64,000 bases of DNA from Thiohalobacter thiocyanaticus (GTDB lineage: Bacteria > Pseudomonadota > Gammaproteobacteria > Thiohalobacterales > Thiohalobacteraceae), in the NCBI RefSeq assembly GCF_003932505.1, contig NZ_QZMU01000001.1, positions 2,551,001 through 2,615,000 of the forward strand, given 5' to 3'. Within the stretch, counting starts at the first letter, position 1. Every line of letters begins with the position of its first letter. The position numbers and the translations under genes are program-made. A model generated the notes under the pieces. It was not told the origin of the DNA. It was given only the letters and a program-made list of their open reading frames with translations, and searched no databases. Below are positions 1 to 64,000 of this stretch, piece after piece.

Positions 1-2310
1 GGCCAGCGGAGCGACCCGCTGCCAGATCTCCTCGGTGATGAAGGGCAGCAGGGGATGGGCCAGGCGCAGCAGAGCCTCCAGCACCTGCACCAGGGTGCGG
101 CGGGTGCCGCGCTGTCGGGCCGCGGGGCTGTCCGGGTTGTTCAGTACCGGTTTGGACAGTTCCAGGTACCAGTCGCAGTATTCGTTCCAGGTGAATTCGT
201 AGATGGCCTGGGCGGCATGATCCAGCCGGTAGGTCCGGATCGACTCGATCACCTCCTGTTCGGCCTGCTGCAGCCGGGCCAGAATCCAGCGGTCGGCCAC
301 CGTGAGTTCAACTTCTGTATTCCCGAGCTGGCCGCAGTCCCGGTCCTCGGTGTTCATCAGCACATAGCGGGCGGCGTTCCACAGCTTGTTGCAGAAGTTG
401 CGGTAGCCCTCGATGCGGCCGAGGTCGAAATTGATGTCGCGCCCGGTGGAGGCGAGCGCGGCGAAGGTGAAGCGCAGGGCGTCGGTGCCGAAGGCAGGGA
501 TGCCGTCGGGGAAGTCCCGCCTGGTCTGCTGTTCGATCTTTTTCGCCATCTGTGGCTGCATCAGTCCGCGGGTGCGCTTCTCCACCAGGGCGTCCAGACT
601 GATGCCGTCGATCAGGTCGATGGGGTCGAGCACATTGCCCTTGGACTTGGACATCTTCTGGCCGTGGGCGTCACGCACCAGGCCGTGGATGTAGACCTCG
701 CGGAAGGGGACGTCCTGCATGAAGTACTGGCCCATCATCACCATGCGGGCGACCCAGAAGAAGATGATGTCGAAGCCGGTGACCAGTACGGAAGTCGGGT
801 ACCAGGTCTGCAGTGCCTCGGTGCGCTCGGGCCAGCCCAGGGTGGAGAAGGGCCAGAGCGCCGAGGAGAACCAGGTATCGAGCACGTCGCTGTCCTGCTC
901 CAGTGCCACGTCCTCATCGAGCTTGTACTTCTCCCGCGCCTCTTGCTCGCTGCGGGCGACATAGCCGTTGCCGGCCTCGTCGTACCAGCAGGGGATGCGG
1001 TGGCCCCACCAGATCTGGCGCGAAATGCACCAGTCCTGGATGTTGCGCATCCATTCATAATAGGTGTTCTTCCAGTTGTCCGGCACGAAGCGGATGCGGC
1101 CGGACTCCACCGCCTCGATGGCCGGCAGGGTGATGCGCGCCCGGCCGCCGGGACGGCCGTCGGCCTGTTCGTCGCGGGTGAGATCCACGAACCACTGGTC
1201 GGTGAGATAGGGCTCGATGACCACGCCGGAGCGGTCGCCGCGCGGGACCATCAGTTTGTGGTCGTCGATCTTCTCCAGCAGACCGAGTTCCTTCAGGTCA
1301 TGGATGATGGCGTCGCGCGCCTCGAAACGGTCCAGCCCGCGATACTTCTCCGGGCCGTTGTCATTGATGGACGCGTCCACGGTGAAGATATTGATCAGCG
1401 GCAGGTCATGGCGGCGGCCGACCTCGTAGTCGTTGAAGTCGTGCGCCGGGGTGATCTTGACGCAGCCGCTGCCGAATTCGGGGTCGACGTAGTCGTCGGC
1501 AATGACGGGGATCTCACGGCCCGTCAGCGGCAGGGCGATGGTTTTGCCGATCAGATGCCGGTAACGCTCGTCCTCCGGATGCACGGCCACGGCGGTATCG
1601 CCCAGCATGGTCTCGGGCCGGGTGGTGGCCACGATGAGATAGTCCTCGCCGGCCGTTCCCGGCGTCCTGCCTCCCACGGCACTCGCACGTCCCTGTGCAG
1701 CGTCGGCCAGGGGATAGCGCATGTGCCACATATGGCCCTGCTCCTCCTCGGAGACGACCTCCAGGTCGGAGACGGCGGTGTGCAGCACCGGGTCCCAGTT
1801 CACCAGCCGCTGGCCGCGGTAGATCAGGCCGTCCTCGTAGAGCTGCACGAACACCTCGCGCACGGCCTCGGACAGCCCTGCGTCCATGGTGAAGCGCTCG
1901 CGCGACCAGTCCAGCGAGGCGCCCATGCGTCGCAGCTGGCGGGTGATGGTGTTGCCGGACTCATTCTTCCATTCCCAGATGCGCTCGATGAAGGCCTCGC
2001 GGCCCAGGTCGTGGCGGGTCCTGCCCTCGGCATTGAGCTGGCGCTCGACCACCATCTGGGTGGCGATGCCGGCATGATCCGAGCCGGCCTGCCACAGGGT
2101 GTTGTCGCCGCGCATGCGGTGGAAGCGGGTCAGGGCATCCATGATGGTGTCCTGGAAGGCGTGGCCCATGTGCAGGCTGCCGGTGACGTTGGGCGGCGGG
2201 ATCATGATGCAGAAGGGCGCGCCTTCGCCGCTGGGAGCGAACCAGCCCTTGGCCTCCCAGGTCTGGTACCAGCGCTGCTCGATGGCGTGGGGGTTGTAGG
2301 TCTTGTCCAT
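1..2310 (-). CDS. valS: Valyl-tRNA synthetase (3' end beyond window)
   Basis: Class I aminoacyl-tRNA synthetase that charges tRNA-Val in the cytoplasm and edits misactivated threonine. The visible 770 residues begin [16 protein letters not shown]. The HIGH-type motif is in [12 protein letters not shown] (about residues 39-50) and the KMSKS loop is in [16 protein letters not shown]. The CP1 editing domain lies between them ([24 protein letters not shown]). The anticodon-binding helical domain follows, and the gene leaves the window at [11 protein letters not shown], so the C-terminal coiled coil is outside. The family is usually about 920-950 aa. The ATG at 2310 matches the family start. holC lies upstream in the same direction, as in many gammaproteobacteria. 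Confidence 0.97.
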
Positions 2311-2420
2311 GGATCCGACGTCTCCGGGCCGTTGCGGGCAAAGGCGGGATTATACCCGGCTCAGGGAAGCGGGTCAGGGCGGGGGCGGCGTTTATATCGC
2401 CGCCGGGGAACAGGGCAGCT

Positions 2421-2849
2421 CTACAGCTTGTGCGAGTGCAGGGGATAGCCGCGTTCCTGGTAGAAGCGGTAGCGCTCGCGGCCGCCGGCGAGCAGCTCCG
2501 GCTGCTGGTCGAGGACCTCGGCCAGGCGGGCGAAGCGGCTGAAGAAGGCCGGTACCTCCGGCGCCAGATTGATCAGCAGATCGGTGTGGGTCTCCGGTTC
2601 GCGGTCATGTCCGATCAGGATCGGCGGCGGAAATTCCCCGGGGTCGGCGTCGGCCAGGGCATGGGGCAGGAAGCTGCCGGCGCGGAAGGTCCAGAGCAGT
2701 TCGTCCAGTTCCCGGGCCGCGGCCTCGGAGCCGGTGTGGATGTAGATCCGGTAGTCCTGCTGCCAGGCCTTCTCCGCCAGCCTGCAGGCGAACAGGGTCC
2801 GTTCGCGCTCGGCGGCCTGGGACAGGATGTAGAAGTCGATGCGGGTCAT
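2421..2849 (-). CDS. holC: DNA polymerase III chi subunit
   Basis: The chi subunit of the clamp-loader complex, which links the replicase to SSB. The 142-residue product begins MTRIDFYILS and has the family pattern: an N-terminal Rossmann-like strand, RTLFACRLAEKAW, the ELDELLWTFRAGSFLPH block (about residues 47-63), then a conserved NLAPEVPAFFSRF segment. Length is normal for HolC (about 140-150 aa). It lies 110 bp upstream of valS on the same strand and downstream of pepA. The pepA-holC-valS order is a common gammaproteobacterial arrangement, which supports the assignment. Confidence 0.93.
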   Translation of the reverse strand: MTRIDFYILSQAAERERTLFACRLAEKAWQQDYRIYIHTGSEAAARELDELLWTFRAGSFLPHALADADPGEFPPPILIGHDREPETHTDLLINLAPEVPAFFSRFARLAEVLDQQPELLAGGRERYRFYQERGYPLHSHKL

Positions 2850-2875
2850 GTTGCAGTTGTCGGGCCTGGTTAAAA

Positions 2876-3197
2876 CCTCAACGCAGAGTCGCAGAGGCGC
2901 AAAGCACGCAAAGGAATTGATGCGGGCGAGACAAATCCGAGGCTCAGTTTGAGTGTATCAGGAAGCGGTCGGAAATGCGGTTTACACCAACGTAAAGATA
3001 CCGTCATTCCCGCGCAGGCGGGAATCCAGTGACCGCAGCGATGTCTGGATTACTCGCTGCGCTCGCCCTTCTACCCTGAAGGGCATAAAGGGCCGCCCTG
3101 CGGGCGTTCAACGCGCTCCGCGCTTTTGTCCGGCCGTCGCCGGGATGACGGAATTTGCGGTGATTTCCATGCAGCCTCTGCGCCTTCGCGTTGAAAA
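2876..3197. repeat. Nested palindromic intergenic repeat
   Basis: The 349-bp gap between pepA and holC holds no gene. Its outer arms (about 2879-2915 and 3171-3197) are inverted copies of an AACGCAGAGGCGCAAAG-like motif. Inside them, from 3002 to about 3150, is a second palindromic element with CCGTCATTCCCGC at one end and GGGATGACGG at the other. Both families recur elsewhere in the window. This resembles dispersed REP/MITE-like elements. I see no open frame or regulatory site beyond the repeats. Confidence 0.75.
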
Positions 3198-3198
3198 G

Positions 3199-4701
3199 CT
3201 ATTTCTCCGCCACCCGATCCAGCAGATACTGCGTCAGCAACGGCACCGGGCGGCCGGTCGCGCCCTTCTCCTTGCCCTGTTTCCAGGCCACGCCGGCGAT
3301 ATCCAGGTGGGCCCAGTGATACTTCTTCGTGAACCGGGACAGGAAGCAGGCGGCGGTGATGGTGCCGGCCTCGCGGCCGCCGATGTTGGCCATGTCGGCG
3401 AAGTTGCTGTCGAGCTGGCTCTGGTAGTCGTCCCACAGCGGCAGCTGCCAGGCCCGGTCGGAGGCGGCCTCGCCGGCCTGCAGCAGATCATGCGCCAGCG
3501 AGGGCTGGTTGCTGAGCAGCCCGGCGGCATGGCTGCCCAGGGCGACGATGCAGGCCCCGGTCAGGGTGGCGATGTCGATGACCGTGTCCGGCTCGAAGCG
3601 TTCGGCGTAGGTCAGGGCGTCGCACAGGATCAGCCGGCCCTCGGCGTCGGTGTTGAGGATCTCGATGGTCTGGCCGGACAGGCTGGTGACGATGTCGCCC
3701 GGCTTGATGGCCTTGCCGCTGGGCATGTTGTCGGTGGCGGGGATGACGCCGACCACGTTGATCGGCAGCTGCATCCGGATAACCGCGGCCAGGGTGCCCA
3801 GCACGCTGGCGGCCCCGCACATGTCGAACTTCATCTCGTCCATGGCCGCGCCGGGCTTGAGCGAGATGCCGCCGGTGTCGAAGGTCACGCCCTTGCCCAC
3901 CAGCACCACCGGCTTGTCGCCCTTCTTCCCGCCCTGGTACTCCAGGGTGATCAGCTTAGGCGGCTCCTCGCTGCCCTGGGCCACGGCCAGCAGGGCGCCC
4001 ATGCCGAGCTTCTCCATGTCCTTGCGATCCAGCACTGTGGCTTTGGCCTTGCGCTTGCCCTTGGCCTTGGCCAGTTCGCGGGCCTGGTCGCCGAGGTAGG
4101 TCGGGGTGCAGATGTTGCCGGGCAGATTGCCCAGCTCGCGCGCCAGGCGCACGCCGGCGGCGATGGCCTGGCCCTCGGTGATGGCGGCCTCGGCCGTCTG
4201 GGTATCCTTCTTGTCAGTCACGCCCAGGGTGAGCTTGCGCAGTGGGCGGCGGATCTTGTCCTTTTCACTTTTCAGCTGATCGAAGACGTAGAGCGCGGCC
4301 TCGGTTGCCTCGACGATCTGGCGCAGCTTCCAGTGCATGTCCTGGCCCTTGACGTGCAGGTCGGCCAGGTAGCTCAGGGCATCGCTGGCGCCGGTCTCGT
4401 TCAGACGCTGGGCGGCCGCGGCCACCGCGCTGCGGTATTTGGCGGTGTCGAGTTCGCGCTCCTGACCGCAGCCGACCAGTAGCAGGCGCTGGCAGGCGGT
4501 GCCGGGGACATCGTGCAGCAGCAGGGTCTGGCCGCACTTGCCGTCCATGTCGCCGCGCTTGAGGATGTTCTTCAGATAACCGCCGGCGGCCTGGTCCAGG
4601 CTGCGGGCCACCGGAGACAGGCGCCGGGATTCATACACGCCCACGACCAGGCAGCCGGTGCGCTGTTTTTCGGGACTGCCGCTTTTGACGCTGAAATCCA
4701 T
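3199..4701 (-). CDS. pepA: Leucyl aminopeptidase (PepA, M17)
   Basis: Dimetal M17 aminopeptidase that removes N-terminal residues from peptides. In enterobacteria it also binds DNA. The product is 500 aa. I chose the ATG at 4701 because MDFSVKSGSPEKQ matches the known N-terminus; an in-frame ATG 22 codons upstream gives an unrelated extension. The metal-binding and catalytic blocks are present: VLVGKGVTFDTGGISLKP, MDEMKFDMCGAASV, the signature NTDAEGRL, and SNFADMANIGGR near the C-terminus. Its start is 200 bp from lptF on the other strand, so the two genes are divergent, a conserved arrangement. holC follows after a repeat-filled gap. Confidence 0.96.
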   Translation of the reverse strand: MDFSVKSGSPEKQRTGCLVVGVYESRRLSPVARSLDQAAGGYLKNILKRGDMDGKCGQTLLLHDVPGTACQRLLLVGCGQERELDTAKYRSAVAAAAQRLNETGASDALSYLADLHVKGQDMHWKLRQIVEATEAALYVFDQLKSEKDKIRRPLRKLTLGVTDKKDTQTAEAAITEGQAIAAGVRLARELGNLPGNICTPTYLGDQARELAKAKGKRKAKATVLDRKDMEKLGMGALLAVAQGSEEPPKLITLEYQGGKKGDKPVVLVGKGVTFDTGGISLKPGAAMDEMKFDMCGAASVLGTLAAVIRMQLPINVVGVIPATDNMPSGKAIKPGDIVTSLSGQTIEILNTDAEGRLILCDALTYAERFEPDTVIDIATLTGACIVALGSHAAGLLSNQPSLAHDLLQAGEAASDRAWQLPLWDDYQSQLDSNFADMANIGGREAGTITAACFLSRFTKKYHWAHLDIAGVAWKQGKEKGATGRPVPLLTQYLLDRVAEK

Positions 4702-4902
4702 AGTCGTCTCCACTCGGGTTGGGATGGCGCCGATCCGGGCCATGAGACTGCCTCGGCGCCCGTCCATTGAATCTGGTCCTGCCGGGTTCGTGGGCGGTAT
4801 GATGCGTTGACCGCGTACATCGCCGCCGTTTTGATCCGGCCCAGTCTACTGGAAGCGATGTGAATTTACACCGGGTCAAACCGGTTCTTCCGACGCCGCC
4901 TG

Positions 4903-5988
4903 ATGCTGTCAGTCCTCGATCGCTATCTGCTCAAGGAGGTCATTGCCAACTGGCTGGCGGTGATGCTGGTGCTGTGGGCGATCGTGGTCACCAACCGCCT
5001 GGTGCGTTATCTGGGCGAGGCGGCGGCCGGCGAGCTGGCCGGCGGCATGATCCTGACCCTGGTCGGGCTCAAATCAGTCGCCTATCTCGCCACCCTGGTG
5101 CCGCTGTCGCTGTATCTCGGGGTGGTGCTGGCTTTGGGTCGCCTGTACCGCGACAGCGAGATGGCGGCCCTGGCGGCCTGCGGCGTGGGCTACCGGCAGC
5201 TGTACCGGCCGCTGCTGGCGTTGGCGGGACTGATCGCCGGCATTCTCCTGGTGCTGACCCTGCAGGTGGTGCCGCGTACTGCCGCGCTGGGCTACCAGAT
5301 CGAGGCCGAGGCCCAGCATCGGGCCACCGTCGAGGCGGTCAGCGCCGGACGCTTCCAGGAGGCGCGCGGCGGGCGCATCGTCATCTATGCCCGCGAGGTG
5401 GCGCCCGATGCCAGTCATCTGCGGCAGGTGTTCGTGCGCAACCTGCAGACGGACCCTCCCATGCTGGTGACCGCCGAGCGGGCCCGGCCGGAGCGCGACC
5501 CGGATACCGGTGTGCGTTACCTGGTGCTGGAAGACGGTCAGCGCTACCAGGGCTTCCCGGGGGATCCGGTGTTCCGCATTCTGGAATTCGAGCGCCATGG
5601 TATCCGCATGGACGACAGCGCCCGCCCCGAGGCCCGGCTCAAGCATGACGCCGTCTCCACCCGTGCCCTGCTGGCCGGGGGCAGCCCGCGGGATCTGGCC
5701 GAGCTGCAGTGGCGCCTCGCCCTGCCGTTGGCCGCTGTGGTGCTGCTGGTACTGGCCGTGCCGCTCAGCCGCACCAGTCCCCGGCAGGGACGCTATGCCC
5801 GGCTGTTTCTCGCCATCCTGCTGTTCATCATCTACTACAACCTGCTGGGCACGGCCCGGATGTGGCTGGAGAAGGGGCAGCTGCCGGGTCTGATCGGCCT
5901 GTGGTGGGTGCATCTGCTGCCGCTGGCCGCGGCCGGGTGGCTGGTCCGGCAGGGGCGCCTCCGCGCCGGCCGGAGGGCGCCGGCATGA
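4903..5988 (+). CDS. lptF: LPS export ABC transporter permease LptF
   Basis: Inner-membrane permease of the LptB2FG complex, which extracts LPS and passes it to LptC and the periplasmic bridge. The product is 361 aa. It has an N-terminal transmembrane block (LDRYLLKEVIANWLAVMLVLW, then about residues 35-120), a periplasmic beta-jellyroll region (about 125-260) and three C-terminal helices ending in a basic tail. The motif LAACGVGYRQL corresponds to the coupling helix. It overlaps lptG by 4 bases (ATGA), so the two are probably translationally coupled. Divergent from pepA. Confidence 0.95.
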   Translation: MLSVLDRYLLKEVIANWLAVMLVLWAIVVTNRLVRYLGEAAAGELAGGMILTLVGLKSVAYLATLVPLSLYLGVVLALGRLYRDSEMAALAACGVGYRQLYRPLLALAGLIAGILLVLTLQVVPRTAALGYQIEAEAQHRATVEAVSAGRFQEARGGRIVIYAREVAPDASHLRQVFVRNLQTDPPMLVTAERARPERDPDTGVRYLVLEDGQRYQGFPGDPVFRILEFERHGIRMDDSARPEARLKHDAVSTRALLAGGSPRDLAELQWRLALPLAAVVLLVLAVPLSRTSPRQGRYARLFLAILLFIIYYNLLGTARMWLEKGQLPGLIGLWWVHLLPLAAAGWLVRQGRLRAGRRAPA

Positions 5989-7049
5989 AGGTGCTGGACC
6001 GCTATCTCGGCCGGGTGGTGATCCTGGGCAGCCTGCTGGCGCTGCTGGTCCTGCTGGCGATCGATCTGTTCTTCGGCTTCATCAATGAGATCCAGGACAT
6101 CGGCCGCGGCAACTACGGCCTGCGTGATGTGCTGATCTATCTTGGACTGAGCGTGCCCGGGCGCATCCACGAACTGTTTCCCATGGCGGCCCTGATCGGT
6201 ACCCTGCTCGGGCTTGGCGGTCTGGCCTCCGGGCATGAACTGGTGGCGATCCGCGCCGCCGGCGTGTCGGTGGGCCGGATCGTGCTGGCGGTGCTGAAGG
6301 CCGGGCTGGTGCTGCTGGTGCTGGCCGGCGGCATCGGCGAATGGGTCGCGCCGGCGGCCGAGCAGATGGCGCAGCAGCATCGCAGCCTGGCCCAGAGCCA
6401 GCGCATCACCCATTACAGCCCCTATGGCTTCTGGGCCCGGGACGGGAATCACTTCATCCGCATTCGCGAGGTCCTCACCGACGGCCGCCTGGGCCGGATC
6501 GAGGTGTTCGAGCTGGGCGAACAGGGACAGCTGGTTGCGGCCCATCGGGCCGAGGAAGCGGTCTATGCCGATGGGCGCTGGCAACTGCAGGGTGTGGCAG
6601 GGGGGGTGATCGGCGAGCGCCGGCTGAGCCTGGTGCAGGACAGCCGGCTGGAACTGCAGACCCTGCTCGATCCCGCGCTGCTGAATGTGGTATTGATCGA
6701 ACCCGCCAGTCTGTCCGCGCGCGACCTGTATCGTTATATCGAGTATCGCCGTCAGAACGCGCTGGAGACCGAGCGCTACGAGCTGGCCCTGTGGCAGCGG
6801 CTGGTCGCGCCCTTCACCTCACTGGTGATGCTGTTCCTGGCAGTGCCCTTCGTGTTCGGTCCGCTGCGTGACCGGGGGGGCGGCCAGCGGTTGCTGATCG
6901 GGGTGCTGGTGGGCCTGGGGTATTACCTGCTGAGTCAGACGCTGAGCCACACCGGTCAGGTCTACGGGCTGCCGCCCTCACTGAGCGCCCTGACACCGCC
7001 GCTGTTGTTTCTGGGCTGGGGGCTGGTCCAGCTGCGGCGGGTGAGGTAG
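5985..7049 (+). CDS. lptG: LPS export ABC transporter permease LptG
   Basis: Second permease of the LptB2FG LPS extractor. The 354-residue product begins MKVLDRYLGRVVI, the usual LptG start, and that ATG overlaps the lptF stop. Visible parts are two N-terminal helices, the coupling region GHELVAIRAAGVSVGRIV (about 83-100), the periplasmic domain with SQRITHYSPYGFWARDGNHFI, and C-terminal helices containing LYRYIEYRRQNALETERYELALW followed by VAPFTSLVMLFLAVPFVFG. An open frame continues upstream of this start, but it reads through lptF and is not used. Confidence 0.95.
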   Translation: MKVLDRYLGRVVILGSLLALLVLLAIDLFFGFINEIQDIGRGNYGLRDVLIYLGLSVPGRIHELFPMAALIGTLLGLGGLASGHELVAIRAAGVSVGRIVLAVLKAGLVLLVLAGGIGEWVAPAAEQMAQQHRSLAQSQRITHYSPYGFWARDGNHFIRIREVLTDGRLGRIEVFELGEQGQLVAAHRAEEAVYADGRWQLQGVAGGVIGERRLSLVQDSRLELQTLLDPALLNVVLIEPASLSARDLYRYIEYRRQNALETERYELALWQRLVAPFTSLVMLFLAVPFVFGPLRDRGGGQRLLIGVLVGLGYYLLSQTLSHTGQVYGLPPSLSALTPPLLFLGWGLVQLRRVR

Positions 7050-7064
7050 ATGTCTTGTCAGGCC

Positions 7065-7102
7065 GTAGGTCGGGTTACGCCTTTCAGGCTAACCCGAGCT
7101 AC
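7065..7102. repeat. GTAGGTCGGGTTA-type inverted repeat
   Basis: Palindrome with arms GTAGGTCGGGTTA and TAACCCGAGCTAC around a short spacer, lying between the convergent lptG and RDD genes. Related copies occur at about 12399-12433, 21177-21263 and 29172-29250. It could fold as a bidirectional terminator, but there is no clear T-tract. Confidence 0.7.
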
Positions 7103-7146
7103 CTCCGACAGCCCTTGTCGTTCTTCCGTTCTTCGCGGCGAGGCAA

Positions 7147-7584
7147 TCACCGCCTCTTCGGCAGCACCACGATCACGCTTTCCGAAAACCGGTCGTGCCA
7201 GGTCCGGTGGTCGCGATCCACCAGCAGCCACAGATAGCCCAGCCCGCCCGCCAGCAGCGACACCCAGGCCATCAGGTAGCGCAGCATGGCCTGGCCCCAG
7301 GAAATGGGCCGGCCGTCCCGGGACTGTACCCGCAGCCGCCAGGCGCGCATGCCCAGGGTCTGACCGCCGTGGATCCAGAACCAGGCAAAGAACACGAACA
7401 GCACCAGAAACAGGTAGGTCGTGAACAGGGGATTGTGAGCCGCGACCGCCTCGCCGCCGGTCAGCGGCAGCACCAGGGCGACGGCCAGGAACAACACCGC
7501 AGCGGCCAGCAGGCTGTCGTAAAGCATCGCGGCCAGGCGGCGCAGGAGTCCGGCTCGGGGCAGGTCGGCGTCAACAGGGTGCAT
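7147..7584 (-). CDS. RDD family membrane protein
   Basis: A 145-residue inner-membrane protein of the RDD domain family, whose members are mostly uncharacterised; some have been proposed as ion antiporters. The N-terminal cytoplasmic stretch AGLLRRLAAMLYDSLL matches the conserved family opening. Hydrophobic helices lie at about residues 20-45, 55-75 and 105-125. The typical loop GQTLGMRAWRLRVQSRDG precedes the last part, and DHRTWHDRFSESVVVLP-like residues close the domain. It is convergent with lptG and divergent from the DUF2173-like operon. No substrate can be read from the sequence. Confidence 0.85.
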   Translation of the reverse strand: MHPVDADLPRAGLLRRLAAMLYDSLLAAAVLFLAVALVLPLTGGEAVAAHNPLFTTYLFLVLFVFFAWFWIHGGQTLGMRAWRLRVQSRDGRPISWGQAMLRYLMAWVSLLAGGLGYLWLLVDRDHRTWHDRFSESVIVVLPKRR

Positions 7585-7724
7585 GCGCGTGAACAGGGCC
7601 GGTAGAGGATATATTGTTATCAGAACCCCTGTTGCATCGCAACCGTGACACTTCCCGCGTTTTTGTGTAAACAGTGAAGTAGAAACACCATAAACAATTA
7701 CAAAATAGCGATGAGGGAGGTGAC

Positions 7725-8081
7725 ATGTCTCTGGTAGCCGATCTGGCCGAGATGCCCGGAGTCATTGCCGCGGGTGAGTATTCCTATCGGGGCGACCGCT
7801 TTTCCTACAAGGGACAACTGAGCGAGGAACATGCCCGCATGGCCTCGATCATGTGTCGGGCCACCACCATGGGTGTGCACATGCAGACCGACATCCTGGC
7901 CAGCTTCCGTGCCAACACCGGGGTCGATCCGTCCCGCGGCTGGGTTGTGAAGGGACCGTACTTTACCGTCTGCGTGCTCTACAACGTCTTCTGCTTCCTG
8001 GACAACAGCCGTGGTTCGCTGAACGAAGTCATGACTCACATGAGCGAGTCCCTGGCGGATGCCACGGATGATCTCATCTGA
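7725..8081 (+). CDS. DUF2173-like small protein 1
   Basis: A 118-residue soluble protein that I place with moderate confidence in the DUF2173 family; its function is not known to me. It begins MSLVADLAEMPGVIAAGEYS after a strong ribosome site, GGGAGGTGAC. Central residues GWVVKGPYFTVCVLYNVFCFLD and the closing GSLNEVMTHM recur almost exactly in the third gene of this operon. That shows the two are paralogues. No signal peptide or membrane helix is seen. The upstream AT-rich stretch (about 7660-7710) probably holds the promoter, shared divergently with the RDD gene. Confidence 0.7.
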   Translation: MSLVADLAEMPGVIAAGEYSYRGDRFSYKGQLSEEHARMASIMCRATTMGVHMQTDILASFRANTGVDPSRGWVVKGPYFTVCVLYNVFCFLDNSRGSLNEVMTHMSESLADATDDLI

Positions 8082-8129
8082 ATCCGCATGTTCCCATAAA
8101 AAACCCATACCACAATGCGAGGGGGATGC

Positions 8130-8468
8130 ATGAACGACCTGAGCAAACTGATGCAGCTCGACGGAGCCCTGGCTGCGTTCTGTTTCAACGACCGCGGCGA
8201 GCTGGCCGAACACAATATCGCCGAAGGCAGCAATCTGGATGCCGAGGTGCTGGACCTGCTGGCCCACGTACTGGTGGCCAATACCGCCATCGCCACCATG
8301 CAGGCCCGCGGCTGGGAGAAGATGACCGGCCAGTCCGGTTTCTATCCCATCGAGGGTTTCACCATGGTCGGCTTCGACTGGTCGGCCGTGGCCCGCGGCA
8401 ACTGCGGCGTGGTGCTGAAAAACGAGCAGGCCGACTACGAGGCGGCCTTCGCCGCGCTGTCGGCGTAA
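8130..8468 (+). CDS. DUF2173-like small protein 2
   Basis: A 112-residue protein. I chose the ATG at 8130 (MNDLSKLMQLDGALAAF), which follows GAGGGGG; an in-frame ATG five codons upstream overlaps that ribosome site. It shares the opening pattern (L-x-x-L-D-G-x-x-A-x-x-x-F-x-D-x-G) with the third protein but diverges in the second half, ending EAAFAALSA without the NEVM block. It is probably a diverged paralogue in the same operon, 48 bp behind the first gene and 9 bp ahead of the next. Function unknown. Confidence 0.65.
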   Translation: MNDLSKLMQLDGALAAFCFNDRGELAEHNIAEGSNLDAEVLDLLAHVLVANTAIATMQARGWEKMTGQSGFYPIEGFTMVGFDWSAVARGNCGVVLKNEQADYEAAFAALSA

Positions 8469-8477
8469 GGGGGCGGC

Positions 8478-8810
8478 ATGCTGAGGCGATTACTTGCGCT
8501 CGACGGGGTCAATGCCATCTGCCAGTTCCGTGACGACGGCGCCTTCGTGGAAGGTTACGGCCTGCTGGACCAGCCGCAGATGGAACGTCTGGCACGCTTC
8601 GCGCTGGAGTACAAGCGCATCGTGCAGGGCAATGCCGATCAGCTGTCCATGTTCACCCAGATGCGCGGCTGGACGCCGCCGCGCGGATGGGTCGTGCGCG
8701 CCGCGCAGGGCACGGTGTGCAGCGTCGGCAACCTGGTCTGCCTGGTGGATACCGCGGAAGGCTCGATCAACGAGGTGATGCAGGAACTCAACGAGGCGGC
8801 GACCTATTGA
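8478..8810 (+). CDS. DUF2173-like small protein 3
   Basis: A 110-residue protein beginning MLRRLLALDGVNAICQFRDD. It keeps the full family pattern seen in the first gene: RGWVVRAAQGTVCSVGNLVCLVD followed by GSINEVMQELNE. Spacing of 9 bp from the preceding stop suggests one transcript for all three genes. The paired cysteines around the TVC and LVC positions are shared with protein 1 but not protein 2, so they may matter. I infer homo- or hetero-oligomers from the tandem arrangement; nothing in the sequence proves this. Confidence 0.7.
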   Translation: MLRRLLALDGVNAICQFRDDGAFVEGYGLLDQPQMERLARFALEYKRIVQGNADQLSMFTQMRGWTPPRGWVVRAAQGTVCSVGNLVCLVDTAEGSINEVMQELNEAATY

Positions 8811-8832
8811 GCCGACGACCGGAGAGAATGAA

Positions 8833-8908
8833 TGGCGCTCCCTAGGGGACTCGAACCCCTGTTGCCGGCGTGAGAGGCCGGAGTCCTAGGCCACTAGACG
8901 AAGGGAGC
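8833..8908 (-). tRNA. tRNA-Glu (CUC anticodon)
   Basis: On the minus strand the sequence folds as a full cloverleaf. The acceptor GCTCCCT pairs with AGGGAGC, followed by discriminator G and an encoded CCA. The anticodon stem CCGGC/GCCGG holds loop CTCTCAC, giving anticodon CTC. The T arm contains GGTTCGAGTCC. The TCGTCTAG and GGCC segments match bacterial tRNA-Glu. It lies just upstream of pcnB on the opposite strand. Confidence 0.95.
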
Positions 8909-8924
8909 GACGGCTTTCTGCGCC

Positions 8925-10349
8925 ATGCGGGTCGCGGCGCAGGTGGTGTATTATACGCGGAGTCATCCGGGAAACAATCACCGCGGCCGCATCGTTCGCG
9001 CCGGGCGGGCCCGGCCGGTTGCATTGAAACAGAAGGATCCATCCACTATCAGCGCTCAGTCCCCCAACATCATCCCCCGCGGCGAACACGGGATCTCCCG
9101 TTCCCTGATCAGTCCCAATGCCCTCAAGGTGCTGAACCGGCTGCATCAGGCCGGGTTCCAGGCCTGCCTGGTCGGCGGCGGGGTGCGCGACCTGCTGCTG
9201 GGTCGCGAGCCCAAGGACTTCGATGTCGCCACCGACGCCACGCCGGAGCAGATCCGCCAGCAGTTTCGCAACTGTCGGCTGATCGGGCGGCGCTTCCGCC
9301 TGGCCCATGTACTGTTCGGGCGCGAGGTGATCGAGGTGGCGACCTTCCGCGCCGCCTCCGATCCGGAGACCGAGGACGAGGACGAGACCCAGGTCAGCGA
9401 CGCCGGCCGGCTGCTGCGCGACAACGCCTACGGCAGTATCGAGGAGGACGCCTGGCGGCGCGACTTCACGGTCAACGCCCTGTATTACGATATCAGCGAT
9501 TTCAGTATCCGCGACTATGTCGGTGGCATGGAGGATCTGCGCGCCGGCCGGCTGCGCATCATCGGCGAGCCCGAGGCGCGCTTTCGCGAGGACCCGGTGC
9601 GCATGCTGCGCGCGGTGCGCTTCGCCGCCAAGCTCGGTTTCACCCTGGACCCGGAGCTGCAGGCCCTGATCCCGCAGCTGGCGCCGCTGTTGCAGGACAT
9701 CGCGCCGGCGCGCCTGTATGAAGAGGTGCTGAAGCTGTTCCACGGCGGGGTCGCACTCAACACCTTCGAGATGCTGCGCCACTACCACCTGTTCGCGCCC
9801 CTGTTCCCGCTCACCGAGGCGGTGCTGGCCGAGGAGGAGAATCACTTTCCGCATACCCTCATCAGCCATGCCCTGGCCAATACCGACAGCCGGGTGGCCG
9901 AGGGCAAGCCGGTCACTCCGGCCTTCATCTTCGCCGCCCTGCTGTGGGAGCCGATGCGCCGCGAGATGCCCGACCCGGACCAGCCCGACATGAGCGAGAT
10001 CCAGGCCATCCAGATCGGCGGTGCGCGGGTGGTCACGCAGCAGGCACGGCATGTCTCCATCCCCAAGCGCTTCAGCCTGCCGATGCGCGAGATCTGGTCG
10101 TTGCAGCCGCGCTTCCTCCGCCGCCAGGGCCGCCGGGCCCTGCAGCTGCTGGAGCACCCGCGTTTCCGCGCCGCCTATGATTTCCTGCTGCTGCGCTGCG
10201 CCGCCGGCGAGGTGGAGCAGGAGCTGTGTGACTGGTGGACCGAGATCCAGGATCAGGCCCCCGAGGCGCGCGCCGAGCGGGTGGCCGCGGGCCGTCCGCG
10301 CAAGCGCCGCCGGCCCCGCAGGCGCAAGCCCCGATCCGAACATGGCTGA
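8925..10349 (+). CDS. pcnB: Poly(A) polymerase I
   Basis: Adds 3' poly(A) tails to RNA and so promotes decay. It belongs to the class II CCA-adding/poly(A) polymerase superfamily. The nucleotidyltransferase signature LVGGGVRDLLLGREPKDFDVAT is plain, followed by RRFRLAHVLFGREVIEVATF and DAWRRDFTVNALYYD, then the RNA-binding helical domain and a very basic tail (RKRRRPRRRKPR) typical of PcnB. The first ATG at 8925 gives 474 aa but lies 17 bp from tRNA-Glu. A TTG at 9024 preceding KQKDPSTIS is an alternative start, since homologues align only from about PRGEHGISR. It overlaps folK by 8 bp. Confidence 0.92.
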   Translation: MRVAAQVVYYTRSHPGNNHRGRIVRAGRARPVALKQKDPSTISAQSPNIIPRGEHGISRSLISPNALKVLNRLHQAGFQACLVGGGVRDLLLGREPKDFDVATDATPEQIRQQFRNCRLIGRRFRLAHVLFGREVIEVATFRAASDPETEDEDETQVSDAGRLLRDNAYGSIEEDAWRRDFTVNALYYDISDFSIRDYVGGMEDLRAGRLRIIGEPEARFREDPVRMLRAVRFAAKLGFTLDPELQALIPQLAPLLQDIAPARLYEEVLKLFHGGVALNTFEMLRHYHLFAPLFPLTEAVLAEEENHFPHTLISHALANTDSRVAEGKPVTPAFIFAALLWEPMRREMPDPDQPDMSEIQAIQIGGARVVTQQARHVSIPKRFSLPMREIWSLQPRFLRRQGRRALQLLEHPRFRAAYDFLLLRCAAGEVEQELCDWWTEIQDQAPEARAERVAAGRPRKRRRPRRRKPRSEHG

Positions 10350-10860
10350 GATCGACGCCGCCACCGCCTGGGTCGGGTTGGGCAGCAATCTCGACGATCC
10401 GGTCGCGCAGGTCAGCCGTGCGCTGGGCGAGCTGTGCGGAATCGACCAGACCTACCTGCTGCAGGCCTCCAGTCTCTATGCCAGTCCGCCCATGGGGCCG
10501 CCCGATCAGCCCGAGTATGTCAACGCCGTGGCCGGTCTGCTCACCACCCTCACGCCAGAGGCGCTGTTGGACGCCCTGCAGGCGATCGAGCAGGCCCATG
10601 GCCGGGTACGCGCGGGGGAGCGCTGGGGGCCGCGCACCCTGGACCTGGACCTGCTCCTCTACGACGAACTGCGCCTGGAAACCGAGCGCCTGACGCTGCC
10701 GCATCCCGGCTTGCATGAACGTGCCTTCGTGTTGCACCCGCTGGCCGAGGTCGCGCCCGATCTGGTGATTCCGGGCCGCGGCACGCTGCGGGCGCTGCTG
10801 CGGGACTGTCCGGCCGGGGCGCTGAGGCCCATCGGCAAGGCCGGACCGGCTCAGGCATAA
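10342..10860 (+). CDS. folK: HPPK, 6-hydroxymethyldihydropterin pyrophosphokinase
   Basis: Transfers pyrophosphate from ATP to 6-hydroxymethyl-7,8-dihydropterin in folate synthesis. The 172-residue product begins MAEIDAATAWVGLGSNLDDP. The family motifs are present: the pterin-binding LGSN, LYASPPMGPPDQPEYVNAVA, and the catalytic signature RWGPRTLDLDLLLYD (about residues 93-107) with the two magnesium-binding aspartates. The start overlaps the pcnB end, and the stop overlaps the next ATG by one base. pcnB-folK followed by pan genes is the classical gammaproteobacterial order. Confidence 0.95.
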   Translation: MAEIDAATAWVGLGSNLDDPVAQVSRALGELCGIDQTYLLQASSLYASPPMGPPDQPEYVNAVAGLLTTLTPEALLDALQAIEQAHGRVRAGERWGPRTLDLDLLLYDELRLETERLTLPHPGLHERAFVLHPLAEVAPDLVIPGRGTLRALLRDCPAGALRPIGKAGPAQA

Positions 10861-11543
10861 TGCACATCAATCCTGAATACCGAACTGGAGTCATGCAGGA
10901 ACAACGACCGGATTACATCGTGGTGGAAGGGCCGATCGGGGTCGGCAAGACCAGCCTGGCCCAGCGACTCGCCGAGAGTTTCGGCTGTGATCTGCTGCTG
11001 GAAGGCGCCGACGACAACCCCTTTCTGGAGCGTTTCTACCGCAACCCGAGGGAAGGCGCGCTGTCGACCCAGCTGTTCTTCCTGCTGCAGCGGGCCCAGC
11101 AGATGCAGGCGCTGCGCCAGGCGGACATGTTCCAGCCGGTGCGGGTGGCGGACTTCCTGATCGAGAAGGACCGGCTGTTCGCCCAGCTGACCCTGGACGA
11201 GCAGGAGTACCGGCTCTACGAGCAGGTCTACTCGCACCTGACGCTGGACGCGCCCAGACCCGACCTGGTGATCTACCTGCAGGCGCCGGTGGATGTGCTG
11301 CTCAAGCGCATCCACAAGCGCGCCCGGACGCACGAGCGCAACATCGACGCCGCCTATCTGGAGCGCCTGTCCGAGGGCTACATGCGCTTCTTCTATGACT
11401 ACGAGGCCGCGCCCCTGCTGATCGTCAACGCCGAGCACATCGACCTGGTCAACAGCGACGAGGACTACCAGGCCCTGCTGGAGCAGGTGCACCGGGTCCG
11501 GCGCGGCCGGCACTATTTCAATCCCATGCCGGTGAGCCTGTGA
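10860..11543 (+). CDS. Deoxynucleoside kinase family protein
   Basis: P-loop kinase of the deoxyadenosine/deoxyguanosine kinase type, expected to phosphorylate deoxynucleosides or a related substrate. The P-loop is [14 protein letters not shown]. Next come [13 protein letters not shown] and a [15 protein letters not shown] helix. Substrate-site residues [11 protein letters not shown] and the lid region [17 protein letters not shown] follow. The 227-aa reading starts at an ATG that overlaps the folK stop; MQEQRPDY at 10893 is an equally good start. A kinase between folK and panB is common in this lineage, though its substrate there is not settled. Confidence 0.85.
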
Positions 11544-12342
11544 GTACACGCACCCTGGAACAGCTGCAGGCCATGAAGCACGCCGGCGAGAAGATCGCCA
11601 GCCTGACCGCCTATGACGCCAGCTTCGCCCACTGGCTGGACGTTGCCGGCGTGGACATCGCCCTGGTCGGCGACTCCCTCGGCATGGTGGTGCAGGGCCA
11701 TGACTCACCACCCGGCCGGTGACGGTCGAGCACATGGTCTATCATGCCGCCTGCGTGGCCCGCGGTTGCCACGCGGCCTACCGCGTCGTGGACATGCCCT
11801 ACCGGAGCTATGACGACCCGGCCTCCGCTCTGGCCAACGCACGCCGGCTGGTGGGGGAGGGCGGGGCCATGATGGTCAAGCTCGAGGGTGGCTCCGCCGC
11901 GCGGCTGGAGGCGGTTCATGCCCTGGCCGCGACCGGCATCCCGGTGTGCGGCCACCTGGGCCTGCTGCCGCAATCGGTGCGCGAGCCGGGCGGCTACAGG
12001 GTGCAGGGGCGCGAGCCGGAGGCCGCGCAGCGGATACAGGACGAGGCCCTGGCGCTGGAGACCGCCGGTGCCGGACTGCTGGTACTGGAGGCCGTGCCCA
12101 CCGAACTGGCCCGGCGTATCACCGAAGCGGTCGGCATCCCCGTCATCGGCATCGGCGCCGGCGTGCACTGTGACGGCCAGGTGCTGGTGCTCTACGATCT
12201 GCTCGGCATCACACCGGGCAGGCGACCCAGATTCAGCCGCGACTTCCTGCAGGGCGCCGGTTCCGTGGAGGCGGCAGTCAGGGCCTTTGTACAGGCAGTG
12301 AAGGTGGGCGAATTCCCGTCCGGGGCGGAGAGTTTCAATTGA
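11540..12342 (+). pseudogene. panB: Ketopantoate hydroxymethyltransferase, frameshifted
   Basis: First enzyme of pantothenate synthesis: 2-oxoisovalerate plus methylene-tetrahydrofolate gives ketopantoate. The first frame (GTG at 11540, overlapping the previous stop) reads [22 protein letters not shown] to [14 protein letters not shown], then ends early at 11722. The rest continues in the next frame from about 11708: [49 protein letters not shown]. Adding one base (or removing two) near 11707 restores a 266-267-residue protein, normal for PanB. No other damage is visible and panC and panD are intact, so a base-calling error is likely. Confidence 0.9.
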
Positions 12343-12349
12343 ATCCAGT

Positions 12350-12500
12350 TTCAACGCAAAGGCGCGAAGACACACAGACCGCAACGCGAATCCTGCCTGT
12401 AGGTTGGGCTTCGCTGTGCTCTGCCCAACCTGTGATTTATCAGAGAAACTTTTAAGTATCCTTGCGATCTCTGCGCCTTCGCGCCTCTGCGTTGAGGTTT
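12350..12500. repeat. Inverted repeat pair around a GTAGGTTGGGC palindrome
   Basis: Between panB and panC. The outer arms are CAACGCAAAGGCGCGAAG at about 12352 and CTTCGCGCCTCTGCGTTG at about 12477. The palindrome GTAGGTTGGGCTTCG...GCCCAACCTG lies inside at about 12401-12433. Both families occur elsewhere in the window. No gene here. Confidence 0.7.
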
Positions 12501-12519
12501 TTTCGGTTTCTTATTTGCC

Positions 12520-13383
12520 ATGAAAACGGTCAACACTGTCGAAACACTGCGGGAACAGGTCCGCGCCTGGCGCGCAGCCGGCGAGCGCATAGGTTTCGTG
12601 CCCACCATGGGCAATCTGCACGCCGGGCACCTGTCGCTGGTCGGGCAGGCCCGGGCGGCAGGCGACCGGGTGGTGGTCAGCGTGTTCGTCAACCCCATGC
12701 AGTTCGGGCCCGACGAGGACTACGACAGCTATCCGCGCACCCTGGAGGCGGACCGCGCGCAGCTGGAAGCGTCCGGGGCCGATCTGCTGTTTGCGCCGCC
12801 GGTGGAGCAGATCTACCCACTGCCGCTGGCGGAGATGACCCGGGTCGAGGTGCCGCAGATCAGTGATATCCTCTGCGGCCGGTTCCGTCCGGGCTTTTTC
12901 ACCGGCGTGGCGACGGTGGTGACCAAGCTGTTCAATATGGTCCAGCCGGATCTCGCGGTGTTCGGGGAGAAGGACTATCAGCAGCTGATCGTCATCCGGC
13001 GGCTGGTGCGCGACCTCAGCCTGCCGATCGACATCGAGGGCGCGCCCACGCGGCGTGAGCCCGACGGTCTGGCCATGAGCTCGCGCAACGCCTATCTCAC
13101 GACGGCCGAGCGCCAGGTCGCCCCGCAACTGTACCACAGCCTGGAACGCCTGGCCGCGGCCCTGCTTGCAGGTGATCGCGACTATCCCGCACTCGAGCAG
13201 ACGGGGGTGAAGCAACTCGAACTGGCCGGCTTCCGCCCCGATTATGTCAGCATCCGGCGGGCAGCTGACCTGAGCGTGCCCGGTCCGGAGGAGCCGGAGC
13301 TGGTGCTGCTGGCCGCTGCCTGGCTGGGCCGGGCGCGGCTGATCGATAATCTGCGGGTCAGGCCGGGAACGGCCGGCCCCTGA
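12520..13383 (+). CDS. panC: Pantothenate synthetase
   Basis: ATP-dependent ligase joining pantoate and beta-alanine. The 287-residue product begins MKTVNTVETLREQVR. Family motifs are intact: FVPTMGNLHAGHLSLV with the HIGH-like ATP site (about residues 26-41), VSVFVNPMQFGPDEDY, FCxGVATVV-like FFTGVATVVTKLF, FGEKDYQQL, and the KMSKS-like MSSRNAYL. Length matches the family (about 280-285). It follows panB after a 177-bp repeat-containing gap and precedes panD, so the pathway branch is complete if panB is functional. Confidence 0.96.
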   Translation: MKTVNTVETLREQVRAWRAAGERIGFVPTMGNLHAGHLSLVGQARAAGDRVVVSVFVNPMQFGPDEDYDSYPRTLEADRAQLEASGADLLFAPPVEQIYPLPLAEMTRVEVPQISDILCGRFRPGFFTGVATVVTKLFNMVQPDLAVFGEKDYQQLIVIRRLVRDLSLPIDIEGAPTRREPDGLAMSSRNAYLTTAERQVAPQLYHSLERLAAALLAGDRDYPALEQTGVKQLELAGFRPDYVSIRRAADLSVPGPEEPELVLLAAAWLGRARLIDNLRVRPGTAGP

Positions 13384-13450
13384 GGCCGATTGCGCCATCC
13401 GGGAGGATGGGCGATAATTCGTCTCCCCACGAATCCTGTTCCAGATTCCC

Positions 13451-13831
13451 ATGCATCTGACCCTGCTCAAATCCAAGCTGCACCAGGCCCGAGTGACGCA
13501 TTCCGAACTCGAGTACGAGGGTTCGTGCGCCATCGACGGTGCCCTGCTGGAGGCGGCGGGCATCCGCGAGTACGAGCAGATCCAGATCTACAACCTGGCC
13601 AACGGCGAGCGCTTCATCACTTATGCCATCCGTGCCCAGGAGGGTTCCGGCATCATTTCCGTCAATGGCGCCGCCGCCCACAAGGCCGCCCCGGGCGACC
13701 GGGTGATCATCTGCACCTACGCCATCCTGGACACGGCCGAGGCCGCTGGTTTCAAGCCCACCCTGATCTACCTCGACGCCGACAACCGTATCATCCGCAC
13801 CGGTCACACCATCCCCGTCCAGGTCGCCTGA
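13451..13831 (+). CDS. panD: Aspartate 1-decarboxylase
   Basis: Pyruvoyl enzyme making beta-alanine from aspartate for PanC. The proenzyme is 126 aa. The self-cleavage site is Gly24-Ser25 within YEGSCAIDG, which yields the N-terminal pyruvoyl group. Other conserved parts are [44 protein letters not shown] and the tail. Length and sequence are normal. It is the last gene of the pan cluster and is followed by a repeat-filled gap. Confidence 0.96.
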
Positions 13832-13855
13832 CGCCTGCAGGTTCCCTGACCGCGT

Positions 13856-14070
13856 CTTTTTCAACGCAGTGGCGCGAAGGCACAGAGCTATTGTGCTGAT
13901 TTGATTCCCGTCATTGCGAGGAACGAAGTGACGCGGCAATCTCCTGCTGCGCAATCAGTCAGTTGGAGATTGCCGGGCTTCGCTCACAATGACAGGAATG
14001 AGTGAATCGAACGGGATTTCTTGGAATATCTTTGCGACCTCTGCGCCTCCGAGTCTTTGCGTTGAACGTT
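13856..14070. repeat. Nested intergenic palindromic repeats
   Basis: The 320-bp gap between panD and the cytochrome gene holds no gene. The outer arms are TTTCAACGCAGTGGCGCGAAGG (about 13859) and the inverted form CTCTGCG...TTTGCGTTGAACG (about 14039-14068). Inside lies a GTCATTGCGAGGAACGAAG...CTCACAATGAC element (about 13910-13993). This repeats the nested architecture seen at 2876-3197. A promoter for the next operon probably lies just after 14070. Confidence 0.7.
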
Positions 14071-14151
14071 CTTGTAATCCCCCCCCGATTTTCAGCCTGG
14101 TTTCAGCCGGCCCCGCCACAATGGGCCCCACTGAAACAGGAGGGCTGAATC

Positions 14152-14724
14152 ATGCAAACCGATACCGTCAGGGTCTGGGACCCGCTGGTCCGGGTATTCC
14201 ACTGGACCCTGGTCCTGGCCTTTTTCACCGCCTACCTGACCGAGGATGACTGGCTGGATCTGCACACCCTGGCCGGCTACACCGTGCTCGGGCTGGTGGC
14301 CTTCCGGCTGCTGTGGGGTCTGATCGGCACCCGCCATGCGCGCTTCGTCGACTTCGTGAGGCGGCCGCGTGAGGTGCTGGTCTATGTCAAGGAAGTCCTG
14401 ACCCTGCACCCCCGGCGCTACCTGGGCCACAACCCGGCCGGCGGCCTGATGATTGTGCTGCTGCTGGTCAGTCTGCTGGCCACCACCGGCTTCGGTCTGG
14501 CCGTCTATGCGGCCGAGGAGGGGGCGGGGCCGCTGGCGGGTATGCTCGCCGGCGTCAGTGAGAGTACCGGGCACCTGTTCGAGGAGGTGCACGAGTTCTT
14601 CGCCAACTTCACCCTGTTCCTGGTCGCGGTGCACGTGGCCGGCGTGATCGTCGAGAGCCTGCTGCATGGCGAGAACCTGGTGCGGTCGATGGTGACCGGA
14701 CGCAAGCCGGCGCAGCCGGAATAG
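14152..14724 (+). CDS. Cytochrome b561 family membrane protein
   Basis: Diheme b-type cytochrome of the inner membrane (cytochrome b561 / NiFe-hydrogenase b-subunit superfamily), expected to move electrons between quinol and a periplasmic partner. The product is 190 aa with four helices. Candidate heme histidines are in RVFHWTLVLAFF (helix 1), LHTLAGYTVLG (helix 2), EVHEFFANFTLF and VAVHVAGVIVESLLHGE (helix 4). It begins MQTDTVRVWDPLVR, the usual start of this group. It is followed by a PepSY protein and a two-component system, a frequent arrangement for this cytochrome type. Confidence 0.9.
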   Translation: MQTDTVRVWDPLVRVFHWTLVLAFFTAYLTEDDWLDLHTLAGYTVLGLVAFRLLWGLIGTRHARFVDFVRRPREVLVYVKEVLTLHPRRYLGHNPAGGLMIVLLLVSLLATTGFGLAVYAAEEGAGPLAGMLAGVSESTGHLFEEVHEFFANFTLFLVAVHVAGVIVESLLHGENLVRSMVTGRKPAQPE

Positions 14725-14802
14725 TTCCAGGAGCGCTACGGAAGGCACGGAAAACACGGAAGTGTTGATTGTTCAATGTATGAAACGCACAAGGAGTACG
14801 TT

Positions 14803-15114
14803 ATGAGAAACATTGCTAAACAGACGCTGATTGCCTCCTGCCTTACGCTGTTGCTGGCCGGTGTCGGCCCGGCGCAGGCCGATGACCATGGCGAGGTCAG
14901 GGAGCTGGTGCGGCAGGGGGAGATCCTGCCGTTGCAGTCCATTGTCGAGCGTGCGGTTGGCGAGCAGACAGGTCAGCTGCTGGAGGTGGAACTGGAGCGC
15001 GAGGACGATATCTGGGTCTATGAACTGGAACTGCTGCGCGACGACGGCCGGGTATACAAGCTGTATTATGATGCCCGGACCGGTGAACACCTGCCGGAGT
15101 TCGAGGACGACTGA
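14803..15114 (+). CDS. Periplasmic PepSY-domain protein
   Basis: A 103-residue exported protein. I chose the ATG at 14803 (MRNIAKQTLIASCL) because it follows AAGGAG at good spacing and opens a clean signal peptide cleaved near GPAQA-DDHG; a longer in-frame start nine codons earlier lacks this. The mature part is one PepSY domain: REGEILPLQSIVERA-like residues, LLEVELEREDDIWVYELELL and a KLYYDARTGE ending. PepSY proteins with cytochrome b561 and a PhoPQ-like pair are common, but their role is unproven. Confidence 0.88.
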   Translation: MRNIAKQTLIASCLTLLLAGVGPAQADDHGEVRELVRQGEILPLQSIVERAVGEQTGQLLEVELEREDDIWVYELELLRDDGRVYKLYYDARTGEHLPEFEDD

Positions 15115-15139
15115 ACCCGCCAATATCATGTTGAAGGTA

Positions 15140-15404
15140 GGGCCTGTTAACACTAATCTCATCGTCTCTGTTGTGCCTGAAAAAGCGCCAATCGAGGCGC
15201 GAGGAGCGCAGTTTGGTGATTCCAAATAAGCGACGAGCAACGACGAGTGGCGCTTTTTCAAGCGCAACCCGCAGGGCTGGGGCTGATTTCCCGCCCAGCG
15301 GCGTTATCATTCGCTCATGTAGAGTGACTACACATCGCTCATTCTGCCTTGCTGGACGAAAAATCAGCCCCAGCAGAGGCGATGAGATTAGTGTTAACAG
15401 GCCC
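15140..15404. mobile_element. 265-bp MITE with 25-bp perfect terminal inverted repeats
   Basis: Perfect 25-bp inverted ends at 15140-15164 and 15380-15404, starting GGGCCTGTTAACACTAATC. A TA dinucleotide flanks each side (15138-15139 and 15405-15406) and may be the target duplication. Two inner inverted pairs are present: GAAAAAGCGCCA/TGGCGCTTTTTC (15179/15248) and CTGGGGCTGATTT/AAATCAGCCCCAG (15277/15361). There is no transposase gene, so it would have been moved in trans. The ends loosely recall IS5/IS427-type termini, but I cannot confirm a family. It separates the PepSY gene from the response regulator. Confidence 0.85.
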
Positions 15405-15406
15405 TA

Positions 15407-16069
15407 ATGCGTCTGCTGCTGGTCGAGGACGACAGCGCCCTGGCCGGCCGCCTCAGGCAGGACCTGAAGGCGGCCGGCTATGCCGTCGATCACAGTGACA
15501 ATGGTATCGACGCCGAGCATCTGGGGCGGGAAGAGCCCTATGACGCGGTGGTGCTCGACCTGGGCCTGCCCGGGCGCAGCGGCCTGGAGGTACTGCGTCA
15601 CTGGCGTGCCCAGGGCATGACCACGCCGGTGCTGATCCTCACCGCGCGCGATGCCTGGCACGAGAAGGTCGAGGGTTTCCAGGCCGGGGCGGACGACTAC
15701 CTGGGCAAGCCGTTTCATGTCGAGGAACTGCAGGCGCGCCTGGCAGCGCTGCTGCGCCGGGCCAGCGGCCGGGCCGCGGCCGAGTTGAGTGCCGGCGGCC
15801 TGACCCTGGACGAGCCGACCCAGACGGTGCGCACATCCGATGGCCACAGCCACGAACTCACCGGCACCGAATTCCGGCTGCTGCGCTATTTCATGCTGCA
15901 CCCCGGCCATATTCTGTCCAAGACCGAGCTGACGGAGCATGTCTACGATTACGACTCGGACAAGGACAGCAATGTGATCGAGGTCTATGTGCGCCGCCTG
16001 CGCAGCAAGCTCGGCGCGGATGTCATCGAAACCCGGCGCGGCCAGGGTTACTGCTTTCCCGCTGACTGA
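15407..16069 (+). CDS. OmpR/PhoP-family response regulator
   Basis: A 220-residue two-component regulator. The receiver domain opens [13 protein letters not shown], the phosphoacceptor is Asp51 in LDLGLPG, the conserved Thr/Lys are in LILTARD and GKPFH, and the winged-helix DNA-binding domain is at about residues 125-218 ([35 protein letters not shown]). It resembles PhoP/QseB regulators. The ATG lies only three bases beyond the MITE end, so its original ribosome site (probably GAAGG at 15133-15137) has been displaced. The kinase gene follows after 3 bp. Confidence 0.93.
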
Positions 16070-16072
16070 ATC

Positions 16073-17407
16073 ATGCAATCCATCCAGCAGCACATCAACC
16101 TGCGGCTGGGCCTGGCCCTGCTGCTGGTCTATATCCTGTTCGGTCTGGGGGCCAGCTACAGCTTCCGGCTGCTGACGGAACACTATATCGGCACGCGGCT
16201 GGAGCATGACGCCCAGGGTCTGCTGGTGGCCCTCACGCATCCCGCGGGCGACGGAGATCTGCGGCTGCGTCCCGGGCGCGTCAGTCCCATCTACGACCGG
16301 GTCTTCTCCGGTCACTATTACCAGGTCGAATCGGGCCAGGAGGTGCTGCGTTCGCGCTCGTTATGGGACCAGGCGCTGAGGCTGCCGGCGCTGGCGGTGG
16401 GGGAGACGCGGGTCCTGCGCCAGACCGGGCCGGAGGAACAGTTGCTGCTGGTGCGGGTGCGCCGCTACATCAAACAGGATCGGGACCTGCTGCTGGCCGT
16501 GGCCGAGGATCTGACCCCCATTCGCGACAATGTCCGCCGGCTGCAGGTGATCTATGGTCTGCTGGGGCTGGCGGTACTGATCGGATTGCTGGGCTATCAG
16601 CGTCGCGCATTGCGCCAGGGTTTCGCCCCGGTGGCGCACACCTGCCGCGAACTGGAACGGCTGCAACAGGGCGAACTGGCGCGGCTGGGTGAGGCGGTGC
16701 CGCGCGAACTGCATCCGCTGGTCCAGCAGATCAACCGCCTGCTGGAGGTACTGCAGGGGCGGCTGGCGCGCTCGCGCAATGCCCTGGGCAATCTGGCGCA
16801 TGCCCTGAAGACCCCGCTGACGCGGCTGCAGCAGGAGCTGGATCATCTGCCCCAGGATGCCGATCCGCAGACCCGCGAGCGCCTGCAGCAGCAGCTGGAT
16901 CAGATCCGGGCGCTGATGGAACGGGAACTGCGCCGCGCCCGCCTGGCCGGGCGTTCCGACAGCGCCGCGCGGCTGGCCCTGCGGCCGGTATTCGACGGTT
17001 TGACCGGGGTGGTGCGGCAGGTCTATGCCGACAAGGCGCTGCGGATCGAGTGCGATGTTCCCGCCACCCTGGCACTGCAGGCCGATGAACAGGACCTGAT
17101 GGAGCTGTTCGGCAACCTGCTGGACAACGCCTGCAAGTGGGCGCGCGGCCGGGTCAGGGTGCGGGCCGTGCAGCAGGACGGGCGACTGCGGATACGGATC
17201 GAGGACGACGGCCCGGGTGTGGAGCCGGAACGCCGCGCGCACCTGCACGAGCGCGGCGTACGTGCCGATGAGCAGGGCGTGGCCGGGCATGGCCTGGGGC
17301 TGGCCATTGCCGCGGACGTGGTGGAACTCTATGGCGGGTCCATGCGCTTCGGGGAATCCGCCGAACTGGGCGGTTTCCGCGTCGAGGTGGAATTCCCGCA
17401 GGCGTAA
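16073..17407 (+). CDS. Two-component sensor histidine kinase (PhoQ/QseC-like)
   Basis: A 444-residue membrane kinase paired with the preceding regulator. The N-terminal helix (about residues 10-35) is followed by a periplasmic sensor region of about 110 residues, a second helix near 160-178 (VIYGLLGLAVLIGLLGY) and a HAMP-like linker. The dimerisation helix carries the phospho-His243 in NLAHALKTPLTRL. The ATPase boxes are N (LFGNLLDNACKWA), G1 (IEDDGPGV) and G2 (GHGLGLAIA). The short acidic sensor and the b561-PepSY context recall metal- or peptide-sensing PhoQ relatives; the signal is not evident. It ends 1 bp from the convergent next gene. Confidence 0.92.
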   Translation: MQSIQQHINLRLGLALLLVYILFGLGASYSFRLLTEHYIGTRLEHDAQGLLVALTHPAGDGDLRLRPGRVSPIYDRVFSGHYYQVESGQEVLRSRSLWDQALRLPALAVGETRVLRQTGPEEQLLLVRVRRYIKQDRDLLLAVAEDLTPIRDNVRRLQVIYGLLGLAVLIGLLGYQRRALRQGFAPVAHTCRELERLQQGELARLGEAVPRELHPLVQQINRLLEVLQGRLARSRNALGNLAHALKTPLTRLQQELDHLPQDADPQTRERLQQQLDQIRALMERELRRARLAGRSDSAARLALRPVFDGLTGVVRQVYADKALRIECDVPATLALQADEQDLMELFGNLLDNACKWARGRVRVRAVQQDGRLRIRIEDDGPGVEPERRAHLHERGVRADEQGVAGHGLGLAIAADVVELYGGSMRFGESAELGGFRVEVEFPQA

Positions 17408-17408
17408 T

Positions 17409-17963
17409 TCAATGCGTCTCGAGCTTCCTCAGCTCCGCCAGGATGTCCTGCACCAGCTTCTCGCTGTTCTCGCCCAGTCCCTCGCACAGCTTGTTCGGAT
17501 CCCGCTCGCCCAGCACCAGCGGCCGGATCAGGCCGGCGAGCCGGGCCATGTCGCCGCCGGCCTGCAGCATCTGGTGGGCCATGGCGGCAATGGTGTGCAG
17601 GGCCTGGTGATCACCGGTGCGGGCGGCATGGATCAGTGAGGCCAGGCCCGGGGCGGCCAGGTTGGCATCGAACTGGGCATTCAGGTCGGGCAGGGTCTGC
17701 GGGTTCTGCAGGCCGCGCAGGATGGCCTCGACAATGGCACGGTCCTCCTCGTCCAGCCCGCGGAAGGCTGTGAGGCTGCGCTCGCCCTTGAGGATGCGAC
17801 GGATCGCGCCCACCAGGTCGTACCACTCGTTCTGCTCGGCCTGACGCAGCAGTTCATTGACTTCGGGGCGCAGGTCGCGGTTCTGGCAGGCCTGTACCAC
17901 CCGGTGGATCAGACCGGCGTGGGCCTGCAGGATCTGCTGGGTCTTTTCCGGGGCATCGGGCAT
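17409..17963 (-). CDS. Conserved hypothetical protein, helical
   Basis: A 184-residue, apparently soluble, leucine- and alanine-rich helical protein I do not recognise. I chose the ATG at 17963 (MPDAPEKTQQILQAH) because it follows GGAG at suitable spacing; an upstream in-frame ATG would add 32 unlikely residues. Visible repeats of short helices include HAGLIHRVVQACQNRD, EWYDLVGAIRRILKGER, EEDRAIVEAILRGLQNP and KLVQDILAELRKLE. The pattern suggests a helical bundle with no catalytic motif. It is convergent with the sensor kinase, 1 bp apart, and divergent from the peroxidase gene. Confidence 0.7.
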   Translation of the reverse strand: MPDAPEKTQQILQAHAGLIHRVVQACQNRDLRPEVNELLRQAEQNEWYDLVGAIRRILKGERSLTAFRGLDEEDRAIVEAILRGLQNPQTLPDLNAQFDANLAAPGLASLIHAARTGDHQALHTIAAMAHQMLQAGGDMARLAGLIRPLVLGERDPNKLCEGLGENSEKLVQDILAELRKLETH

Positions 17964-18112
17964 CTGGAGCTCCCTGCAAGGTTTCATACCAATCGGTATG
18001 CGCCAGTGTACCGACTGGCGCCGATGTGACAAGCCGGACCAGACAGTTGCAAAGTTCATAGGGTTAATTTAGACTAATTCTATATAAGAAAATGCTTAAT
18101 TATTTATGTTGT

Positions 18113-18119
18113 AAAGGAG
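18113..18119 (+). promoter_or_regulatory. Ribosome binding site of the peroxidase gene
   Basis: AAGGAGT, six bases before the ATG at 18126, lies in an AT-rich leader (18055-18125) that contains TATATAAG at about 18081, a possible -10 region. I do not see a convincing FNR/ANR site. Confidence 0.55.
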
Positions 18120-18125
18120 TGGGTA

Positions 18126-19163
18126 ATGAAAGCAAAATCATTTGGTTATATCGTTATAGCCAGTTCTCTCGCGGGCCTTCCTACCCTGGGGCAGGCCGAG
18201 TGGCAGGCCCTGCCGGAGCAGGCGCCGGTGCCGGCAGACAATCCCATGAGCGCGGCAAAGATCGAGCTGGGCAAGACTCTGTATTTCGATCCGCGCCTGT
18301 CCTCCACCGGGACCGTGTCCTGCAACTCCTGCCACAATGTCATGCTGGGCGGCGATGACAACCGGGACGTCTCCATGGGCGTGCACGGCAAGACCGGCAA
18401 CCGCAATGCCCCCACGGTCTGGAATTCGGCCTTCAACGCCTCCCAGTTCTGGGATGGCCGTGCCGCCGACCTGGAGGAGCAGGCCAAGGGCCCGGTGACC
18501 AACCCGGTCGAGATGGCCATGAAGGATCTGGATACCGCCATCGAGGCGATCCGTGCCATCCCGGGTTATGAGCCCATGTTCACCCAGGCCTTCGGCCCGG
18601 ATTCGGTCAGCGAGGACAACATGGCCCGGGCCATCGCCGCCTATGAGCGTACCCTGATCACGCCGAACAGCCCCTACGACCGCTATGTGAAGGGCGATCG
18701 GGAAGCCCTGACCGCGCAGCAACTGCGCGGGATGGAGGCGTTCAAGCAGGCCGGCTGCGTGTCCTGCCACAGCGGTCCGGCCTTCAACGGCGCCGATCTG
18801 GCCCGCGACGGCGGCGGCCTGTTCATGAAGTTCCCGCTGTTCACGGACAATCCCTATGTGGAGCGCTATGACTTCATGGCTGATCAGGGCCGCGCCGAGG
18901 CCACCGGCAAGGCCGCGGATGAATACATGTGGAAGGTTCCGACCCTGCGCAACGTGGCGCTCACGGCGCCCTATTTCCATAACGGATCAGTGAAGACCCT
19001 GGACGAGGCGGTGCGCGTGATGGCGAAAACCCAGCTCAACCAGGAACTGAGCGAGCAGCAGGTCGAGGACATCGTCGCCTTCCTCGGCGCCCTGACCGGC
19101 GAGTTCCCCGAGCAGAGCCTGCCGCGGCTGCCGGGTACGCCGGGTTTCACTATCATCCAGTAA
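18126..19163 (+). CDS. Diheme cytochrome c peroxidase
   Basis: Periplasmic bacterial cytochrome c peroxidase (CcpA/MauG superfamily) that reduces hydrogen peroxide using electrons from small cytochromes c. The product is 345 aa with a signal peptide cleaved near GQAEW. Two heme c motifs are seen: CNSCH (about residue 62) and CVSCH (about residue 210). Conserved peroxidase residues include FDPRLSSTGTVSC, NRNAPTVWNSAFN, FWDGRAADLEEQA and the ending KVPTLRNVALTAPYFHNGSVKTLDEAV. It is transcribed alone and followed by a good terminator. Confidence 0.93.
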   Translation: MKAKSFGYIVIASSLAGLPTLGQAEWQALPEQAPVPADNPMSAAKIELGKTLYFDPRLSSTGTVSCNSCHNVMLGGDDNRDVSMGVHGKTGNRNAPTVWNSAFNASQFWDGRAADLEEQAKGPVTNPVEMAMKDLDTAIEAIRAIPGYEPMFTQAFGPDSVSEDNMARAIAAYERTLITPNSPYDRYVKGDREALTAQQLRGMEAFKQAGCVSCHSGPAFNGADLARDGGGLFMKFPLFTDNPYVERYDFMADQGRAEATGKAADEYMWKVPTLRNVALTAPYFHNGSVKTLDEAVRVMAKTQLNQELSEQQVEDIVAFLGALTGEFPEQSLPRLPGTPGFTIIQ

Positions 19164-19186
19164 ATCGGACGTTACCGGTTGCCGCG

Positions 19187-19221
19187 AGGCGGGTGGCTCA
19201 GGCTGCCCGCCTTTTCTTTTG
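19187..19221 (+). terminator. Rho-independent terminator after the peroxidase gene
   Basis: Stem AGGCGGG (19187-19193) pairs with CCCGCCT (19206-19212) and is followed directly by TTTCTTTT. It lies 24 bp beyond the peroxidase stop. Confidence 0.85.
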
Positions 19222-19229
19222 GGCGTGTG

Positions 19230-19495
19230 GTTCTATGGATATGGATGAACACGGATGGATCAATAGCATCCATGTCAGTCACGAATGAATGTAAACAACG
19301 GGTTTCGTCATTGCGAGCGTAGCGCGGCAATCTCGTAATGCTGGCTCAAACGGTTGGAGGTTGCCGCGGCGCTGTGCACGCATAGAACCCCTTCGGGTTT
19401 CATTATGGGCACCCCACCCTTTGGGTCTGGGCATCGCAATGAGAATGCATTCTTTGGTCTTTATTCGTGTTAATCCGTGGCTATAGTCCCACTGC
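19230..19495. repeat. Nested GTCATTGCGAGCG repeat in non-coding gap
   Basis: The gap from 19164 to 19500 contains a terminator and then a composite repeat but no gene. Outer weak inverted arms are GGATGAACACGGATGG (about 19241) and TTCGTGTTAATCCGTGG (about 19465). Inside is GTCATTGCGAGCGTAGCGCGGCAATC (from 19307), closing as GCATCGCAATGAG near 19442, with a further small palindrome around GGGTTTC. Confidence 0.6.
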
Positions 19496-19500
19496 TGTGA

Positions 19501-20202
19501 CTATTCAGGTTCCTCCCGGGTATTGATCGGCTGAGTGCCGCTGTCCTGGACATTGTTCCAGTCCATCTCCGCTGGAAAGCCGCTGCCGCAGAAGTCGCGC
19601 CACTGGTTGACGATGGCGCAGAACAGGTCGGCGGTGCGCTCGGCGTCGTAGACGGCCGAATGGGCCTCGCCCTCGTCCCAGGGGAAGCCGGCGGCCTGCA
19701 CGGCGCGGGCCAGCACGGTCTGGCCATAGGCCAGACCGGCCAGGGTGGCGGTATCGAAGGTGCTGAACAGATGGAAGGGGTTGCGCTTGAGGTTGCAGCG
19801 CTCGGCGGCGGCCTTCATGAAGGCCAGGTCGAAGGAGGGATTGTGGCCGACCAGGATGGCGCGGGTGCAGCCGGTGTCCCTGATCTGCTGACGGATGGGT
19901 TTGAACACCTGCGCCAGCGCCTCCTTTTCCGGCTTGGCGAAGCGGAAGGGGTGATAGGGGTCGATGCCGGTGAAGGCCAGCGCCCGCGGGTCGAGATTGG
20001 CGCCCGCGAAGGGCTCGACATGGACCGCGTGCGTCTCCCTGCGTGACATGTGCCCGCTCGCGTCCAGTTCCAGGGTGACGGCGGCGATTTCCAGCAGGGC
20101 GTCCTTGCGCGCGTTGAAACCGGCGGTTTCCACATCCACGACCACGGGCAGGAAGCCGCGGAAACGTCGCGACATGGGGGAGACGGGGGCGGGGTCTGAC
20201 AT
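19501..20202 (-). CDS. rnt: Ribonuclease T (DEDD 3'-5' exonuclease)
   Basis: Exoribonuclease that trims the 3' ends of tRNA and stable RNAs. The 233-residue product starts at [19 protein letters not shown]; the frame is open further upstream but that part is not conserved. The DEDDh exonuclease motifs are visible: [22 protein letters not shown] (Exo I), [19 protein letters not shown] (Exo II) and [14 protein letters not shown] (Exo III with catalytic His). [16 protein letters not shown] is characteristic of RNase T rather than other DEDD enzymes. It is divergent from the TraB/GumN gene, with a 73-bp shared upstream region. Confidence 0.94.
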
Positions 20203-20275
20203 GCTGCCAGCATACCCAATGCCGGGCGGATTTGCGATCATGACCGGCAGGGACGATTCCTGCGGAAAGGGGAGA

Positions 20276-21175
20276 ATGATGCGGATAATGAAAGCCACTA
20301 CAGGGGCCGCGCCAGTGCGGGGTGCGGCACTGCTCTGGCTGTTGCTGGCGCTGGCATGGCTGAGTCCGGTCTGGGCCGAGGCGCAGGGGAGGCTGTGGCG
20401 CATCAGCGCCGAGGGCGTTGAGCCGAGCTACCTGTTCGGGACCATGCACTCGGAGCATCCCGAGGTGATCCGGCTGCCGGCGGCGGTCGAGCATGCCTTT
20501 GCCCGTTCCGAACAACTGGTGCTGGAGATGGTCCTGGACGAGACGGCGATACTTACCACCGTCCAGGCCGGCCTGTTCGAACCGGGCCGGGATCTGAAGT
20601 CAGTGCTGCCGCCGAACCTGTACCGGGAGACGGTGGAGGCCATGGCGGACTACGGCATTCCCGAGCCGGTCCTGCGCCGCTACAAGCCCTGGATGATCTT
20701 CTCCACCCTGATGCTGCCCCGCTCGCGCAGCGGGCTGTTTCTGGATATGCGTCTGTATCAGCAGGCGCTGGCGGCGGACAAGCCCGTTGCAGGCCTGGAG
20801 ACGGCTGCCGAGCAGATCGGTGTCTTCGACAGCATGCCGATGGCCGATCAGGTCAGTATTCTGCGCGATACCCTCGACAACCGGGACCGTTTCGAGGCCT
20901 GGTTCGAGGACATGCGCCGGGTGTATCTGAGCGGGGATCTGGAGGCGCTGGCGGCGTTCAGCGACCGGATGATGGGCGATATCGATCCGGCACTGGTCGA
21001 GCGTTTCAACCGCCGCTTCGTCACTGAACGCAATCACCGCATGGCCGCGCGGCTGCAGCCGGTCCTGCGCCAGGGCGGGGCCTTCATCGCGGTCGGGGCG
21101 CTGCACCTGCCAGGCGAGGAGGGCATCATCGCACTGCTGCGCGAGGCGGGGTATGAAGTGGAGCGTGAGGAGTGA
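20276..21175 (+). CDS. TraB/GumN family protein
   Basis: A 299-residue exported protein of the TraB/GumN (Tiki-like) family, whose bacterial members are mostly uncharacterised and are thought to be metal-dependent proteases by analogy with Tiki. The N-terminus (about residues 10-32) is a signal peptide or anchor ending in WAEAQG. The conserved opening is [25 protein letters not shown], with the GTxH motif; the closing motif is [27 protein letters not shown], with the GxxH motif. Two adjacent ATG codons (20276 and 20279) follow AAAGGGGAG, so the exact start is uncertain by one codon. Confidence 0.9.
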
Positions 21176-21176
21176 G

Positions 21177-21263
21177 GCGTAGGATGGGTGAAGCGAAGCG
21201 CAACCCATCGCCTCGTGGCACGGTGCTGGGTTACGGCGCTGCGCGCCTTCACCCATCCTACAA
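21177..21263. repeat. Palindrome GTAGGATGGGTGAAGCG / CACCCATCCTAC
   Basis: Inverted repeat filling the 82-bp gap between convergent TraB/GumN and pyrC. The arms are GTAGGATGGGTGAAG and CTTCACCCATCCTAC, with an inner CAACCCATCG/TGGGTTACGG pair. It overlaps the last bases of pyrC slightly and could act as a bidirectional hairpin. Confidence 0.75.
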
Positions 21264-22289
21264 TTGCAATCGCCAGGCGATCTCCTTGCCCGCGCGCAGC
21301 GGGATGACCTTCTCCTTACCCAGCGGATAGCTCTCGGGCACCGTCCAGGGCTCCCGGACCAGGGTGACGGTGTCCCGGTTGCGCGGCAGACCATAGAAAT
21401 CCGCCCCGAAGTGGCTGGCGAAACCCTCCAGCCGGTCCAGCGCCCCGGCCTGTTCGAAGGCCTCGGCGTAGAGTTCGATGGCGGCATGGGCGGTATAGAG
21501 CCCGGCGCAGCCGCAGGCGCTTTCCTTGGCATGCTGCGGGTGCGGGGCACTGTCGGTGCCGAGAAAGAATTTCGGACTGCCGCTGGTGGCGGCCGCGATC
21601 AGTGCCTCGCGGTGCGTCTCGCGCTTGAGCACCGGCAGGCAGTAGTAGTGCGGACGGATGCCGCCGACCAGCATGGCGTTGCGGTTGTAGAGCAGGTGAT
21701 GGACGGTCAGGGTGCCGGCCACGTTCGGACCGGCCCCCTGCACGAACTCGATACCCTGACGGGTGGTGATGTGCTCCAGCACCAGTTTGAGTTCGGGCAG
21801 GCGCCGGTGCAGCGGTTCCAGGTGGCGTTCGATGAACACCGCCTCGCGATCGAAGATGTCGATGTCCGGTTCGGTCACCTCACCGTGGACCAGCAGCGGC
21901 AGGCCGGCCTCGGCCATCGCTTCCAGGGCGGGCCAGGTCCTGTGCAGATCGGTCACGCCGGCATCGGAATGGGTCGTGGCGCCGGCCGGGTAGAGCTTGA
22001 CCGCATGCACATGGCCGCTGGCCGCCGCCGTGCGGATCTCCTCCGGACTCAGGGTGTCGGTCAGATACAGGGTCATCAGCGGGGTGAATTCCACGCCCGC
22101 AGGCACCGCGGCCAGGATGCGTTCACGATAGGCCAGCGCCTGCTCCGTGCGGGTCACCGGCGGCTTGAGATTGGGCATGATGATGGCCCGGGCGCACTGG
22201 CGGGCGCTGTGCGGGACCACGTCGGCCAGCACCGGACCATCGCGCAGGTGCAGGTGCCAGTCGTCGGGGCGGGTGAGGGTAAGTTGCAT
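21258..22289 (-). CDS. pyrC: Dihydroorotase (class II)
   Basis: Zinc amidohydrolase closing carbamoyl-aspartate to dihydroorotate in pyrimidine synthesis. The product is 343 aa, normal for the E. coli-type enzyme. Metal ligands and motifs: DWHLHLRDG (HxH, about residues 12-15), the carboxylated lysine in [15 protein letters not shown] (about 96), LLVHGEV, LEHITT, and GTDSAPH for the catalytic aspartate. The substrate-binding loop [17 protein letters not shown] is present. It is convergent with the TraB/GumN gene and divergent from the pdh operon. Confidence 0.96.
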
Positions 22290-22573
22290 AAAATGGCTCC
22301 GGTTAGGTCGCGGGCCGGGTCGGCCCGACGCGCGCCCGGTGATGGTTCGGGCCTTGTTTTGGCTGGGTTTTTTCGTTCAATAGTGTGATGTGAACCGGCC
22401 GTCCTGCCTTGACCTGACGGGATAAAACACAGATCATATCGCGCTTGTTTTGATTCGGGTATCCCGTGAGGGTCCCGGCGCGTGTTCCCTGCGCGCCCCG
22501 AATTCAGCTGATGCGCCGTGATTTTGGCGTGCTCAGGGTATCCATTCCCCAGCGTGAGATCCAAGGGAGTTTC

Positions 22574-23566
22574 ATGAACGTCGCGGACAAGAAACGGCTA
22601 CTGCGCGAAATGCTTTTTGCGCGGCGCTTTGAAGAACGCTGCTACGAGGCCTACGTCGAACGCAAGATCGGCGGCTTCCTGCATCTGTACCCGGGCCAGG
22701 AGGCCTGCGCCTTCGGTGTGATGGAAGCTGCGCGGCCGGGCCGGGATTATGTCATCACCGGTTACCGGGATCATGTCCATGCCATTCGCTGCGGTGCCGA
22801 TCCCAAGGCGATCATGGCGGAACTCTACGGCAAGGAGACCGGTTCCAGCCGGGGCCGCGGCGGCTCCATGCATATATTCGATGTCGAGCACCACTTCATG
22901 GGCGGCTATGCCCTGGTTGGCGGTCCCTTCCCGCTGGCCGCCGGCATGGCCAAGGCCATCAAGATGAAGGGCGACGACGACATCGCCATCTGCTTCCTGG
23001 GCGATGCCGCCAACAACCAGGGTACCTTCCATGAGTCGCTGAACATGGCCGCCCTGTGGGAGCTGCCGGTGCTGTACGTATGCGAGAACAACCTCTATGG
23101 CATCGGTACCCGCATCGACCGTTCCACCGCCGTGGTCGAGCAGTACAAGCGCGTCAGCGCCTACGGCATCCCCTCGGACCAGATCGACGGCCAGGATATC
23201 GAGGTCGTGTTCAAGGCCGCCCAGAAGGCGGTCAAACATGTGCGCTCCGGCAAGGGCCCGTACTTCCTGGAACTGCTGACCTACCGTTACCGCGGCCACT
23301 CCATGTCCGACTCCAACGCCTACCGCTCCAAGGACGAGGAGAAGATGTGGAGCAAGCGTGATCCCATCATCATGCTGCGCGACCGGCTGATCGAGGCCGG
23401 CGAGATCACCAAGGACGACTACAAGGCGATGGATACCGAGATCCTGGACCAGATCGAGGACGATATCATCGCCTACGCCGAGAGCTCGCCTGAACCCAAG
23501 GTGGAGGAGCTGGAGAAATACGTCCTGGCCGAGAATGACCCCTGGGTGCGCGGAGGTAAGAACTGA
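22574..23566 (+). CDS. pdhA: Pyruvate dehydrogenase E1 component, alpha subunit
   Basis: TPP-dependent decarboxylating subunit of an alpha2beta2-type pyruvate dehydrogenase. The 330-residue product begins MNVADKKRLLREML after AAGGGAG; upstream in-frame codons are not conserved. The TPP/Mg motif is GDDDIAICFLGDAANNQGTFHES (about residues 135-157). The phosphorylation-loop region YRYRGHSMSDSNAYRSKDE is intact, as are GGFLHLYPGQEA and RGRGGSMHIFD. It overlaps pdhB by one base (TGATG). The operon continues into an unusual E2-E3 fusion. This subunit type is typical of mitochondria, alphaproteobacteria and Gram-positives, unlike the homodimeric AceE of E. coli. Confidence 0.95.
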   Translation: MNVADKKRLLREMLFARRFEERCYEAYVERKIGGFLHLYPGQEACAFGVMEAARPGRDYVITGYRDHVHAIRCGADPKAIMAELYGKETGSSRGRGGSMHIFDVEHHFMGGYALVGGPFPLAAGMAKAIKMKGDDDIAICFLGDAANNQGTFHESLNMAALWELPVLYVCENNLYGIGTRIDRSTAVVEQYKRVSAYGIPSDQIDGQDIEVVFKAAQKAVKHVRSGKGPYFLELLTYRYRGHSMSDSNAYRSKDEEKMWSKRDPIIMLRDRLIEAGEITKDDYKAMDTEILDQIEDDIIAYAESSPEPKVEELEKYVLAENDPWVRGGKN

Positions 23567-24546
23567 TGGCAGAACTGATGTACTGGGAAGCGCTCCGTCG
23601 CGCCCACGACGAGGAGATGGCCAACGACCCGCTCGTGATCTGCATGGGCGAGGACATCGGCATGGCCGGCGGCACCTACAAGGCCACCCAGGGCCTGTAT
23701 GACAAGTACGGCGCCGAGCGCGTCATCGATACTCCGATTTCGGAGAATGGCTACACCGGTCTCGGCATCGGTGCCTCCTTCCTGGGCTTGCGGCCGATCA
23801 TCGAGATCATGTCGGTCAACTTCGCCTGGCTGGCGCTGGACCAGCTGTTCAACTCCGCGGCCAAGGTACGCTACATGTCCGGCGGCCAGCTCGAGGCCCC
23901 GGTGGTGGTGCGCTCGCCCGGCGGCGTCGCGCACCAGCTGGGCGCCCAGCACTCGGCGCGCATGGAGAAGGTGTTCATGGGTATAGCCGGGCTGCGGGTG
24001 GTCACGCCCAGCAACCCGCGCCAGGCCTATGGCCTGCTCAAATCGGCGGTGCGCTGCAACGATCCGGTTTATATCAACGAGCATGAGCTGATGTACAACT
24101 TCAAGGGCGAGGTGCCGGACGAGGAATATTTCCATCCACTGGAGGGTTCCGAGGTGGCGCGTGAAGGGAAGGACGTCACCCTGTTCGGCTACAACATCTC
24201 CGTGCACTGGTGCCTGCAGGCGGCCGAGACATTGTCGCAGCAGTACGGCATCGAGGCCGAGGTGGTCGATCTCTACGCCCTCAGTCCGCTGGACCGGGCC
24301 GGCATTCGCGCCTCGGTGAACAAGACCCATCGTGCCGTGATCGTCGAGGAGGCCGAGGCCCCCGTCGGTGTCGGGTCCGAGGTGATGGCCATTATCAATG
24401 AAGAGTGCTTCTTCGAACTGGATGCCGCGCCGGTGCGCGTTTCCGCGGCCAACGTGCCCATGCCCTACAATCACACCCTGGAGCGGGCAGCGATTCCGAA
24501 GGCCGACGATGTAGTGGCGGCCGTGCGGAAGATGTTCGGGAAGTGA
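23566..24546 (+). CDS. pdhB: Pyruvate dehydrogenase E1 component, beta subunit
   Basis: Partner of PdhA in the E1 heterotetramer. The product is 326 aa, of normal length. It begins MAELMYWEALRRAHDEEMAND, followed by CMGEDIGMAGGTYKATQGL, DTPISENGYTGLGIGASF and AWLALDQLFNSAAKVRYMSGG, all standard beta-subunit blocks. The C-terminal transketolase domain has AEVVDLYALSPLDRAGIRASV, HRAVIVEEAEAPVGVGSEV and RVSAANVPMPYNHTLE. Start codon overlaps the pdhA stop, which indicates coupling. A 180-bp repeat-bearing gap separates it from the E2-E3 gene. Confidence 0.95.
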   Translation: MAELMYWEALRRAHDEEMANDPLVICMGEDIGMAGGTYKATQGLYDKYGAERVIDTPISENGYTGLGIGASFLGLRPIIEIMSVNFAWLALDQLFNSAAKVRYMSGGQLEAPVVVRSPGGVAHQLGAQHSARMEKVFMGIAGLRVVTPSNPRQAYGLLKSAVRCNDPVYINEHELMYNFKGEVPDEEYFHPLEGSEVAREGKDVTLFGYNISVHWCLQAAETLSQQYGIEAEVVDLYALSPLDRAGIRASVNKTHRAVIVEEAEAPVGVGSEVMAIINEECFFELDAAPVRVSAANVPMPYNHTLERAAIPKADDVVAAVRKMFGK

Positions 24547-24552
24547 ATCTTT

Positions 24553-24705
24553 AGTTAACCGCCAAGGCGCCAAGTACGCCAAAAAAAGATAATGCCTGGT
24601 TGTAAAGGATGCCGGCCTTGACGCCGCATCGGAGCTTCAATGGAAGCCGGTGCATCTGATACGACCAGATTGTCCTGGCGTCCCTGGCGCCTTGGCGGTT
24701 CAAAT
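24553..24705. repeat. Inverted repeat AACCGCCAAGGCGCCAAG / CTTGGCGGTT
   Basis: Left arm TTAACCGCCAAGGCGCCAAG near 24556 and right arm CTGGCGCCTTGGCGGTTC near 24684 bracket the gap between pdhB and the E2-E3 gene. A related element follows the E2-E3 gene at 27802, so that gene is bracketed on both sides. Confidence 0.7.
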
Positions 24706-24726
24706 ACAAATCAGGATGCTATCCCC

Positions 24727-27700
24727 ATGGCAGACCCCTACGTAATCAAGATGCCCCAGCTCTCGGACACCATGACCGAGGGCGTGATTGTGAGCTGGGA
24801 GAAGAACATCGGCGACAAGATCAGCCGCGGCGACATCGTCGCCACGGTGGAGACCGACAAGGCCATCATGGATGTGGAAGTGTTCCGCGAGGGATACCTG
24901 TCCGGCCCCATCGCCCCGGTCGACAGCACCGTGCCGGTGGGTGAGGCCATTGCCTATATCGTTGCCTCGGAAGAGGAGGTGCAGGAAGGCGAGGCCGAAG
25001 CGCCCGCCGCGCCGGCAGCCGCCGAAACCGGCGGCGGGGAAGCGGCGGCGCCGGAGGAATCCGCTGCTGCAGCGGAGCCGGCCGCAGCGGAAGCATCCGC
25101 CGGCAGTCACGAACCGGAAGGCGCCCTGCATACCATCAAGATGCCGCAGCTCTCCGACACCATGACCGAAGGCGTGGTGGTGAGCTGGGAGAAGCAGCCC
25201 GGAGACCGGATCGAGCGCGGCACAGTGGTGGCCCAGGTTGAGACCGACAAGGCCATCATGGACGTCGAGGTGTTCAAGGAGGGCTTTCTCTCCGGCCCCA
25301 TCGCGCCGGTGGACAGCACCGTGCCGGTGGGCGGTCCGCTGGCCTATCTGGTGGCCGAATCCGGCCAGGTGGTGACCGGGGAGGCCGCACCCGCCGCGGC
25401 CGCGAAGTCGGCTGAAAAGACGGAAACCGCCGCATCCGTGCCGTCTGCTGCCGCGCGACCGGCCACGCCGGCCTCCGTGCCGGGCGGCACCCCGGCACCG
25501 CGGCCGCAGGGTCGCGGCGCGACACCCTTTGCCCGCAAGGTCGCCGGCCAGCAGGGCGTGGATCTGAACACCGTCCCCGGCACCGGCCCCGGTGGCGTGG
25601 TGGTGGCCGCCGATGTCGCCAATGCCAAACCGGCCGGCGCCGCCGCCCCCGGCGGCTTCCCGCAGGTGGATGTCCCCGGCGAGGGCCGCAAGATGAACAA
25701 GCTGGAAGCGGCCATCAGCCGGACCATGACCGAGTCGCTGTCCATGCCCACCTTCCACGTCACCAGCCACATCCGACTGGGCAACCTGATCAAGGCCGCC
25801 AAGGGCAAGGGCGTCTCGGTCACGGTCGCCATCGCCAGGGCCTGCGCCGAGGCGATGCAGAACCATCCGAAGATGAACTGGTGCTACAAGCCGCAGGATC
25901 AGCTGGTCGAGCGCGCCAATGTCGATGTCGGCATGGCCGTGGCCATCGAGGGCGGTCTGGTGGTGCCGGTGCTGCGCAACTGTGAATCGCGCTCGCTGGA
26001 GGATTTGAACGAGGACTGGCAGGACCTGGTCGAGCGCGCCCGCAAGCGCAGGCTCAAGCCCGAGGAGTATTCCGGCTCCACCTTCCAGGTCTCCAACATG
26101 GGCATGTTCGGTGTCAGCCACTTCGACGCCATCCCCACCCCGGGCATCGCCGCCATCCTCGCCATCTCCGCCGACGGCGAACAGGGCAGCCCTTTCACCA
26201 TCACCGGCGATCATCGCGTGGTCAACGGTGCCGACGTGGCCCTGTATCTGAAGGATCTGAAGGAACTGATCGAGCAGCCCGAGAGCTGGATGGGTCCGAC
26301 CGGCCCGGCCATCCCCGAGGGCGACTGGGACTATGACGTCGTCGTCATCGGCGGCGGTCCCGGCGGCGAGGACTGCGCCCGCGATCTGGCCGGTCACGGT
26401 CACAAGGTCGCACTCATCAATGATTCGCCCTTCCCCGGCGGCGAGTGCCTGTGGCGCGGCTGTATCCCCTCCAAGGCCTGGCGCGCGGCGGCCGACCGCA
26501 TCCGCGACCGCGGCCACGATGCCGATCTCGGCATCAAGGGTACCAACAAGGCCGAACTGGAATGGAAGACCCTGGAGGCGCACCGGCGCAATGTGCTGGA
26601 GACGCGCGGCCAGATGGCGCTCAAGACCGACAAGGGCGTGAAGATCAATTACATCCAGGGCTACGGCCGTTTCGTCGACGAGCATCATGTTGCCATCGAC
26701 AGCGGCGGCAACCAGGACGACCCGCACAGCCGTGCCAAAACCGGTGATGGTAAGAACGCCAAAACGGTCAGTTTCGGCTGCGCCGTCATCGCCACCGGTG
26801 CGCCGCCGTTCGTGCCGCCCATCGACGGCGCCCGCGAGGGCCTGGAGTCCGGTTCGGTGCTGACCTCGGATACCGTCTGGATGCTGGACAAGCCGCCGAA
26901 GAAGCTGGTTGTGGTCGGCGGTGGCGCCATCGGCGTTGAGATGGCGCAGATCTTCCAGGACTTCGGCGCCCAGGTCACCCTGCTGGAGGCGCAGGACCGC
27001 ATCCTGGCCGAGGTCGAACCCGAGATCGCCAAGCATCTGACAAAGGTGCTCAACGACGATCCGCGCCTGACCGTGCATACCTCGGTCAAGCTGGACAAGA
27101 TCAGCGGCAAGCCCGGCGCGGTGACCGCGAAGTACTCCGACGCCGAAGGCAAGTCGCACCAGCTCAAGGCGGACTATGTCATCATGGCCACCGGCAAGCG
27201 GCCCGAGATCGACGGTCTCAACCTGGATCAGGCCGGGGTGGAAACCGACGGCCCGGTGATCAAGGCCGACGCCCGCTGCCGCAGCAGTGTTCCGCACATC
27301 TTCGCCATCGGCGATGTCATCGGCGGGCTGATGCTGGCGCACACTGCTGCCCAGCAGGGCCGGGTGGCCGCCATGAGCATCCTCGGCGAGGATATGAAGT
27401 ACGATCAGGATAAGGACTGCGGCGTCATCTTCACCCGTCCCGAGGCCGGCTTCGTCGGCCTGTCGGTGGCCCAGGCCAAGGAGAAGGGCATCGACGCGGT
27501 CGAGGCCAAGGTGCCGATGAACATCGACGCCAAGGCGATGATCAACCGGGAGGAGCACGGCCTGATCAAGCTGGTCGCCGACAAGGCCACCCAGCGCATC
27601 ATCGGCGTGCACTTCCTGGCCGACCACACCGACACCCTGATCGGCGAGGCGGTGATGATGGTCAGCGCCGGGCTGACCCTGGAGCAGGTCGGCAACGCCA

Positions 27701-27798
27701 TCCACCCGCACCCGACCCAGACCGAACTGTTCGGCGAACTGGCCCGGCGGCTGCTGTCGCGGCTGCGCCGGAGCGCGAAGGTCAAATCAAAGGCTTAA
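24727..27798 (+). CDS. Fused dihydrolipoamide acetyltransferase (E2) and dihydrolipoamide dehydrogenase (E3)
   Basis: One 1023-residue protein carries both E2 and E3. Order: lipoyl domain 1 (about 1-80, lipoyl Lys45 in ETDKAIM), Ala/Glu-rich linker, lipoyl domain 2 (about 133-210, Lys175), linker, E1/E3-binding domain (about 264-300, ATPFARKVAGQQGVDL), catalytic E2 core (about 320-530), then full E3 (about 535-1023). E2 has His496 in DHRVVNG, with Asn500 where the family normally has Asp (HxxxDG). E3 shows the FAD motif VVVIGGGPGGEDCA, redox cysteines 574 and 579 in GGECLWRGCIPSK, NAD motif VVVGGGAIGVEMAQ and active-site HPHPTQTE. Start MADPYVIKMPQLSD is the family start. The operon supplies pdhA and pdhB. 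Confidence 0.93.
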   Translation: MADPYVIKMPQLSDTMTEGVIVSWEKNIGDKISRGDIVATVETDKAIMDVEVFREGYLSGPIAPVDSTVPVGEAIAYIVASEEEVQEGEAEAPAAPAAAETGGGEAAAPEESAAAAEPAAAEASAGSHEPEGALHTIKMPQLSDTMTEGVVVSWEKQPGDRIERGTVVAQVETDKAIMDVEVFKEGFLSGPIAPVDSTVPVGGPLAYLVAESGQVVTGEAAPAAAAKSAEKTETAASVPSAAARPATPASVPGGTPAPRPQGRGATPFARKVAGQQGVDLNTVPGTGPGGVVVAADVANAKPAGAAAPGGFPQVDVPGEGRKMNKLEAAISRTMTESLSMPTFHVTSHIRLGNLIKAAKGKGVSVTVAIARACAEAMQNHPKMNWCYKPQDQLVERANVDVGMAVAIEGGLVVPVLRNCESRSLEDLNEDWQDLVERARKRRLKPEEYSGSTFQVSNMGMFGVSHFDAIPTPGIAAILAISADGEQGSPFTITGDHRVVNGADVALYLKDLKELIEQPESWMGPTGPAIPEGDWDYDVVVIGGGPGGEDCARDLAGHGHKVALINDSPFPGGECLWRGCIPSKAWRAAADRIRDRGHDADLGIKGTNKAELEWKTLEAHRRNVLETRGQMALKTDKGVKINYIQGYGRFVDEHHVAIDSGGNQDDPHSRAKTGDGKNAKTVSFGCAVIATGAPPFVPPIDGAREGLESGSVLTSDTVWMLDKPPKKLVVVGGGAIGVEMAQIFQDFGAQVTLLEAQDRILAEVEPEIAKHLTKVLNDDPRLTVHTSVKLDKISGKPGAVTAKYSDAEGKSHQLKADYVIMATGKRPEIDGLNLDQAGVETDGPVIKADARCRSSVPHIFAIGDVIGGLMLAHTAAQQGRVAAMSILGEDMKYDQDKDCGVIFTRPEAGFVGLSVAQAKEKGIDAVEAKVPMNIDAKAMINREEHGLIKLVADKATQRIIGVHFLADHTDTLIGEAVMMVSAGLTLEQVGNAIHPHPTQTELFGELARRLLSRLRRSAKVKSKA

Positions 27799-27799
27799 T

Positions 27800-27875
27800 C
27801 TAACCGCCAAGTCGCACAAAGGCGCGCGAAGGACTATGTTTTCTTTTTCGCCTTTGCGCGCCTTTGCGGTAAATG
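27800..27875. repeat. Inverted repeat CCGCCAAGTCGCACAAAGGCGCG / CGCGCCTTTGCGG
   Basis: Hairpin-forming repeat between the E2-E3 gene and argG. AAGGCGCGCGAAGG on the left pairs with CCTTTGCGCGCCTTTGCGG on the right around ACTATGTTTTCTTTTT. It could reduce read-through into argG, but its T-tract lies in the loop. Confidence 0.65.
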
Positions 27876-27888
27876 TTGGGGTTTAAAC

Positions 27889-29103
27889 ATGTCAGACATC
27901 AAGAAAGTCGTGCTGGCCTATTCCGGCGGTCTGGATACCTCGGTCATTCTCAAGTGGCTGGAGGACACCTATAACTGTGAAGTTGTCACCTTCACCGCGG
28001 ACATCGGCCAGGGCGAGGAGGTCGAGCCGGCGCGCGAGAAGGCCCGCGCCATGGGTGTGAAGGAGATCTACATCGAGGACCTGCGCGAGGAATTCGCCCG
28101 CGACTATGTGTTCCCGATGTTCCGCGCCAATACCATCTATGAGGGCGAATACCTGCTCGGCACCTCCATCGCCCGGCCGCTGATCGCCAAACGCCTGGTC
28201 GAGATCGCCAACGAGACCGGCGCCGATGCCATCGCCCACGGCGCCACCGGCAAGGGCAATGATCAGGTGCGTTTCGAACTGGGCGCCTACGCCCTGAAGC
28301 CCGACGTGAAGGTGATCGCCCCCTGGCGCGAATGGGATCTGCTGTCACGCGAAAAGCTCATGGCCTACGCGAAGCAGCACGATATCCCGGTGGACTTCGC
28401 CAAGGCGGGCAAGAAATCGCCCTATTCCATGGACGCCAACTCGTTGCACATCTCCTACGAGGGCGGCATCCTGGAGGATCCCTGGGCCGAGCCGGAAGAG
28501 GATATGTGGCGCTGGACCGTCTCGCCCGAGCAGGCGCCGGATACACCCACCTACATCGAACTGACCTATGAGAAGGGCGACGTGGTCGCCATCGACGGCC
28601 AGGCGGTCACACCCGGCCAGGTGATGGAACAGCTGAACAGAGTCGGCGGGGAGAACGGCATCGGCCGCGCCGACATCGTCGAGAACCGCTATGTGGGCAT
28701 GAAATCCCGCGGCGCCTACGAGACCCCCGGCGGCACCATCCTGCTCAAGGCCCACCGTGCCATCGAATCCCTGACCCTGGACCGCGAGGTTGCGCACCTG
28801 AAGGACGAACTGATGCCGCGCTACGCCGAGCTGATCTACAACGGCTACTGGTGGAGCCCGGAGCGGCAGATGCTGCAGGAGATGATCGACGCCTCGCAGC
28901 AGACCGTCAACGGCAGGGTGCGGCTGAAGCTGTACAAGGGCAATGTCATTGTCGTCGGCCGCCAGTCCGCCTCGGACAGCCTGTTCGACGAGTCCATCGC
29001 CACCTTCGAGGACGACGCCGGCGCCTACGACCAGAAGGACGCCGAGGGCTTCATCAAGCTCAACGCCCTGCGCCTGCGCATCGCGGCGCGACGGCGGCGG
29101 TAA
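27889..29103 (+). CDS. argG: Argininosuccinate synthase
   Basis: ATP-dependent ligase joining citrulline and aspartate in arginine synthesis. The product is 404 aa, the length of the common bacterial type. The PP-loop [15 protein letters not shown] is at residues 10-24. Other signatures are [33 protein letters not shown] (citrulline/aspartate site), [17 protein letters not shown] and the C-terminal [27 protein letters not shown]. It stands alone here; argF and argD lie 10 kb away, and no argH is seen. Confidence 0.97.
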
Positions 29104-29107
29104 TTAT

Positions 29108-29315
29108 AAAAGAGCGCCACGGAATACACGGAAGACACGGAAAATTCCATGTTGTTTACTTCGAATCTTGTGTAGGTCGGGTTAGCGCAGCGTAACCCGA
29201 CGGGTTCGGCGCCAATGTCGGGTTACGCCCCACGGGCTAACCCGATCTACGGATCGCAATCATTAAAAAATCATTTTTGTCCGTGCTTTCCATGTTTTCC
29301 GTGGCGCTCTTCTCT
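29108..29315. repeat. Nested repeats between argG and gloA
   Basis: The outer arms are GAGCGCCACGGAATACACGG (from 29113) and the inverted CATGTTTTCCGTGGCGCTC (to about 29310). Inside is a GTAGGTCGGGTTAGCG...TAACCCGAC palindrome and its second half GTCGGGTTACG...CTAACCCGATCTAC (29172-29250). No gene is present in this 237-bp gap. Confidence 0.7.
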
Positions 29316-29340
29316 TTTGATCTTCTCAGGAGGCACAGCC

Positions 29341-29730
29341 ATGCGGATATTGCACACCATGCTGCGGGTCGGCGATCTGAACCGGTCGATTAAATTCTAC
29401 ACCGAGGTGCTGGGCATGCAGCTGCTGCGCCAGAAGGACTACCCGGACGGCAAGTTCACCCTGGCCTTCGTCGGCTACGGCGACGAGTCGGAGAACACGG
29501 TCCTGGAATTGACCTACAACTGGGACACGGATTCCTATGATATCGGCGACGGCTACGGCCATGTCGCCATCGAGGTCGATGACGTCTACCAGGCCGCGGA
29601 GGCGATCCGCGACCGCGGCGGCAAAATCCTGCGCGAGGCCGGCCCCATGAATGCCGGCACCACCATCATTGCCTTTGTCGAGGACCCCGACGGCTATCCC
29701 ATCGAGCTGATCGGCCGCAAGGCCGCCTGA
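29341..29730 (+). CDS. gloA: Lactoylglutathione lyase (glyoxalase I)
   Basis: Nickel/zinc enzyme that isomerises the methylglyoxal-glutathione hemithioacetal. The 129-residue product begins [20 protein letters not shown] after AGGAGG; an upstream in-frame extension crosses the repeat and is not used. Metal ligands fit the family: His5, the Glu in TVLELTYNW, His in [11 protein letters not shown] and Glu in DGYPIELI. Typical blocks [16 protein letters not shown] and [12 protein letters not shown] are intact. It is convergent with ppk, 7 bp apart. Confidence 0.96.
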
Positions 29731-29737
29731 GCTCCAT

Positions 29738-31816
29738 TCAGGCCGGCTCGGCCCGTTTGTCCAGCAGCGTGGCCTGGACCGAACGCGGGCGCTGGCGGCC
29801 GGTCGGCTGCAGGCGCTTGTATTCGCCGTCGCGCTGCAGTACCCAGGCCTGGGTGTTGTCGGACAGGTACAGCTCCAGCCCTTCCTTGATGATCTGCTTT
29901 TTCAGCTGCGGCTGTTCGATGGGAAAGGCGATCTCCACCCGGCGGTAGAAGTTGCGGTCCATCCAGTCGGCGCTGGACAGATACAGCTCCTCCTCGCCGC
30001 CGTTGCGGAAGTAGAACACCCGGGTGTGCTCCAGGAAGCGGCCGACGATGGAGCGTACCTGGATGTTGTCGGAGACCCCCGGCACGCCCGGGCGCAGGCA
30101 GCAGATGCCGCGCACGATCAGGTCGATCTTCACGCCGGCCTGCGAGGCCTGGTACAGGGCGCGGATGACCTGCGGCTCGATCAGGGCGTTCATCTTGGCG
30201 ATGATGCGCGCCGGCTCGCCGGCCGCGGCCAGTTCGGCCTCGCGCTCGATCTTGCGCAGCAGCTCCTTGTGCAGACTGAAGGGCGACTGCAGCAGCTTGC
30301 GCAGGGCCTTGACCTTGCCCAGGCTGGTGAGCTGCTGAAATACCCGGTGTATGTCCTCGCCCAGGGTCTTGTCGGCCGACAGCAGGCCGTAGTCGGTGTA
30401 CAGGCGCGCGGTGCGGGCATGGTAGTTGCCCGTGCCCAGGTGCACGTAATGGCGCAGGCCGCGCCCCTCGCGGCGGGTGATCAGGATCATCTTGGCGTGG
30501 GTCTTGTAGCCGACCACGCCGTAGACGACATGGGCCCCGGCCTCCTGCAGCCGGTTGGCCAGCTGGATGTTGGCCGCCTCGTCGAAGCGGGCCCGCAGCT
30601 CCACCACCACGGTGACCTCCTTGCCGGCGCGGGCGGCCTCGACCAGGGCATCGACCACTGCCGAGTCGGGCCCGGTGCGGTACAGGGTCTGCTTGATCGC
30701 CAGTACATTGGGATCGGTGGCCGCCTGGCGCAGGAACTCCACCACCGGCACGAAGGACTCGAAGGGGTGGTGCAGCAGGATGTCCTGGTGGGCCAGGGTG
30801 TCGAAGATGCCCTGTTCCGTATTCAGGATGCCGCTGCGGCCGGGCTTGAACGGCGGGTACTTGAGCTCCGGACGTTCCACCAGGTCGGCGATGGCGAACA
30901 GCCGGTTGAGATTGACCGGGCCGTTGACCTGATACAGGTCCTCCTCGCTCAGCCCGAACTGGCGCAGCAGATAGTTGGCCATGTCCGGGGTGCAGTTGTC
31001 GGCCACCTCCAGGCGCACGGCGTCGCCGTAGCGCCGGGCCAGCAGTTCGCCCTCCATGGCCCGCATCAGGTCGTCGATTTCCTCCTCGTCCACGAACAGG
31101 TCGCTGTTGCGGGTTACCCGGAACTGGTAGCAGCCGGTGACGGTCATGCCGGGAAACAGCTCGTCGACGTAGGCGTGGATGATGGAGGACAGGAATACGT
31201 AGTCGTATTCGCCGGCGGCGATGTCCGAGGGCAGCGGAATCAGTCGTGGCAGCGAACGCGGGGCCTGGACGATGGCCACGCCGCTGGAGCGGCCGAAGGC
31301 GTCCTTGCCTTCCAGCGAGACGATGAAGTTCAGGCTCTTGTTGAGGATGCGCGGAAAGGGGTGGGCCGGGTCCAGACCCAGCGGGCTCAGCACCGGCAGC
31401 AGTTCCCGGTTGAAATAGTTCTTCACCCATTCGGCCTGGGCCTCGGTCCAGTGGGTGCGGCGCACGAAGCGAATGCTGCGCTCGCGCAGGGCCGGGATCA
31501 ACTCCTCGTTGAGCACATGGTACTGCTGCTCGACCAGCTGGTGGGCCTCGCGGCTGATGGTGGCCAGAATCTCGCCCGGGCTGTAGTTGTCGGTGCCGGC
31601 CTGGACCGAGCCGGATTCGACCTTCTGCTTCAGGCCGGCCACGCGGATTTCGAAGAATTCGTCCAGGTTGGTGCTGGAGATGCAGAGGAATTTCAGCCGC
31701 TCCAGCAGCGGGGTGTTGGGGTCGCGCGCCTGTTCGAGCACCCGCTTGTTGAACTGGAGCAGGCTGAGCTCGCGGTTGATGTAGAGGTCGGGGTGGCTGA
31801 GATCGGGGGTGTCCAT
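29738..31816 (-). CDS. ppk: Polyphosphate kinase 1
   Basis: Reversibly polymerises ATP gamma-phosphate into polyphosphate, at the inner membrane. The product is 692 aa, normal for PPK1. The N domain opens LYINRELSLLQFNKRVLEQA; the head region has CISSTNLDEFFEIRVAGL. The autophosphorylated histidine lies in RHYVHLGTGNYHARTARLYTDYG, and the second catalytic region includes GICCLRPGVPGVSDNI and VRSIVGRFLEHTRVFYF. It is divergent from pstC, and a PhoB box pair lies between them, so phosphate limitation probably controls both. Confidence 0.96.
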   Translation of the reverse strand: MDTPDLSHPDLYINRELSLLQFNKRVLEQARDPNTPLLERLKFLCISSTNLDEFFEIRVAGLKQKVESGSVQAGTDNYSPGEILATISREAHQLVEQQYHVLNEELIPALRERSIRFVRRTHWTEAQAEWVKNYFNRELLPVLSPLGLDPAHPFPRILNKSLNFIVSLEGKDAFGRSSGVAIVQAPRSLPRLIPLPSDIAAGEYDYVFLSSIIHAYVDELFPGMTVTGCYQFRVTRNSDLFVDEEEIDDLMRAMEGELLARRYGDAVRLEVADNCTPDMANYLLRQFGLSEEDLYQVNGPVNLNRLFAIADLVERPELKYPPFKPGRSGILNTEQGIFDTLAHQDILLHHPFESFVPVVEFLRQAATDPNVLAIKQTLYRTGPDSAVVDALVEAARAGKEVTVVVELRARFDEAANIQLANRLQEAGAHVVYGVVGYKTHAKMILITRREGRGLRHYVHLGTGNYHARTARLYTDYGLLSADKTLGEDIHRVFQQLTSLGKVKALRKLLQSPFSLHKELLRKIEREAELAAAGEPARIIAKMNALIEPQVIRALYQASQAGVKIDLIVRGICCLRPGVPGVSDNIQVRSIVGRFLEHTRVFYFRNGGEEELYLSSADWMDRNFYRRVEIAFPIEQPQLKKQIIKEGLELYLSDNTQAWVLQRDGEYKRLQPTGRQRPRSVQATLLDKRAEPA

Positions 31817-31889
31817 AATCCACTCTGGGTGCGTTCAATGCCTGTCATTATGCCGAATCGACGCGCTGGCGTAATCCTGGAGCCGGGGG

Positions 31890-31907
31890 ATGTCATAAAA
31901 TTGTCAT
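31890..31907. promoter_or_regulatory. Putative PhoB box 1
   Basis: ATGTCAT-AAAA-TTGTCAT: two seven-base half-sites spaced at the 11-bp period of the PhoB consensus (CTGTCAT with a four-base spacer). It lies 73 bp upstream of the ppk start and 108 bp upstream of pstC, so it could serve either gene. Confidence 0.75.
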
Positions 31908-31974
31908 CCTGGCCCCGTTTACCGCGGGCAGCGCTGTAACCCCGCTCGAATGTTCCACCGCGCCGGCACCGGTT

Positions 31975-31992
31975 CTGTAATAAATTTGTCAT
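31975..31992 (+). promoter_or_regulatory. Putative PhoB box 2
   Basis: CTGTAAT-AAAT-TTGTCAT has the correct 7-4-7 layout of a PhoB site. It ends 23 bp before the pstC start codon and is very close to where a -35 region would fall. Together with box 1 it argues for strong phosphate-starvation control of the pst operon. Confidence 0.8.
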
Positions 31993-32015
31993 GTTTGTGG
32001 CCTAGGCTGTGCGGC

Positions 32016-34292
32016 ATGTCTGATGCCCCTCCCAGCCAGCCGTCCGTCATCGAGCGCATCCCCGAGGCCACCCAGCGGCGGCGGCGTGCCTGGCGCATGT
32101 TCAAGGACGGCCTGGCCCGATACGGGGTCACGGTGGGCGGGGTCGGCGTGATCATCGCCGTGGTGCTGATCTTCTTCTACCTGCTCTATGTGGTCATGCC
32201 CCTGCTCAAGCCCGGCTCGGCCGAGCCGGTCACTGACTATGCCCTTCCCGGCGGCGGACAGACCCTGCACCTGGCGATGGAGGAACAGGGCGAGATCGCG
32301 GTGCGCTTCACCGACGAGGAAGTGCTGTTCTTCCGGACCCGCAGCGGCGAACCGGTGTCGCGGCATCCGCTGCCGCTGCCCGCCGGCGTGCAGGTGAGCA
32401 TCTTTGCCGTAGGTGAGCCGGGCAGCGGAGTGGTGGCGTATGGCCTGTCCGATGGCACCGCGCTGGTGGTGCGCCACGATTACCGCATCACCTATCCCGA
32501 CGATCAGCGCCTGATCACGCCGGAACTCAAATTTCCCCTGGGCACGAACCCGGTGAAAGTCGCCGCCGAGGGCGAGACGCTGCAGCGACTGGCGGTCCAG
32601 GTCGGCGAGGAGAACAGTACCCTGGTGGGTTTGACGGACCAGGGGCAGCTGCAGCTCGCCCGTATCCGTCAGGAGGAGTCCTTCCTGGGCGGGGAAACTG
32701 AGATCGTCCGCACCCACAGTCAGCTTCCCCTGACCCTGAGCCAGCCCCGCTACCTGCTGGTCAATCCGACCCAGCGTTTCCTCTATGCCGCCACCCGCAG
32801 TGGCGAACTGGCCCGGTACGACATCCGGGATCCGGCAAGTCCTGCTCTGCTGGAGCAGTTGTCCATCAGCGAGGGCGGCAGTGAGCTGACCAGCCTGGAA
32901 CTGCTGGCCGGCGGCATCTCCCTGCTGGCCGGTTACAGCGACGGCGGCATCAGCCAGTGGTTCAGCGTGCGCGAGGAGAACAGCGACCACGAACGGCTGC
33001 AGCGCATCCGCGGCTTCGACGCCTACGACAGCCCGATCACGGCGATCGCCCCGGAACATTCACGCAAGGGACTGCTCGCGGTCGATGCGCAGGGCCGCCT
33101 CAGCATCTATCACACCACCGCCCACAAGCAGATCCTCAGCCGGCAGGTCATCGACGGGGGGCTGCGCAAGGTTGCAGTCTCGCCGCGAGCCGATTACTGG
33201 CTGGCCGAGGACACGCAGCAGCGGCTGCATTTCTGGAAGATCGACAACGAGCATCCCGAGATCTCCTGGTCCTCGCTGTGGGGCAAGGTCTGGTACGAGA
33301 GCTATGACGAGCCGGCCTACATCTGGCAGTCGTCCTCGGCCTCGAACGATCACGAGCCCAAGTTCAGCCTGACGCCGCTGGCCTTCGGCACGCTCAAGGC
33401 CGCCTTCTATGCCATGCTCATCGCCACCCCCCTGGCCATCCTCGGGGCTATCTACACCTCCTATTTCATGGCGCCGAAGATGCGCGGCTCGATCAAACCG
33501 GCCATCGAGATCATGGAGGCGTTACCCACCGTGATCCTGGGCTTTCTGGCCGGTCTGTGGCTGGCGCCCTATGTCGAGACCCACCTGCCCGGTATCTTCA
33601 GTCTGCTGATTGTGATGCCCTTCGGCGTGCTGCTGTTCGCCTGGCTGTGGCACCTGCTGCCCTGGCAGCTGCGTACCCGGGTCCCCGACGGCTGGGAGGC
33701 GGCAATGCTGATCCCGGTGGTGCTGCTGATCGGCTGGCTGTCGCTCAGCCTCAGCCCGCTGATGGAGGTATGGCTGTTCGACGGCGACATGCGGCTGTGG
33801 CTGAAACAGGAACTGGGCCTGGATTTCGATCAGCGCAACTCCATCGTGGTCGGTCTGGCCATGGGCTTTGCCGTTATTCCGACCATCTTCTCCATCGCCG
33901 AGGATGCCATCTTCAACGTGCCCAAACATCTGACTTCGGGCTCGCTGGCGCTGGGCGCAACCCCCTGGCAGACGCTCACGCGGGTGGTGCTGCTCACGGC
34001 CAGCCCGGGTATCTTCTCCGCCGTGATGATCGGCATGGGCCGGGCGGTGGGCGAGACCATGATCGTGCTCATGGCCACCGGCAACACACCGGTGATGGAC
34101 ATGAATATCTTCCAGGGCATGCGTACCCTGGCGGCCAACATCGCCGTGGAGATGCCCGAGTCGGCGGTGGGTAGTACCCACTACCGGGTGCTGTTCCTGG
34201 CCGCTCTGGTGTTGTTCATGTTCACCTTTGTGGTCAACACGCTGGCGGAAATCGTGCGCCAGCGGCTGCGGCGCAAGTACTCGAGCCTGTAG
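32016..34292 (+). CDS. pstC: Phosphate ABC transporter permease PstC, large form
   Basis: Inner-membrane permease for phosphate uptake. I chose MSDAPPSQPSV at 32016; upstream in-frame codons overlap the PhoB box. The 758-residue protein has one helix at about 40-65 (VGVIIAVVLIFFYLLYVVMP), then about 400 periplasmic residues rich in short beta repeats reminiscent of a propeller (for example LLAGYSDGGISQWF and AVDAQGRLSIYHT), then the usual permease helices. The ABC-interaction loop is ALGATPWQTLTRVVLLTASPG. Ordinary PstC is about 300-340 aa; this large form is known in Pseudomonas and Shewanella relatives. No pstS is in the window. Confidence 0.92.
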   Translation: MSDAPPSQPSVIERIPEATQRRRRAWRMFKDGLARYGVTVGGVGVIIAVVLIFFYLLYVVMPLLKPGSAEPVTDYALPGGGQTLHLAMEEQGEIAVRFTDEEVLFFRTRSGEPVSRHPLPLPAGVQVSIFAVGEPGSGVVAYGLSDGTALVVRHDYRITYPDDQRLITPELKFPLGTNPVKVAAEGETLQRLAVQVGEENSTLVGLTDQGQLQLARIRQEESFLGGETEIVRTHSQLPLTLSQPRYLLVNPTQRFLYAATRSGELARYDIRDPASPALLEQLSISEGGSELTSLELLAGGISLLAGYSDGGISQWFSVREENSDHERLQRIRGFDAYDSPITAIAPEHSRKGLLAVDAQGRLSIYHTTAHKQILSRQVIDGGLRKVAVSPRADYWLAEDTQQRLHFWKIDNEHPEISWSSLWGKVWYESYDEPAYIWQSSSASNDHEPKFSLTPLAFGTLKAAFYAMLIATPLAILGAIYTSYFMAPKMRGSIKPAIEIMEALPTVILGFLAGLWLAPYVETHLPGIFSLLIVMPFGVLLFAWLWHLLPWQLRTRVPDGWEAAMLIPVVLLIGWLSLSLSPLMEVWLFDGDMRLWLKQELGLDFDQRNSIVVGLAMGFAVIPTIFSIAEDAIFNVPKHLTSGSLALGATPWQTLTRVVLLTASPGIFSAVMIGMGRAVGETMIVLMATGNTPVMDMNIFQGMRTLAANIAVEMPESAVGSTHYRVLFLAALVLFMFTFVVNTLAEIVRQRLRRKYSSL

Positions 34293-34298
34293 GCGGGA

Positions 34299-35978
34299 GT
34301 GATCAGGGTGAAGCGAAACCTCGGCAACTGGTTCAAAAGCGGCACGCCCTGGGTGTGGCTCAATGCGGCGGCGGTCAGCGCCAGCCTGATCATGGTGGTG
34401 GGACTGCTGGCGCTGATCGCCGTGCGCGGGCTGGCGCACTTCTGGCCCGCCACGGTTTACGAATTCGAATATCTGCAGACGGATGGGCAGCACCAGCGCA
34501 TCATCGGCGAGATCAGCGATAGCGAAATCGTGACCCGCGCCCGCATCGAGGCCTCCGGGTCGGCCGAGGTGCCGGGCGATACCCCCGAGGTGGAGCGCCT
34601 GCTGATCAAGACCGGCAACCGCGATCTGGTCGGCCTGGATTTCCGCTGGCTGCTGGAGCCGCGGGTGCTGGAGCGCAGCATGCCGACGGATGTCATGGCG
34701 GTGGAACGTTACGAGTGGGGCAACTTCTATGGCTTTCTGCAGCGCGTGAAGCAGGAAGACCAGGTCGTGGCCGAGGGCGAGGCCGCCTGGCAGGCCCTGC
34801 AGGATCGCCTGGCGCGGGCCACGGAGCTGCAGCACCGGATCAAGGACATCGAGAAGGGCCGCATCGGCAGTATCAACTATGCCATGGAGCAGCTGCGCCT
34901 GGATCGGCGCCGGCTGGAACTCGAGGGTCGGGACACGCCCGAGAACCTGGCCGCCATCGAGGCCGAGCAGGCGCGTCTGCAGGCCGACTATGAGGTGCTG
35001 CAGCGGGAGCTGGGCGAGCTGTACCAGCAGTTGCGCCGCGACAGCTTCACCGCCACGGTCATGGACGGGCGCGAGGTGGAGGTGCCGCTGGCCAAGGTGG
35101 TGCGGGCCTACCGACCTAATGCCATGAGCACGGTCGACAAGTTCGGGTTCTACTTCGCCAAGCTGTGGGAGTTCGTCAGCGATGAGCCGCGCGAGGCCAA
35201 TACCGAGGGAGGCATCTTCCCGGCGATCTTCGGCACCGTCATGATGGTCATGCTGATGTCGGTGGTCGTCACGCCCTTCGGTGTCGTGGCCGCGGTCTAT
35301 CTGCGCGAATACGCCAAACAGGGCCCGCTGACCCGCACCATCCGCATTGCGGTCAATAACCTCGCTGGCGTACCCTCGATTGTCTACGGCGTGTTCGGCC
35401 TGGGCTTTTTCGTCTACTTCCTGGGTGGCAACATCGACGACCTGTTCTTCCCCGAGGCGCAGCCGGCCCCGACCTTCGGCACACCGGGCCTGTTCTGGGC
35501 CGCGCTGACCCTGGCGCTGCTGACGCTGCCGGTGGTGATCGTGGCCACCGAGGAGGGCTTGTCACGCATTCCCAGCGCCATCCGCGAGGGCAGTCTGGCG
35601 CTGGGGGCGACCAAGGCCGAGACCCTGTGGCGCACGGTGCTGCCGATGGCGAGCCCCGCCATGATGACCGGCCTGATCCTGGCCGTGGCGCGCGCCGCCG
35701 GCGAGGTCGCGCCCCTGATGCTGGTCGGTGTGGTCAAGCTCGCGCCCTCGCTGCCGGTGGACGGCAACCCGCCCTTCGTGCACCTGGAGCGCAAGTTCAT
35801 GCATCTGGGTTTTCATATCTATGATGTCGGATTCCAGAGCCCCAACGTGGAGGCCGCCCGCCCGCTGGTCTATGCCACCGCGCTGCTGCTGGTTCTGGTC
35901 ATCGTGGTGCTGAACCTGGCCGCCATCGCCATCCGTAACCGGCTGCGGGAACAGTTCAAGTCGTTTGATCAGGGCTGA
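34299..35978 (+). CDS. pstA: Phosphate ABC transporter permease PstA, large form
   Basis: Second phosphate permease subunit, 559 aa rather than about 280-300. After the first helix (about 20-48) there is an extracytoplasmic insertion of about 240 residues, including a likely coiled coil ([19 protein letters not shown] through [15 protein letters not shown]). The permease core follows, with [34 protein letters not shown] and the coupling loop [28 protein letters not shown] at 34299 is taken as start; GTG at 34308 is possible. It lies 6 bp after pstC. Confidence 0.92.
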
Positions 35979-36003
35979 ATCCGGCCCGACCGAAGGTAAT
36001 GCA

Positions 36004-36836
36004 ATGATGAATGAACAGACCAAGACCCATGCCATCGATCCCGGACTGGTGGTACGGCGCGAAGCGCTGGACATCAGCCGCGAGGAAATCTGTCTGCAGG
36101 TGCAGGATCTGGACCTGTACTACGGGGCGACCCAGGCGCTGAAGAAAATCACCATGTCCATCCCGCGCAATCGCGTGACCGCCTATATCGGTCCCAGCGG
36201 CTGCGGCAAGTCCACCCTGCTGCGCTGTTTCAACCGGATGAACGACCTGGTCGACGGCGTGCGTGTCGAGGGCAGCATCCGGCTCGACGGCGAGGACATC
36301 TACGCCCGTTCGACCAATGTGGCCGATCTGCGTCGGCGGGTGGGGATGGTATTCCAGAAGCCCAACCCCTTCCCCAAGAGCATCTACGAGAATGTCGCCT
36401 ACGGACTGCGGCTGCAGGGCGTGACCAGCCGCCGTACCCTGGACGAGGTGGTGGAGAAATCGCTGCGCGGTGCGGCCCTGTGGGACGAGGTCAAGGACCG
36501 GATGCACGAGAGCGCCATGGGGCTGTCCGGCGGCCAGCAGCAGCGCCTGGTCATCGCCCGCGCCATCGCCATCGAGCCGGAGGTGATCCTGCTCGACGAG
36601 CCGGCCTCGGCGCTGGATCCGATCTCCACCCTCAAGATCGAGGAGCTGATCTACGACCTGAAATCGAAATACACCATCGTGATCGTCACTCACAACATGC
36701 AGCAGGCGGCCCGCGTTCGGACTATACTGCCTTCATGTATCTGGGCGAGCTGATCGAATATGATGACACCAACACCATCTTCACCAATCCGAAGCAGAAG
36801 ATGACCGAGGACTATATCACCGGGCGCTACGGCTGA
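36004..36836 (+). pseudogene. pstB: Phosphate ABC transporter ATPase, frameshifted near its end
   Basis: ATPase of the Pst transporter. Start [14 protein letters not shown] follows GAAGGT. Walker [14 protein letters not shown]-loop [19 protein letters not shown], signature [14 protein letters not shown] and Walker [14 protein letters not shown] are intact. At about 36714-36717 the frame breaks after [10 protein letters not shown]; the correct ending [18 protein letters not shown] to ITGRYG continues one frame over and stops at 36836. Adding one base gives a normal 277-residue PstB. Only the last 40 residues are affected, and the break looks like a base-call error or a very recent mutation. 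Confidence 0.92.
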
Positions 36837-36859
36837 GCGCGCACTCGGGGGGAGCAGAG

Positions 36860-37595
36860 ATGAGCACCATGGACAAGGAACAGTATCAGTCAGCATATAT
36901 CCCGCCAGTACAACACCGAGCTGGAGGACATCCGCAACCGGGTGATGTCCATGGGCGGCATGGTGGAGCAGCAGGTGGCCGACGCGGTGCGCGCACTGGT
37001 CGAGGGCGACGAGCGCCTGGCCGACGTTGTGGTCAACAATGACTACAAGATCAACGCCATGGAGGTCTCCATCGACGAGGAGTGCAACCTGGTACTGGCC
37101 CGACGCCAGCCCACGGCCGGCGATCTGCGGCTGCTGGTGGCCGTGATCAAGACCATTACCGACCTGGAGCGCATCGGCGATGAGGCCGAGCGCATCGCGC
37201 GCATGGCCATGCATATCAGCGACAAGTCGCAGATCGACCGCTTCCACGGCCGTATCGAACACCTGGGCGAGCTGGCCGGCAAGATGCTCAAGGGCTCGCT
37301 CAACGCCTTCGCCCGCATGGACGTGGATATGGCGGTGGAGGTCTGGCGCGAGGACCAGAAGCTGGACAAGGAGTACGACGGCATCATGCGCCAGCTCATC
37401 ACCCTGATGATGGAGGACAACCGCAGCATCCCCTGCGCCCTGGATGCCATGTGGGCGGCGCGGTCGCTGGAACGCGTCGGCGACCGCGCCAGCAATATCT
37501 GTGAATACGTGATCTACCTGGTACGCGGCAAGGACGTGCGTCACACCAGTCTGGAGCAGATGGAGGCCGAGGCCAGGAACAAGCCGGACTCCTGA
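36860..37595 (+). pseudogene. phoU: Phosphate-specific transport regulator PhoU, frameshifted near start
   Basis: Helical-bundle protein that links Pst to PhoR and dampens the Pho response. The start MSTMDKEQYQS follows GGGGAGCAG; after about 36893 the rest of the protein continues in another frame as ISRQYNTELEDIRNRVMSMGGMVEQQVADAV. Deleting one base near 36893 restores a 244-residue protein, the family length. The two PhoU repeats are clear, with metal-ligand motifs ERIGDEAERIA and ERVGDRASNICE. Without correction an internal ATG at 36942 would make a product lacking the first helix. Confidence 0.92.
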
Positions 37596-37604
37596 GTCTC
37601 CGCA

Positions 37605-39315
37605 TCAGAAGTGGACCAGCGGCGGTGTCAGCTCCAGGCGGGCCCGCGTGCGCTCGCCGGTCTGCTCGAATTCCAGCCGCGCGCCCTGCTGCGGCAGCAG
37701 GGCGCGGACCAGCTCCAGACCGGTGCCCAGGCCCTGACCGCGATTGAAGTCGAATTCTGCCGGCAGGCGTCCCGAAGCACTGACCAGGATCCGGGCGCTG
37801 TGCTCCGCGTCCCGCTCCAGCCGGACCTGTACCCCGTCGCCACCGCCGTGCTTGGCCGCGTTCTGGATCAGCTCGTTCAGCACCAGGGCCACCGGCACGG
37901 CGGCCTCGGTATGTATCCAGATGGGCGAGCCCGCGCCCAGATCGATGCTGGGTTCGACCGGGGCGCGGGCCAGCGGGGCGGTGGCAGTCGCAATGGCCTC
38001 GACCATCTCGCACAGCCAGACCTTGAGATCATCCCCCTTGCCCTGCAGGCCATGGACCAGGGCGATGGACTGGACCTGACCGATGGCGCCGGTCATTGCC
38101 GCCTCCAGTTCCGGGTGCGCCCCGGCCTGCTGGCGCAGCAGGCCCACCACCCCCTGCAGGTTGTTCTTGATGCGGTGGTGCACCTCCCGGATCAGGGTGG
38201 TGCGGTGGCGCTGCTCTTCCTCCAGCCGGGCCTGCATCCGGCGTTCGCGCTCGGTGATGTCACGGAAGATGCCCTGGATCACGGTATCGTCGCCATAGCG
38301 GATCAGACTGGCCGCCACCTCGCAGCGGATCTGCTCGCCGTTGCCGCGGATGACCGGATGCGTCACCCGGGTGGTGCCCGCCTTACTGAGTTTCCGGAAT
38401 ACCGCCTGCACCTGCGGCAGTTCCTCCGTCGGGTGCAGCTCGGAGGCGTGCATGCGGCTCAGTTCCTCGCGGCTGTAGCCCAGCAGCTGTTCGGCCTGGC
38501 GATTGGCGTCGAGCAGCTTGCCCTCCATATCGGCGAGCAGGATGGCGTCCACGGCATTGTCCAGCAGGGCGCGGTACTTGCGTTCGGACGCGAGCAGGCG
38601 CCGTTCCCGCGCCTTGTCCTCGGTGATGTCGATGGCCAGGCCCAGCACGGCCGGCGTCGCCTGGCCGGGCAACCGGAACGGGATCTTGGTGGTGCGCAGG
38701 GTGCGGGGGCGGCCGTCGGCGCCGGTGAAGCCCTCCTCGGGATCAAAATGGGTTGGATCACGGCGCGGTCGTTGGCCAGCATCCGGGCCACCTGGTCGGG
38801 ATCGCCATGCAGCTCCTGGTGCAGACGGCCGGTCATGGCCTCCACGCTCAGTCCATAGGCCGCCGCCGCGGCCTGATTGACCAGGAGAAAGCGGCCCTCG
38901 GCATCCTTGACGAAAATCCGGTGCGGCACCAGATCGATGACCTGGCGCAGATAACGCTCGCTTTCGTGCAGGACCTCCTCCTGACGCGCATGCTCGGCCA
39001 GTATCTGTTCACGGCGCTGGTGCAGGCGCAGCAGCAGTGCGCTCAGCACGATCACCAGCAGGGACAGGCCGCGGTTGAGCAGGGCGATCCAGGTTGGCTC
39101 GGCCGGCGACAGGGGGATGGCGGCGAGCACCAGCAGGCAGGCGAGGCCGGTGACGACCCACAGCAGGGCGGGATGGGCCCAGAGGGTAAGCAGAGCCGGC
39201 ACCACATAGAGGATGCCGGTGGCCACCCCAGGGGCAGCTGCAGATCGAGCAGGAAGACCGCCGGCAGCAGGAGCAGGCTGGCGGCGGCGGCGAGATGACT
39301 GGTGGATCTGAACAT
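37605..39315 (-). pseudogene. Membrane PAS-PAS sensor histidine kinase (HisKA_2), two frameshifts
   Basis: Sensor kinase broken by two single-base deletions, one in a G-run at 39226-39229 and one near 38750. Corrected, it is about 570 aa. It begins MFRSTSHLAAAASLL and has about four or five N-terminal helices (VATGILYVVPALLTLW, LLWVVTGLACLLVLAAI, LLVIVLSALLLRLHQ). PAS 1 (RYLRQVIDLVPHRIFVKDAEG), PAS 2 (ERKYRALLDNAVDAILLADMEG), HisKA_2 with phospho-His in REVHHRIKNNLQ and a HATPase domain (VALVLNELIQNAAKHGG) follow. It ends 9 bp from convergent phoU and follows argF by 50 bp. Its partner and signal are unknown. Confidence 0.85.
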
Positions 39316-39365
39316 GGCTCAGAGCATAAGCCGTCGGGCCCCTCAGGGCGAATTGCGGCAGCGGC

Positions 39366-40269
39366 TCAGGTGAGCAGAAACTCCAGCAGCGCCTTCTGGG
39401 CGTGCAGGCGGTTCTCGGCCTCGTCCCAGACCACGCTCTGCGTGCTGTCCATGACGCCGGCGCTGACCTCCTCGCCCCGGTGGGCCGGCAGGCAGTGCAT
39501 GAACAGCGCCTCCGGGTCGGCCACGGCCAGCATTTCCTCGTTGACCTGAAAGTCCTGGAAGGCCTCGCGGCGCTTGGCCTGTTCCTCTTCCTGGCCCATG
39601 CTGGCCCACACATCGGTGGCGATCCAATGCGCCCCTTTCGCGGCTTCCATGGGATCGTCGAACAGCTGTACCCGGTCGCCGGCGGCGGCCAGTATCTCAC
39701 TGTCGGGCTGGTAGTCACCGGGACAGCCCAGGCGCAGGTTGAAGCCGAACTGGCGCGCTGCGTTGATATAGGAGTGACACATGTTGTTGCCGTCGCCGAT
39801 ATAGGTGACGGTTGCGCCCCGCACCTCGCCGCGGTGCTCGACGAAGGTCTGCACGTCGGCCAGCAGCTGGCAGGGGTGGTACAGATCGGTCAGCGCGTTG
39901 ATCACCGGCACCCGGGACTCAAAGGCGAAGCGCTCGATCTTGTCGTGCTCGTAGGTGCGGATGATGACGCAGTCGGCCATGCGCGACAGTACCCGCGCCG
40001 TGTCCTCCAGCGGCTCGCCGCGGCCCAGCTGGTGTGTCGCGCGGCGAGAGGAACATGGCATGGCCGCCGAGCTGGGCCATGCCGGCCTCGAACGAGACCC
40101 GGGTGCGGGTGGAGGATTTCTCGAACACCATGGCCAGGGTCTTGTTACGCAACGGTTCGAAGATCTCGCCGTCGTAGTGTTTCTGTTTCAGCTCGATCGC
40201 CCGGCGGATCAGGGTCTCCAGCTCGGCCGGGGACAGGTCCATCAGGGTGAGAAAGTGGCGCACAGGCAT
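39366..40269 (-). pseudogene. argF: Ornithine carbamoyltransferase, frameshifted
   Basis: Makes citrulline from ornithine and carbamoyl phosphate. The start [16 protein letters not shown] is the ATG at 40269, which has GGAGG seven bases upstream; a GTG at 40275 overlapping the argD stop has no proper spacing. The carbamoyl-phosphate loop [13 protein letters not shown] is intact. After FLSPRDT the frame breaks near 40036 and continues as [20 protein letters not shown], then [11 protein letters not shown] and [13 protein letters not shown]. Removing one base gives a normal 300-residue enzyme. A base-call error is likely because the rest is undamaged. Confidence 0.92.
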
Positions 40270-40271
40270 AT

Positions 40272-41456
40272 TCACGCCTCCTGCAGGAATTCGGTGACAA
40301 GGGCGCAGAGCGTCTCCACCAGTTCGTCCGCCTGCGTATCGGTGAAGATGAGCGGCGGCAGCAGGCGGATGACGTTCTGCGCAGTGACATTGATCAGCAG
40401 CCCGCGTTCCAGCGCTCGCTTGACCAGATCCCCACAGGGCCGGTCCAGGGCGATGGCCAGCAGCAGGCCGTGACCGCGGATCTCGCTAACGCCGGGGGTG
40501 TTACCCAGGCGGGAGCGGAAGGTATCTGACAGTTCAGAGCCCAGCTTCGCGGCGCGCGCGGGCAGCTGTTCCCGTTCCATGGTCTCCAGCACCGCCAGCG
40601 CGGTGCGGCAGCCCAGCGGATTGCCGCCGAAGGTGGTGCCGTGATGGCCGGGCTGGAACAGCTCCGCGGCCGCCCCGCGCGCCAGGCAGGCGCCGATGGG
40701 GAAGCCGTTGCCCAGGCCCTTGGCCAGGGTCAGGACATCGGGCAGGATGCCGGCGTGCTGGAAGGCGAACCATTCGCCGGTACGGCCGATGCCGGTCTGG
40801 ATCTCGTCCAGCATCAGCAGCCAGCCCTGTTCGTCGCAGATGGCGCGCAGTCCGGCCAGGTAATCGGGTGAGGGCACCCGGATGCCGCCTTCGCCCTGCA
40901 CCGGCTCGACCAGCACGGCCACGATGCCCTCGACTTCCGCGGCGGCCCGGCGGACGGCGTCGAGATCGTTGTAGGGCACCCGGGTGAAGCCCTCCACCAG
41001 CGGCTCGAATCCGGCCTGGATGCGGGCGTTGCCGGTGGCGGTGAGCGTGGCCAGGGTGCGGCCGTGAAAGCTGTTCTCCATCACCAGGATATGCGGTTTC
41101 GCGATGCCACGTCCGCGGGCGTGGAGGCGCGCCAGCTTGATCGCTGCTTCGTTGGCCTCGGCGCCGGAGTTGCAGAAAAAGGCCCGGTTCAGGCCGGCGC
41201 GAGTGCACAACTCCGCGGCCAACCGTTCCTGCAGCGGAATCTCGTACAGATTGGAGGTATGCACCAGGGTGCGGGCCTGATCGCAGATGGCCTCGCTCAC
41301 GGCCGGGTGGGCATGGCCCAGGCCGCAGACGGCGATGCCGCTGAGCGCGTCCAGGTAACGCCGGTCGCGGTCGTCCCACAGCAGGGCGCCCTCGCCGCGC
41401 ACGAAGCGCACCGGCAGGCGGCCGTAGTTGTGCATCAGGTGATCGTCACTGCTCAT
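40272..41456 (-). CDS. argD: Acetylornithine/succinyldiaminopimelate aminotransferase family
   Basis: PLP enzyme converting N-acetylglutamate semialdehyde to N-acetylornithine (and often the diaminopimelate pathway equivalent). The product is 394 aa, typical length. It begins [23 protein letters not shown]. Motifs: [43 protein letters not shown] with the PLP-binding Asp, and the Schiff-base lysine in [13 protein letters not shown]. The argF start follows within a few bases, so argD-argF form an operon. A possible promoter (TTGCCA at 41542 and TATAGG at 41521 on the minus strand, 15-bp spacer) is weak evidence. Confidence 0.94.
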
Positions 41457-41565
41457 ACAGGGGCCCAGAAAGCAAAAAAGCAGCTCGCAAGAGCCGCCAT
41501 GGGTAAAGGAATCATCCTATAAGGATTGGCCAGGCTTGGCAAATGGGATGATAATTCTATGAAAT

Positions 41566-41600
41566 AAAAAGGAAAGGCCCGGAGTATTCCGGGCCTTTCC
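41566..41600 (-). terminator. Terminator of the PuuD-like gene
   Basis: A strong hairpin, GGAAAGGCCCGGA against its complement (41571-41600), is followed on the minus strand by CCTTTTTATTT. It lies 24 bp beyond the stop of the PuuD-like gene and upstream of argD. Confidence 0.85.
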
Positions 41601-41624
41601 GGTACCGTCAGCCGCGGTCGGCGA

Positions 41625-42218
41625 TCAGAACGGCAGGCCGCCGTTGTGGTAGTGGCTGGCGGTCATGCACAGCAGCATGGGCAGCGACAGCAGGGTGTTG
41701 ATGCGCGAGGCATACAGGGCCACGGTCTTGGCCTTGGCCTTTTCCTCGTCGGAGGCCTGCACCATGCCCAGTACCTTCTTCTGGTTGGGCCAGATCAGCA
41801 CCCAGACATTGAACAGCATGATGGTGCCCAGCCAGGCGCCGATGCCGATCACGGCGGCGTTCTGCTTGAGCAGGAAGGCGTCAGCGAAGATGCCGTACTT
41901 GCCCAGCGCGGCGGCACCGGACAGCCAGGTCAGCAGCGCGGCCCAGCGGAAATACAACAGCGCCTTGGGTGCGACATACTTGCCGATGGCGGCCGGGCCG
42001 GGGCCGTCCTTGTCGGCCATGGCCTCGGCCTGGGCCGGGACCTGCACGAAGTTGAAGTAATACAGCAGGCCGATCCACATCACACCAACCACGACATGGA
42101 ACCAGATGGTCCATTCACTGGCCGTGGCGGGCACGGGGCTGTCGATGACGGCCACGATGATCAGCGCCAGCACGATGCCGACGACAGTGGTAGCCCAAGG
42201 CGATTTCAATGGGTTCAT
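41625..42218 (-). CDS. PuuD-like membrane protein (urate oxidase N-terminal domain family)
   Basis: A 197-residue membrane protein with five or so helices. The blocks WTIWFHVVVGVMWIGLLYYFNFVQVP, YVAPKALLYFRWAALLTWLSG and IGAWLGTIMLFNVWVLIWPNQKKVLG match the membrane part of the PuuD urate hydroxylase family. Typical PuuD has about 400 residues and a C-terminal cytochrome c domain; that domain and its CxxCH motif are absent here, so it is a stand-alone membrane domain. Conserved histidines (FHVVVG, SHYH) may bind heme. Real urate activity is uncertain. It starts 230 bp from divergent hyuB. Confidence 0.8.
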   Translation of the reverse strand: MNPLKSPWATTVVGIVLALIIVAVIDSPVPATASEWTIWFHVVVGVMWIGLLYYFNFVQVPAQAEAMADKDGPGPAAIGKYVAPKALLYFRWAALLTWLSGAAALGKYGIFADAFLLKQNAAVIGIGAWLGTIMLFNVWVLIWPNQKKVLGMVQASDEEKAKAKTVALYASRINTLLSLPMLLCMTASHYHNGGLPF

Positions 42219-42447
42219 GGATCATACCTCCAGGATCTTATTTTTGCGGGAAGGGTTGGATGTTTAAAACCCGATGAATTTACTAGGGTTCGAGAGAATA
42301 GGGTAGCAGTTGGTCGATTGCAATAGCCTAACTCCGGCATTCTGTTGGGTTTTATTGCGCCTGCGCGCTGAATATAGCAAAGAAAACCTGTACCATCCCT
42401 GCCATGCAATTGACACCCGATCCCTTACGCTGTCCGCTGCGCCGTCC

Positions 42448-43983
42448 ATGGATGCCATCGAACTGAGCCTGTTCGCCAGCCGCATCGAGGCGGTGTGCGA
42501 CGAGATGGGCGCGGTACTGCAGCGCTCGGCCTTCTCACCCAACATCCGTGACCGGCTGGATTATTCCTGCGCCGTGTTCGGCCCCGACGGCGAGTTGTGC
42601 GCCCAGGCCGCCCACATCCCGGTGCACCTGGGCAGCATGGCCTATGCCATGCGCGATCTGGTGGGCGCAGTCGACTGGGCGCCGGGCGACATGCTCATCG
42701 TCAACGATCCCTACCTGGGCGGTACCCACCTGCCCGATGTGACCCTGATCGCGGCCGTGTTCCTGGACGGGCGGCTGATCGGCTTCGTGGCCAACCGGGC
42801 CCATCACGCCGACATCGGCGCCGAGGCCCCGGGCTCCATGCCGGTGTCAAAGCGCCTGGACGAAGAGGGCAGGATCATCCCGCCCGCCCTGCTGCTGCAC
42901 GGCGGCGAACTGGATGAGGCCCTGTTCGGGGAGATCACCGCCGCCACCGCCGCGCCGGCTGTCACCGAGGGGGATTTCACCGCCCAGATCAGTGCCAACC
43001 GTGTCGGTGCCAGGCGCCTGCAGGCCCTGGCCGACGCCCGGGGGGGTGATGCCTATCTGCAGGCGCTTGCCGCCCTGAACGACTATGCCGCCGCCCTGGC
43101 CGGCGAGGCATTGGCGGAACTCCCGCCCGGACGCTACCGCTTCACCGACTATATGGACGACGACGGCCAGGGCCATGCGCGGCTGCCGATCCGGGTCTGC
43201 GTGACGGTCGATGCCGACCGGGTGGAGGTGGATTTCACCGGCACCGCGGCGCAGACGCCGGGCAACATCAACTGCCCGCTGTCGGTGGCCGCGGCGGCGG
43301 TCTACTATGTGTTTCGCTGCCTGCTGCCGCCCCAGACCCCGGCCTGTGCCGGCAGTTTCCGCGCCATCCATCTCAGTGCCCCGGCAGGCTGCCTGGTCAA
43401 TGCCCGGCGGCCGGCAGCGGTGGCGGCCGGCAATGTCGAGACCTCCAGCCGTATCGTGGATGCCCTGCTGGGCGCGCTTGCGAATGCCCTGCCGGCGCGC
43501 ATCCCGGCGGCCAGCCAGGGCACGATGAACAATCTGGCCATGGGCGCACGCGGCCCCGGCGTGAGCTGGGACTATTATGAAACCCTGGGCGGCGGCATGG
43601 GTGGCGGACCGGAGCAGCCGGGCCTGAACGCCGTGCAGACGCACATGACCAATACCCTGAACACGCCCATCGAGGTGGTGGAGCGGTTCTATCCCCTGCG
43701 GATCAACCGCTATGCCATCCGCCGCGGCTCCGGCGGCAGCGGCCGCCATCCCGGCGGTGACGGCCTGATCCGGGAATACGAATTCCTGGCCCCGGCGCAG
43801 GTGACCCTGTTGACCGAACGCCGGACCAGTGCGCCCTGGGGGCTGCAGGGCGGCGGCGACGGCCAGCCGGGGATGAATCGTCTGAACGCTGAGCCGTTGG
43901 CGGCGAAGGTCGCGCTGGATGTCGCCGCCGGCGACCGGCTCAGCCTGGAGACGCCCGGCGGTGGCGGCTGGGGTGAGCCTTGA
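42448..43983 (+). CDS. Hydantoinase B / oxoprolinase family protein, unpaired
   Basis: The 511-residue product is a complete HyuB-type subunit, which normally acts with HyuA in ATP-dependent hydrolysis of 5-oxoproline or N-methylhydantoin-like rings, or in acetone carboxylase-like complexes. I chose MDAIELSLFASRIEAV at 42448; the 46 residues upstream in frame are unlike the family. Conserved blocks are SPNIRDRLDYSCAVF, GDMLIVNDPYLGGTHLPDV, NRAHHADIGAEAPGSMP, GNVETSSRIVDALLGAL and TLGGGMGGGP. The C-terminus GDRLSLETPGGGGWG is canonical. No hyuA flanks it: divergent PuuD-like protein on one side and a BON lipoprotein on the other. Confidence 0.9.
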   Translation: MDAIELSLFASRIEAVCDEMGAVLQRSAFSPNIRDRLDYSCAVFGPDGELCAQAAHIPVHLGSMAYAMRDLVGAVDWAPGDMLIVNDPYLGGTHLPDVTLIAAVFLDGRLIGFVANRAHHADIGAEAPGSMPVSKRLDEEGRIIPPALLLHGGELDEALFGEITAATAAPAVTEGDFTAQISANRVGARRLQALADARGGDAYLQALAALNDYAAALAGEALAELPPGRYRFTDYMDDDGQGHARLPIRVCVTVDADRVEVDFTGTAAQTPGNINCPLSVAAAAVYYVFRCLLPPQTPACAGSFRAIHLSAPAGCLVNARRPAAVAAGNVETSSRIVDALLGALANALPARIPAASQGTMNNLAMGARGPGVSWDYYETLGGGMGGGPEQPGLNAVQTHMTNTLNTPIEVVERFYPLRINRYAIRRGSGGSGRHPGGDGLIREYEFLAPAQVTLLTERRTSAPWGLQGGGDGQPGMNRLNAEPLAAKVALDVAAGDRLSLETPGGGGWGEP

Positions 43984-44017
43984 ATTATAGCCCGTAAGCC
44001 GGAAACAGAAGAATTGC

Positions 44018-44130
44018 CGTCATCCCGGCGAAGGCCGGGATCCAGAAATCAGGCACAGGAATGACAGGCGGAAATCCTGTGATCATGGCGGTGCTGGATC
44101 CCGGCCTTCGCCGGGATGACGAACGGGAAA
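44018..44130. repeat. GTCATCCCGGCGAAGGCCGGGATCC inverted repeats
   Basis: CCGTCATCCCGGCGAAGG at 44018 and its reverse form CCTTCGCCGGGATGACG ending at about 44121 bracket a short spacer between hyuB and the BON gene. The same family occurs at 44571 and inside 2876-3197. Confidence 0.75.
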
Positions 44131-44163
44131 TGAATCTGAGTTTTCAAACAGGAGTATTGATGC

Positions 44164-44511
44164 ATGAACAGGCTCTGGATCGCGTTGCTGTGCTGTCTGG
44201 CCCCGGCCCTGTCCGGCTGCGGCGCCCTGGTGGTGGGCGGGGCCGCGGCCGGCGGCTATTATGTCGGTCAGGACGAGCGCAGCGCCGGCGAGATCTCGCG
44301 CGATGCGACCATAACCTCCACCATCAACGCCCGCTATGTGCGCGATAGGGAGGTGAAGGCGATGGATATCAATGTCGACACCTATCGTGGCGTGGTCACC
44401 CTCTACGGCAGTGTCGCCAGTCAGCGGGCACGCGACCGGGCGGTGGAGATCGCCCGTAGTGTGAAGGGGGTGAAGCAGGTGAATTCCAAACTGACAGTGG
44501 TCGATGGCTGA
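44164..44511 (+). CDS. BON-domain lipoprotein (OsmY-like)
   Basis: A 115-residue lipoprotein beginning MNRLWIALLCCLAPALSGC. The lipobox LSGC places the lipidated cysteine near residue 19. A glycine-rich stretch (GGAAAGGYYVG) follows, then one BON domain, about residues 45-112: ITSTINARYVRDREVKAMDINVDTYRGVVTLYGSVASQ through GVKQVNSKLTVV. BON proteins bind phospholipid and are often osmotic-stress or envelope-maintenance factors. Its position before an osmolyte-type amidotransferase is consistent with an osmotic role, though the link is only positional. Confidence 0.9.
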   Translation: MNRLWIALLCCLAPALSGCGALVVGGAAAGGYYVGQDERSAGEISRDATITSTINARYVRDREVKAMDINVDTYRGVVTLYGSVASQRARDRAVEIARSVKGVKQVNSKLTVVDG

Positions 44512-44570
44512 TGCGGGTGTACTGGGGCAGTCACACAGCGGTTTGCTGTGTTGGCGACGATGCAAAAGAA

Positions 44571-44600
44571 CCGTCATCCCCGCGAAGGCGGGGATGACGG
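44571..44600. repeat. Perfect 30-bp hairpin repeat
   Basis: CCGTCATCCCCGC pairs with GCGGGGATGACGG across a GAAG loop, a perfect 13-bp stem. It is a half-size copy of the 44018 family and sits in the 150-bp gap before the amidotransferase gene. Confidence 0.8.
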
Positions 44601-44661
44601 GGGGTGTTATCAAGGGTTCCCTGACTTGTGTTCTGTATCCTGAGACCTGGATCCTGATCTG

Positions 44662-46434
44662 ATGTGCGGCATCTGCGGCGAACTGCGCTTCGACGGCCGG
44701 GCCCCGGACCTGGGCACGGTCCATCGCATGCTGGAGCGGCTGGAACGGCGCGGCCCTGACCATGCCGGCAGTCACTCCGACGGCCCGCTGGCCATGGGCC
44801 ACCGGCGGCTGTCCATCATCGATCTCAGCGCGCACGCCAACCAGCCGATGGTCGATCAGGATCTGGATCTGGCCATTGTCTTCAACGGCACCATCTACAA
44901 CTACCCCGAACTGCGCGAGGAACTGATCGGGCTGGGCTATCACTTCTTCTCCCACGGCGACACCGAGGTCATCCTCAAGGCCTACAAGGCCTGGGGCGAG
45001 GCCTGCGTGGAACGACTGCACGGCATGTTCGCCTTCGCAGTCTGGGACAGCGACCGCCAGCGCCTGTTCGTGGCGCGCGACCGCATGGGTATCAAGCCGC
45101 TCTATTACCGTTATGCCGGCGGCAGCTTCCGCTTCGCCTCCACCAGCCAGGCCCTGATCGCCGCCGGCGGGGTGAGCAGCGATCTGGACTCGGTGGCGCT
45201 GCATCACCTGTTCACCCTGCACGCCGTGGTGCCGGCGCCGCGCACCGTGCTGCGCGGGGTACGCAAGCTCGATCCCGGCCATTACCTGGTGGTGGAGGCC
45301 GACGGCCGCTGGCGCAAGCGGCGCTACTGGACGCTCGAGGCGCAGCGCCCGGCCCGGTCCATGGACGAGACCGAATGGACCGAGGCCATCCATGATGCGC
45401 TCAGGGAGGCCGTGCGCCGGCGCATCGAGATCAGTGACGTGCCGGTCGGGGTGCTGCTCTCCGGCGGGCTGGATTCCAGCCTGCTGGTCGCGCTGCTGGC
45501 CGAGGTGGGGGTCAGGGATCTGCTCACCTTCTCGGTCGGCTTCGAGGACCAGCCCGAGGAGAAGGGCAGCGAGTTCGAATATTCCGACCCGGTGGCCGAA
45601 CGCTACGCCACCCGCCACCACAAGTACCGCATTCCCAACAGTGAGGTGCTGAACCGCCTGCCCGAGGCTGTCGACAACATGACCGAACCCATGTTCGGCC
45701 AGGATGCCGTGGCCTTCTACCTGCTGGCCGAGCAGGTATCAAAAAGCGTGAAGGTGGTGCAGAGCGGGCAGGGCGCGGACGAGGTCTTCGCCGGCTATTT
45801 CTGGTATCCGCGCATGATCGAGGAGACGGGCGAGCCGATCGAGCGCTTCCGCCGGCACTACTTCGATCGCGACCATGACGAGTATCGGGAGATGGTCGAA
45901 CCGGCCTGGCGCGGTCTGGATTACACCGGGGCGAAGATCGGCCGGCGCCTGCGCCAGCCCGGCGCGGACGAGTTCATTGACCAGGTGCTGCGCCTGGATG
46001 TGACCACGCTTATTGTCGATGACCCGGTCAAGCGGGTGGACAACATGACCATGGCCTGGGGCCTGGAGGCCAGGGTGCCCTTCCTCGACCACAAGCTGGT
46101 CGAACTGGCCGCGCAGATGCCGCCCGAGTACAAGCTCGGTTCCGGCGGCAAGCAGGTGCTCAAGTCGATCGCCCGCGGCCGGCTGCCGGATGCGGTCATC
46201 GACCGACCCAAGGGCTATTTTCCGGTACCGGCCCTCAAGTACGTGCGCGGGCCCTTCCTGGACTTCATGCGCGATATCCTGGATTCACAGGCCTGCCGCG
46301 AACGCGGCCTGTACCGGCGTGAATATGTGGACAAGCTGCTGGACGCGCCCGAGTCGCACCACACCCGCATCCTGGGCAGCAAGCTGTGGCACCTGGCCCT
46401 GTTGGAGTACTGGCTGCAGCGTAATGTGGGGTAG
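44662..46434 (+). CDS. N-acetylglutaminylglutamine amidotransferase / asparagine synthetase family
   Basis: Glutamine-dependent amidotransferase, 590 aa. The class II glutaminase domain starts with nucleophile Cys2 (MCGICGELRFDG) and includes RRLSIIDLS, FNGTIYNYPELREEL and GDTEVILKAY. The synthetase domain has the PP-loop VLLSGGLDSSLLVALL (about 273) and a second ATP region QGADEVFAGYFWYP. The opening MCGICGELRFDGRAPDL and the EARVPFLDHKLVELA and RPKGYFPVPALKY blocks fit the amidotransferase of the NAGGN osmolyte pathway better than AsnB. The usual partner, a GNAT/ATP-grasp NAGGN synthase, is not adjacent, so plain asparagine synthesis remains possible. Confidence 0.8.
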   Translation: MCGICGELRFDGRAPDLGTVHRMLERLERRGPDHAGSHSDGPLAMGHRRLSIIDLSAHANQPMVDQDLDLAIVFNGTIYNYPELREELIGLGYHFFSHGDTEVILKAYKAWGEACVERLHGMFAFAVWDSDRQRLFVARDRMGIKPLYYRYAGGSFRFASTSQALIAAGGVSSDLDSVALHHLFTLHAVVPAPRTVLRGVRKLDPGHYLVVEADGRWRKRRYWTLEAQRPARSMDETEWTEAIHDALREAVRRRIEISDVPVGVLLSGGLDSSLLVALLAEVGVRDLLTFSVGFEDQPEEKGSEFEYSDPVAERYATRHHKYRIPNSEVLNRLPEAVDNMTEPMFGQDAVAFYLLAEQVSKSVKVVQSGQGADEVFAGYFWYPRMIEETGEPIERFRRHYFDRDHDEYREMVEPAWRGLDYTGAKIGRRLRQPGADEFIDQVLRLDVTTLIVDDPVKRVDNMTMAWGLEARVPFLDHKLVELAAQMPPEYKLGSGGKQVLKSIARGRLPDAVIDRPKGYFPVPALKYVRGPFLDFMRDILDSQACRERGLYRREYVDKLLDAPESHHTRILGSKLWHLALLEYWLQRNVG

Positions 46435-46461
46435 GGGGCACTGACTGGCTCTTATTACCCT

Positions 46462-46547
46462 GTCATTGCGAGCGAAGCGCGGCAATCCCCGACGGACAAA
46501 TCCAAGCCTAGGGAGATTGCCGCGTCACTTCGTTCCTCGCAATGACG
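46462..46547. repeat. GTCATTGCGAGCGAAGCGCGGCAATC repeat
   Basis: Palindromic element of the same family as 13910 and 19307: GTCATTGCGAGCGAAGCG on the left and CTTCGTTCCTCGCAATGAC on the right. It lies between the amidotransferase and grxD genes. Confidence 0.8.
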
Positions 46548-46686
46548 GAAATTGCGTCCAGCGGCGGTTTTTTCTAGCCCGAAAGGAATATTCCCCTTGA
46601 AACCGGGCCTTTTTTCCCCCATCCCGGGCGAGTAGACTCCGATGATCAGTAATCGAGTCCCGAATTCACGCTGACGAACCGAGGTA

Positions 46687-47040
46687 ATGACGATGGATGT
46701 ACTGGATAAAATCAAGCAGGCGGTGGATTCCCACCCGGTGGTGATCTTCATGAAGGGCACCCCCGAGATGCCCATGTGCGGCTTCTCCAGCCGCGCGTCC
46801 CAGGCCCTGCAGGCCTGCGGCGAGGAATTCGCCTATGTGAACGTGCTCTCCGATCCGGAGGTGATGGAGAACCTGCCCCGTTTCGCCAACTGGCCGACCT
46901 TCCCGCAGATCTACATCAACGGCGAGCTGATCGGCGGCTGCGACATCACCCTGGAGATGTACCAGAACGGCGAACTGGAGAAGATGGTCAAGGAGGCCGT
47001 CGCCGCCAAGGCCGGACAGGGTGACTCCGCCGCCCAGTAA
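46687..47040 (+). CDS. grxD: Monothiol glutaredoxin
   Basis: A 117-residue monothiol (CGFS-type) glutaredoxin that carries [2Fe-2S] clusters and works in iron-sulfur delivery. It begins MTMDVLDKIKQAVDSHPVV (MDVLDK six bases later is also possible). The signature is FMKGTPEMPMCGFSSRASQAL, with the glutathione/cluster residues WPTFPQIYINGELIGGCDI downstream. Length is normal. It stands alone and is followed by a hairpin terminator. Confidence 0.96.
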   Translation: MTMDVLDKIKQAVDSHPVVIFMKGTPEMPMCGFSSRASQALQACGEEFAYVNVLSDPEVMENLPRFANWPTFPQIYINGELIGGCDITLEMYQNGELEKMVKEAVAAKAGQGDSAAQ

Positions 47041-47067
47041 GACCGTCCGCTGAGCGTCCGCCACGCC

Positions 47068-47105
47068 ACGCCCGCCGGTTGTCGCCGGCGGGCGTGTTGT
47101 TATTA
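47068..47105. terminator. Terminator between convergent grxD and degS
   Basis: ACGCCCGCCGG (47068-47078) pairs perfectly with CCGGCGGGCGT (47085-47095), followed by GTTGTTATTATT. It lies between convergent genes; the T-rich side serves grxD. Confidence 0.75.
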
Positions 47106-48269
47106 TTGTTGCTGCGCCTGCGGACGGCGGCCGATCTCGGCCGCCAGTTCCAGCGGCTGACCGCGCCGGACCGCCTCGATCCGCAGCTGGCTGCCGGGAC
47201 GGCTGGCGGCGATGGCGTTCATGGCCTGGCGGGAGCTGCTGACCGGCTTGCCGTTCAGGCCGGTCAGCACATCACCCGGCTCCAGCCCGGCCCGGTCGGC
47301 CGGCCCGCCGCGCAGCACCCCGGCGATCAGTACCCCGTCGGTGCTGTCCAGTCCGAAGGACTCGGCCAGCTGCGGCGTCAGGTCCTGGGCCTCGATGCCC
47401 AGCCAGCCGCGCACCACCTGACCGTTTTCAATGATCTGTTTCATCACGTCCCGGGCCAGGCTTTCGGGGATGGCGAAGCCGATGCCCTGGGAGCCGCCCG
47501 AGCGGCTGAAGATGGCAGTGTTGATCCCGATCAGCTCACCATGGGCGTTGATCAGTGCGCCGCCGGAGTTGCCCGGGTTGATGGCGGCATCGGTCTGGAT
47601 GAAGTTCTCGAAGGTGCTGATGCCCAGCTGGGTGCGCCCGGTGGCGCTGACGATGCCCTGGGTCACCGTCTGTCCCACGCCGTAGGGGTTGCCGATGGCC
47701 AGCACCACATCCCCCACCCGCAGCGACTCGGCATCCCCGAGCACGATCACCGGCAGCGCGTCGGCCTCGATGCGCAGCACCGACAGGTCGGTCTCGGGAT
47801 CGCTGCCGACCACCTTCGCCGCATGGCTGCGCCCGTCGGCCAGCATGACCTGGATCTCGTCGGCATTGCCCACCACATGGTTGTTGGTCAGGATATAGCC
47901 CTGCGGACTGATGATCACGCCCGAGCCCAGACTGGTCTGCAGCCGCTCGCGCTGCGGGCCGATGCGATCACCGAAGAACTGCCGGAACAGGGGGTCGTTG
48001 AACAGCGGATGCAGCGGCTCGCGCACCACCTTGGCGCTGTAGATGTTGACCACGGCCGGTGCGGCGCGGTCGACGGCGTCGGCATAGGAAACCGGGCCGC
48101 CGGCGGGCGCGACGGACGGCGCCCCGTTGCGCTCGCTCTCCCTGACCTCCACCACGGCCGGCGCCTCGCTGCGGAACAGCTCCGGTTTGAAGGCGTAGAG
48201 CAGGGCGGCGGCCATCAGCCCCACCACGATGGACTGGGCCAGGAAGGTCAGCAGATTGCGTTTGGCCAT
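47103..48269 (-). CDS. Membrane-anchored HtrA-family serine protease (DegS/AlgW-like)
   Basis: Periplasmic trypsin-like protease with one PDZ domain, expected to cleave an anti-sigma factor (RseA/MucA) on envelope stress. I chose MAKRNLLTFLAQSIVV at 48269. The 388-residue protein has an uncleaved N-terminal helix (about 8-28). The catalytic triad is His in LTNNHVVG, Asp in TDLSVLRI and Ser in INPGNSGGALIN. PDZ is at about 285-375 (GWLGIEAQDLTPQLA, LEPGDVLTGLNG). A single PDZ and membrane anchor favour DegS/AlgW over DegP/DegQ. The gene neighbourhood next to petABC-sspAB is a known gammaproteobacterial arrangement. Confidence 0.9.
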   Translation of the reverse strand: MAKRNLLTFLAQSIVVGLMAAALLYAFKPELFRSEAPAVVEVRESERNGAPSVAPAGGPVSYADAVDRAAPAVVNIYSAKVVREPLHPLFNDPLFRQFFGDRIGPQRERLQTSLGSGVIISPQGYILTNNHVVGNADEIQVMLADGRSHAAKVVGSDPETDLSVLRIEADALPVIVLGDAESLRVGDVVLAIGNPYGVGQTVTQGIVSATGRTQLGISTFENFIQTDAAINPGNSGGALINAHGELIGINTAIFSRSGGSQGIGFAIPESLARDVMKQIIENGQVVRGWLGIEAQDLTPQLAESFGLDSTDGVLIAGVLRGGPADRAGLEPGDVLTGLNGKPVSSSRQAMNAIAASRPGSQLRIEAVRRGQPLELAAEIGRRPQAQQQ

Positions 48270-48328
48270 GAGTCGATCCTGTTGCTTCGTATACGTATGA
48301 TTATGCCTGAGATCACGGTCCGGAGGCG

Positions 48329-49090
48329 ATGATGGCGACAATCGACGAACTGGTCAGCTATACCGACAGCCTGCTGCGTGCCGGCGAGTTCCAGGATTAC
48401 TGCCCCAACGGCCTGCAGGTCGAGGGCCGGGGCGAGGTGCGGCGGATCGTCTCGGGCGTGACGGCCAGCCAGGCTCTGGTCGACGCCGCCATAGAAGCCG
48501 GGGCCGATGTGCTGCTGGTCCACCACGGTTATTTCTGGAAGGGCGAGCCGGCACCCATTGTCGGCATGAAGCACCGGCGCCTCAAGGCGCTGCTGGAACA
48601 CGGCATCAACCTGCTGGCCTACCACCTGCCCCTGGACGCCCACCCCGAGCTGGGCAACAACGCCAGGCTGGCGGTCGATCTGGATCTGTCCATCGAGGGC
48701 TGGTTCGGTGGCGGCCGGGGCCCGGACATCGCCTGCCAGGGCCGGCCGGCCCAGCCGCTGACCCCCGCCGAGCTTGCCGATCGGCTCGAGGCCCGCCTGG
48801 GCCGGACCCCACTGCACCTGCCCGGCCGGGCCGGGCGTATCGAGCGGCTGGCCTGGTGCACCGGCGCGGCCCAGTCCTATATCGAGGCCGCCGCCGCCCT
48901 GGGCGTGGACGCCTTCATCAGCGGCGAGGCCTCGGAGCAGACCACTCACCTGGCCCGGGAGTTGGGGATCCACTACTTCGGTGCCGGCCATCATGCCACC
49001 GAGCGCGGCGGCCCCCGCGCCCTGGGGGCGCACCTGGCAGAAAAATTCAGTCTGGAACATCGATTTATCGATATCGACAACCCGGTCTGA
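48329..49090 (+). CDS. Nif3-like dinuclear metal centre protein (YbgI family)
   Basis: A 253-residue member of the Nif3/YbgI family, toroidal hexamers with two metals per subunit. Some members act as GTP cyclohydrolase type I or in bacillithiol or metal metabolism; the function here is unknown. It begins MMATIDELVSYTDSLLRAGEFQDYCPNGLQVEG. Metal-binding motifs are LLVHHGYFWKGE, AYHLPLDAHPELGNNARLA and GIHYFGAGHHATERGG, with the GEASEQTTH segment between. It is divergent from degS, 59 bp apart. Confidence 0.93.
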   Translation: MMATIDELVSYTDSLLRAGEFQDYCPNGLQVEGRGEVRRIVSGVTASQALVDAAIEAGADVLLVHHGYFWKGEPAPIVGMKHRRLKALLEHGINLLAYHLPLDAHPELGNNARLAVDLDLSIEGWFGGGRGPDIACQGRPAQPLTPAELADRLEARLGRTPLHLPGRAGRIERLAWCTGAAQSYIEAAAALGVDAFISGEASEQTTHLARELGIHYFGAGHHATERGGPRALGAHLAEKFSLEHRFIDIDNPV

Positions 49091-49302
49091 GCCCCTGCCG
49101 GGTTTGACCTTATTCGTCAGTTCGTGGAAAATCTGCGCTTTTCCGGGAGCCTGCCCGGCAATGGCGGGCGCCGGGGCGCGCAAGCCTGATCAACATCAAG
49201 TCATTCCGGGGCCAGCCCGCCTAGAATGACCCGCCTGCATGGGCCATAACGAATTCCATACTTAAACGATGCATTTGATCGAAATTACCTGGAGAGCCTT
49301 AG

Positions 49303-49893
49303 ATGAGTGATGGCGTAGATACCAGCCGGCGCCGCTTCCTCACCGCCGCCACGAGTGTGGTCGGTGCCGTGGGTGCCGTGTACGTGGCCGTTCCCTTCGT
49401 CAAGTCCATGTGGCCGAGCGCGCGGGCGCAGGCGGCCGGGGCACCGGTGGAGGTGGATATCAGCAAGATCGAGCCCGGCCAGATGCTCAACGTCGAATGG
49501 CGCGGCAAGCCGGTGTGGATCGTCAACCGCACGCCGGAGATGCTGGACAGCCTGAATGAGCTGACCGATCGGGTCAGTGATCCCGACTCCCAGGCCTCCG
49601 AACAGCCCGAATACGCCCAGAACCAGACCCGCTCCATCAAGGAGAGCGTCCTGGTCATGGTGGCGATCTGCACCCACCTGGGCTGCTCGCCCAAATACCG
49701 CCCCGACGTGGCCCCGGCCGATCTGGGCAAGGACTGGCTGGGCGGCTTCTTCTGCCCCTGCCACGGCTCCAAGTACGACATCGCCGGGCGCGTCTACAAG
49801 GGCATGCCGGCGCCGCTGAACATGCCGGTGCCGCCGCATCGCTACATCGGCGATACCGTTCTCCTCGTTGGTGAAGATCAAGGAGCTGCATAA
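49303..49893 (+). CDS. petA: Ubiquinol-cytochrome c reductase Rieske iron-sulfur subunit
   Basis: Rieske subunit of the bc1 complex, taking the first electron from ubiquinol. The 196-residue product starts [24 protein letters not shown], a twin-arginine signal that stays as a membrane anchor. The [2Fe-2S] boxes are CTHLGC and CPCHGSKYD (about residues 131-165), with the conserved proline loop [12 protein letters not shown] after them. Its stop overlaps petB by one base. It leads the petABC operon and is preceded by a 212-bp gap with no gene, which should contain the promoter. Confidence 0.96.
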
Positions 49894-51143
49894 TGGCCGG
49901 TTCAAATAACGACAAGATCAAGGGCGGCGTGATGGGCTGGGTCGACACCCGCTTCCCGCTGAGTTCGCTGTGGAACGACCACATGGCGAAATACTACGCG
50001 CCGAAGAACTTCAATTTCTGGTACTTCTTCGGCTCGCTGGCCCTGCTGGTGCTGGTCATTCAGATTGTCTCCGGCCTGTTCCTGACCATGCATTTCAAGC
50101 CGGATGCCGAGCGCGCCTTCGCCTCGGTCGAGTACATCATGCGCGACGTGGAGTGGGGCTGGCTGATCCGCTACATCCACTCCACCGGGGCCTCGGCCTT
50201 CTTCATCGTGGTGTACCTGCACATGTTCAGGGGCATGCTCTACGGCTCCTACAAGCAGCCACGCGAGCTGATCTGGATCTTCGGTGTGCTGATCTTCCTG
50301 GCCCTGATGGCCGAGGCCTTCTTCGGTTACCTGCTGCCCTGGGGCCAGATGTCCTACTGGGGCGCGCAGGTCATCATCTCGCTGTTCGCGGCCATCCCCA
50401 TCATCGGTGACGACCTGGCGCTGTGGATCCGCGGCGACTTCGTGATCGCCGACGCCACACTGAACCGCTTCTTCGCCTTCCACGTGATCGCCGTGCCGCT
50501 GGTGCTGATTGCCCTGGTGGTGGCGCACATCATGGCGCTGCACGAAGTCGGCTCCAACAACCCCGACGGCGTCGAGATCAAGAAGAACAAGGACGCCAAC
50601 GGCATTCCGATCGACGGCATCCCGTTCCATCCCTACTACTCCGTCAAGGATATCTTCGGGGTGGGAGTGTTCCTGATCTTCTTCGCCATCGTGGTGTTCT
50701 TCATTCCGGAGATGGGCGGGTATTTCATCGAGCCGCCCAACTTCGAGCCGGCCGATCCGCTCAAGACGCCCTCGCACATCGCCCCGGTCTGGTACTTCAC
50801 ACCCTATTACGCCATCCTGCGCGCCGTGCCCTCGGTCGCCGGTTCGGCCTTCCCCGGTGTGGCGGCCATGGGTCTTGCGGTGCTGATCTTCTTCCTGCTG
50901 CCCTGGCTGGATCGCAGCCCGGTGAAGTCGATCCGCTACCGCGGTCCGCTGTACAAGGGCGCGCTGACGCTGTTCGTGATCTCCTTCCTGGTGCTGGGAT
51001 GGCTGGGTACGCAGCCGGCAACGGAAACCCTGACGATGCTGGCCCGCGTCTTCACGGCAATCTATTTCGCCTTCTTCATCCTGATGCCCATCTATACCAG
51101 GATGGACTCCACCAAGCCGGTACCGGAAAGGGTGACACACTAA
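49893..51143 (+). CDS. petB: Ubiquinol-cytochrome c reductase cytochrome b
   Basis: Core diheme subunit of the bc1 complex, 416 aa and eight helices. It begins [23 protein letters not shown]. Heme-ligand histidines are in YIHSTGASAFFIVVYLHMFRG (helix B) and FFAFHVIAVPLVLIALVVAHI (helix D). The quinol-oxidation site PEWY-type motif is PVWYFTPYYAILRAVP. WGQMSYWGAQVI is also conserved. The length is slightly long because of a polar loop (EVGSNNPDGVEIKKNKDANG), which is usual in this lineage. Its stop overlaps the petC start. Confidence 0.96.
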   Translation: MAGSNNDKIKGGVMGWVDTRFPLSSLWNDHMAKYYAPKNFNFWYFFGSLALLVLVIQIVSGLFLTMHFKPDAERAFASVEYIMRDVEWGWLIRYIHSTGASAFFIVVYLHMFRGMLYGSYKQPRELIWIFGVLIFLALMAEAFFGYLLPWGQMSYWGAQVIISLFAAIPIIGDDLALWIRGDFVIADATLNRFFAFHVIAVPLVLIALVVAHIMALHEVGSNNPDGVEIKKNKDANGIPIDGIPFHPYYSVKDIFGVGVFLIFFAIVVFFIPEMGGYFIEPPNFEPADPLKTPSHIAPVWYFTPYYAILRAVPSVAGSAFPGVAAMGLAVLIFFLLPWLDRSPVKSIRYRGPLYKGALTLFVISFLVLGWLGTQPATETLTMLARVFTAIYFAFFILMPIYTRMDSTKPVPERVTH

Positions 51144-51883
51144 TGAAAAAGATTATTTTTGCATTGCTGTTCATGCTGACCCCCGTTCTGGCGCAGGCCG
51201 CGGGGGGCAATGTCCACCTCGACTCCGCGGATATCGACCTGCAGAACAAGGATTCGCTGCGCCGCGGGGCCAAGCTGTTCACCAACTACTGCCTGAGCTG
51301 CCACTCGGCACAGTTCCAGCGCTACAACCGCATGGGGCGAGACCTGGGCATGACCGATGATCAGGTCATCAACAACCTGATGTTCGCCAGCAAGGAAGTC
51401 GGCGAGACCATGACCATCGCCATGCCGGGTGAGCAGGCCGCGGCCTGGTTCGGCGTCACCCCGCCGGATCTGTCCCTGACCGCACGCTCGCGTGGGCCGG
51501 ACTGGATCTATACCTATCTGCGCTCCTTCTACCTGGACGATTCGCGTCCCTTCGGCGTGAACAACCTGATCTTCGACAAGGTGGGCATGCCGCATGTGCT
51601 GTGGCGGCTGCAGGGCTGGCAGCAGCCGGTCTATGAGACCACGGTTGACGAGGATGGCAAGGAGCACAAGGCGATCGTCGGCCTGGAACTGGCCGAGCAG
51701 GGCAGCATGACACCGGCCGAGTACGACCAGGCCGCGCGTGATCTGACCGCCTTCATGACCTATGTCGCCGAGCCGATCCGGCACGAGCGCAAGCGCATCG
51801 GCCTGTGGGTAATCGGCTTCCTGGTGATCTTCACCATTCTGGCCTACATGTTGAAGAAGGAATACTGGAAGGACGTGCACTGA
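51143..51883 (+). CDS. petC: Ubiquinol-cytochrome c reductase cytochrome c1
   Basis: Membrane-anchored cytochrome c1, 246 aa. The start MKKIIFALLFMLTPVLAQAA is a signal peptide cleaved near AQA. The heme c motif CLSCH lies at about residue 51 (FTNYCLSCHSAQFQRYNRMG). The Met ligand is probably in DKVGMPHVLW. A C-terminal anchor helix (LWVIGFLVIFTILAYML) is followed by a basic end. This short single-module form matches the common proteobacterial c1 rather than fused cytochrome b/c1. A hairpin terminator follows, ahead of sspA. Confidence 0.95.
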   Translation: MKKIIFALLFMLTPVLAQAAGGNVHLDSADIDLQNKDSLRRGAKLFTNYCLSCHSAQFQRYNRMGRDLGMTDDQVINNLMFASKEVGETMTIAMPGEQAAAWFGVTPPDLSLTARSRGPDWIYTYLRSFYLDDSRPFGVNNLIFDKVGMPHVLWRLQGWQQPVYETTVDEDGKEHKAIVGLELAEQGSMTPAEYDQAARDLTAFMTYVAEPIRHERKRIGLWVIGFLVIFTILAYMLKKEYWKDVH

Positions 51884-51912
51884 CAACCTTCCGGAACCGT
51901 ACAGGAAAGGCC

Positions 51913-51952
51913 CCGGGCCGGCGGCGCGCAGCGTCCCCGGCCCGGCGTGTTT
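51913..51952 (+). terminator. Terminator after petC
   Basis: CCGGGCC (51913-51919) pairs with GGCCCGG (51939-51945) around a GC-rich loop, followed by CGTGTTTT. It separates petABC from sspAB. Confidence 0.7.
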
Positions 51953-52006
51953 TCAGGTATACTCTGCGCCAGACGCCCAATCCGGAGTAGCCCAGGAGTA
52001 ATCCAG

Positions 52007-52633
52007 ATGGCCGTAGTCGCCAATCGCCGTTCCGTCATGACACTTTTTTCCAGCGCCAGCTGCCCCTACAGCCATCGTGCGCGTATCGTGCTGGCCGAGA
52101 AAGGCATCACCGTGGAAGTGGTCAATGTCGACCTGGACCACCTCCCCGAGGACCTGATCGATCTCAACCCCTACCAGACCGTGCCGACGCTGGTGGACCG
52201 CGAGCTGGTGCTCTACGACTCCCATGTCATCATGGAGTACCTGGACGAGCGTTTCCCGCACCCGCCGCTGATGCCGGTGGACCCGGTCTCCCGCGCCAAG
52301 GCGCGCCTAGCCATGTACCGCATCGACCAGGACTGGTACGGCCTGCTGCGCGACATCGAGACCAAGGGCGAGAAGGCCGCCGCCAAGGCCCGCAAGATGC
52401 TGCGCGATAGTATCGCCTCCAGCGTCGAGGTGTTCGCCGCCATGCCGTTCTTCCTCAGTGAGGAATTCAGTCTCATCGACTGCTACGTGGCCCCGCTGCT
52501 GTGGCGTCTGCCGGCCTACAAGATCGACCTGCCCAAGCAGTCCAAGGCGGTGTGGGACTATGCCGAGCGCATCTTCGCCCGCGACTCGTTCCAGCACAGC
52601 CTGACCGACGCCGAACGCGAAATGCGCGACTGA
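52007..52633 (+). CDS. sspA: Stringent starvation protein A
   Basis: RNA-polymerase-associated protein with a glutathione-transferase fold but no GST activity in E. coli. The 208-residue product starts MAVVANRRSVMTLFSS after AGGAG. The thioredoxin-like N domain has ASCPYSHRARIVLAEKGI and the Pro-loop NPYQTVPTLVDRELVLYDSHVIMEYLDERFPHPPLMPVDP. The helical C domain has LSEEFSLIDCYVAPLLWRL. It is followed by sspB, as in most gammaproteobacteria and many betaproteobacteria. Confidence 0.95.
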   Translation: MAVVANRRSVMTLFSSASCPYSHRARIVLAEKGITVEVVNVDLDHLPEDLIDLNPYQTVPTLVDRELVLYDSHVIMEYLDERFPHPPLMPVDPVSRAKARLAMYRIDQDWYGLLRDIETKGEKAAAKARKMLRDSIASSVEVFAAMPFFLSEEFSLIDCYVAPLLWRLPAYKIDLPKQSKAVWDYAERIFARDSFQHSLTDAEREMRD

Positions 52634-52696
52634 AATTCACCGGCACGGGACGACGCAGCCGCCGCTGTTCCGTGCCGCATCTGCAAGTCCGTTCCT

Positions 52697-53104
52697 ATGG
52701 AAGACATGACCCCCAGCCGGCCGTACCTGATCCGTGCCATCAACGAATGGATCATCGACAATGGCCAGACCCCCTACCTGCTGATCAACGCCGACTATCC
52801 CGGCGCGGAAGTGCCGCGCCAGTTCGTCGACGAGGGCAAGATCGTCCTCAATATCAACCCCACCGCCGTCGCCGGTCTGGAGCTGGGCAACGACTACATC
52901 ATGTTCAGCGCCCGCTTCCAGGGCCGCGCCTGGGAGATCGTCATCCCGGTGCCCGCCGTGCTCGCCATCTACGCCCAGGAAAACGGCCGCGGCATGATGT
53001 TCAACGAGGAAGAATACGGCCCCGAGCCGCCCGACGGCGGCGGCCCGGACCAGGATAAGTCCGACGACGACAAGGGCCGGCCTTCGCTCAAGGTCGTCAA
53101 GTAA
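52697..53104 (+). CDS. sspB: Stringent starvation protein B, ClpXP adaptor
   Basis: Adaptor that binds ssrA-tagged proteins and delivers them to ClpXP. The product is 135 aa. The dimeric substrate-binding domain includes [49 protein letters not shown] and [33 protein letters not shown]. An acidic flexible linker is followed by the ClpX-docking tail [17 protein letters not shown] at 52706 is an alternative start. Its last 8 bases overlap the convergent integron integrase gene. Confidence 0.95.
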
Positions 53105-54509
53105 CCCCGCCCCGACCGATATCCAGCGGACTGCACACGCCCACCCCGGGCCTGCTCATCACATGGGTGTAGATCATGGTGGTGGAGACGTTGGCATGCC
53201 CCAACAGCTCCTGCACCGTGCGGATGTCGTGCCCGGCCTCCAGTAAATGCGTGGCGAAGCTGTGCCGCAAGGTATGGCAGCCCACCCGCTTGTTCAGCCC
53301 GCAGGCTGCGGCAGCCCGCTTCACGGCCTTCTGGAGGGCACTCTCGTGCAAATGATGGCGGCGGATCATGCCGCCGTAAGGGTCTGCCGCCAGACGTGTG
53401 GATGGGAACAGATACTGCCATTTCAACTCCCGCCCGGCATTGCGGTATTTGCGTGCCAGGGCATCGGGTAATCTGACCTCCCCGTGCCCGGCCGCGAGAT
53501 CCTCACGATGCAGTCGTTCCACCGTTCTGATCTGCTCCTTCAGCGAGTCCTGAAGACTGAGGGGCAGCGGGACATACCGGTCCTTGTTGCCCTTGCCGCG
53601 GTGGACATGGATACGCCCGTTGGCGAAATCGAGATCCAGGACCCTGAGTCTCAGCCCTTCCAGCAGGCGCATACCGGTTCCATACAGCAGGGATGCGATC
53701 AGATGTGCAGTGCCTGTGAGATGTGACAGCAGGGCAGTGACCTCGTCCCGGCTGAGCACCACCGGCAGATTCTTCGGCCGCCGGGCGCGGACAAAGCTCT
53801 CAAGATCGCCGGGATCACGCCCAAAGACATGCTTATAGAGAAAAACCAGGGCATTGAGGGCCTGGTTCTGAGTGCTGGCACTGACATGGCGGATGACAGC
53901 GAGATGATCCAGAAACGCCCTGATCTCGGTCGGGCCTACCGACTCGGGTGCCGCGCCCTTGCAGAACAGGATGAAACGGCAGATCCACTGCTCGTAACTC
54001 TGTTCGGTGCGGTAGGCGAGACCGCGGGCACGGATCTCGGTGGTGAAACGGATCAGCAGATCGCGGTGACTGGCCCTGATATGGTTGAGTGGCCCGCTGC
54101 CTGAGCGTTCCTTGAGATGGCCGAGCTCATCCGGTGTGAGCTGCCTTGCCTGAGTGGGATGACCGCTCTCCAACTCACGGGAAGCGTCGATCCAGTATTG
54201 CCAGTCAATTTTCTGACACAACGGGGAAGCCAGAAGATCGCAGTACAATATCCGGATAGCATGAATTTTCTGCCGAAACTGCCAGTCAGTGAGCCGTTTC
54301 CGGCAGCCTATCGTTTCCAGATACTGGCTGATGTCTGCGGCTGAGAGGGTTCTGATCCCGCGCCCTCGTTGCGCCTCGATAAAGCCTTCGATATGCTTGA
54401 CGAACCAGCGCCGCTGCTTCTGGGGGATGCCGGCATTATCCAGGTATTTCAGGTAATTATCATAAAAACGAGTCACGGCGGGATCGCCGTCGCCAGGGGA
54501 TTCGGACAT
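53097..54509 (-). CDS. intI: Integron integrase (IntI), 470-aa long form
   Basis: Tyrosine recombinase that moves cassettes between attC and attI. Catalytic residues are Arg281 ([11 protein letters not shown]), Lys in the [10 protein letters not shown] hairpin, His412 and Arg415 ([12 protein letters not shown]), His438 (LLGHANVST) and nucleophile Tyr447 (MIYTHV). The IntI-specific extra domain is at about 333-382 ([18 protein letters not shown] to [13 protein letters not shown]). Typical IntI is 320-340 aa; here about 135 extra N-terminal residues ([19 protein letters not shown] to [12 protein letters not shown]) look like a second SAM-like DNA-binding domain before the usual one at about 150-235. 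The ATG at 54509 has AAGGAG upstream. Confidence 0.95.
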
Positions 54510-54510
54510 A

Positions 54511-54527
54511 TGAACACTCCTTGTTCA
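54511..54527. promoter_or_regulatory. Inverted repeat over the intI ribosome site
   Basis: TGAAC-N7-GTTCA starts two bases upstream of the intI ATG and encloses the minus-strand AAGGAG. It could be an operator or a translational hairpin. It does not match the gammaproteobacterial LexA consensus (CTGT-N8-ACAG). Confidence 0.35.
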
Positions 54528-54647
54528 GATCGGGCATCCTGCCCGGATGAAACAGTCCAGCAAGAAAAATACTATGCCGAATCGGCTGTTCGCATAATAT
54601 CCCGATTCCGTACTATTACCAATACTAAAGAATCAGTCTAATACACT

Positions 54648-54654
54648 GTTAGGC
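54648..54654 (+). other. attI core site
   Basis: GTTAGGC matches the GTTRRRY core, 138 bp upstream of intI, at the junction with the first cassette. Cleavage is expected after the first G, so cassette 1 starts at 54649. The surrounding 54528-54647 is AT-rich and probably holds the intI and cassette promoters; I cannot place them exactly. A CATAAT at about 54592 is a possible -10. Confidence 0.8.
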
Positions 54655-54660
54655 GTAATA

Positions 54661-54720
54661 ATGTCACTGATTACACCTGACAATAAAAACCAAAAGTGGC
54701 AAACAAAGGAGTGTAAATAA
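54661..54720 (+). CDS. Possible 19-aa leader peptide in cassette 1
   Basis: ATG at 54661 opens a 19-residue frame (MSLITPDNKNQKWQTKECK) whose TAA overlaps the ATG of the next gene (TAATG). The AAGGAG used by that next gene lies inside this frame. Such an arrangement would allow translational coupling, as reported for a short ORF in attI1 of class 1 integrons. No ribosome site precedes it, so expression is uncertain. Confidence 0.35.
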   Translation: MSLITPDNKNQKWQTKECK

Positions 54721-55034
54721 TGAGTGATTATTTTGAGTTTGAAGGTACCGTTACTGATCTCGGTAACAACAAAGTATCCTGCAAAGCAGTTAATGGTGGA
54801 GAAATGGTGCTAAACGCAGCAGATGTAAAAGAAGAGAACGGGAAGTATCAAGTCAAAGCAGGTGCAGAAGCTGAAGTTACTGAAATGCCCAGCGGCAACT
54901 GCCCCCATTCTGCACCAGACACAATGATGGTAACAATGGGTGACTGCGATAGAACCGCATGTATAGGTTTAGTTGAAGTCTGTTGCGGCAGTGGCCGGGT
55001 ATTGAGGGGCTGTATCGGTGCATGGGGCTGCTAG
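54720..55034 (+). CDS. Cassette 1: small cysteine-rich hypothetical protein
   Basis: A 104-residue protein I do not recognise, with AAGGAG eight bases before the ATG. The first 55 residues (SDYFEFEGTVTDLGNNKVSC, GEMVLNAADV) look like a small beta domain. The second half carries seven of its eight cysteines (GNCPH, GDCDRTAC, EVCCGSG, RGCIGAWGC), which could bind metal or form disulfides. There is no signal peptide, so metal binding is the more natural reading. It is the first cassette after attI and so should be best expressed. Confidence 0.7.
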   Translation: MSDYFEFEGTVTDLGNNKVSCKAVNGGEMVLNAADVKEENGKYQVKAGAEAEVTEMPSGNCPHSAPDTMMVTMGDCDRTACIGLVEVCCGSGRVLRGCIGAWGC

Positions 55035-55045
55035 CTTTAACAATC

Positions 55046-55112
55046 GCCTAACAATGCCTTCCAGCGGACGCAGTCGCTCATGCGCCTGCGCCGCTGAAGG
55101 CAGCCGTTGGGC
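55046..55112 (+). other. attC1
   Basis: Starts GCCTAAC (55046-55052) and ends GTTGGGC (55106-55112), 67 bp. The interior GCGGACGCAGTCGC...GCGCCTGCGCCGC folds back on itself. GCCTAAC is complementary to the TTAGGC that opens cassette 1. Confidence 0.88.
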
Positions 55113-55115
55113 ATT

Positions 55116-55421
55116 ATGAAACTGTCAGACGAAGAACGGACACTGGTGGCGCAATTACTAAAGCGCGAAAACCTGTATTACCGTATGCGGTACGCAAATC
55201 TTATTCTCGGTATTAGTTGTTTGGTTATAGCATTTGGTGGCTTTGGCTACCTTATGTCTTTATCTAGAGATGCCGCAATGCAGTTTGGCAATCATCCAAT
55301 AATGTATCTGCTTGGTATTATTGGCGGGGCAGGCATAGGAATGGCATATAGAGGCTGGAAGGGAAATCCTCAAACCAAGCTGCTGCTTTCCATCGCGGAG
55401 AAACTGGATGGTACAGAATAG
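55116..55421 (+). CDS. Cassette 2: small two-helix membrane protein
   Basis: A 101-residue protein of unknown function. I chose the ATG at 55116 (MKLSDEERTLVAQLLKREN), three bases after the attC1 core; there is no clear ribosome site, which is common in cassettes. Charged N-terminal helix, then two hydrophobic helices (about 27-48, LILGISCLVIAFGGFGYLM, and 62-80, IMYLLGIIGGAGIGMAYRG), then a short polar tail. Both ends are probably cytoplasmic. Confidence 0.7.
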   Translation: MKLSDEERTLVAQLLKRENLYYRMRYANLILGISCLVIAFGGFGYLMSLSRDAAMQFGNHPIMYLLGIIGGAGIGMAYRGWKGNPQTKLLLSIAEKLDGTE

Positions 55422-55422
55422 T

Positions 55423-55487
55423 GCCCAACAAAGCGCTCGTGTGGGACGCTCCGCTTCGCTGAGCGCCCCACAGCTTCAACGTTAGAA
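55423..55487 (+). other. attC2
   Basis: GCCCAAC (55423-55429) to GTTAGAA (55481-55487), 65 bp. Stem parts GTGTGGG/CCCAC and GCGCTC/GAGCGC are visible. GCCCAAC is complementary to the TTGGGC opening cassette 2. The stop codon of the cassette 2 gene lies immediately before it. Confidence 0.85.
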
Positions 55488-55501
55488 GGCTATTGAACAT
55501 C

Positions 55502-55921
55502 ATGAGGATAACCGTAGCTCTTATCTTAACTGCCTTGATTGGGGGCTGCAGTCACCCTGAACCAGAAGAATCGACGAAATATTACGACTCAAAAACCTAT
55601 CAGCGGTTTGTAGAGAAACTCGATGAGCACGGAGTCGAGTACCGAAAGGGAAAGGATCTGAATGTATTTTATCCTGTAAGCCAATCTCAAGCAGTTAGAG
55701 CAATAGCTAGTGAGGTTAACGCGGAATACCACCCAGGATGCGGTAGCAGCTTCACATCCGCGGAAAAACAGAAAGCTATGGAGGCAGCACTTAAGGCGAG
55801 AGGTATTCCATATACAGTTGTGGACCTTGATGCCGGCCCCTCAATCACCTGTTCGCCTGAGCATAGAGAGGCGTTCCACGAACTGTTTATAACTGTTCTG
55901 AGAGGGGGGTACGATGAATAA
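55502..55921 (+). CDS. Cassette 3: putative lipoprotein of unknown function
   Basis: A 139-residue exported lipoprotein. The ATG at 55502 opens MRITVALILTALIGGCSHPEP, with lipobox IGGC; a TTG three codons earlier is less likely. The mature part (DSKTYQRFVEKLDEHGVEYRKG, NVFYPVSQSQAVRAIASEVN, then KQKAMEAALKARGIPYTVVDLDAG) has two segments of the same shape, each a helix followed by GxxY-type strands, so it may be a duplicated alpha/beta module. Two cysteines (HPGCGSS, SITCSPEH) could pair in the periplasm. Confidence 0.7.
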   Translation: MRITVALILTALIGGCSHPEPEESTKYYDSKTYQRFVEKLDEHGVEYRKGKDLNVFYPVSQSQAVRAIASEVNAEYHPGCGSSFTSAEKQKAMEAALKARGIPYTVVDLDAGPSITCSPEHREAFHELFITVLRGGYDE

Positions 55922-55930
55922 AGAAACGCC

Positions 55931-55987
55931 TTCTAACAAGGCGCGCAACCCGGACGGCTTCGCCGCCGGTTCGCTCGATCGTTAGGT
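55931..55987 (+). other. attC3
   Basis: TTCTAAC (55931-55937) to GTTAGGT (55981-55987), 57 bp. The start breaks the RYYYAAC rule at one base but is exactly complementary to TTAGAA, which opens cassette 3. Stem GGACGGC/GCCGCC is internal. Confidence 0.85.
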
Positions 55988-56008
55988 GCTAATCAATACT
56001 GATACATA

Positions 56009-56476
56009 ATGAAGCTGTCCGAAGATTACCGTACCCGACCAATTCGATTTCTTGAATTGTGGGAAATCGATGAGTGGAGACTAAAGGTGTATGGAATCAC
56101 CTATACTGAGGATGTGCTTGATCAGACGCTTGTGGATGCTGCTCGCCAGGTCACATCAGAACGCTTGAGAGAAAGTGCGCTGCAGACGAATCACTATGCT
56201 GTTGGATTTGTGGGCATTCACCAAGGAAAAACTGGAAATTTCGTTTTTGTAGACTGGTGGGCAGACGAAAACGAATTGCACCACCATGTATATGTATCTC
56301 CATCAGAAGATCCTTCAATGCTGGAATATATGACACCATCTGGGCTGACTGCTTGCGCATGGGATCTATTTCTAATTGGTCACGAACGAGACGCATGGGT
56401 CAATCATGTGCTTAAGCAAAGTGAGGCCCCTAGTCTGGAAGACTATCTGAGTGACAAGCTGAATGATAATGTATAA
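56009..56476 (+). CDS. Cassette 4: hypothetical cytoplasmic protein
   Basis: A 155-residue soluble protein that I do not recognise. It begins MKLSEDYRTRPIRFLELWEID. Aromatic and acidic clusters include WRLKVYGITYTED, GNFVFVDWWADENELHHHVYVSP and LTACAWDLFLIGHERDAWVNHVL. No signal peptide, membrane helix or nucleotide motif is seen. It resembles single-domain integron cassette proteins known only from structural surveys. The gene ends just before the broken attC4. Confidence 0.65.
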   Translation: MKLSEDYRTRPIRFLELWEIDEWRLKVYGITYTEDVLDQTLVDAARQVTSERLRESALQTNHYAVGFVGIHQGKTGNFVFVDWWADENELHHHVYVSPSEDPSMLEYMTPSGLTACAWDLFLIGHERDAWVNHVLKQSEAPSLEDYLSDKLNDNV

Positions 56477-56562
56477 CGCACCTAACAAACGCATGCAGTC
56501 GGACTGATCCTGCCCCGAAATAATTGACACCTCTTTGAACTGAGCTATCAAAGAGGTGGAAC

Positions 56563-56874
56563 ATGAAAAGGAAAGAAAAGCACACATTCTATAATTTTCA
56601 ATTCAAGCATACGGCGGTTACGATCACCAATCACCCAAATATACAGTCCATCGACGTTGCCGAGGCACTGAGCATCCACCCCATTATGCTCTACCGGTGG
56701 CGCCAGGAGATGCGGGAGGGGAAATTGGACAATAATGATCAGGAGGCGCGTTCTCGGGACAAACTTCTCCAAGCTGAGAAAAAGATCAAGAAGTTAGAGA
56801 AGGAATTGCGGCAGGTCAGGGATGAAAACGCAGTGCTGAAGAAGGCAGAGAGGGTATTCCCGGGAAAAAAGTAG
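56563..56874 (+). CDS. IS3-family transposase OrfA
   Basis: A 103-residue helix-turn-helix protein (MKRKEKHTFYNFQFKHTAV; PNIQSIDVAEALSIHPIMLYRW) with a C-terminal leucine-zipper-like coiled coil (LQAEKKIKKLEKELRQVRDENAVLKKA). It ends at a TAG directly after the slippery sequence A-AAA-AAG (56865-56871). A -1 slip there extends it into OrfB to make the OrfAB transposase. Confidence 0.9.
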   Translation: MKRKEKHTFYNFQFKHTAVTITNHPNIQSIDVAEALSIHPIMLYRWRQEMREGKLDNNDQEARSRDKLLQAEKKIKKLEKELRQVRDENAVLKKAERVFPGKK

Positions 56875-57728
56875 ATGCCTTCCGGTTCATCGAGCAGCAT
56901 GTCAAACGAAGCTCCGTAGCTGCTCTGTGCCGGAAGTTGGGTGTTACCCGTGGCGGGTTCTATGCTTGGCGCAATCGAGGTCAATGCCAACGCCGTGTGG
57001 AAGACGAGGCACTGCTTGAACAGATCATCCAGGTGCACCGTAAGAGCCAGGGCCGCTACGGTTATCCCAGGGTGCACCAGGCGCTGCGCCAGAATGATAT
57101 TTTATGTGGGCGTAACCGCGTCGCTCGGCTCATGCGCGAAAATGGTATTGCCGCCAAGATGGCGCGTCGCTTTCGGCGGCACCGTCACCGGCACCACCTG
57201 TTTCGGGATAGCACCAACTTGTTGCTGGACCGGGAACCGACAACGGGTGCGAACCAGGTCTGGGTAGGAGATATCACATTTATCAGCGTAGATGGGAAGT
57301 GGTCATATCTGAGCACGGTAATGGATCGGCATACGCGCCAGATTATCGGTTGGAGCTTTGCAAAGGACCGGTCTGCCGCCCTGGTTCGAGAGGCGCTCCT
57401 GATGGCAGTGCAAGCCCATGCACCGACAGCTGATACCATATTTCATTCGGATCAAGGCTGCGAGTACGCCTCAAAGGAATATCGTCGGGTGCTTGAATCA
57501 TTTGGGTTGCGGGTGAGCATGAGCCGAAAAGGACACTGCTGGGACAACGCCTATATGGAATCATTTTTTCATACTCTGAAGACAGAGATGATCTACTTCC
57601 AGAAATTCAAAACCCTGGAAGAAGCGACGGCCTACATTATCGATTACGTTCGTTTTTATAATAGCGAGCGTTTACACTCTGGCCTGAACTACAGAACTCC
57701 CGACTGGGCAGCAAGCGAAGCAGCATGA
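56871..57728 (+). CDS. IS3-family transposase OrfB (made as OrfAB by -1 frameshift)
   Basis: Integrase-core transposase. In the -1 frame the protein continues VDAFRFIEQHVKRSSVAALCRKLGVTRGGFYAWR. The HTH_21-like region (HRKSQGRYGYPRVHQAL) and the DDE catalytic domain follow: Asp in WVGDITFI, Asp in HSDQGCEY and Glu in NAYMESFFHTLKTE. The end NSERLHSGLNYRTPDWAA is typical. Isolated initiation at a TTG (56937) is possible but frameshift fusion is the known mechanism in the family. All three catalytic residues are present. Confidence 0.9.
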   Translation, partial: VDAFRFIEQHVKRSSVAALCRKLGVTRGGFYAWRNRGQCQRRVEDEALLEQIIQVHRKSQGRYGYPRVHQALRQNDILCGRNRVARLMRENGIAAKMARRFRRHRHRHHLFRDSTNLLLDREPTTGANQVWVGDITFISVDGKWSYLSTVMDRHTRQIIGWSFAKDRSAALVREALLMAVQAHAPTADTIFHSDQGCEYASKEYRRVLESFGLRVSMSRKGHCWDNAYMESFFHTLKTEMIYFQKFKTLEEATAYIIDYVRFYNSERLHSGLNYRTPDWAASEAA

Positions 57729-57825
57729 CGGGTGTCAATTATACTGGGGTAATATCAGACAAAATCATTCGCGACGCTCGTGATTTGGCCGCTGATGCTA
57801 GGCGTTATACACCAAGGAGAACTTC

Positions 57826-58290
57826 ATGAACTATTGGCGCATGCAGCTTCATCCAGATGACGCGGCGAATGCCGTCCGCCATACAATGAGGTGCCTTGGG
57901 CTAGGATATATCGGCTTGGATTTCGCCCAACCGCCCGGGGATCTTACCGATGTGCAGTCAGAAGAGATTCCCCAGAGCCAAAGAGACTATTGGGACTTTG
58001 CTCATGTAATGGCTGAAGGAGATTATGTCCTTATCGTCGCGCATCATTATCCATGCGCACTCGTGAAGGTCACAGGTCCCTACAACTACATCCGTGATCC
58101 TGTCGGAGCGCTCGGTGTGTGGTTTCGGCATTTTCGCCGGATTGAGCCAATAGGGTACTACGCAGACCTCGTCACCAACCCCGCTCAATGGCAGCAAACA
58201 ACTATGACAGATACGATTTCGATACTCAGAGATGAATCGAGTTTATCGTACACGCTTATCAGGTCATGGCGGTCGCAAGTTGGTGTATAA
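57826..58290 (+). CDS. Cassette 5: PUA/EVE-like protein (tentative)
   Basis: A 154-residue soluble protein. It begins MNYWRMQLHPDDAANAVRHTM after AAGGAGAAC. The pattern (YWRMQ opening; GLGYIGLDF; FAHVMAEGDYVLIVAHHYPCALVKVTGPYNYIRD; HFRRIEPIGYY) recalls the PUA-superfamily EVE/Mrr-NT-type domains that read modified bases and often sit at the N-terminus of restriction enzymes. No nuclease or GTPase domain is attached. The assignment rests on motif shape only. Its stop codon lies inside attC5. Confidence 0.5.
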   Translation: MNYWRMQLHPDDAANAVRHTMRCLGLGYIGLDFAQPPGDLTDVQSEEIPQSQRDYWDFAHVMAEGDYVLIVAHHYPCALVKVTGPYNYIRDPVGALGVWFRHFRRIEPIGYYADLVTNPAQWQQTTMTDTISILRDESSLSYTLIRSWRSQVGV

Positions 58291-58357
58291 CCATGCCTTG
58301 CAGCCGACGGCGGTTCCGCTGCGCTTCACCGCCGCGGGCTGAAAGCAGGCGTTAGGC
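58285..58357 (+). other. attC5
   Basis: GTATAAC (58285-58291) to GTTAGGC (58351-58357), 73 bp. Stem CTTGCAGCCG...CGGGCTGAAAGCAGG is visible. GTATAAC is complementary to TTATAC opening cassette 5, and its TAA doubles as the stop codon of the cassette gene. Confidence 0.85.
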
Positions 58358-58367
58358 ATCCGGAATC

Positions 58368-59345
58368 ATGAAGTCGAGCCTGCACAGATCGATGAGACAC
58401 GACCTGCATGACTACATGAGTCAACTTAGCGTCAAGATGGATGCTGAGTACTCCCGTATCCGAAAGAGCGCGGCTGGCGATCCGGGGACAGCGGGGGATG
58501 AAGGTGAAGAGAATTGGGCTCAGCTTCTGCGCGAATGGCTGCCTCCCGCTTATCGTGTTGTGACAAAGGGGCAACTGATAGATGGAAAAGGCCAGTTGAG
58601 CCCACAAGTTGACGTCATTGTTCTTAAGCCGAGTTACCCAGCGGCCCTGCACCACAAAAAGAAGTACTTCATCGCCGGCGTGGCGGCTGTTTTCGAATGC
58701 AAACTCACTTTGAAGCGCGCGGATCTGAGCAAGGCTACTGCAACCTGTGTCGCCATCAAGAGACTGTCCGGCGTACGTGAAGGCACCCCTTACAAGGAAC
58801 TGATGACAGGGCCCATCTATGGTGTGCTCGCGCACTCGCATCAGTGGAGAGGCCCCGACGCTACACAAACCATCGACGATCACCTTGTTGCCGCAGACAG
58901 CTCACATGTCGGACACCCACGCGAGACTCTAGATCTTGTCTGCATCTCCAATCTTGCAAGTTGGGTTGTAAGCAAGAGCCCACTTTTCGATCCTCAGGAA
59001 GAGATTGACGACGCGGCTCGGGCCAAGTTGAATCCCAAAGGAGTCCCGGCAACAACATATATGTGTCACGCCGGAGCTAAGGGGGCGTTTGCGGATACTG
59101 AGTTCGAGAATTTCACGCCCGTCGGCGTCTTCGTCAGCCAGTTGTTGGTCAAACTCGCGTGGGATGACGTACAACTCCGCGACATCGCCAGTTATTTCTT
59201 GTCTGTGGAGTTCTCGCGGTCAGCGGTCGGTCAGTCGCGACATTGGGATTGGTCCGTTTACTCAGTCGGCCTCCGCAGGAAGCTTTCGCTGTCCAGGCTA
59301 CACACTGAGATCGACTGGAATGAATGGTCCGCGACGATTGAGTGA
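58368..59345 (+). CDS. Cassette 6: DUF6602-like putative PD-(D/E)XK nuclease
   Basis: A 325-residue soluble protein, the largest in the array. After a helical start (HDLHDYMSQLSVKMDAEYSRIRK) comes GDEGEENWAQLLREWLPPAYRVVTKGQLIDGKGQLSPQVDVIVLKPSYP and then VAAVFECKLTLKRADLSKA. The GxxGE...VDVIV...FECK spacing (about residues 45-110) fits the PD-(D/E)XK nuclease core of DUF6602-type proteins. The rest (LDLVCISNLASWVV, LVKLAWDDVQLRDIASYF) is an all-family C-terminal part. Related domains occur near defence genes, but activity here is inferred only. Confidence 0.7.
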   Translation: MKSSLHRSMRHDLHDYMSQLSVKMDAEYSRIRKSAAGDPGTAGDEGEENWAQLLREWLPPAYRVVTKGQLIDGKGQLSPQVDVIVLKPSYPAALHHKKKYFIAGVAAVFECKLTLKRADLSKATATCVAIKRLSGVREGTPYKELMTGPIYGVLAHSHQWRGPDATQTIDDHLVAADSSHVGHPRETLDLVCISNLASWVVSKSPLFDPQEEIDDAARAKLNPKGVPATTYMCHAGAKGAFADTEFENFTPVGVFVSQLLVKLAWDDVQLRDIASYFLSVEFSRSAVGQSRHWDWSVYSVGLRRKLSLSRLHTEIDWNEWSATIE

Positions 59346-59355
59346 GAGCGCGAAT

Positions 59356-59427
59356 GCCTAACCATTCCATCGAGGGGATGTCCAACCGGCCACGCCGGTC
59401 GGCCACGCCTCATGTCAAACGTTATGC
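59356..59427 (+). other. attC6
   Basis: GCCTAAC (59356-59362) to GTTATGC (59421-59427), 72 bp. Central palindrome CCGGCCACGCCGGTCGGCC. GCCTAAC is complementary to TTAGGC opening cassette 6. Confidence 0.87.
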
Positions 59428-59441
59428 TGCAAGCTATCACT

Positions 59442-59467
59442 TGTAACCTGTAACGACATGGGTTACA
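59442..59467. promoter_or_regulatory. Putative HigA operator
   Basis: TGTAACC (59442-59448) and its inverted copy GGTTACA (59461-59467), with an extra GTAAC between, lie just upstream of higB. HigA-type antitoxins usually repress their own promoter at such a palindrome. It also shows that this cassette has its own promoter region. Confidence 0.45.
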
Positions 59468-59476
59468 CTCCATTAC

Positions 59477-59755
59477 ATGATACGGAGCTTCAAGCACAAA
59501 GGCCTTGAGAAGTTCTTTCTGAAAGGAACTAAGTCAGGAATTCAGGCCAAACATGCCGCCAGATTGAGGTTGATACTCGGCCGGCTGAATGCTGCTTCGA
59601 ACCCGCAGGACATGGACCTTCCTGGGCTCAAACTACATGAGCTCACTGGTCGTCGGAAAGGGGGCTGGTCCGTTTGGGTTAGTGGTAACTGGCGAGTGAC
59701 ATTTCGTTTTGTGGAAATGGATGCGGAAGCTATTGATTATGAAGATTATCATTGA
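59477..59755 (+). CDS. higB: Cassette 7: HigB-type toxin
   Basis: RelE/HigB-superfamily mRNA interferase, 92 aa. The fold and key regions match: MIRSFKHKGLEKFFLKGTKSG, ARLRLILGRLNAASNPQDMDLPGLKLHELTGRRKGGWSVWVSGNWRVTFRFVEMDAEAIDYEDYH. Catalytic basic residues are in HELTGRRKG and NWRVTFRF; the ending DYEDYH is typical of the HigB/Txe-like group. It precedes its antitoxin, the toxin-first order characteristic of higBA, with a 9-bp gap. Confidence 0.93.
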   Translation: MIRSFKHKGLEKFFLKGTKSGIQAKHAARLRLILGRLNAASNPQDMDLPGLKLHELTGRRKGGWSVWVSGNWRVTFRFVEMDAEAIDYEDYH

Positions 59756-59764
59756 GGTGTACTG

Positions 59765-60052
59765 ATGAAGATGCACAATCCCCCCCATCCCGGTGAAATA
59801 CTCAGAGAGCTATGCATCGAGCCAATGGGGTTGAGTATTACTGAGGCCGCTGAAGCGCTTGGCGTTAGCAGAAAAACATTGTCCGCTATTTTGAATGGCC
59901 ATGCAGGCATTAGTCCTGAAATGGCAGTTCGTCTTTCTTTGGCATTCGGAACGTCTTCCGAGAGTTGGCTGAATCAGCAATCCCAGTATGACTTATGGGA
60001 GGCTGAGAAAAAGCGCAAGTCCTTAAAAGTGAGGAAGCTATCAGCAGCATAA
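59765..60052 (+). CDS. higA: Cassette 7: HigA-type antitoxin
   Basis: A 95-residue XRE-family DNA-binding antitoxin. It begins [40 protein letters not shown], a standard HigA opening, with HTH at about 26-50 and [35 protein letters not shown] following. It neutralises HigB and represses the operon. The stop TAA is part of the attC7 start GCATAAC. Confidence 0.95.
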
Positions 60053-60104
60053 CAACGGGTCCCAGGCGGCGCAAAATACGCGCGCCTGAACCCGAATGTT
60101 ATGT
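60047..60104 (+). other. attC7
   Basis: GCATAAC (60047-60053) to GTTATGT (60098-60104), 58 bp. Stem GGCGGCGCAA/ATACGCGCGCC is visible. GCATAAC is complementary to TTATGC opening cassette 7. Confidence 0.87.
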
Positions 60105-60123
60105 CGCCCGTGGGGCGCCGCTA

Positions 60124-60402
60124 ATGAAACCGGCGACGAAAACCAAGTTTTTGTGGACGACCGCTTCGTTCTGCGGTGTTGCAGCGCTGGTACTTGCGGT
60201 GCTGGCATTCGTGCTGATAACAGGCGGTGCGTATCCAGCTGAGGGCTCCGGTTCATTGGGTCATGTCGGTATGGTTATCGCCGGCATCATTGCCGCGTTT
60301 CTTGGTATCTTTTGTGGAGGCCTGGTTCTTGTATGCGCGTCCCACGTCAAAACCATCAAAAATTCGAACAAGCTGACTCCGAATGGCGGAAAACGTGAGT
60401 AG
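60124..60402 (+). CDS. Cassette 8: small membrane protein
   Basis: A 92-residue protein with a short basic N-terminus (MKPATKTKFLWTTAS) and two hydrophobic helices: about 14-34 (SFCGVAALVLAVLAFVLITGG) and 47-72 (GMVIAGIIAAFLGIFCGGLVLVCASHV), then a polar basic tail NSNKLTPNGGKRE. No recognised family. A hydrophobic pair with a glycine-rich second helix is common in cassette products. Confidence 0.65.
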   Translation: MKPATKTKFLWTTASFCGVAALVLAVLAFVLITGGAYPAEGSGSLGHVGMVIAGIIAAFLGIFCGGLVLVCASHVKTIKNSNKLTPNGGKRE

Positions 60403-60408
60403 CGTTCC

Positions 60409-60498
60409 ACCTAACTCAAGCTGGAACGGACGGGCCGCCAGCACCGCACCAGATCGTCAGCTGAATGTGTCAGATCGCCGTTCACCAATGCGTTAGGA
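60409..60498 (+). other. attC8
   Basis: ACCTAAC (60409-60415) to GTTAGGA (60492-60498), 90 bp. It is long, with a central GACGGGCCGCC region. ACCTAAC is not the exact complement of TTATGT opening cassette 8 (two bases differ), unlike attC1-7. Confidence 0.75.
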
Positions 60499-60509
60499 AT
60501 TAAAGCACA

Positions 60510-60812
60510 ATGGATGCGGAATCTGAAATAAGAGCAATGAGACAAATGAGATACTTGTTTCTTGTATTTTTGTGCCTGCTGCCTGCTGGTATAGTTATTT
60601 CCGTAGCCAGTACTTATCAATTGTTGGGGCTTGTACTCATCGTTCTGGCAGCTGTTACGGGTGTGGTTTGTGCCTTTATGACCTGCCCATGCTGTTCTCG
60701 TTTTAATGGCGTATTCTTTAAGGGGATTGCTGGTGGTGTTTTGCCTCTAGGCTTCTGCATGCACTGTGGTAATTCGTACTTATCCGCTAAAAGGTGTCGG
60801 GGTGATTCCTGA
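60510..60812 (+). CDS. Cassette 9: membrane protein with CxC/CxxC cysteine pairs
   Basis: A 100-residue protein beginning MDAESEIRAMRQMRYLFLVF. Two helices (about 14-33 and 36-57) are followed by a cytoplasmic or periplasmic tail with MTCPCCSRFNG and GFCMHCGNSYLSAKRC. The CPCC...CMHC spacing of about 22 residues looks like a zinc ribbon. It recalls small transmembrane proteins with a C-terminal zinc ribbon seen widely in bacteria. Its stop TGA is part of the degenerate attC9 start. Confidence 0.7.
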   Translation: MDAESEIRAMRQMRYLFLVFLCLLPAGIVISVASTYQLLGLVLIVLAAVTGVVCAFMTCPCCSRFNGVFFKGIAGGVLPLGFCMHCGNSYLSAKRCRGDS

Positions 60813-60901
60813 CAATAGGGTCAATACAGGTTGACCGCTTCCTCGCTTTGTTTTCGCTTCGTTCGGTCGCCGTCAAGCGAGGCTCATCGCCAACGCTAGT
60901 G
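60807..60901 (+). other. attC9, degenerate (tentative)
   Basis: TCCTGAC (60807-60813) is one base off the expected TCCTAAC complement of TTAGGA opening cassette 9, and GCTAGTG (60895-60901) is one base off GTTRRRY. The interior CCTCGCTT/AAGCGAGG stem is good. It is probably a decayed attC near the array end. Confidence 0.5.
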
Positions 60902-60922
60902 TTGCGAAGGAAGGTCCGCGAC

Positions 60923-61939
60923 ATGAACTACGAAGAGGCAGTGCAAAGCATCTGGCGCCACTCGGAAGGCGTGCCGGCTGATGAGGCGGCGCAGGTGAAG
61001 GAGATCATCCGTTACGCCACGCTGGCTCCGTCCGGGCACAATACACAATGCTGGCGGTTCCGGCTCCAGAATCGTTCACTTGCGATCCTGCCGGATATGT
61101 CCCGGCGTACCCCGGTGGTTGATCCGGATGACCATCATCTTTTCGTGTCGCTGGGATGCGCTGCCGAGAACCTCATCCAGGCGGGAAGGGCATTCGGCTT
61201 CATGGGCAATGCGGAATTCAGTCCCGCTGCCGGTGGGGTGATAACGGTTGCGCTGGAACGATCGAAGGCGGAAGAATTGCCTCTGTTCAAAGCAATTCCC
61301 CATCGGCAATGCACGCGAACCGACTTTGATGGTAAACCGCTGGCACCGGAAGAGCTGCGTCTGCTTGAATCAGCGGGTACCGGGAATGGAGTTGCCGTCA
61401 TTCTGCTGACCGAACGCGAAGCCATGGAAAAGGTCCTTGAATATGTGGTTGAGGGCAACACGATGCAGATCAACAATCCGGCTTTCGTGAATGAGCTGGA
61501 GAGCTGGATTCGCTTCAGCGATGGCGAAGCTATGCGAACCGGTGATGGGCTGGCGGCGCGATCGACCGGAAGCCCCACGGCTCCGCGCTGGCTGGGGAGG
61601 CTGCTGTTTCGCACTTTCTTCCGTGTGAGACCGGAGAATGACAAGTATGCCCGTTACATCCGCAGTTCGGCGGGAATCGCAGTGTTTGTATCGAACGTCG
61701 ATGACAAGGATCACTGGGTTGAGGCAGGCCGCTGTTATGAGCGCTTTGCGCTACAGGCGACAGCTCTGGGAATCCGGAACGCCTTTGTGAACCAGCCTGT
61801 CGAGGAGTCCCGCCTTCGCCCTGAATTCGCCCAGGCCCTGGGGTTGGGTGACCGGAGGCCCGATCTCGTCGTACGCTTCGGTCGGGGAAAGGAAATGCCG
61901 AGATCGTTGCGGCGGCCGGTAGAGTCGGTGTTGGTTTGA
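60923..61939 (+). CDS. Nitroreductase-like FMN oxidoreductase (Acg-type)
   Basis: A 338-residue protein. I chose the ATG at 60923 (MNYEEAVQSIWRHSEGVPA) because it is preceded by GAAGGAAGG; an upstream ATG lies in the attC9 region. The nitroreductase core has EIIRYATLAPSGHNTQCWRF (flavin-site opening), DDHHLFVSLGCAAENLIQAGRAFG, AIPHRQCTRTDFDGKPL and, near the end, WVEAGRCYERFALQATALGIRNAFVNQPVEE. Length and the RQCTR region suggest the Acg family of split-domain nitroreductases. Probably the gene of a tenth cassette, since an attC-like site follows. Confidence 0.75.
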   Translation: MNYEEAVQSIWRHSEGVPADEAAQVKEIIRYATLAPSGHNTQCWRFRLQNRSLAILPDMSRRTPVVDPDDHHLFVSLGCAAENLIQAGRAFGFMGNAEFSPAAGGVITVALERSKAEELPLFKAIPHRQCTRTDFDGKPLAPEELRLLESAGTGNGVAVILLTEREAMEKVLEYVVEGNTMQINNPAFVNELESWIRFSDGEAMRTGDGLAARSTGSPTAPRWLGRLLFRTFFRVRPENDKYARYIRSSAGIAVFVSNVDDKDHWVEAGRCYERFALQATALGIRNAFVNQPVEESRLRPEFAQALGLGDRRPDLVVRFGRGKEMPRSLRRPVESVLV

Positions 61940-61958
61940 AATGCCACCATGACAGCAG

Positions 61959-62022
61959 TATCAACTCGGACGACAAAAAGCGTCGCTCCAATTTCCGCCG
62001 CCGGTTATGCTGAACGTTATCT
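61959..62022 (+). other. attC10-like site (tentative)
   Basis: TATCAACTCGGACG at 61959 and GCTGAACGTTATCT ending at 62022 resemble an attC: AAC near the left end, GTT near the right end and GCGTC/GACG-type stem parts. Neither core is canonical. It marks the likely end of the array. Confidence 0.4.
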
Positions 62023-62197
62023 GTCACATCGCTTTTCGCGACTACATGAGTGGATTTCCCGGAACTTCTTTGTATGCACGGATTATGAGGTGAGGGGGAA
62101 AGCCCGTGACACACTGTAATTTTCAAATCCCTTGTCACCTCTCGTCACGATGGGGCTATACTGGTGTATTTGAGCCACCAAATACGCCCCCTGACTT

Positions 62198-63061
62198 ATG
62201 CTCGTAGATCTGAAAGCGCTTTATCCTAAACTGATTAACCTGATGCTGGACGCGGTTTTCGTGGTCGATGGGGACAACCGGATCGTCTTCGTGAGTGATG
62301 CGTGTGAGGCACTGCTCGGTTACCGTGCCGACGAGCTGACCGGTACCCCGATCACCGACTATATGCATCCTGACGACCTGGCGGCCACACGAGCATCCAT
62401 TGTCAGGGTAATGAACGGTCAGCCCCACAGTGACTTCCGTAACCGTTATATCCATAAAGATGGCTCAATCGTACACATCCTGTGGTCTGCCCGCTGGTCC
62501 GAGGAGGACGGTGTGCGGATCGGTGTGGCGCGGGACGTGACGGCCCTCAGGCAGGCCGAGGAGAAATTGCGTTTCCTCGCCCATCACGATCCGCTGACAG
62601 GGGTGACTAACCGATCGTTGTTCGATGATCGACTGGATTCAGCTCTGCGTGCTGCCCGTCGTCACCAGAGCAGTCTGGCTTTGCTGTTTCTGGATATCAA
62701 TGATTTCAAGTATATTAACGACACCCATGGACATGCGGTGGGTGATCGTGTGCTCTGTACGATCGCACGACGGCTGAAACGCTGCGTACGTGAGACCGAT
62801 ACGGTGGCCCGGATGGGCGGTGATGAATTCATTGTGCTGTTGACGGACATCCAGTCGCCGGATGCCGTATCCAGGAAGGTGGAGCAGATTGTCGCGGTCC
62901 TGACCGAGCCGTTGGGCACTGAATTCGGCGAGATCAAAACGCCGTCCTGCAGTATCGGCGTGGCCTGTTATCCAGCAAACGGAGAGGATGCCGATACCCT
63001 GCTGAGCCACGCAGATGACGATATGTACCGGCAGAAAGGGCGGCGCTCGCAAACCGGCTGA
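62198..63061 (+). CDS. PAS-GGDEF diguanylate cyclase
   Basis: A 287-residue soluble enzyme making cyclic di-GMP. The PAS sensor is at about 10-125 (MLDAVFVVDGDNRIVFVSDACEALLGYRADELTG; HKDGSIVHILWSARW), then a short linker (ALRQAEEKLRFLAHHDPLTGVTNR) and the GGDEF domain (about 150-285). The catalytic motif is intact, RMGGDEFIVLL, with magnesium Asp in LLFLDINDFKYIND. I see no RxxD inhibitory motif five residues upstream. There is no attC after it, so it is probably chromosomal. Confidence 0.93.
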   Translation: MLVDLKALYPKLINLMLDAVFVVDGDNRIVFVSDACEALLGYRADELTGTPITDYMHPDDLAATRASIVRVMNGQPHSDFRNRYIHKDGSIVHILWSARWSEEDGVRIGVARDVTALRQAEEKLRFLAHHDPLTGVTNRSLFDDRLDSALRAARRHQSSLALLFLDINDFKYINDTHGHAVGDRVLCTIARRLKRCVRETDTVARMGGDEFIVLLTDIQSPDAVSRKVEQIVAVLTEPLGTEFGEIKTPSCSIGVACYPANGEDADTLLSHADDDMYRQKGRRSQTG

Positions 63062-63168
63062 TGCGCTTCCGGGGTACTGGCATTGACTGGCGTCGCGATT
63101 GCAGGCCGTTTCGGCCCGCGGCGTGCAGCGCCCCTGAGCATGGCTATTAGGCCGCCATAGGTGATATC

Positions 63169-64000
63169 GTGAAAGACTTACAGGACCGAACCACGAAATA
63201 TCAAGCTGATAGCTTGACTCTGATTGGGGCTGTGTCCTTGGGTACGGGTGTAATGATCGGTGCCGGGATATTCGCATTGACCGGTCAGATGGCAGAGATG
63301 ACCGGGGTGTTGTTTCCCTTGGCATTTCTTTCAGCTGCATTGATCGTTTCGTTCAGCGCCTACTCATACGTGAAGATGTCTAATGCCTTCCCATCGGCAG
63401 GTGGCATCGGCATGTATCTCTACGAGGCTTATGGCAGCACCTTGCCGACTGCTTTTAATGCTTTGCTGATGTATTTTTCCATGGTGATTGCTCAGAGCTT
63501 CCTGGCCCGTACGTTCGGATCCTATGCAGTTCAGGTTATTGACGTGGGGGACCGCAGTATACTCGTTCCGGGGCTGGGTGTTGGTCTTTTGCTCGTGGCC
63601 TTTGTTATTAATTTGTCTGGTAACCGCCTGATTGAAGGGATAGCTTCATTCATTGGCTTTCTGAAAATCGGCGGCATTATCCTTTTTGGTGTGGTCGGTG
63701 TATGGCTGGCGGACAGCATTGCGGTGGATTTCACCCAAACAACTCCCGAGTCAACGGCCGCCGGCTTTCTTGCTGCAACGGCGCTGGGGATTCTCGCGTT
63801 TAAAGGGTTTACTACAATTACAAATAGTGGATCGGAGCTTAAGGACCCACATCGCAATGTGGGTCGGGCCATTACGATCTCAATTGCTTTGTGCGTTGTC
63901 ATTTACAGCCTGGTGGGCTTTGCGGTTGCCAGTAACCTGTCACTCAGCGAGATTATTGCCACGCGGGATTATTCGCTGGCTGCAGCCGCAAGGCCGGCAT
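63169..64000 (+). CDS. APC-family amino acid permease (3' end beyond window)
   Basis: The first 277 residues of a secondary transporter. A GTG at 63169 (after AGG at suitable spacing) opens MKDLQDRTTKYQADSLTLIGAVSLGTG. Transmembrane segments alternate along the visible part. Motif GAVSLGTGVMIGAGIFALTG is the substrate-binding unwound helix 1 of the APC superfamily. Later segments include PSAGGIGMYLYEAYG, NRLIEGIASFIGFLKIGGIILFGV and GILAFKGFTTITNSGSELKDPHRNVGRAI. The substrate is not evident. The start is uncertain, and the C-terminal part lies outside the window. Confidence 0.85.
   Translation, partial: MKDLQDRTTKYQADSLTLIGAVSLGTGVMIGAGIFALTGQMAEMTGVLFPLAFLSAALIVSFSAYSYVKMSNAFPSAGGIGMYLYEAYGSTLPTAFNALLMYFSMVIAQSFLARTFGSYAVQVIDVGDRSILVPGLGVGLLLVAFVINLSGNRLIEGIASFIGFLKIGGIILFGVVGVWLADSIAVDFTQTTPESTAAGFLAATALGILAFKGFTTITNSGSELKDPHRNVGRAITISIALCVVIYSLVGFAVASNLSLSEIIATRDYSLAAAARPA

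Follow-up and report, generated by a model that had tools for sequence, protein, structure and literature searches.

The window, a 64,000-nt stretch of the genome of Thiohalobacter thiocyanaticus, contains an integron whose integrase gene (53097-54509, minus strand) encodes a protein of 470 aa that matches the model TIGR02249 with 446 bits. The match spans residues 152-463; the N-terminal 150 aa may contain another SAM-like domain (PF13495, matched in two stretches). The cassette array (55046-60498, plus strand) comprises seven intact attCs and a split one. The intact sites were located by a scan (55046-55112, 55423-55487, 55931-55987, 58285-58357, 59356-59427, 60047-60104, and 60409-60498), which is imperfect, as it also gives background matches with scores of at least 40 elsewhere in the window and near a second copy of the element described below; the seven sites aligned too poorly for an attC covariance model. 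The plus-strand ORFs of cassette 4 (56009-56476, 155 aa) and cassette 5 (57826-58290, 154 aa) have no Pfam or NCBIfam matches at 0.01. Among the cassettes further downstream, an ORF at 58368-59345 encodes a DUF6602 protein, and the cassette at 59477-60052 encodes a HigB-like toxin together with an HTH protein that is probably its antitoxin.

Cassettes 4 and 5 are separated by an insertion sequence of the IS3 family (56505-57757, plus strand, 1253 bp). It has TG...CA termini and terminal inverted repeats (56505-56532 and 57730-57757) that are identical at 21 of 28 positions, and it is flanked by a target duplication GAC on the left (56502-56504) and right (57758-57760). The orfA gene (56563-56874, plus strand) encodes an HTH_Tnp_1 domain, and orfB (56937-57728, plus strand, -1 frame) encodes an rve-type DDE transposase with the residues D112, D172, and E208 and a clade-diagnostic E176. 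A slippery heptamer (A_AAA_AAG, 56865-56871), recognized from sequence only, should allow a -1 frameshift into orfB; the predicted OrfA-OrfB fusion has 388 aa and a DD(35)E triad. Inverted repeats with TG...CA ends, combined with a short target duplication, are characteristic of the IS3 family, as are overlapping orfs of the kind that appear, from sequence and reading frames, to be joined at the heptamer. OrfB matches the IS3-family model NF033516 with 304 bits (cut-off, 160), OrfA by itself with 46 bits, and the domains found on the two ORFs are HTH_Tnp_1, rve, and HTH_21. Their profile matches include neither an IS110-type model (at 0.01) nor a reverse transcriptase/maturase domain, and a sequence search of the PDB at 1e-5 gave zero matches. 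Members of the IS3 family transpose by a copy-out-paste-in mechanism via an IS circle.

The sequences on either side of the element form the two halves of an attC. The left half (56480-56504) consists of R'' (ACCTAAC, 56480-56486) and the L'' arm, includes the last extrahelical base (A56503), and terminates in the first GAC; the right half (57761-57810) comprises the apical part, L', and R' (GTTATAC, 57804-57810). R'' is an exact RYYYAAC, and R' fits GTTRRRY at three of the four variable positions. When joined, the flanks score 38.7 with the attC detector, which is matched by 1 of 1000 dinucleotide shuffles (0 of 500 in another run) and falls inside the range of the seven intact attCs of the window (38-56). 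The predicted fold of the empty site leaves G16, T20, and A24 unpaired (top-strand letters, numbered from R''), which is the same spacing as that given for the extrahelical bases G16, T20, and T24 of VCR2/1 in the relevant passages of PMC2727003. The GAC duplication covers position 24, the last extrahelical base of the predicted fold.

The first bases of a circular cassette come from its own attC. R'' of the split attC has its complement in the opening bases of cassette 4 (GTTAGGTGC), and R'' of the attC that follows has its complement in those of cassette 5 (GTTATACACC), so that the cassette rule agrees with the flanks being a single site. The sequence-only reading had placed an element of the IS3 group, with intact OrfA and OrfB and a clean GAC duplication, inside one attC. 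All of this holds: profile, domains, and DD(35)E triad assign the element to the IS3 family, both copies of GAC are present, both orfs are intact and apparently linked at the heptamer, and the score, the fold, and the complementarity of the cassette starts agree on one attC. A search of 11 genomes of the family gave no IS-free version of the junction between cassettes 4 and 5. The same search yielded one relative of the cassette-4 protein (59%), with no attC within the 700 nt behind it, and zero relatives of the cassette-5 protein.

Related elements and their insertion sites

The only other full copy found in the genome (C1:483270-484520, minus strand, 1251 bp) is located 2.1 Mb from the window copy in contig coordinates. 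It also lies inside an attC, which differs in sequence from that of the window on both sides, and it is flanked by GAC on both sides, 18 nt past the AAC of R'' and in the same orientation as the window copy. The joined attC, downstream of a predicted HNH-nuclease gene, scores 33.5, which is matched by 15 of 1000 shuffles. The 12 kb scanned around this copy contain no convincing second attC, although the scan alone leaves one possible, because it also gives matches as high as true sites at 8894-9014 (within a long ORF) and at 10411-10522. The presence of both full copies (two of two) in attCs is hard to put down to chance; with attCs taken to occupy 0.3% of the genome, a figure assumed as a generous bound rather than counted, the probability would be about 1 in 100,000. 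In the second copy (L004:5271-6521), a 2-bp deletion merges orfA and orfB into one frame of 387 aa, so that its transposase may be made without frameshifting. A remnant of the right end of the element (C1:1993233-1993282; L005:5234-5283; 86% identical) is found just upstream of a gene that by eye resembles msrA, in surroundings without a recognizable attC.

Relatives of OrfB were collected from genome contigs (80 of 143 kept), genomes sampled from the host's order, class, and phylum, viral contigs, plasmids, and extra copies in multi-copy genomes. This yielded 137 loci, 107 of them with both flanks available. In a maximum-likelihood tree of 77 OrfB rows, all 18 rows labelled as attC insertions at that stage belong to a single group with 23 members (100/95). 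The second tree has 71 rows, with four plasmid relatives and L150 added and 11 rows thinned (among them L123, a near copy of L096); it again contains a group of 23, of which 20 carry the attC label (100/97). The labels were assigned by eye, and the second tree adds those of L150, L108, L102, and L106 and removes that of L140; both trees were midpoint-rooted for drawing only. Members of the clade come from the class of the window, the Gammaproteobacteria, to which Candidatus Tenderia electrophaga also belongs, from betaproteobacterial contigs, from one further contig of another class of the same phylum, from one Bdellovibrionales contig, and from two Gemmatimonadota contigs, and thus represent the phyla Pseudomonadota, Bdellovibrionota, and Gemmatimonadota. 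Position 176 of OrfB, four residues past the second catalytic D, is E in 23 of 23 clade rows and in 0 of 48 others, where Q is most common.

The association with attCs was assessed with a detector that compares an arm-alignment score with those of dinucleotide shuffles; an earlier detector based on MFE folds was dropped, as it was too blunt and its null mixed true attC halves. With automatically set ends and a limit of 16 in 500 shuffles, 15 of 24 clade sites pass, compared with 1 of 83 sites of other IS3 elements (L133); 14 of the 15 are sound, since the right end of L108 is masked and its ends were set inside the IS. With ends set by hand for part of the clade sites and a limit of 20 in 1000, 14 of 24 clade sites pass, as does 1 of the 83 others (Fisher, 2e-10), and the list of passing sites holds L150 where the automatic list holds L106. 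The automatic figure is the fairer one, because hand-set ends favour the clade and the two sets overlap. Ten of the 24 clade sites fail at 0.02 in this second count, and among these the attCs at L092, L094, L142, L150, and L108 were called by eye; in part of the data, labels assigned by eye and hand-set ends favour the attC hypothesis.

Inspection by eye of 27 clade sites identified both halves of an attC at 19 (with masked bases between them at L108), the right half only at five (L010, L087, L093, L102, and L106), and the left half only at one (L140). Two sites are not attCs, which means that the targeting is not absolute: L091, the closest relative found (60% identity), lies with a GAC duplication within an ORF that appears by eye to be patatin-like, and L118 is inserted in an apparently beta-helix-like ORF. 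A neighbour of L091 resembles, again by eye, a CBASS-type nucleotidyltransferase.

Multiple copies within a genome occupy different attCs also outside the host of the window element. In genome G250, whose second contig is a plasmid of Candidatus Tenderia electrophaga (CP013100.1), this is the case for three of three identical copies (0, 6, and 0 of 1000 shuffles), and in genome G141 for two of two (9 and 6 of 1000). Among 72,556 plasmid records, 2877 match OrfB of the window at 1e-40, all with identities below 60%; of the 40 that were listed, four regions viewed by eye (H1, H2, H6, and H24) show no attC insertion, and none of them falls into the clade. A plasmid search with the protein of L100 at 1e-70 gave one record and a search with that of L008 zero records, so that the clade is unseen in mobile resistance integrons at these limits. 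The viral contigs contained a single relative of OrfB (33%).

Insertion position and target recognition

Because most of the relatives that could be examined also reside in attCs, this IS3-family branch apparently seeks out integrons, as opposed to having landed there by accident. It is highly probable that the attC itself is the target, and the window element very likely belongs to an IS3-family clade that is directed at this site. The sequence-only reading, correct on the family, the single attC, the GAC duplication, and the orfs, had missed the attC as the likely target.

Folds were predicted for eight sites of the +18 type; in these, the insertion lies at a GA whose A is predicted to be unpaired with a probability of 0.78-1.0, with the insertion point set by hand to within two bases and with the best fold of several sites differing from the full textbook hairpin. 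L019, L058, L108, L124, and L140 fall outside this set of eight. The bases at the insertion in the eight sites are GGAC, CGAC, GGGA, or GGAT. Members of a further sub-group (C) are inserted nearer to the tip or in the right arm of the attC, away from GA(C). A comparison of fold energies between 22 clade sites and 58 other IS3 targets gave a borderline result (p = 0.05), which is not taken as support. Of the same sites, 7 of the 22 in the clade and 22 of the 58 outside it show a 3-bp duplication. With a borderline fold test and a 3-bp duplication at only 7 of 22 sites, recognition of the folded form is something that we infer rather than observe. The orientation was judged by the cassette ORFs: an ORF of at least 110 aa that starts at most 60 nt after R' was found in the direction of the transposase at 14 of 20 attC sites and in the reverse direction at 2 of 20, although the detector misplaced R' at L108 and at two of the 14 (L087 and L142).

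We propose that the IS circle and its transposase would capture the DNA of an attC that is probably in a folded state, or extruded as a hairpin, at the time. In the sub-group of the window element, the IS ends would be joined at the GA(C) that bears the last extrahelical base, giving rise to the 3-bp duplication. Insertion beside this base in a fixed orientation would leave the IS with the L box on one side and the variable attC tip on the other, and the IS would be transcribed with the cassettes. The integron would offer the IS landing sites outside genes, and the IS would supply the array with repeats and possibly with an altered attC.

Recognition of the folded hairpin rather than of a linear motif is about as likely as not. 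A transposase that reads a motif in double-stranded DNA (for instance, GGAC within the L'' arm), irrespective of folding, is a serious alternative, if with a little less than even probability. The recurrence of GGAC and similar bases at the eight folded sites would be expected in this case, L091 is inserted after GCGGAC in a coding sequence, and the clade-wide fold test was borderline. However, a motif as short as GGAC must be frequent in genomes, yet most of the copies examined are located in attCs, including those of sub-group C, which uses attCs without the GA(C) position. Moreover, the A at the insertion is, in the predicted folds, a structurally defined extrahelical base.

In two further scenarios, target choice would be only apparent. 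Random landing of an IS in an attC was rejected in view of the second copy in the genome and the clade test. Already disfavoured is the notion that the landing sites of IS3 elements are random and that copies persist in arrays because such insertions are harmless. Although arrays do carry IS elements of several families, including IS3, according to parts of PMC11089894, such tolerance is very improbable. Although attCs occupy little of an array, 25 of the 27 clade sites inspected by eye show an attC or half of one, and with the detector 1 of 83 sites of IS3 elements outside the clade passes; the insertion position recurs across several sub-groups, and the second copy occupies an attC without a convincing second one in the 12 kb scanned around it. 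Equally hard to credit is a single old insertion that was carried along with a mobile cassette, without repeated transposition. Cassettes move, those bearing an IS could be copied, and the right attC halves at L087 and L120, which are from different genomes, are similar; however, the attC halves around the copies in the genome of the window, in G250, and in G141 differ on both sides, and the GAC and GGA duplications at the two copies in the window genome and at L006 are intact.

Consequences for the array and relation to other attC-associated elements

Judging from the sequence of the split site, the IS lies close to where the L stem gives way to the variable terminal structure, with R'' and R', L'' and L', and the extrahelical bases retained. 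Insertion at position 24, the last extrahelical base, would thus keep the features contacted by the integrase and enlarge the variable tip. In folds predicted for the full 1337 nt, the two arms remain paired, by 19 pairs in the top strand and 18 in the bottom strand. When the 65-bp variable tip of an attC was replaced by three bases, bottom-strand recombination increased only 1.6-fold or decreased only 2.4-fold (PMC2727003); the passages concerned do not extend to a tip of 1.25 kb. It is possible that cassettes 4 and 5 are locked together, as the sequence-only reading stated, and it is also possible that an attC with such a giant tip still works. A more far-reaching scenario, in which the insertion spares the attC, appears doubtful: the R and L boxes, the spacer, and the extrahelical bases would stay, the IS would replace the tip, and its inverted repeats could close the stem, so that an IS of a hairpin-specialized IS3 lineage would hitchhike on a functional cassette and be spread by both transposase and integron. 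The outward promoter activity suggested by the sequence-only reading is without support, since a crude scan of positions 56480-57850 detected zero sigma-70-like sites (shuffle mean, 1.4).

Insertion sequences that enter attC sites were reportedly treated by Tetu and Holmes in 2008 and by Post and Hall in 2009. The IS1111-attC group of the IS110 family (e.g., ISKpn4 and ISPst6) enters the attC at a specific place, as stated in parts of PMC11187229, and attC targeting by IS1111 elements is mentioned also in passages of PMC11089894 and PMC12444791. The window element resembles this group in its choice of attCs but is not a member. In the IS1111-attC group, the transposase is of the DEDD type, target choice is RNA-guided, and insertion is at one end of certain attCs, whereas the window element has an IS3-family DDE transposase, inverted repeats, and a 3-bp duplication, and is inserted close to the tip, within the left arm. 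Group IIC-attC introns, described in parts of PMC7923331 as mobile elements specialized on attC hairpins, are retroelements that are inserted mostly at R'' and in the opposite orientation to the cassettes; by contrast, the window element is a DNA transposon in the same orientation as the cassettes.

Elements of the IS3 family have been encountered in cassette arrays before. Two copies in the superintegron of Vibrio cholerae differ from the window element in that one lies in the coding sequence of a cassette and one in the last cassette, without target duplications, and attC insertion is absent from their description in the passages of PMC11023631 concerned with them. IS3 accounts for 23% of the cassette-associated transposases in the corresponding part of PMC11089894, which credits attC targeting to the IS1111 group. 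Searches of an open-access library turned up no paper recognizable as a report of an attC-targeting IS3 lineage. If our interpretation is true, a DDE transposon of the IS3 family would be the third, unrelated mobile lineage that lands at attCs, beside IS1111 elements and group IIC introns. Such a lineage would provide a system for asking how an IS3-type transposase gains target specificity, with E176 near the second catalytic D as a starting point, whether folded DNA is recognized in vivo, and what amount of foreign DNA an attC tolerates without losing its ability to recombine.

Two of the clade sites may hold more than one element. At L087, which is from the same genus as the window genome, the right end of another IS3-like element is located just upstream, apparently in the same attC. 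Immediately upstream of the IS3 element at L106, beside the right half of the attC, is a sequence that by eye resembles a transposase of the IS110 type and that may represent an IS1111-attC element in the same site.
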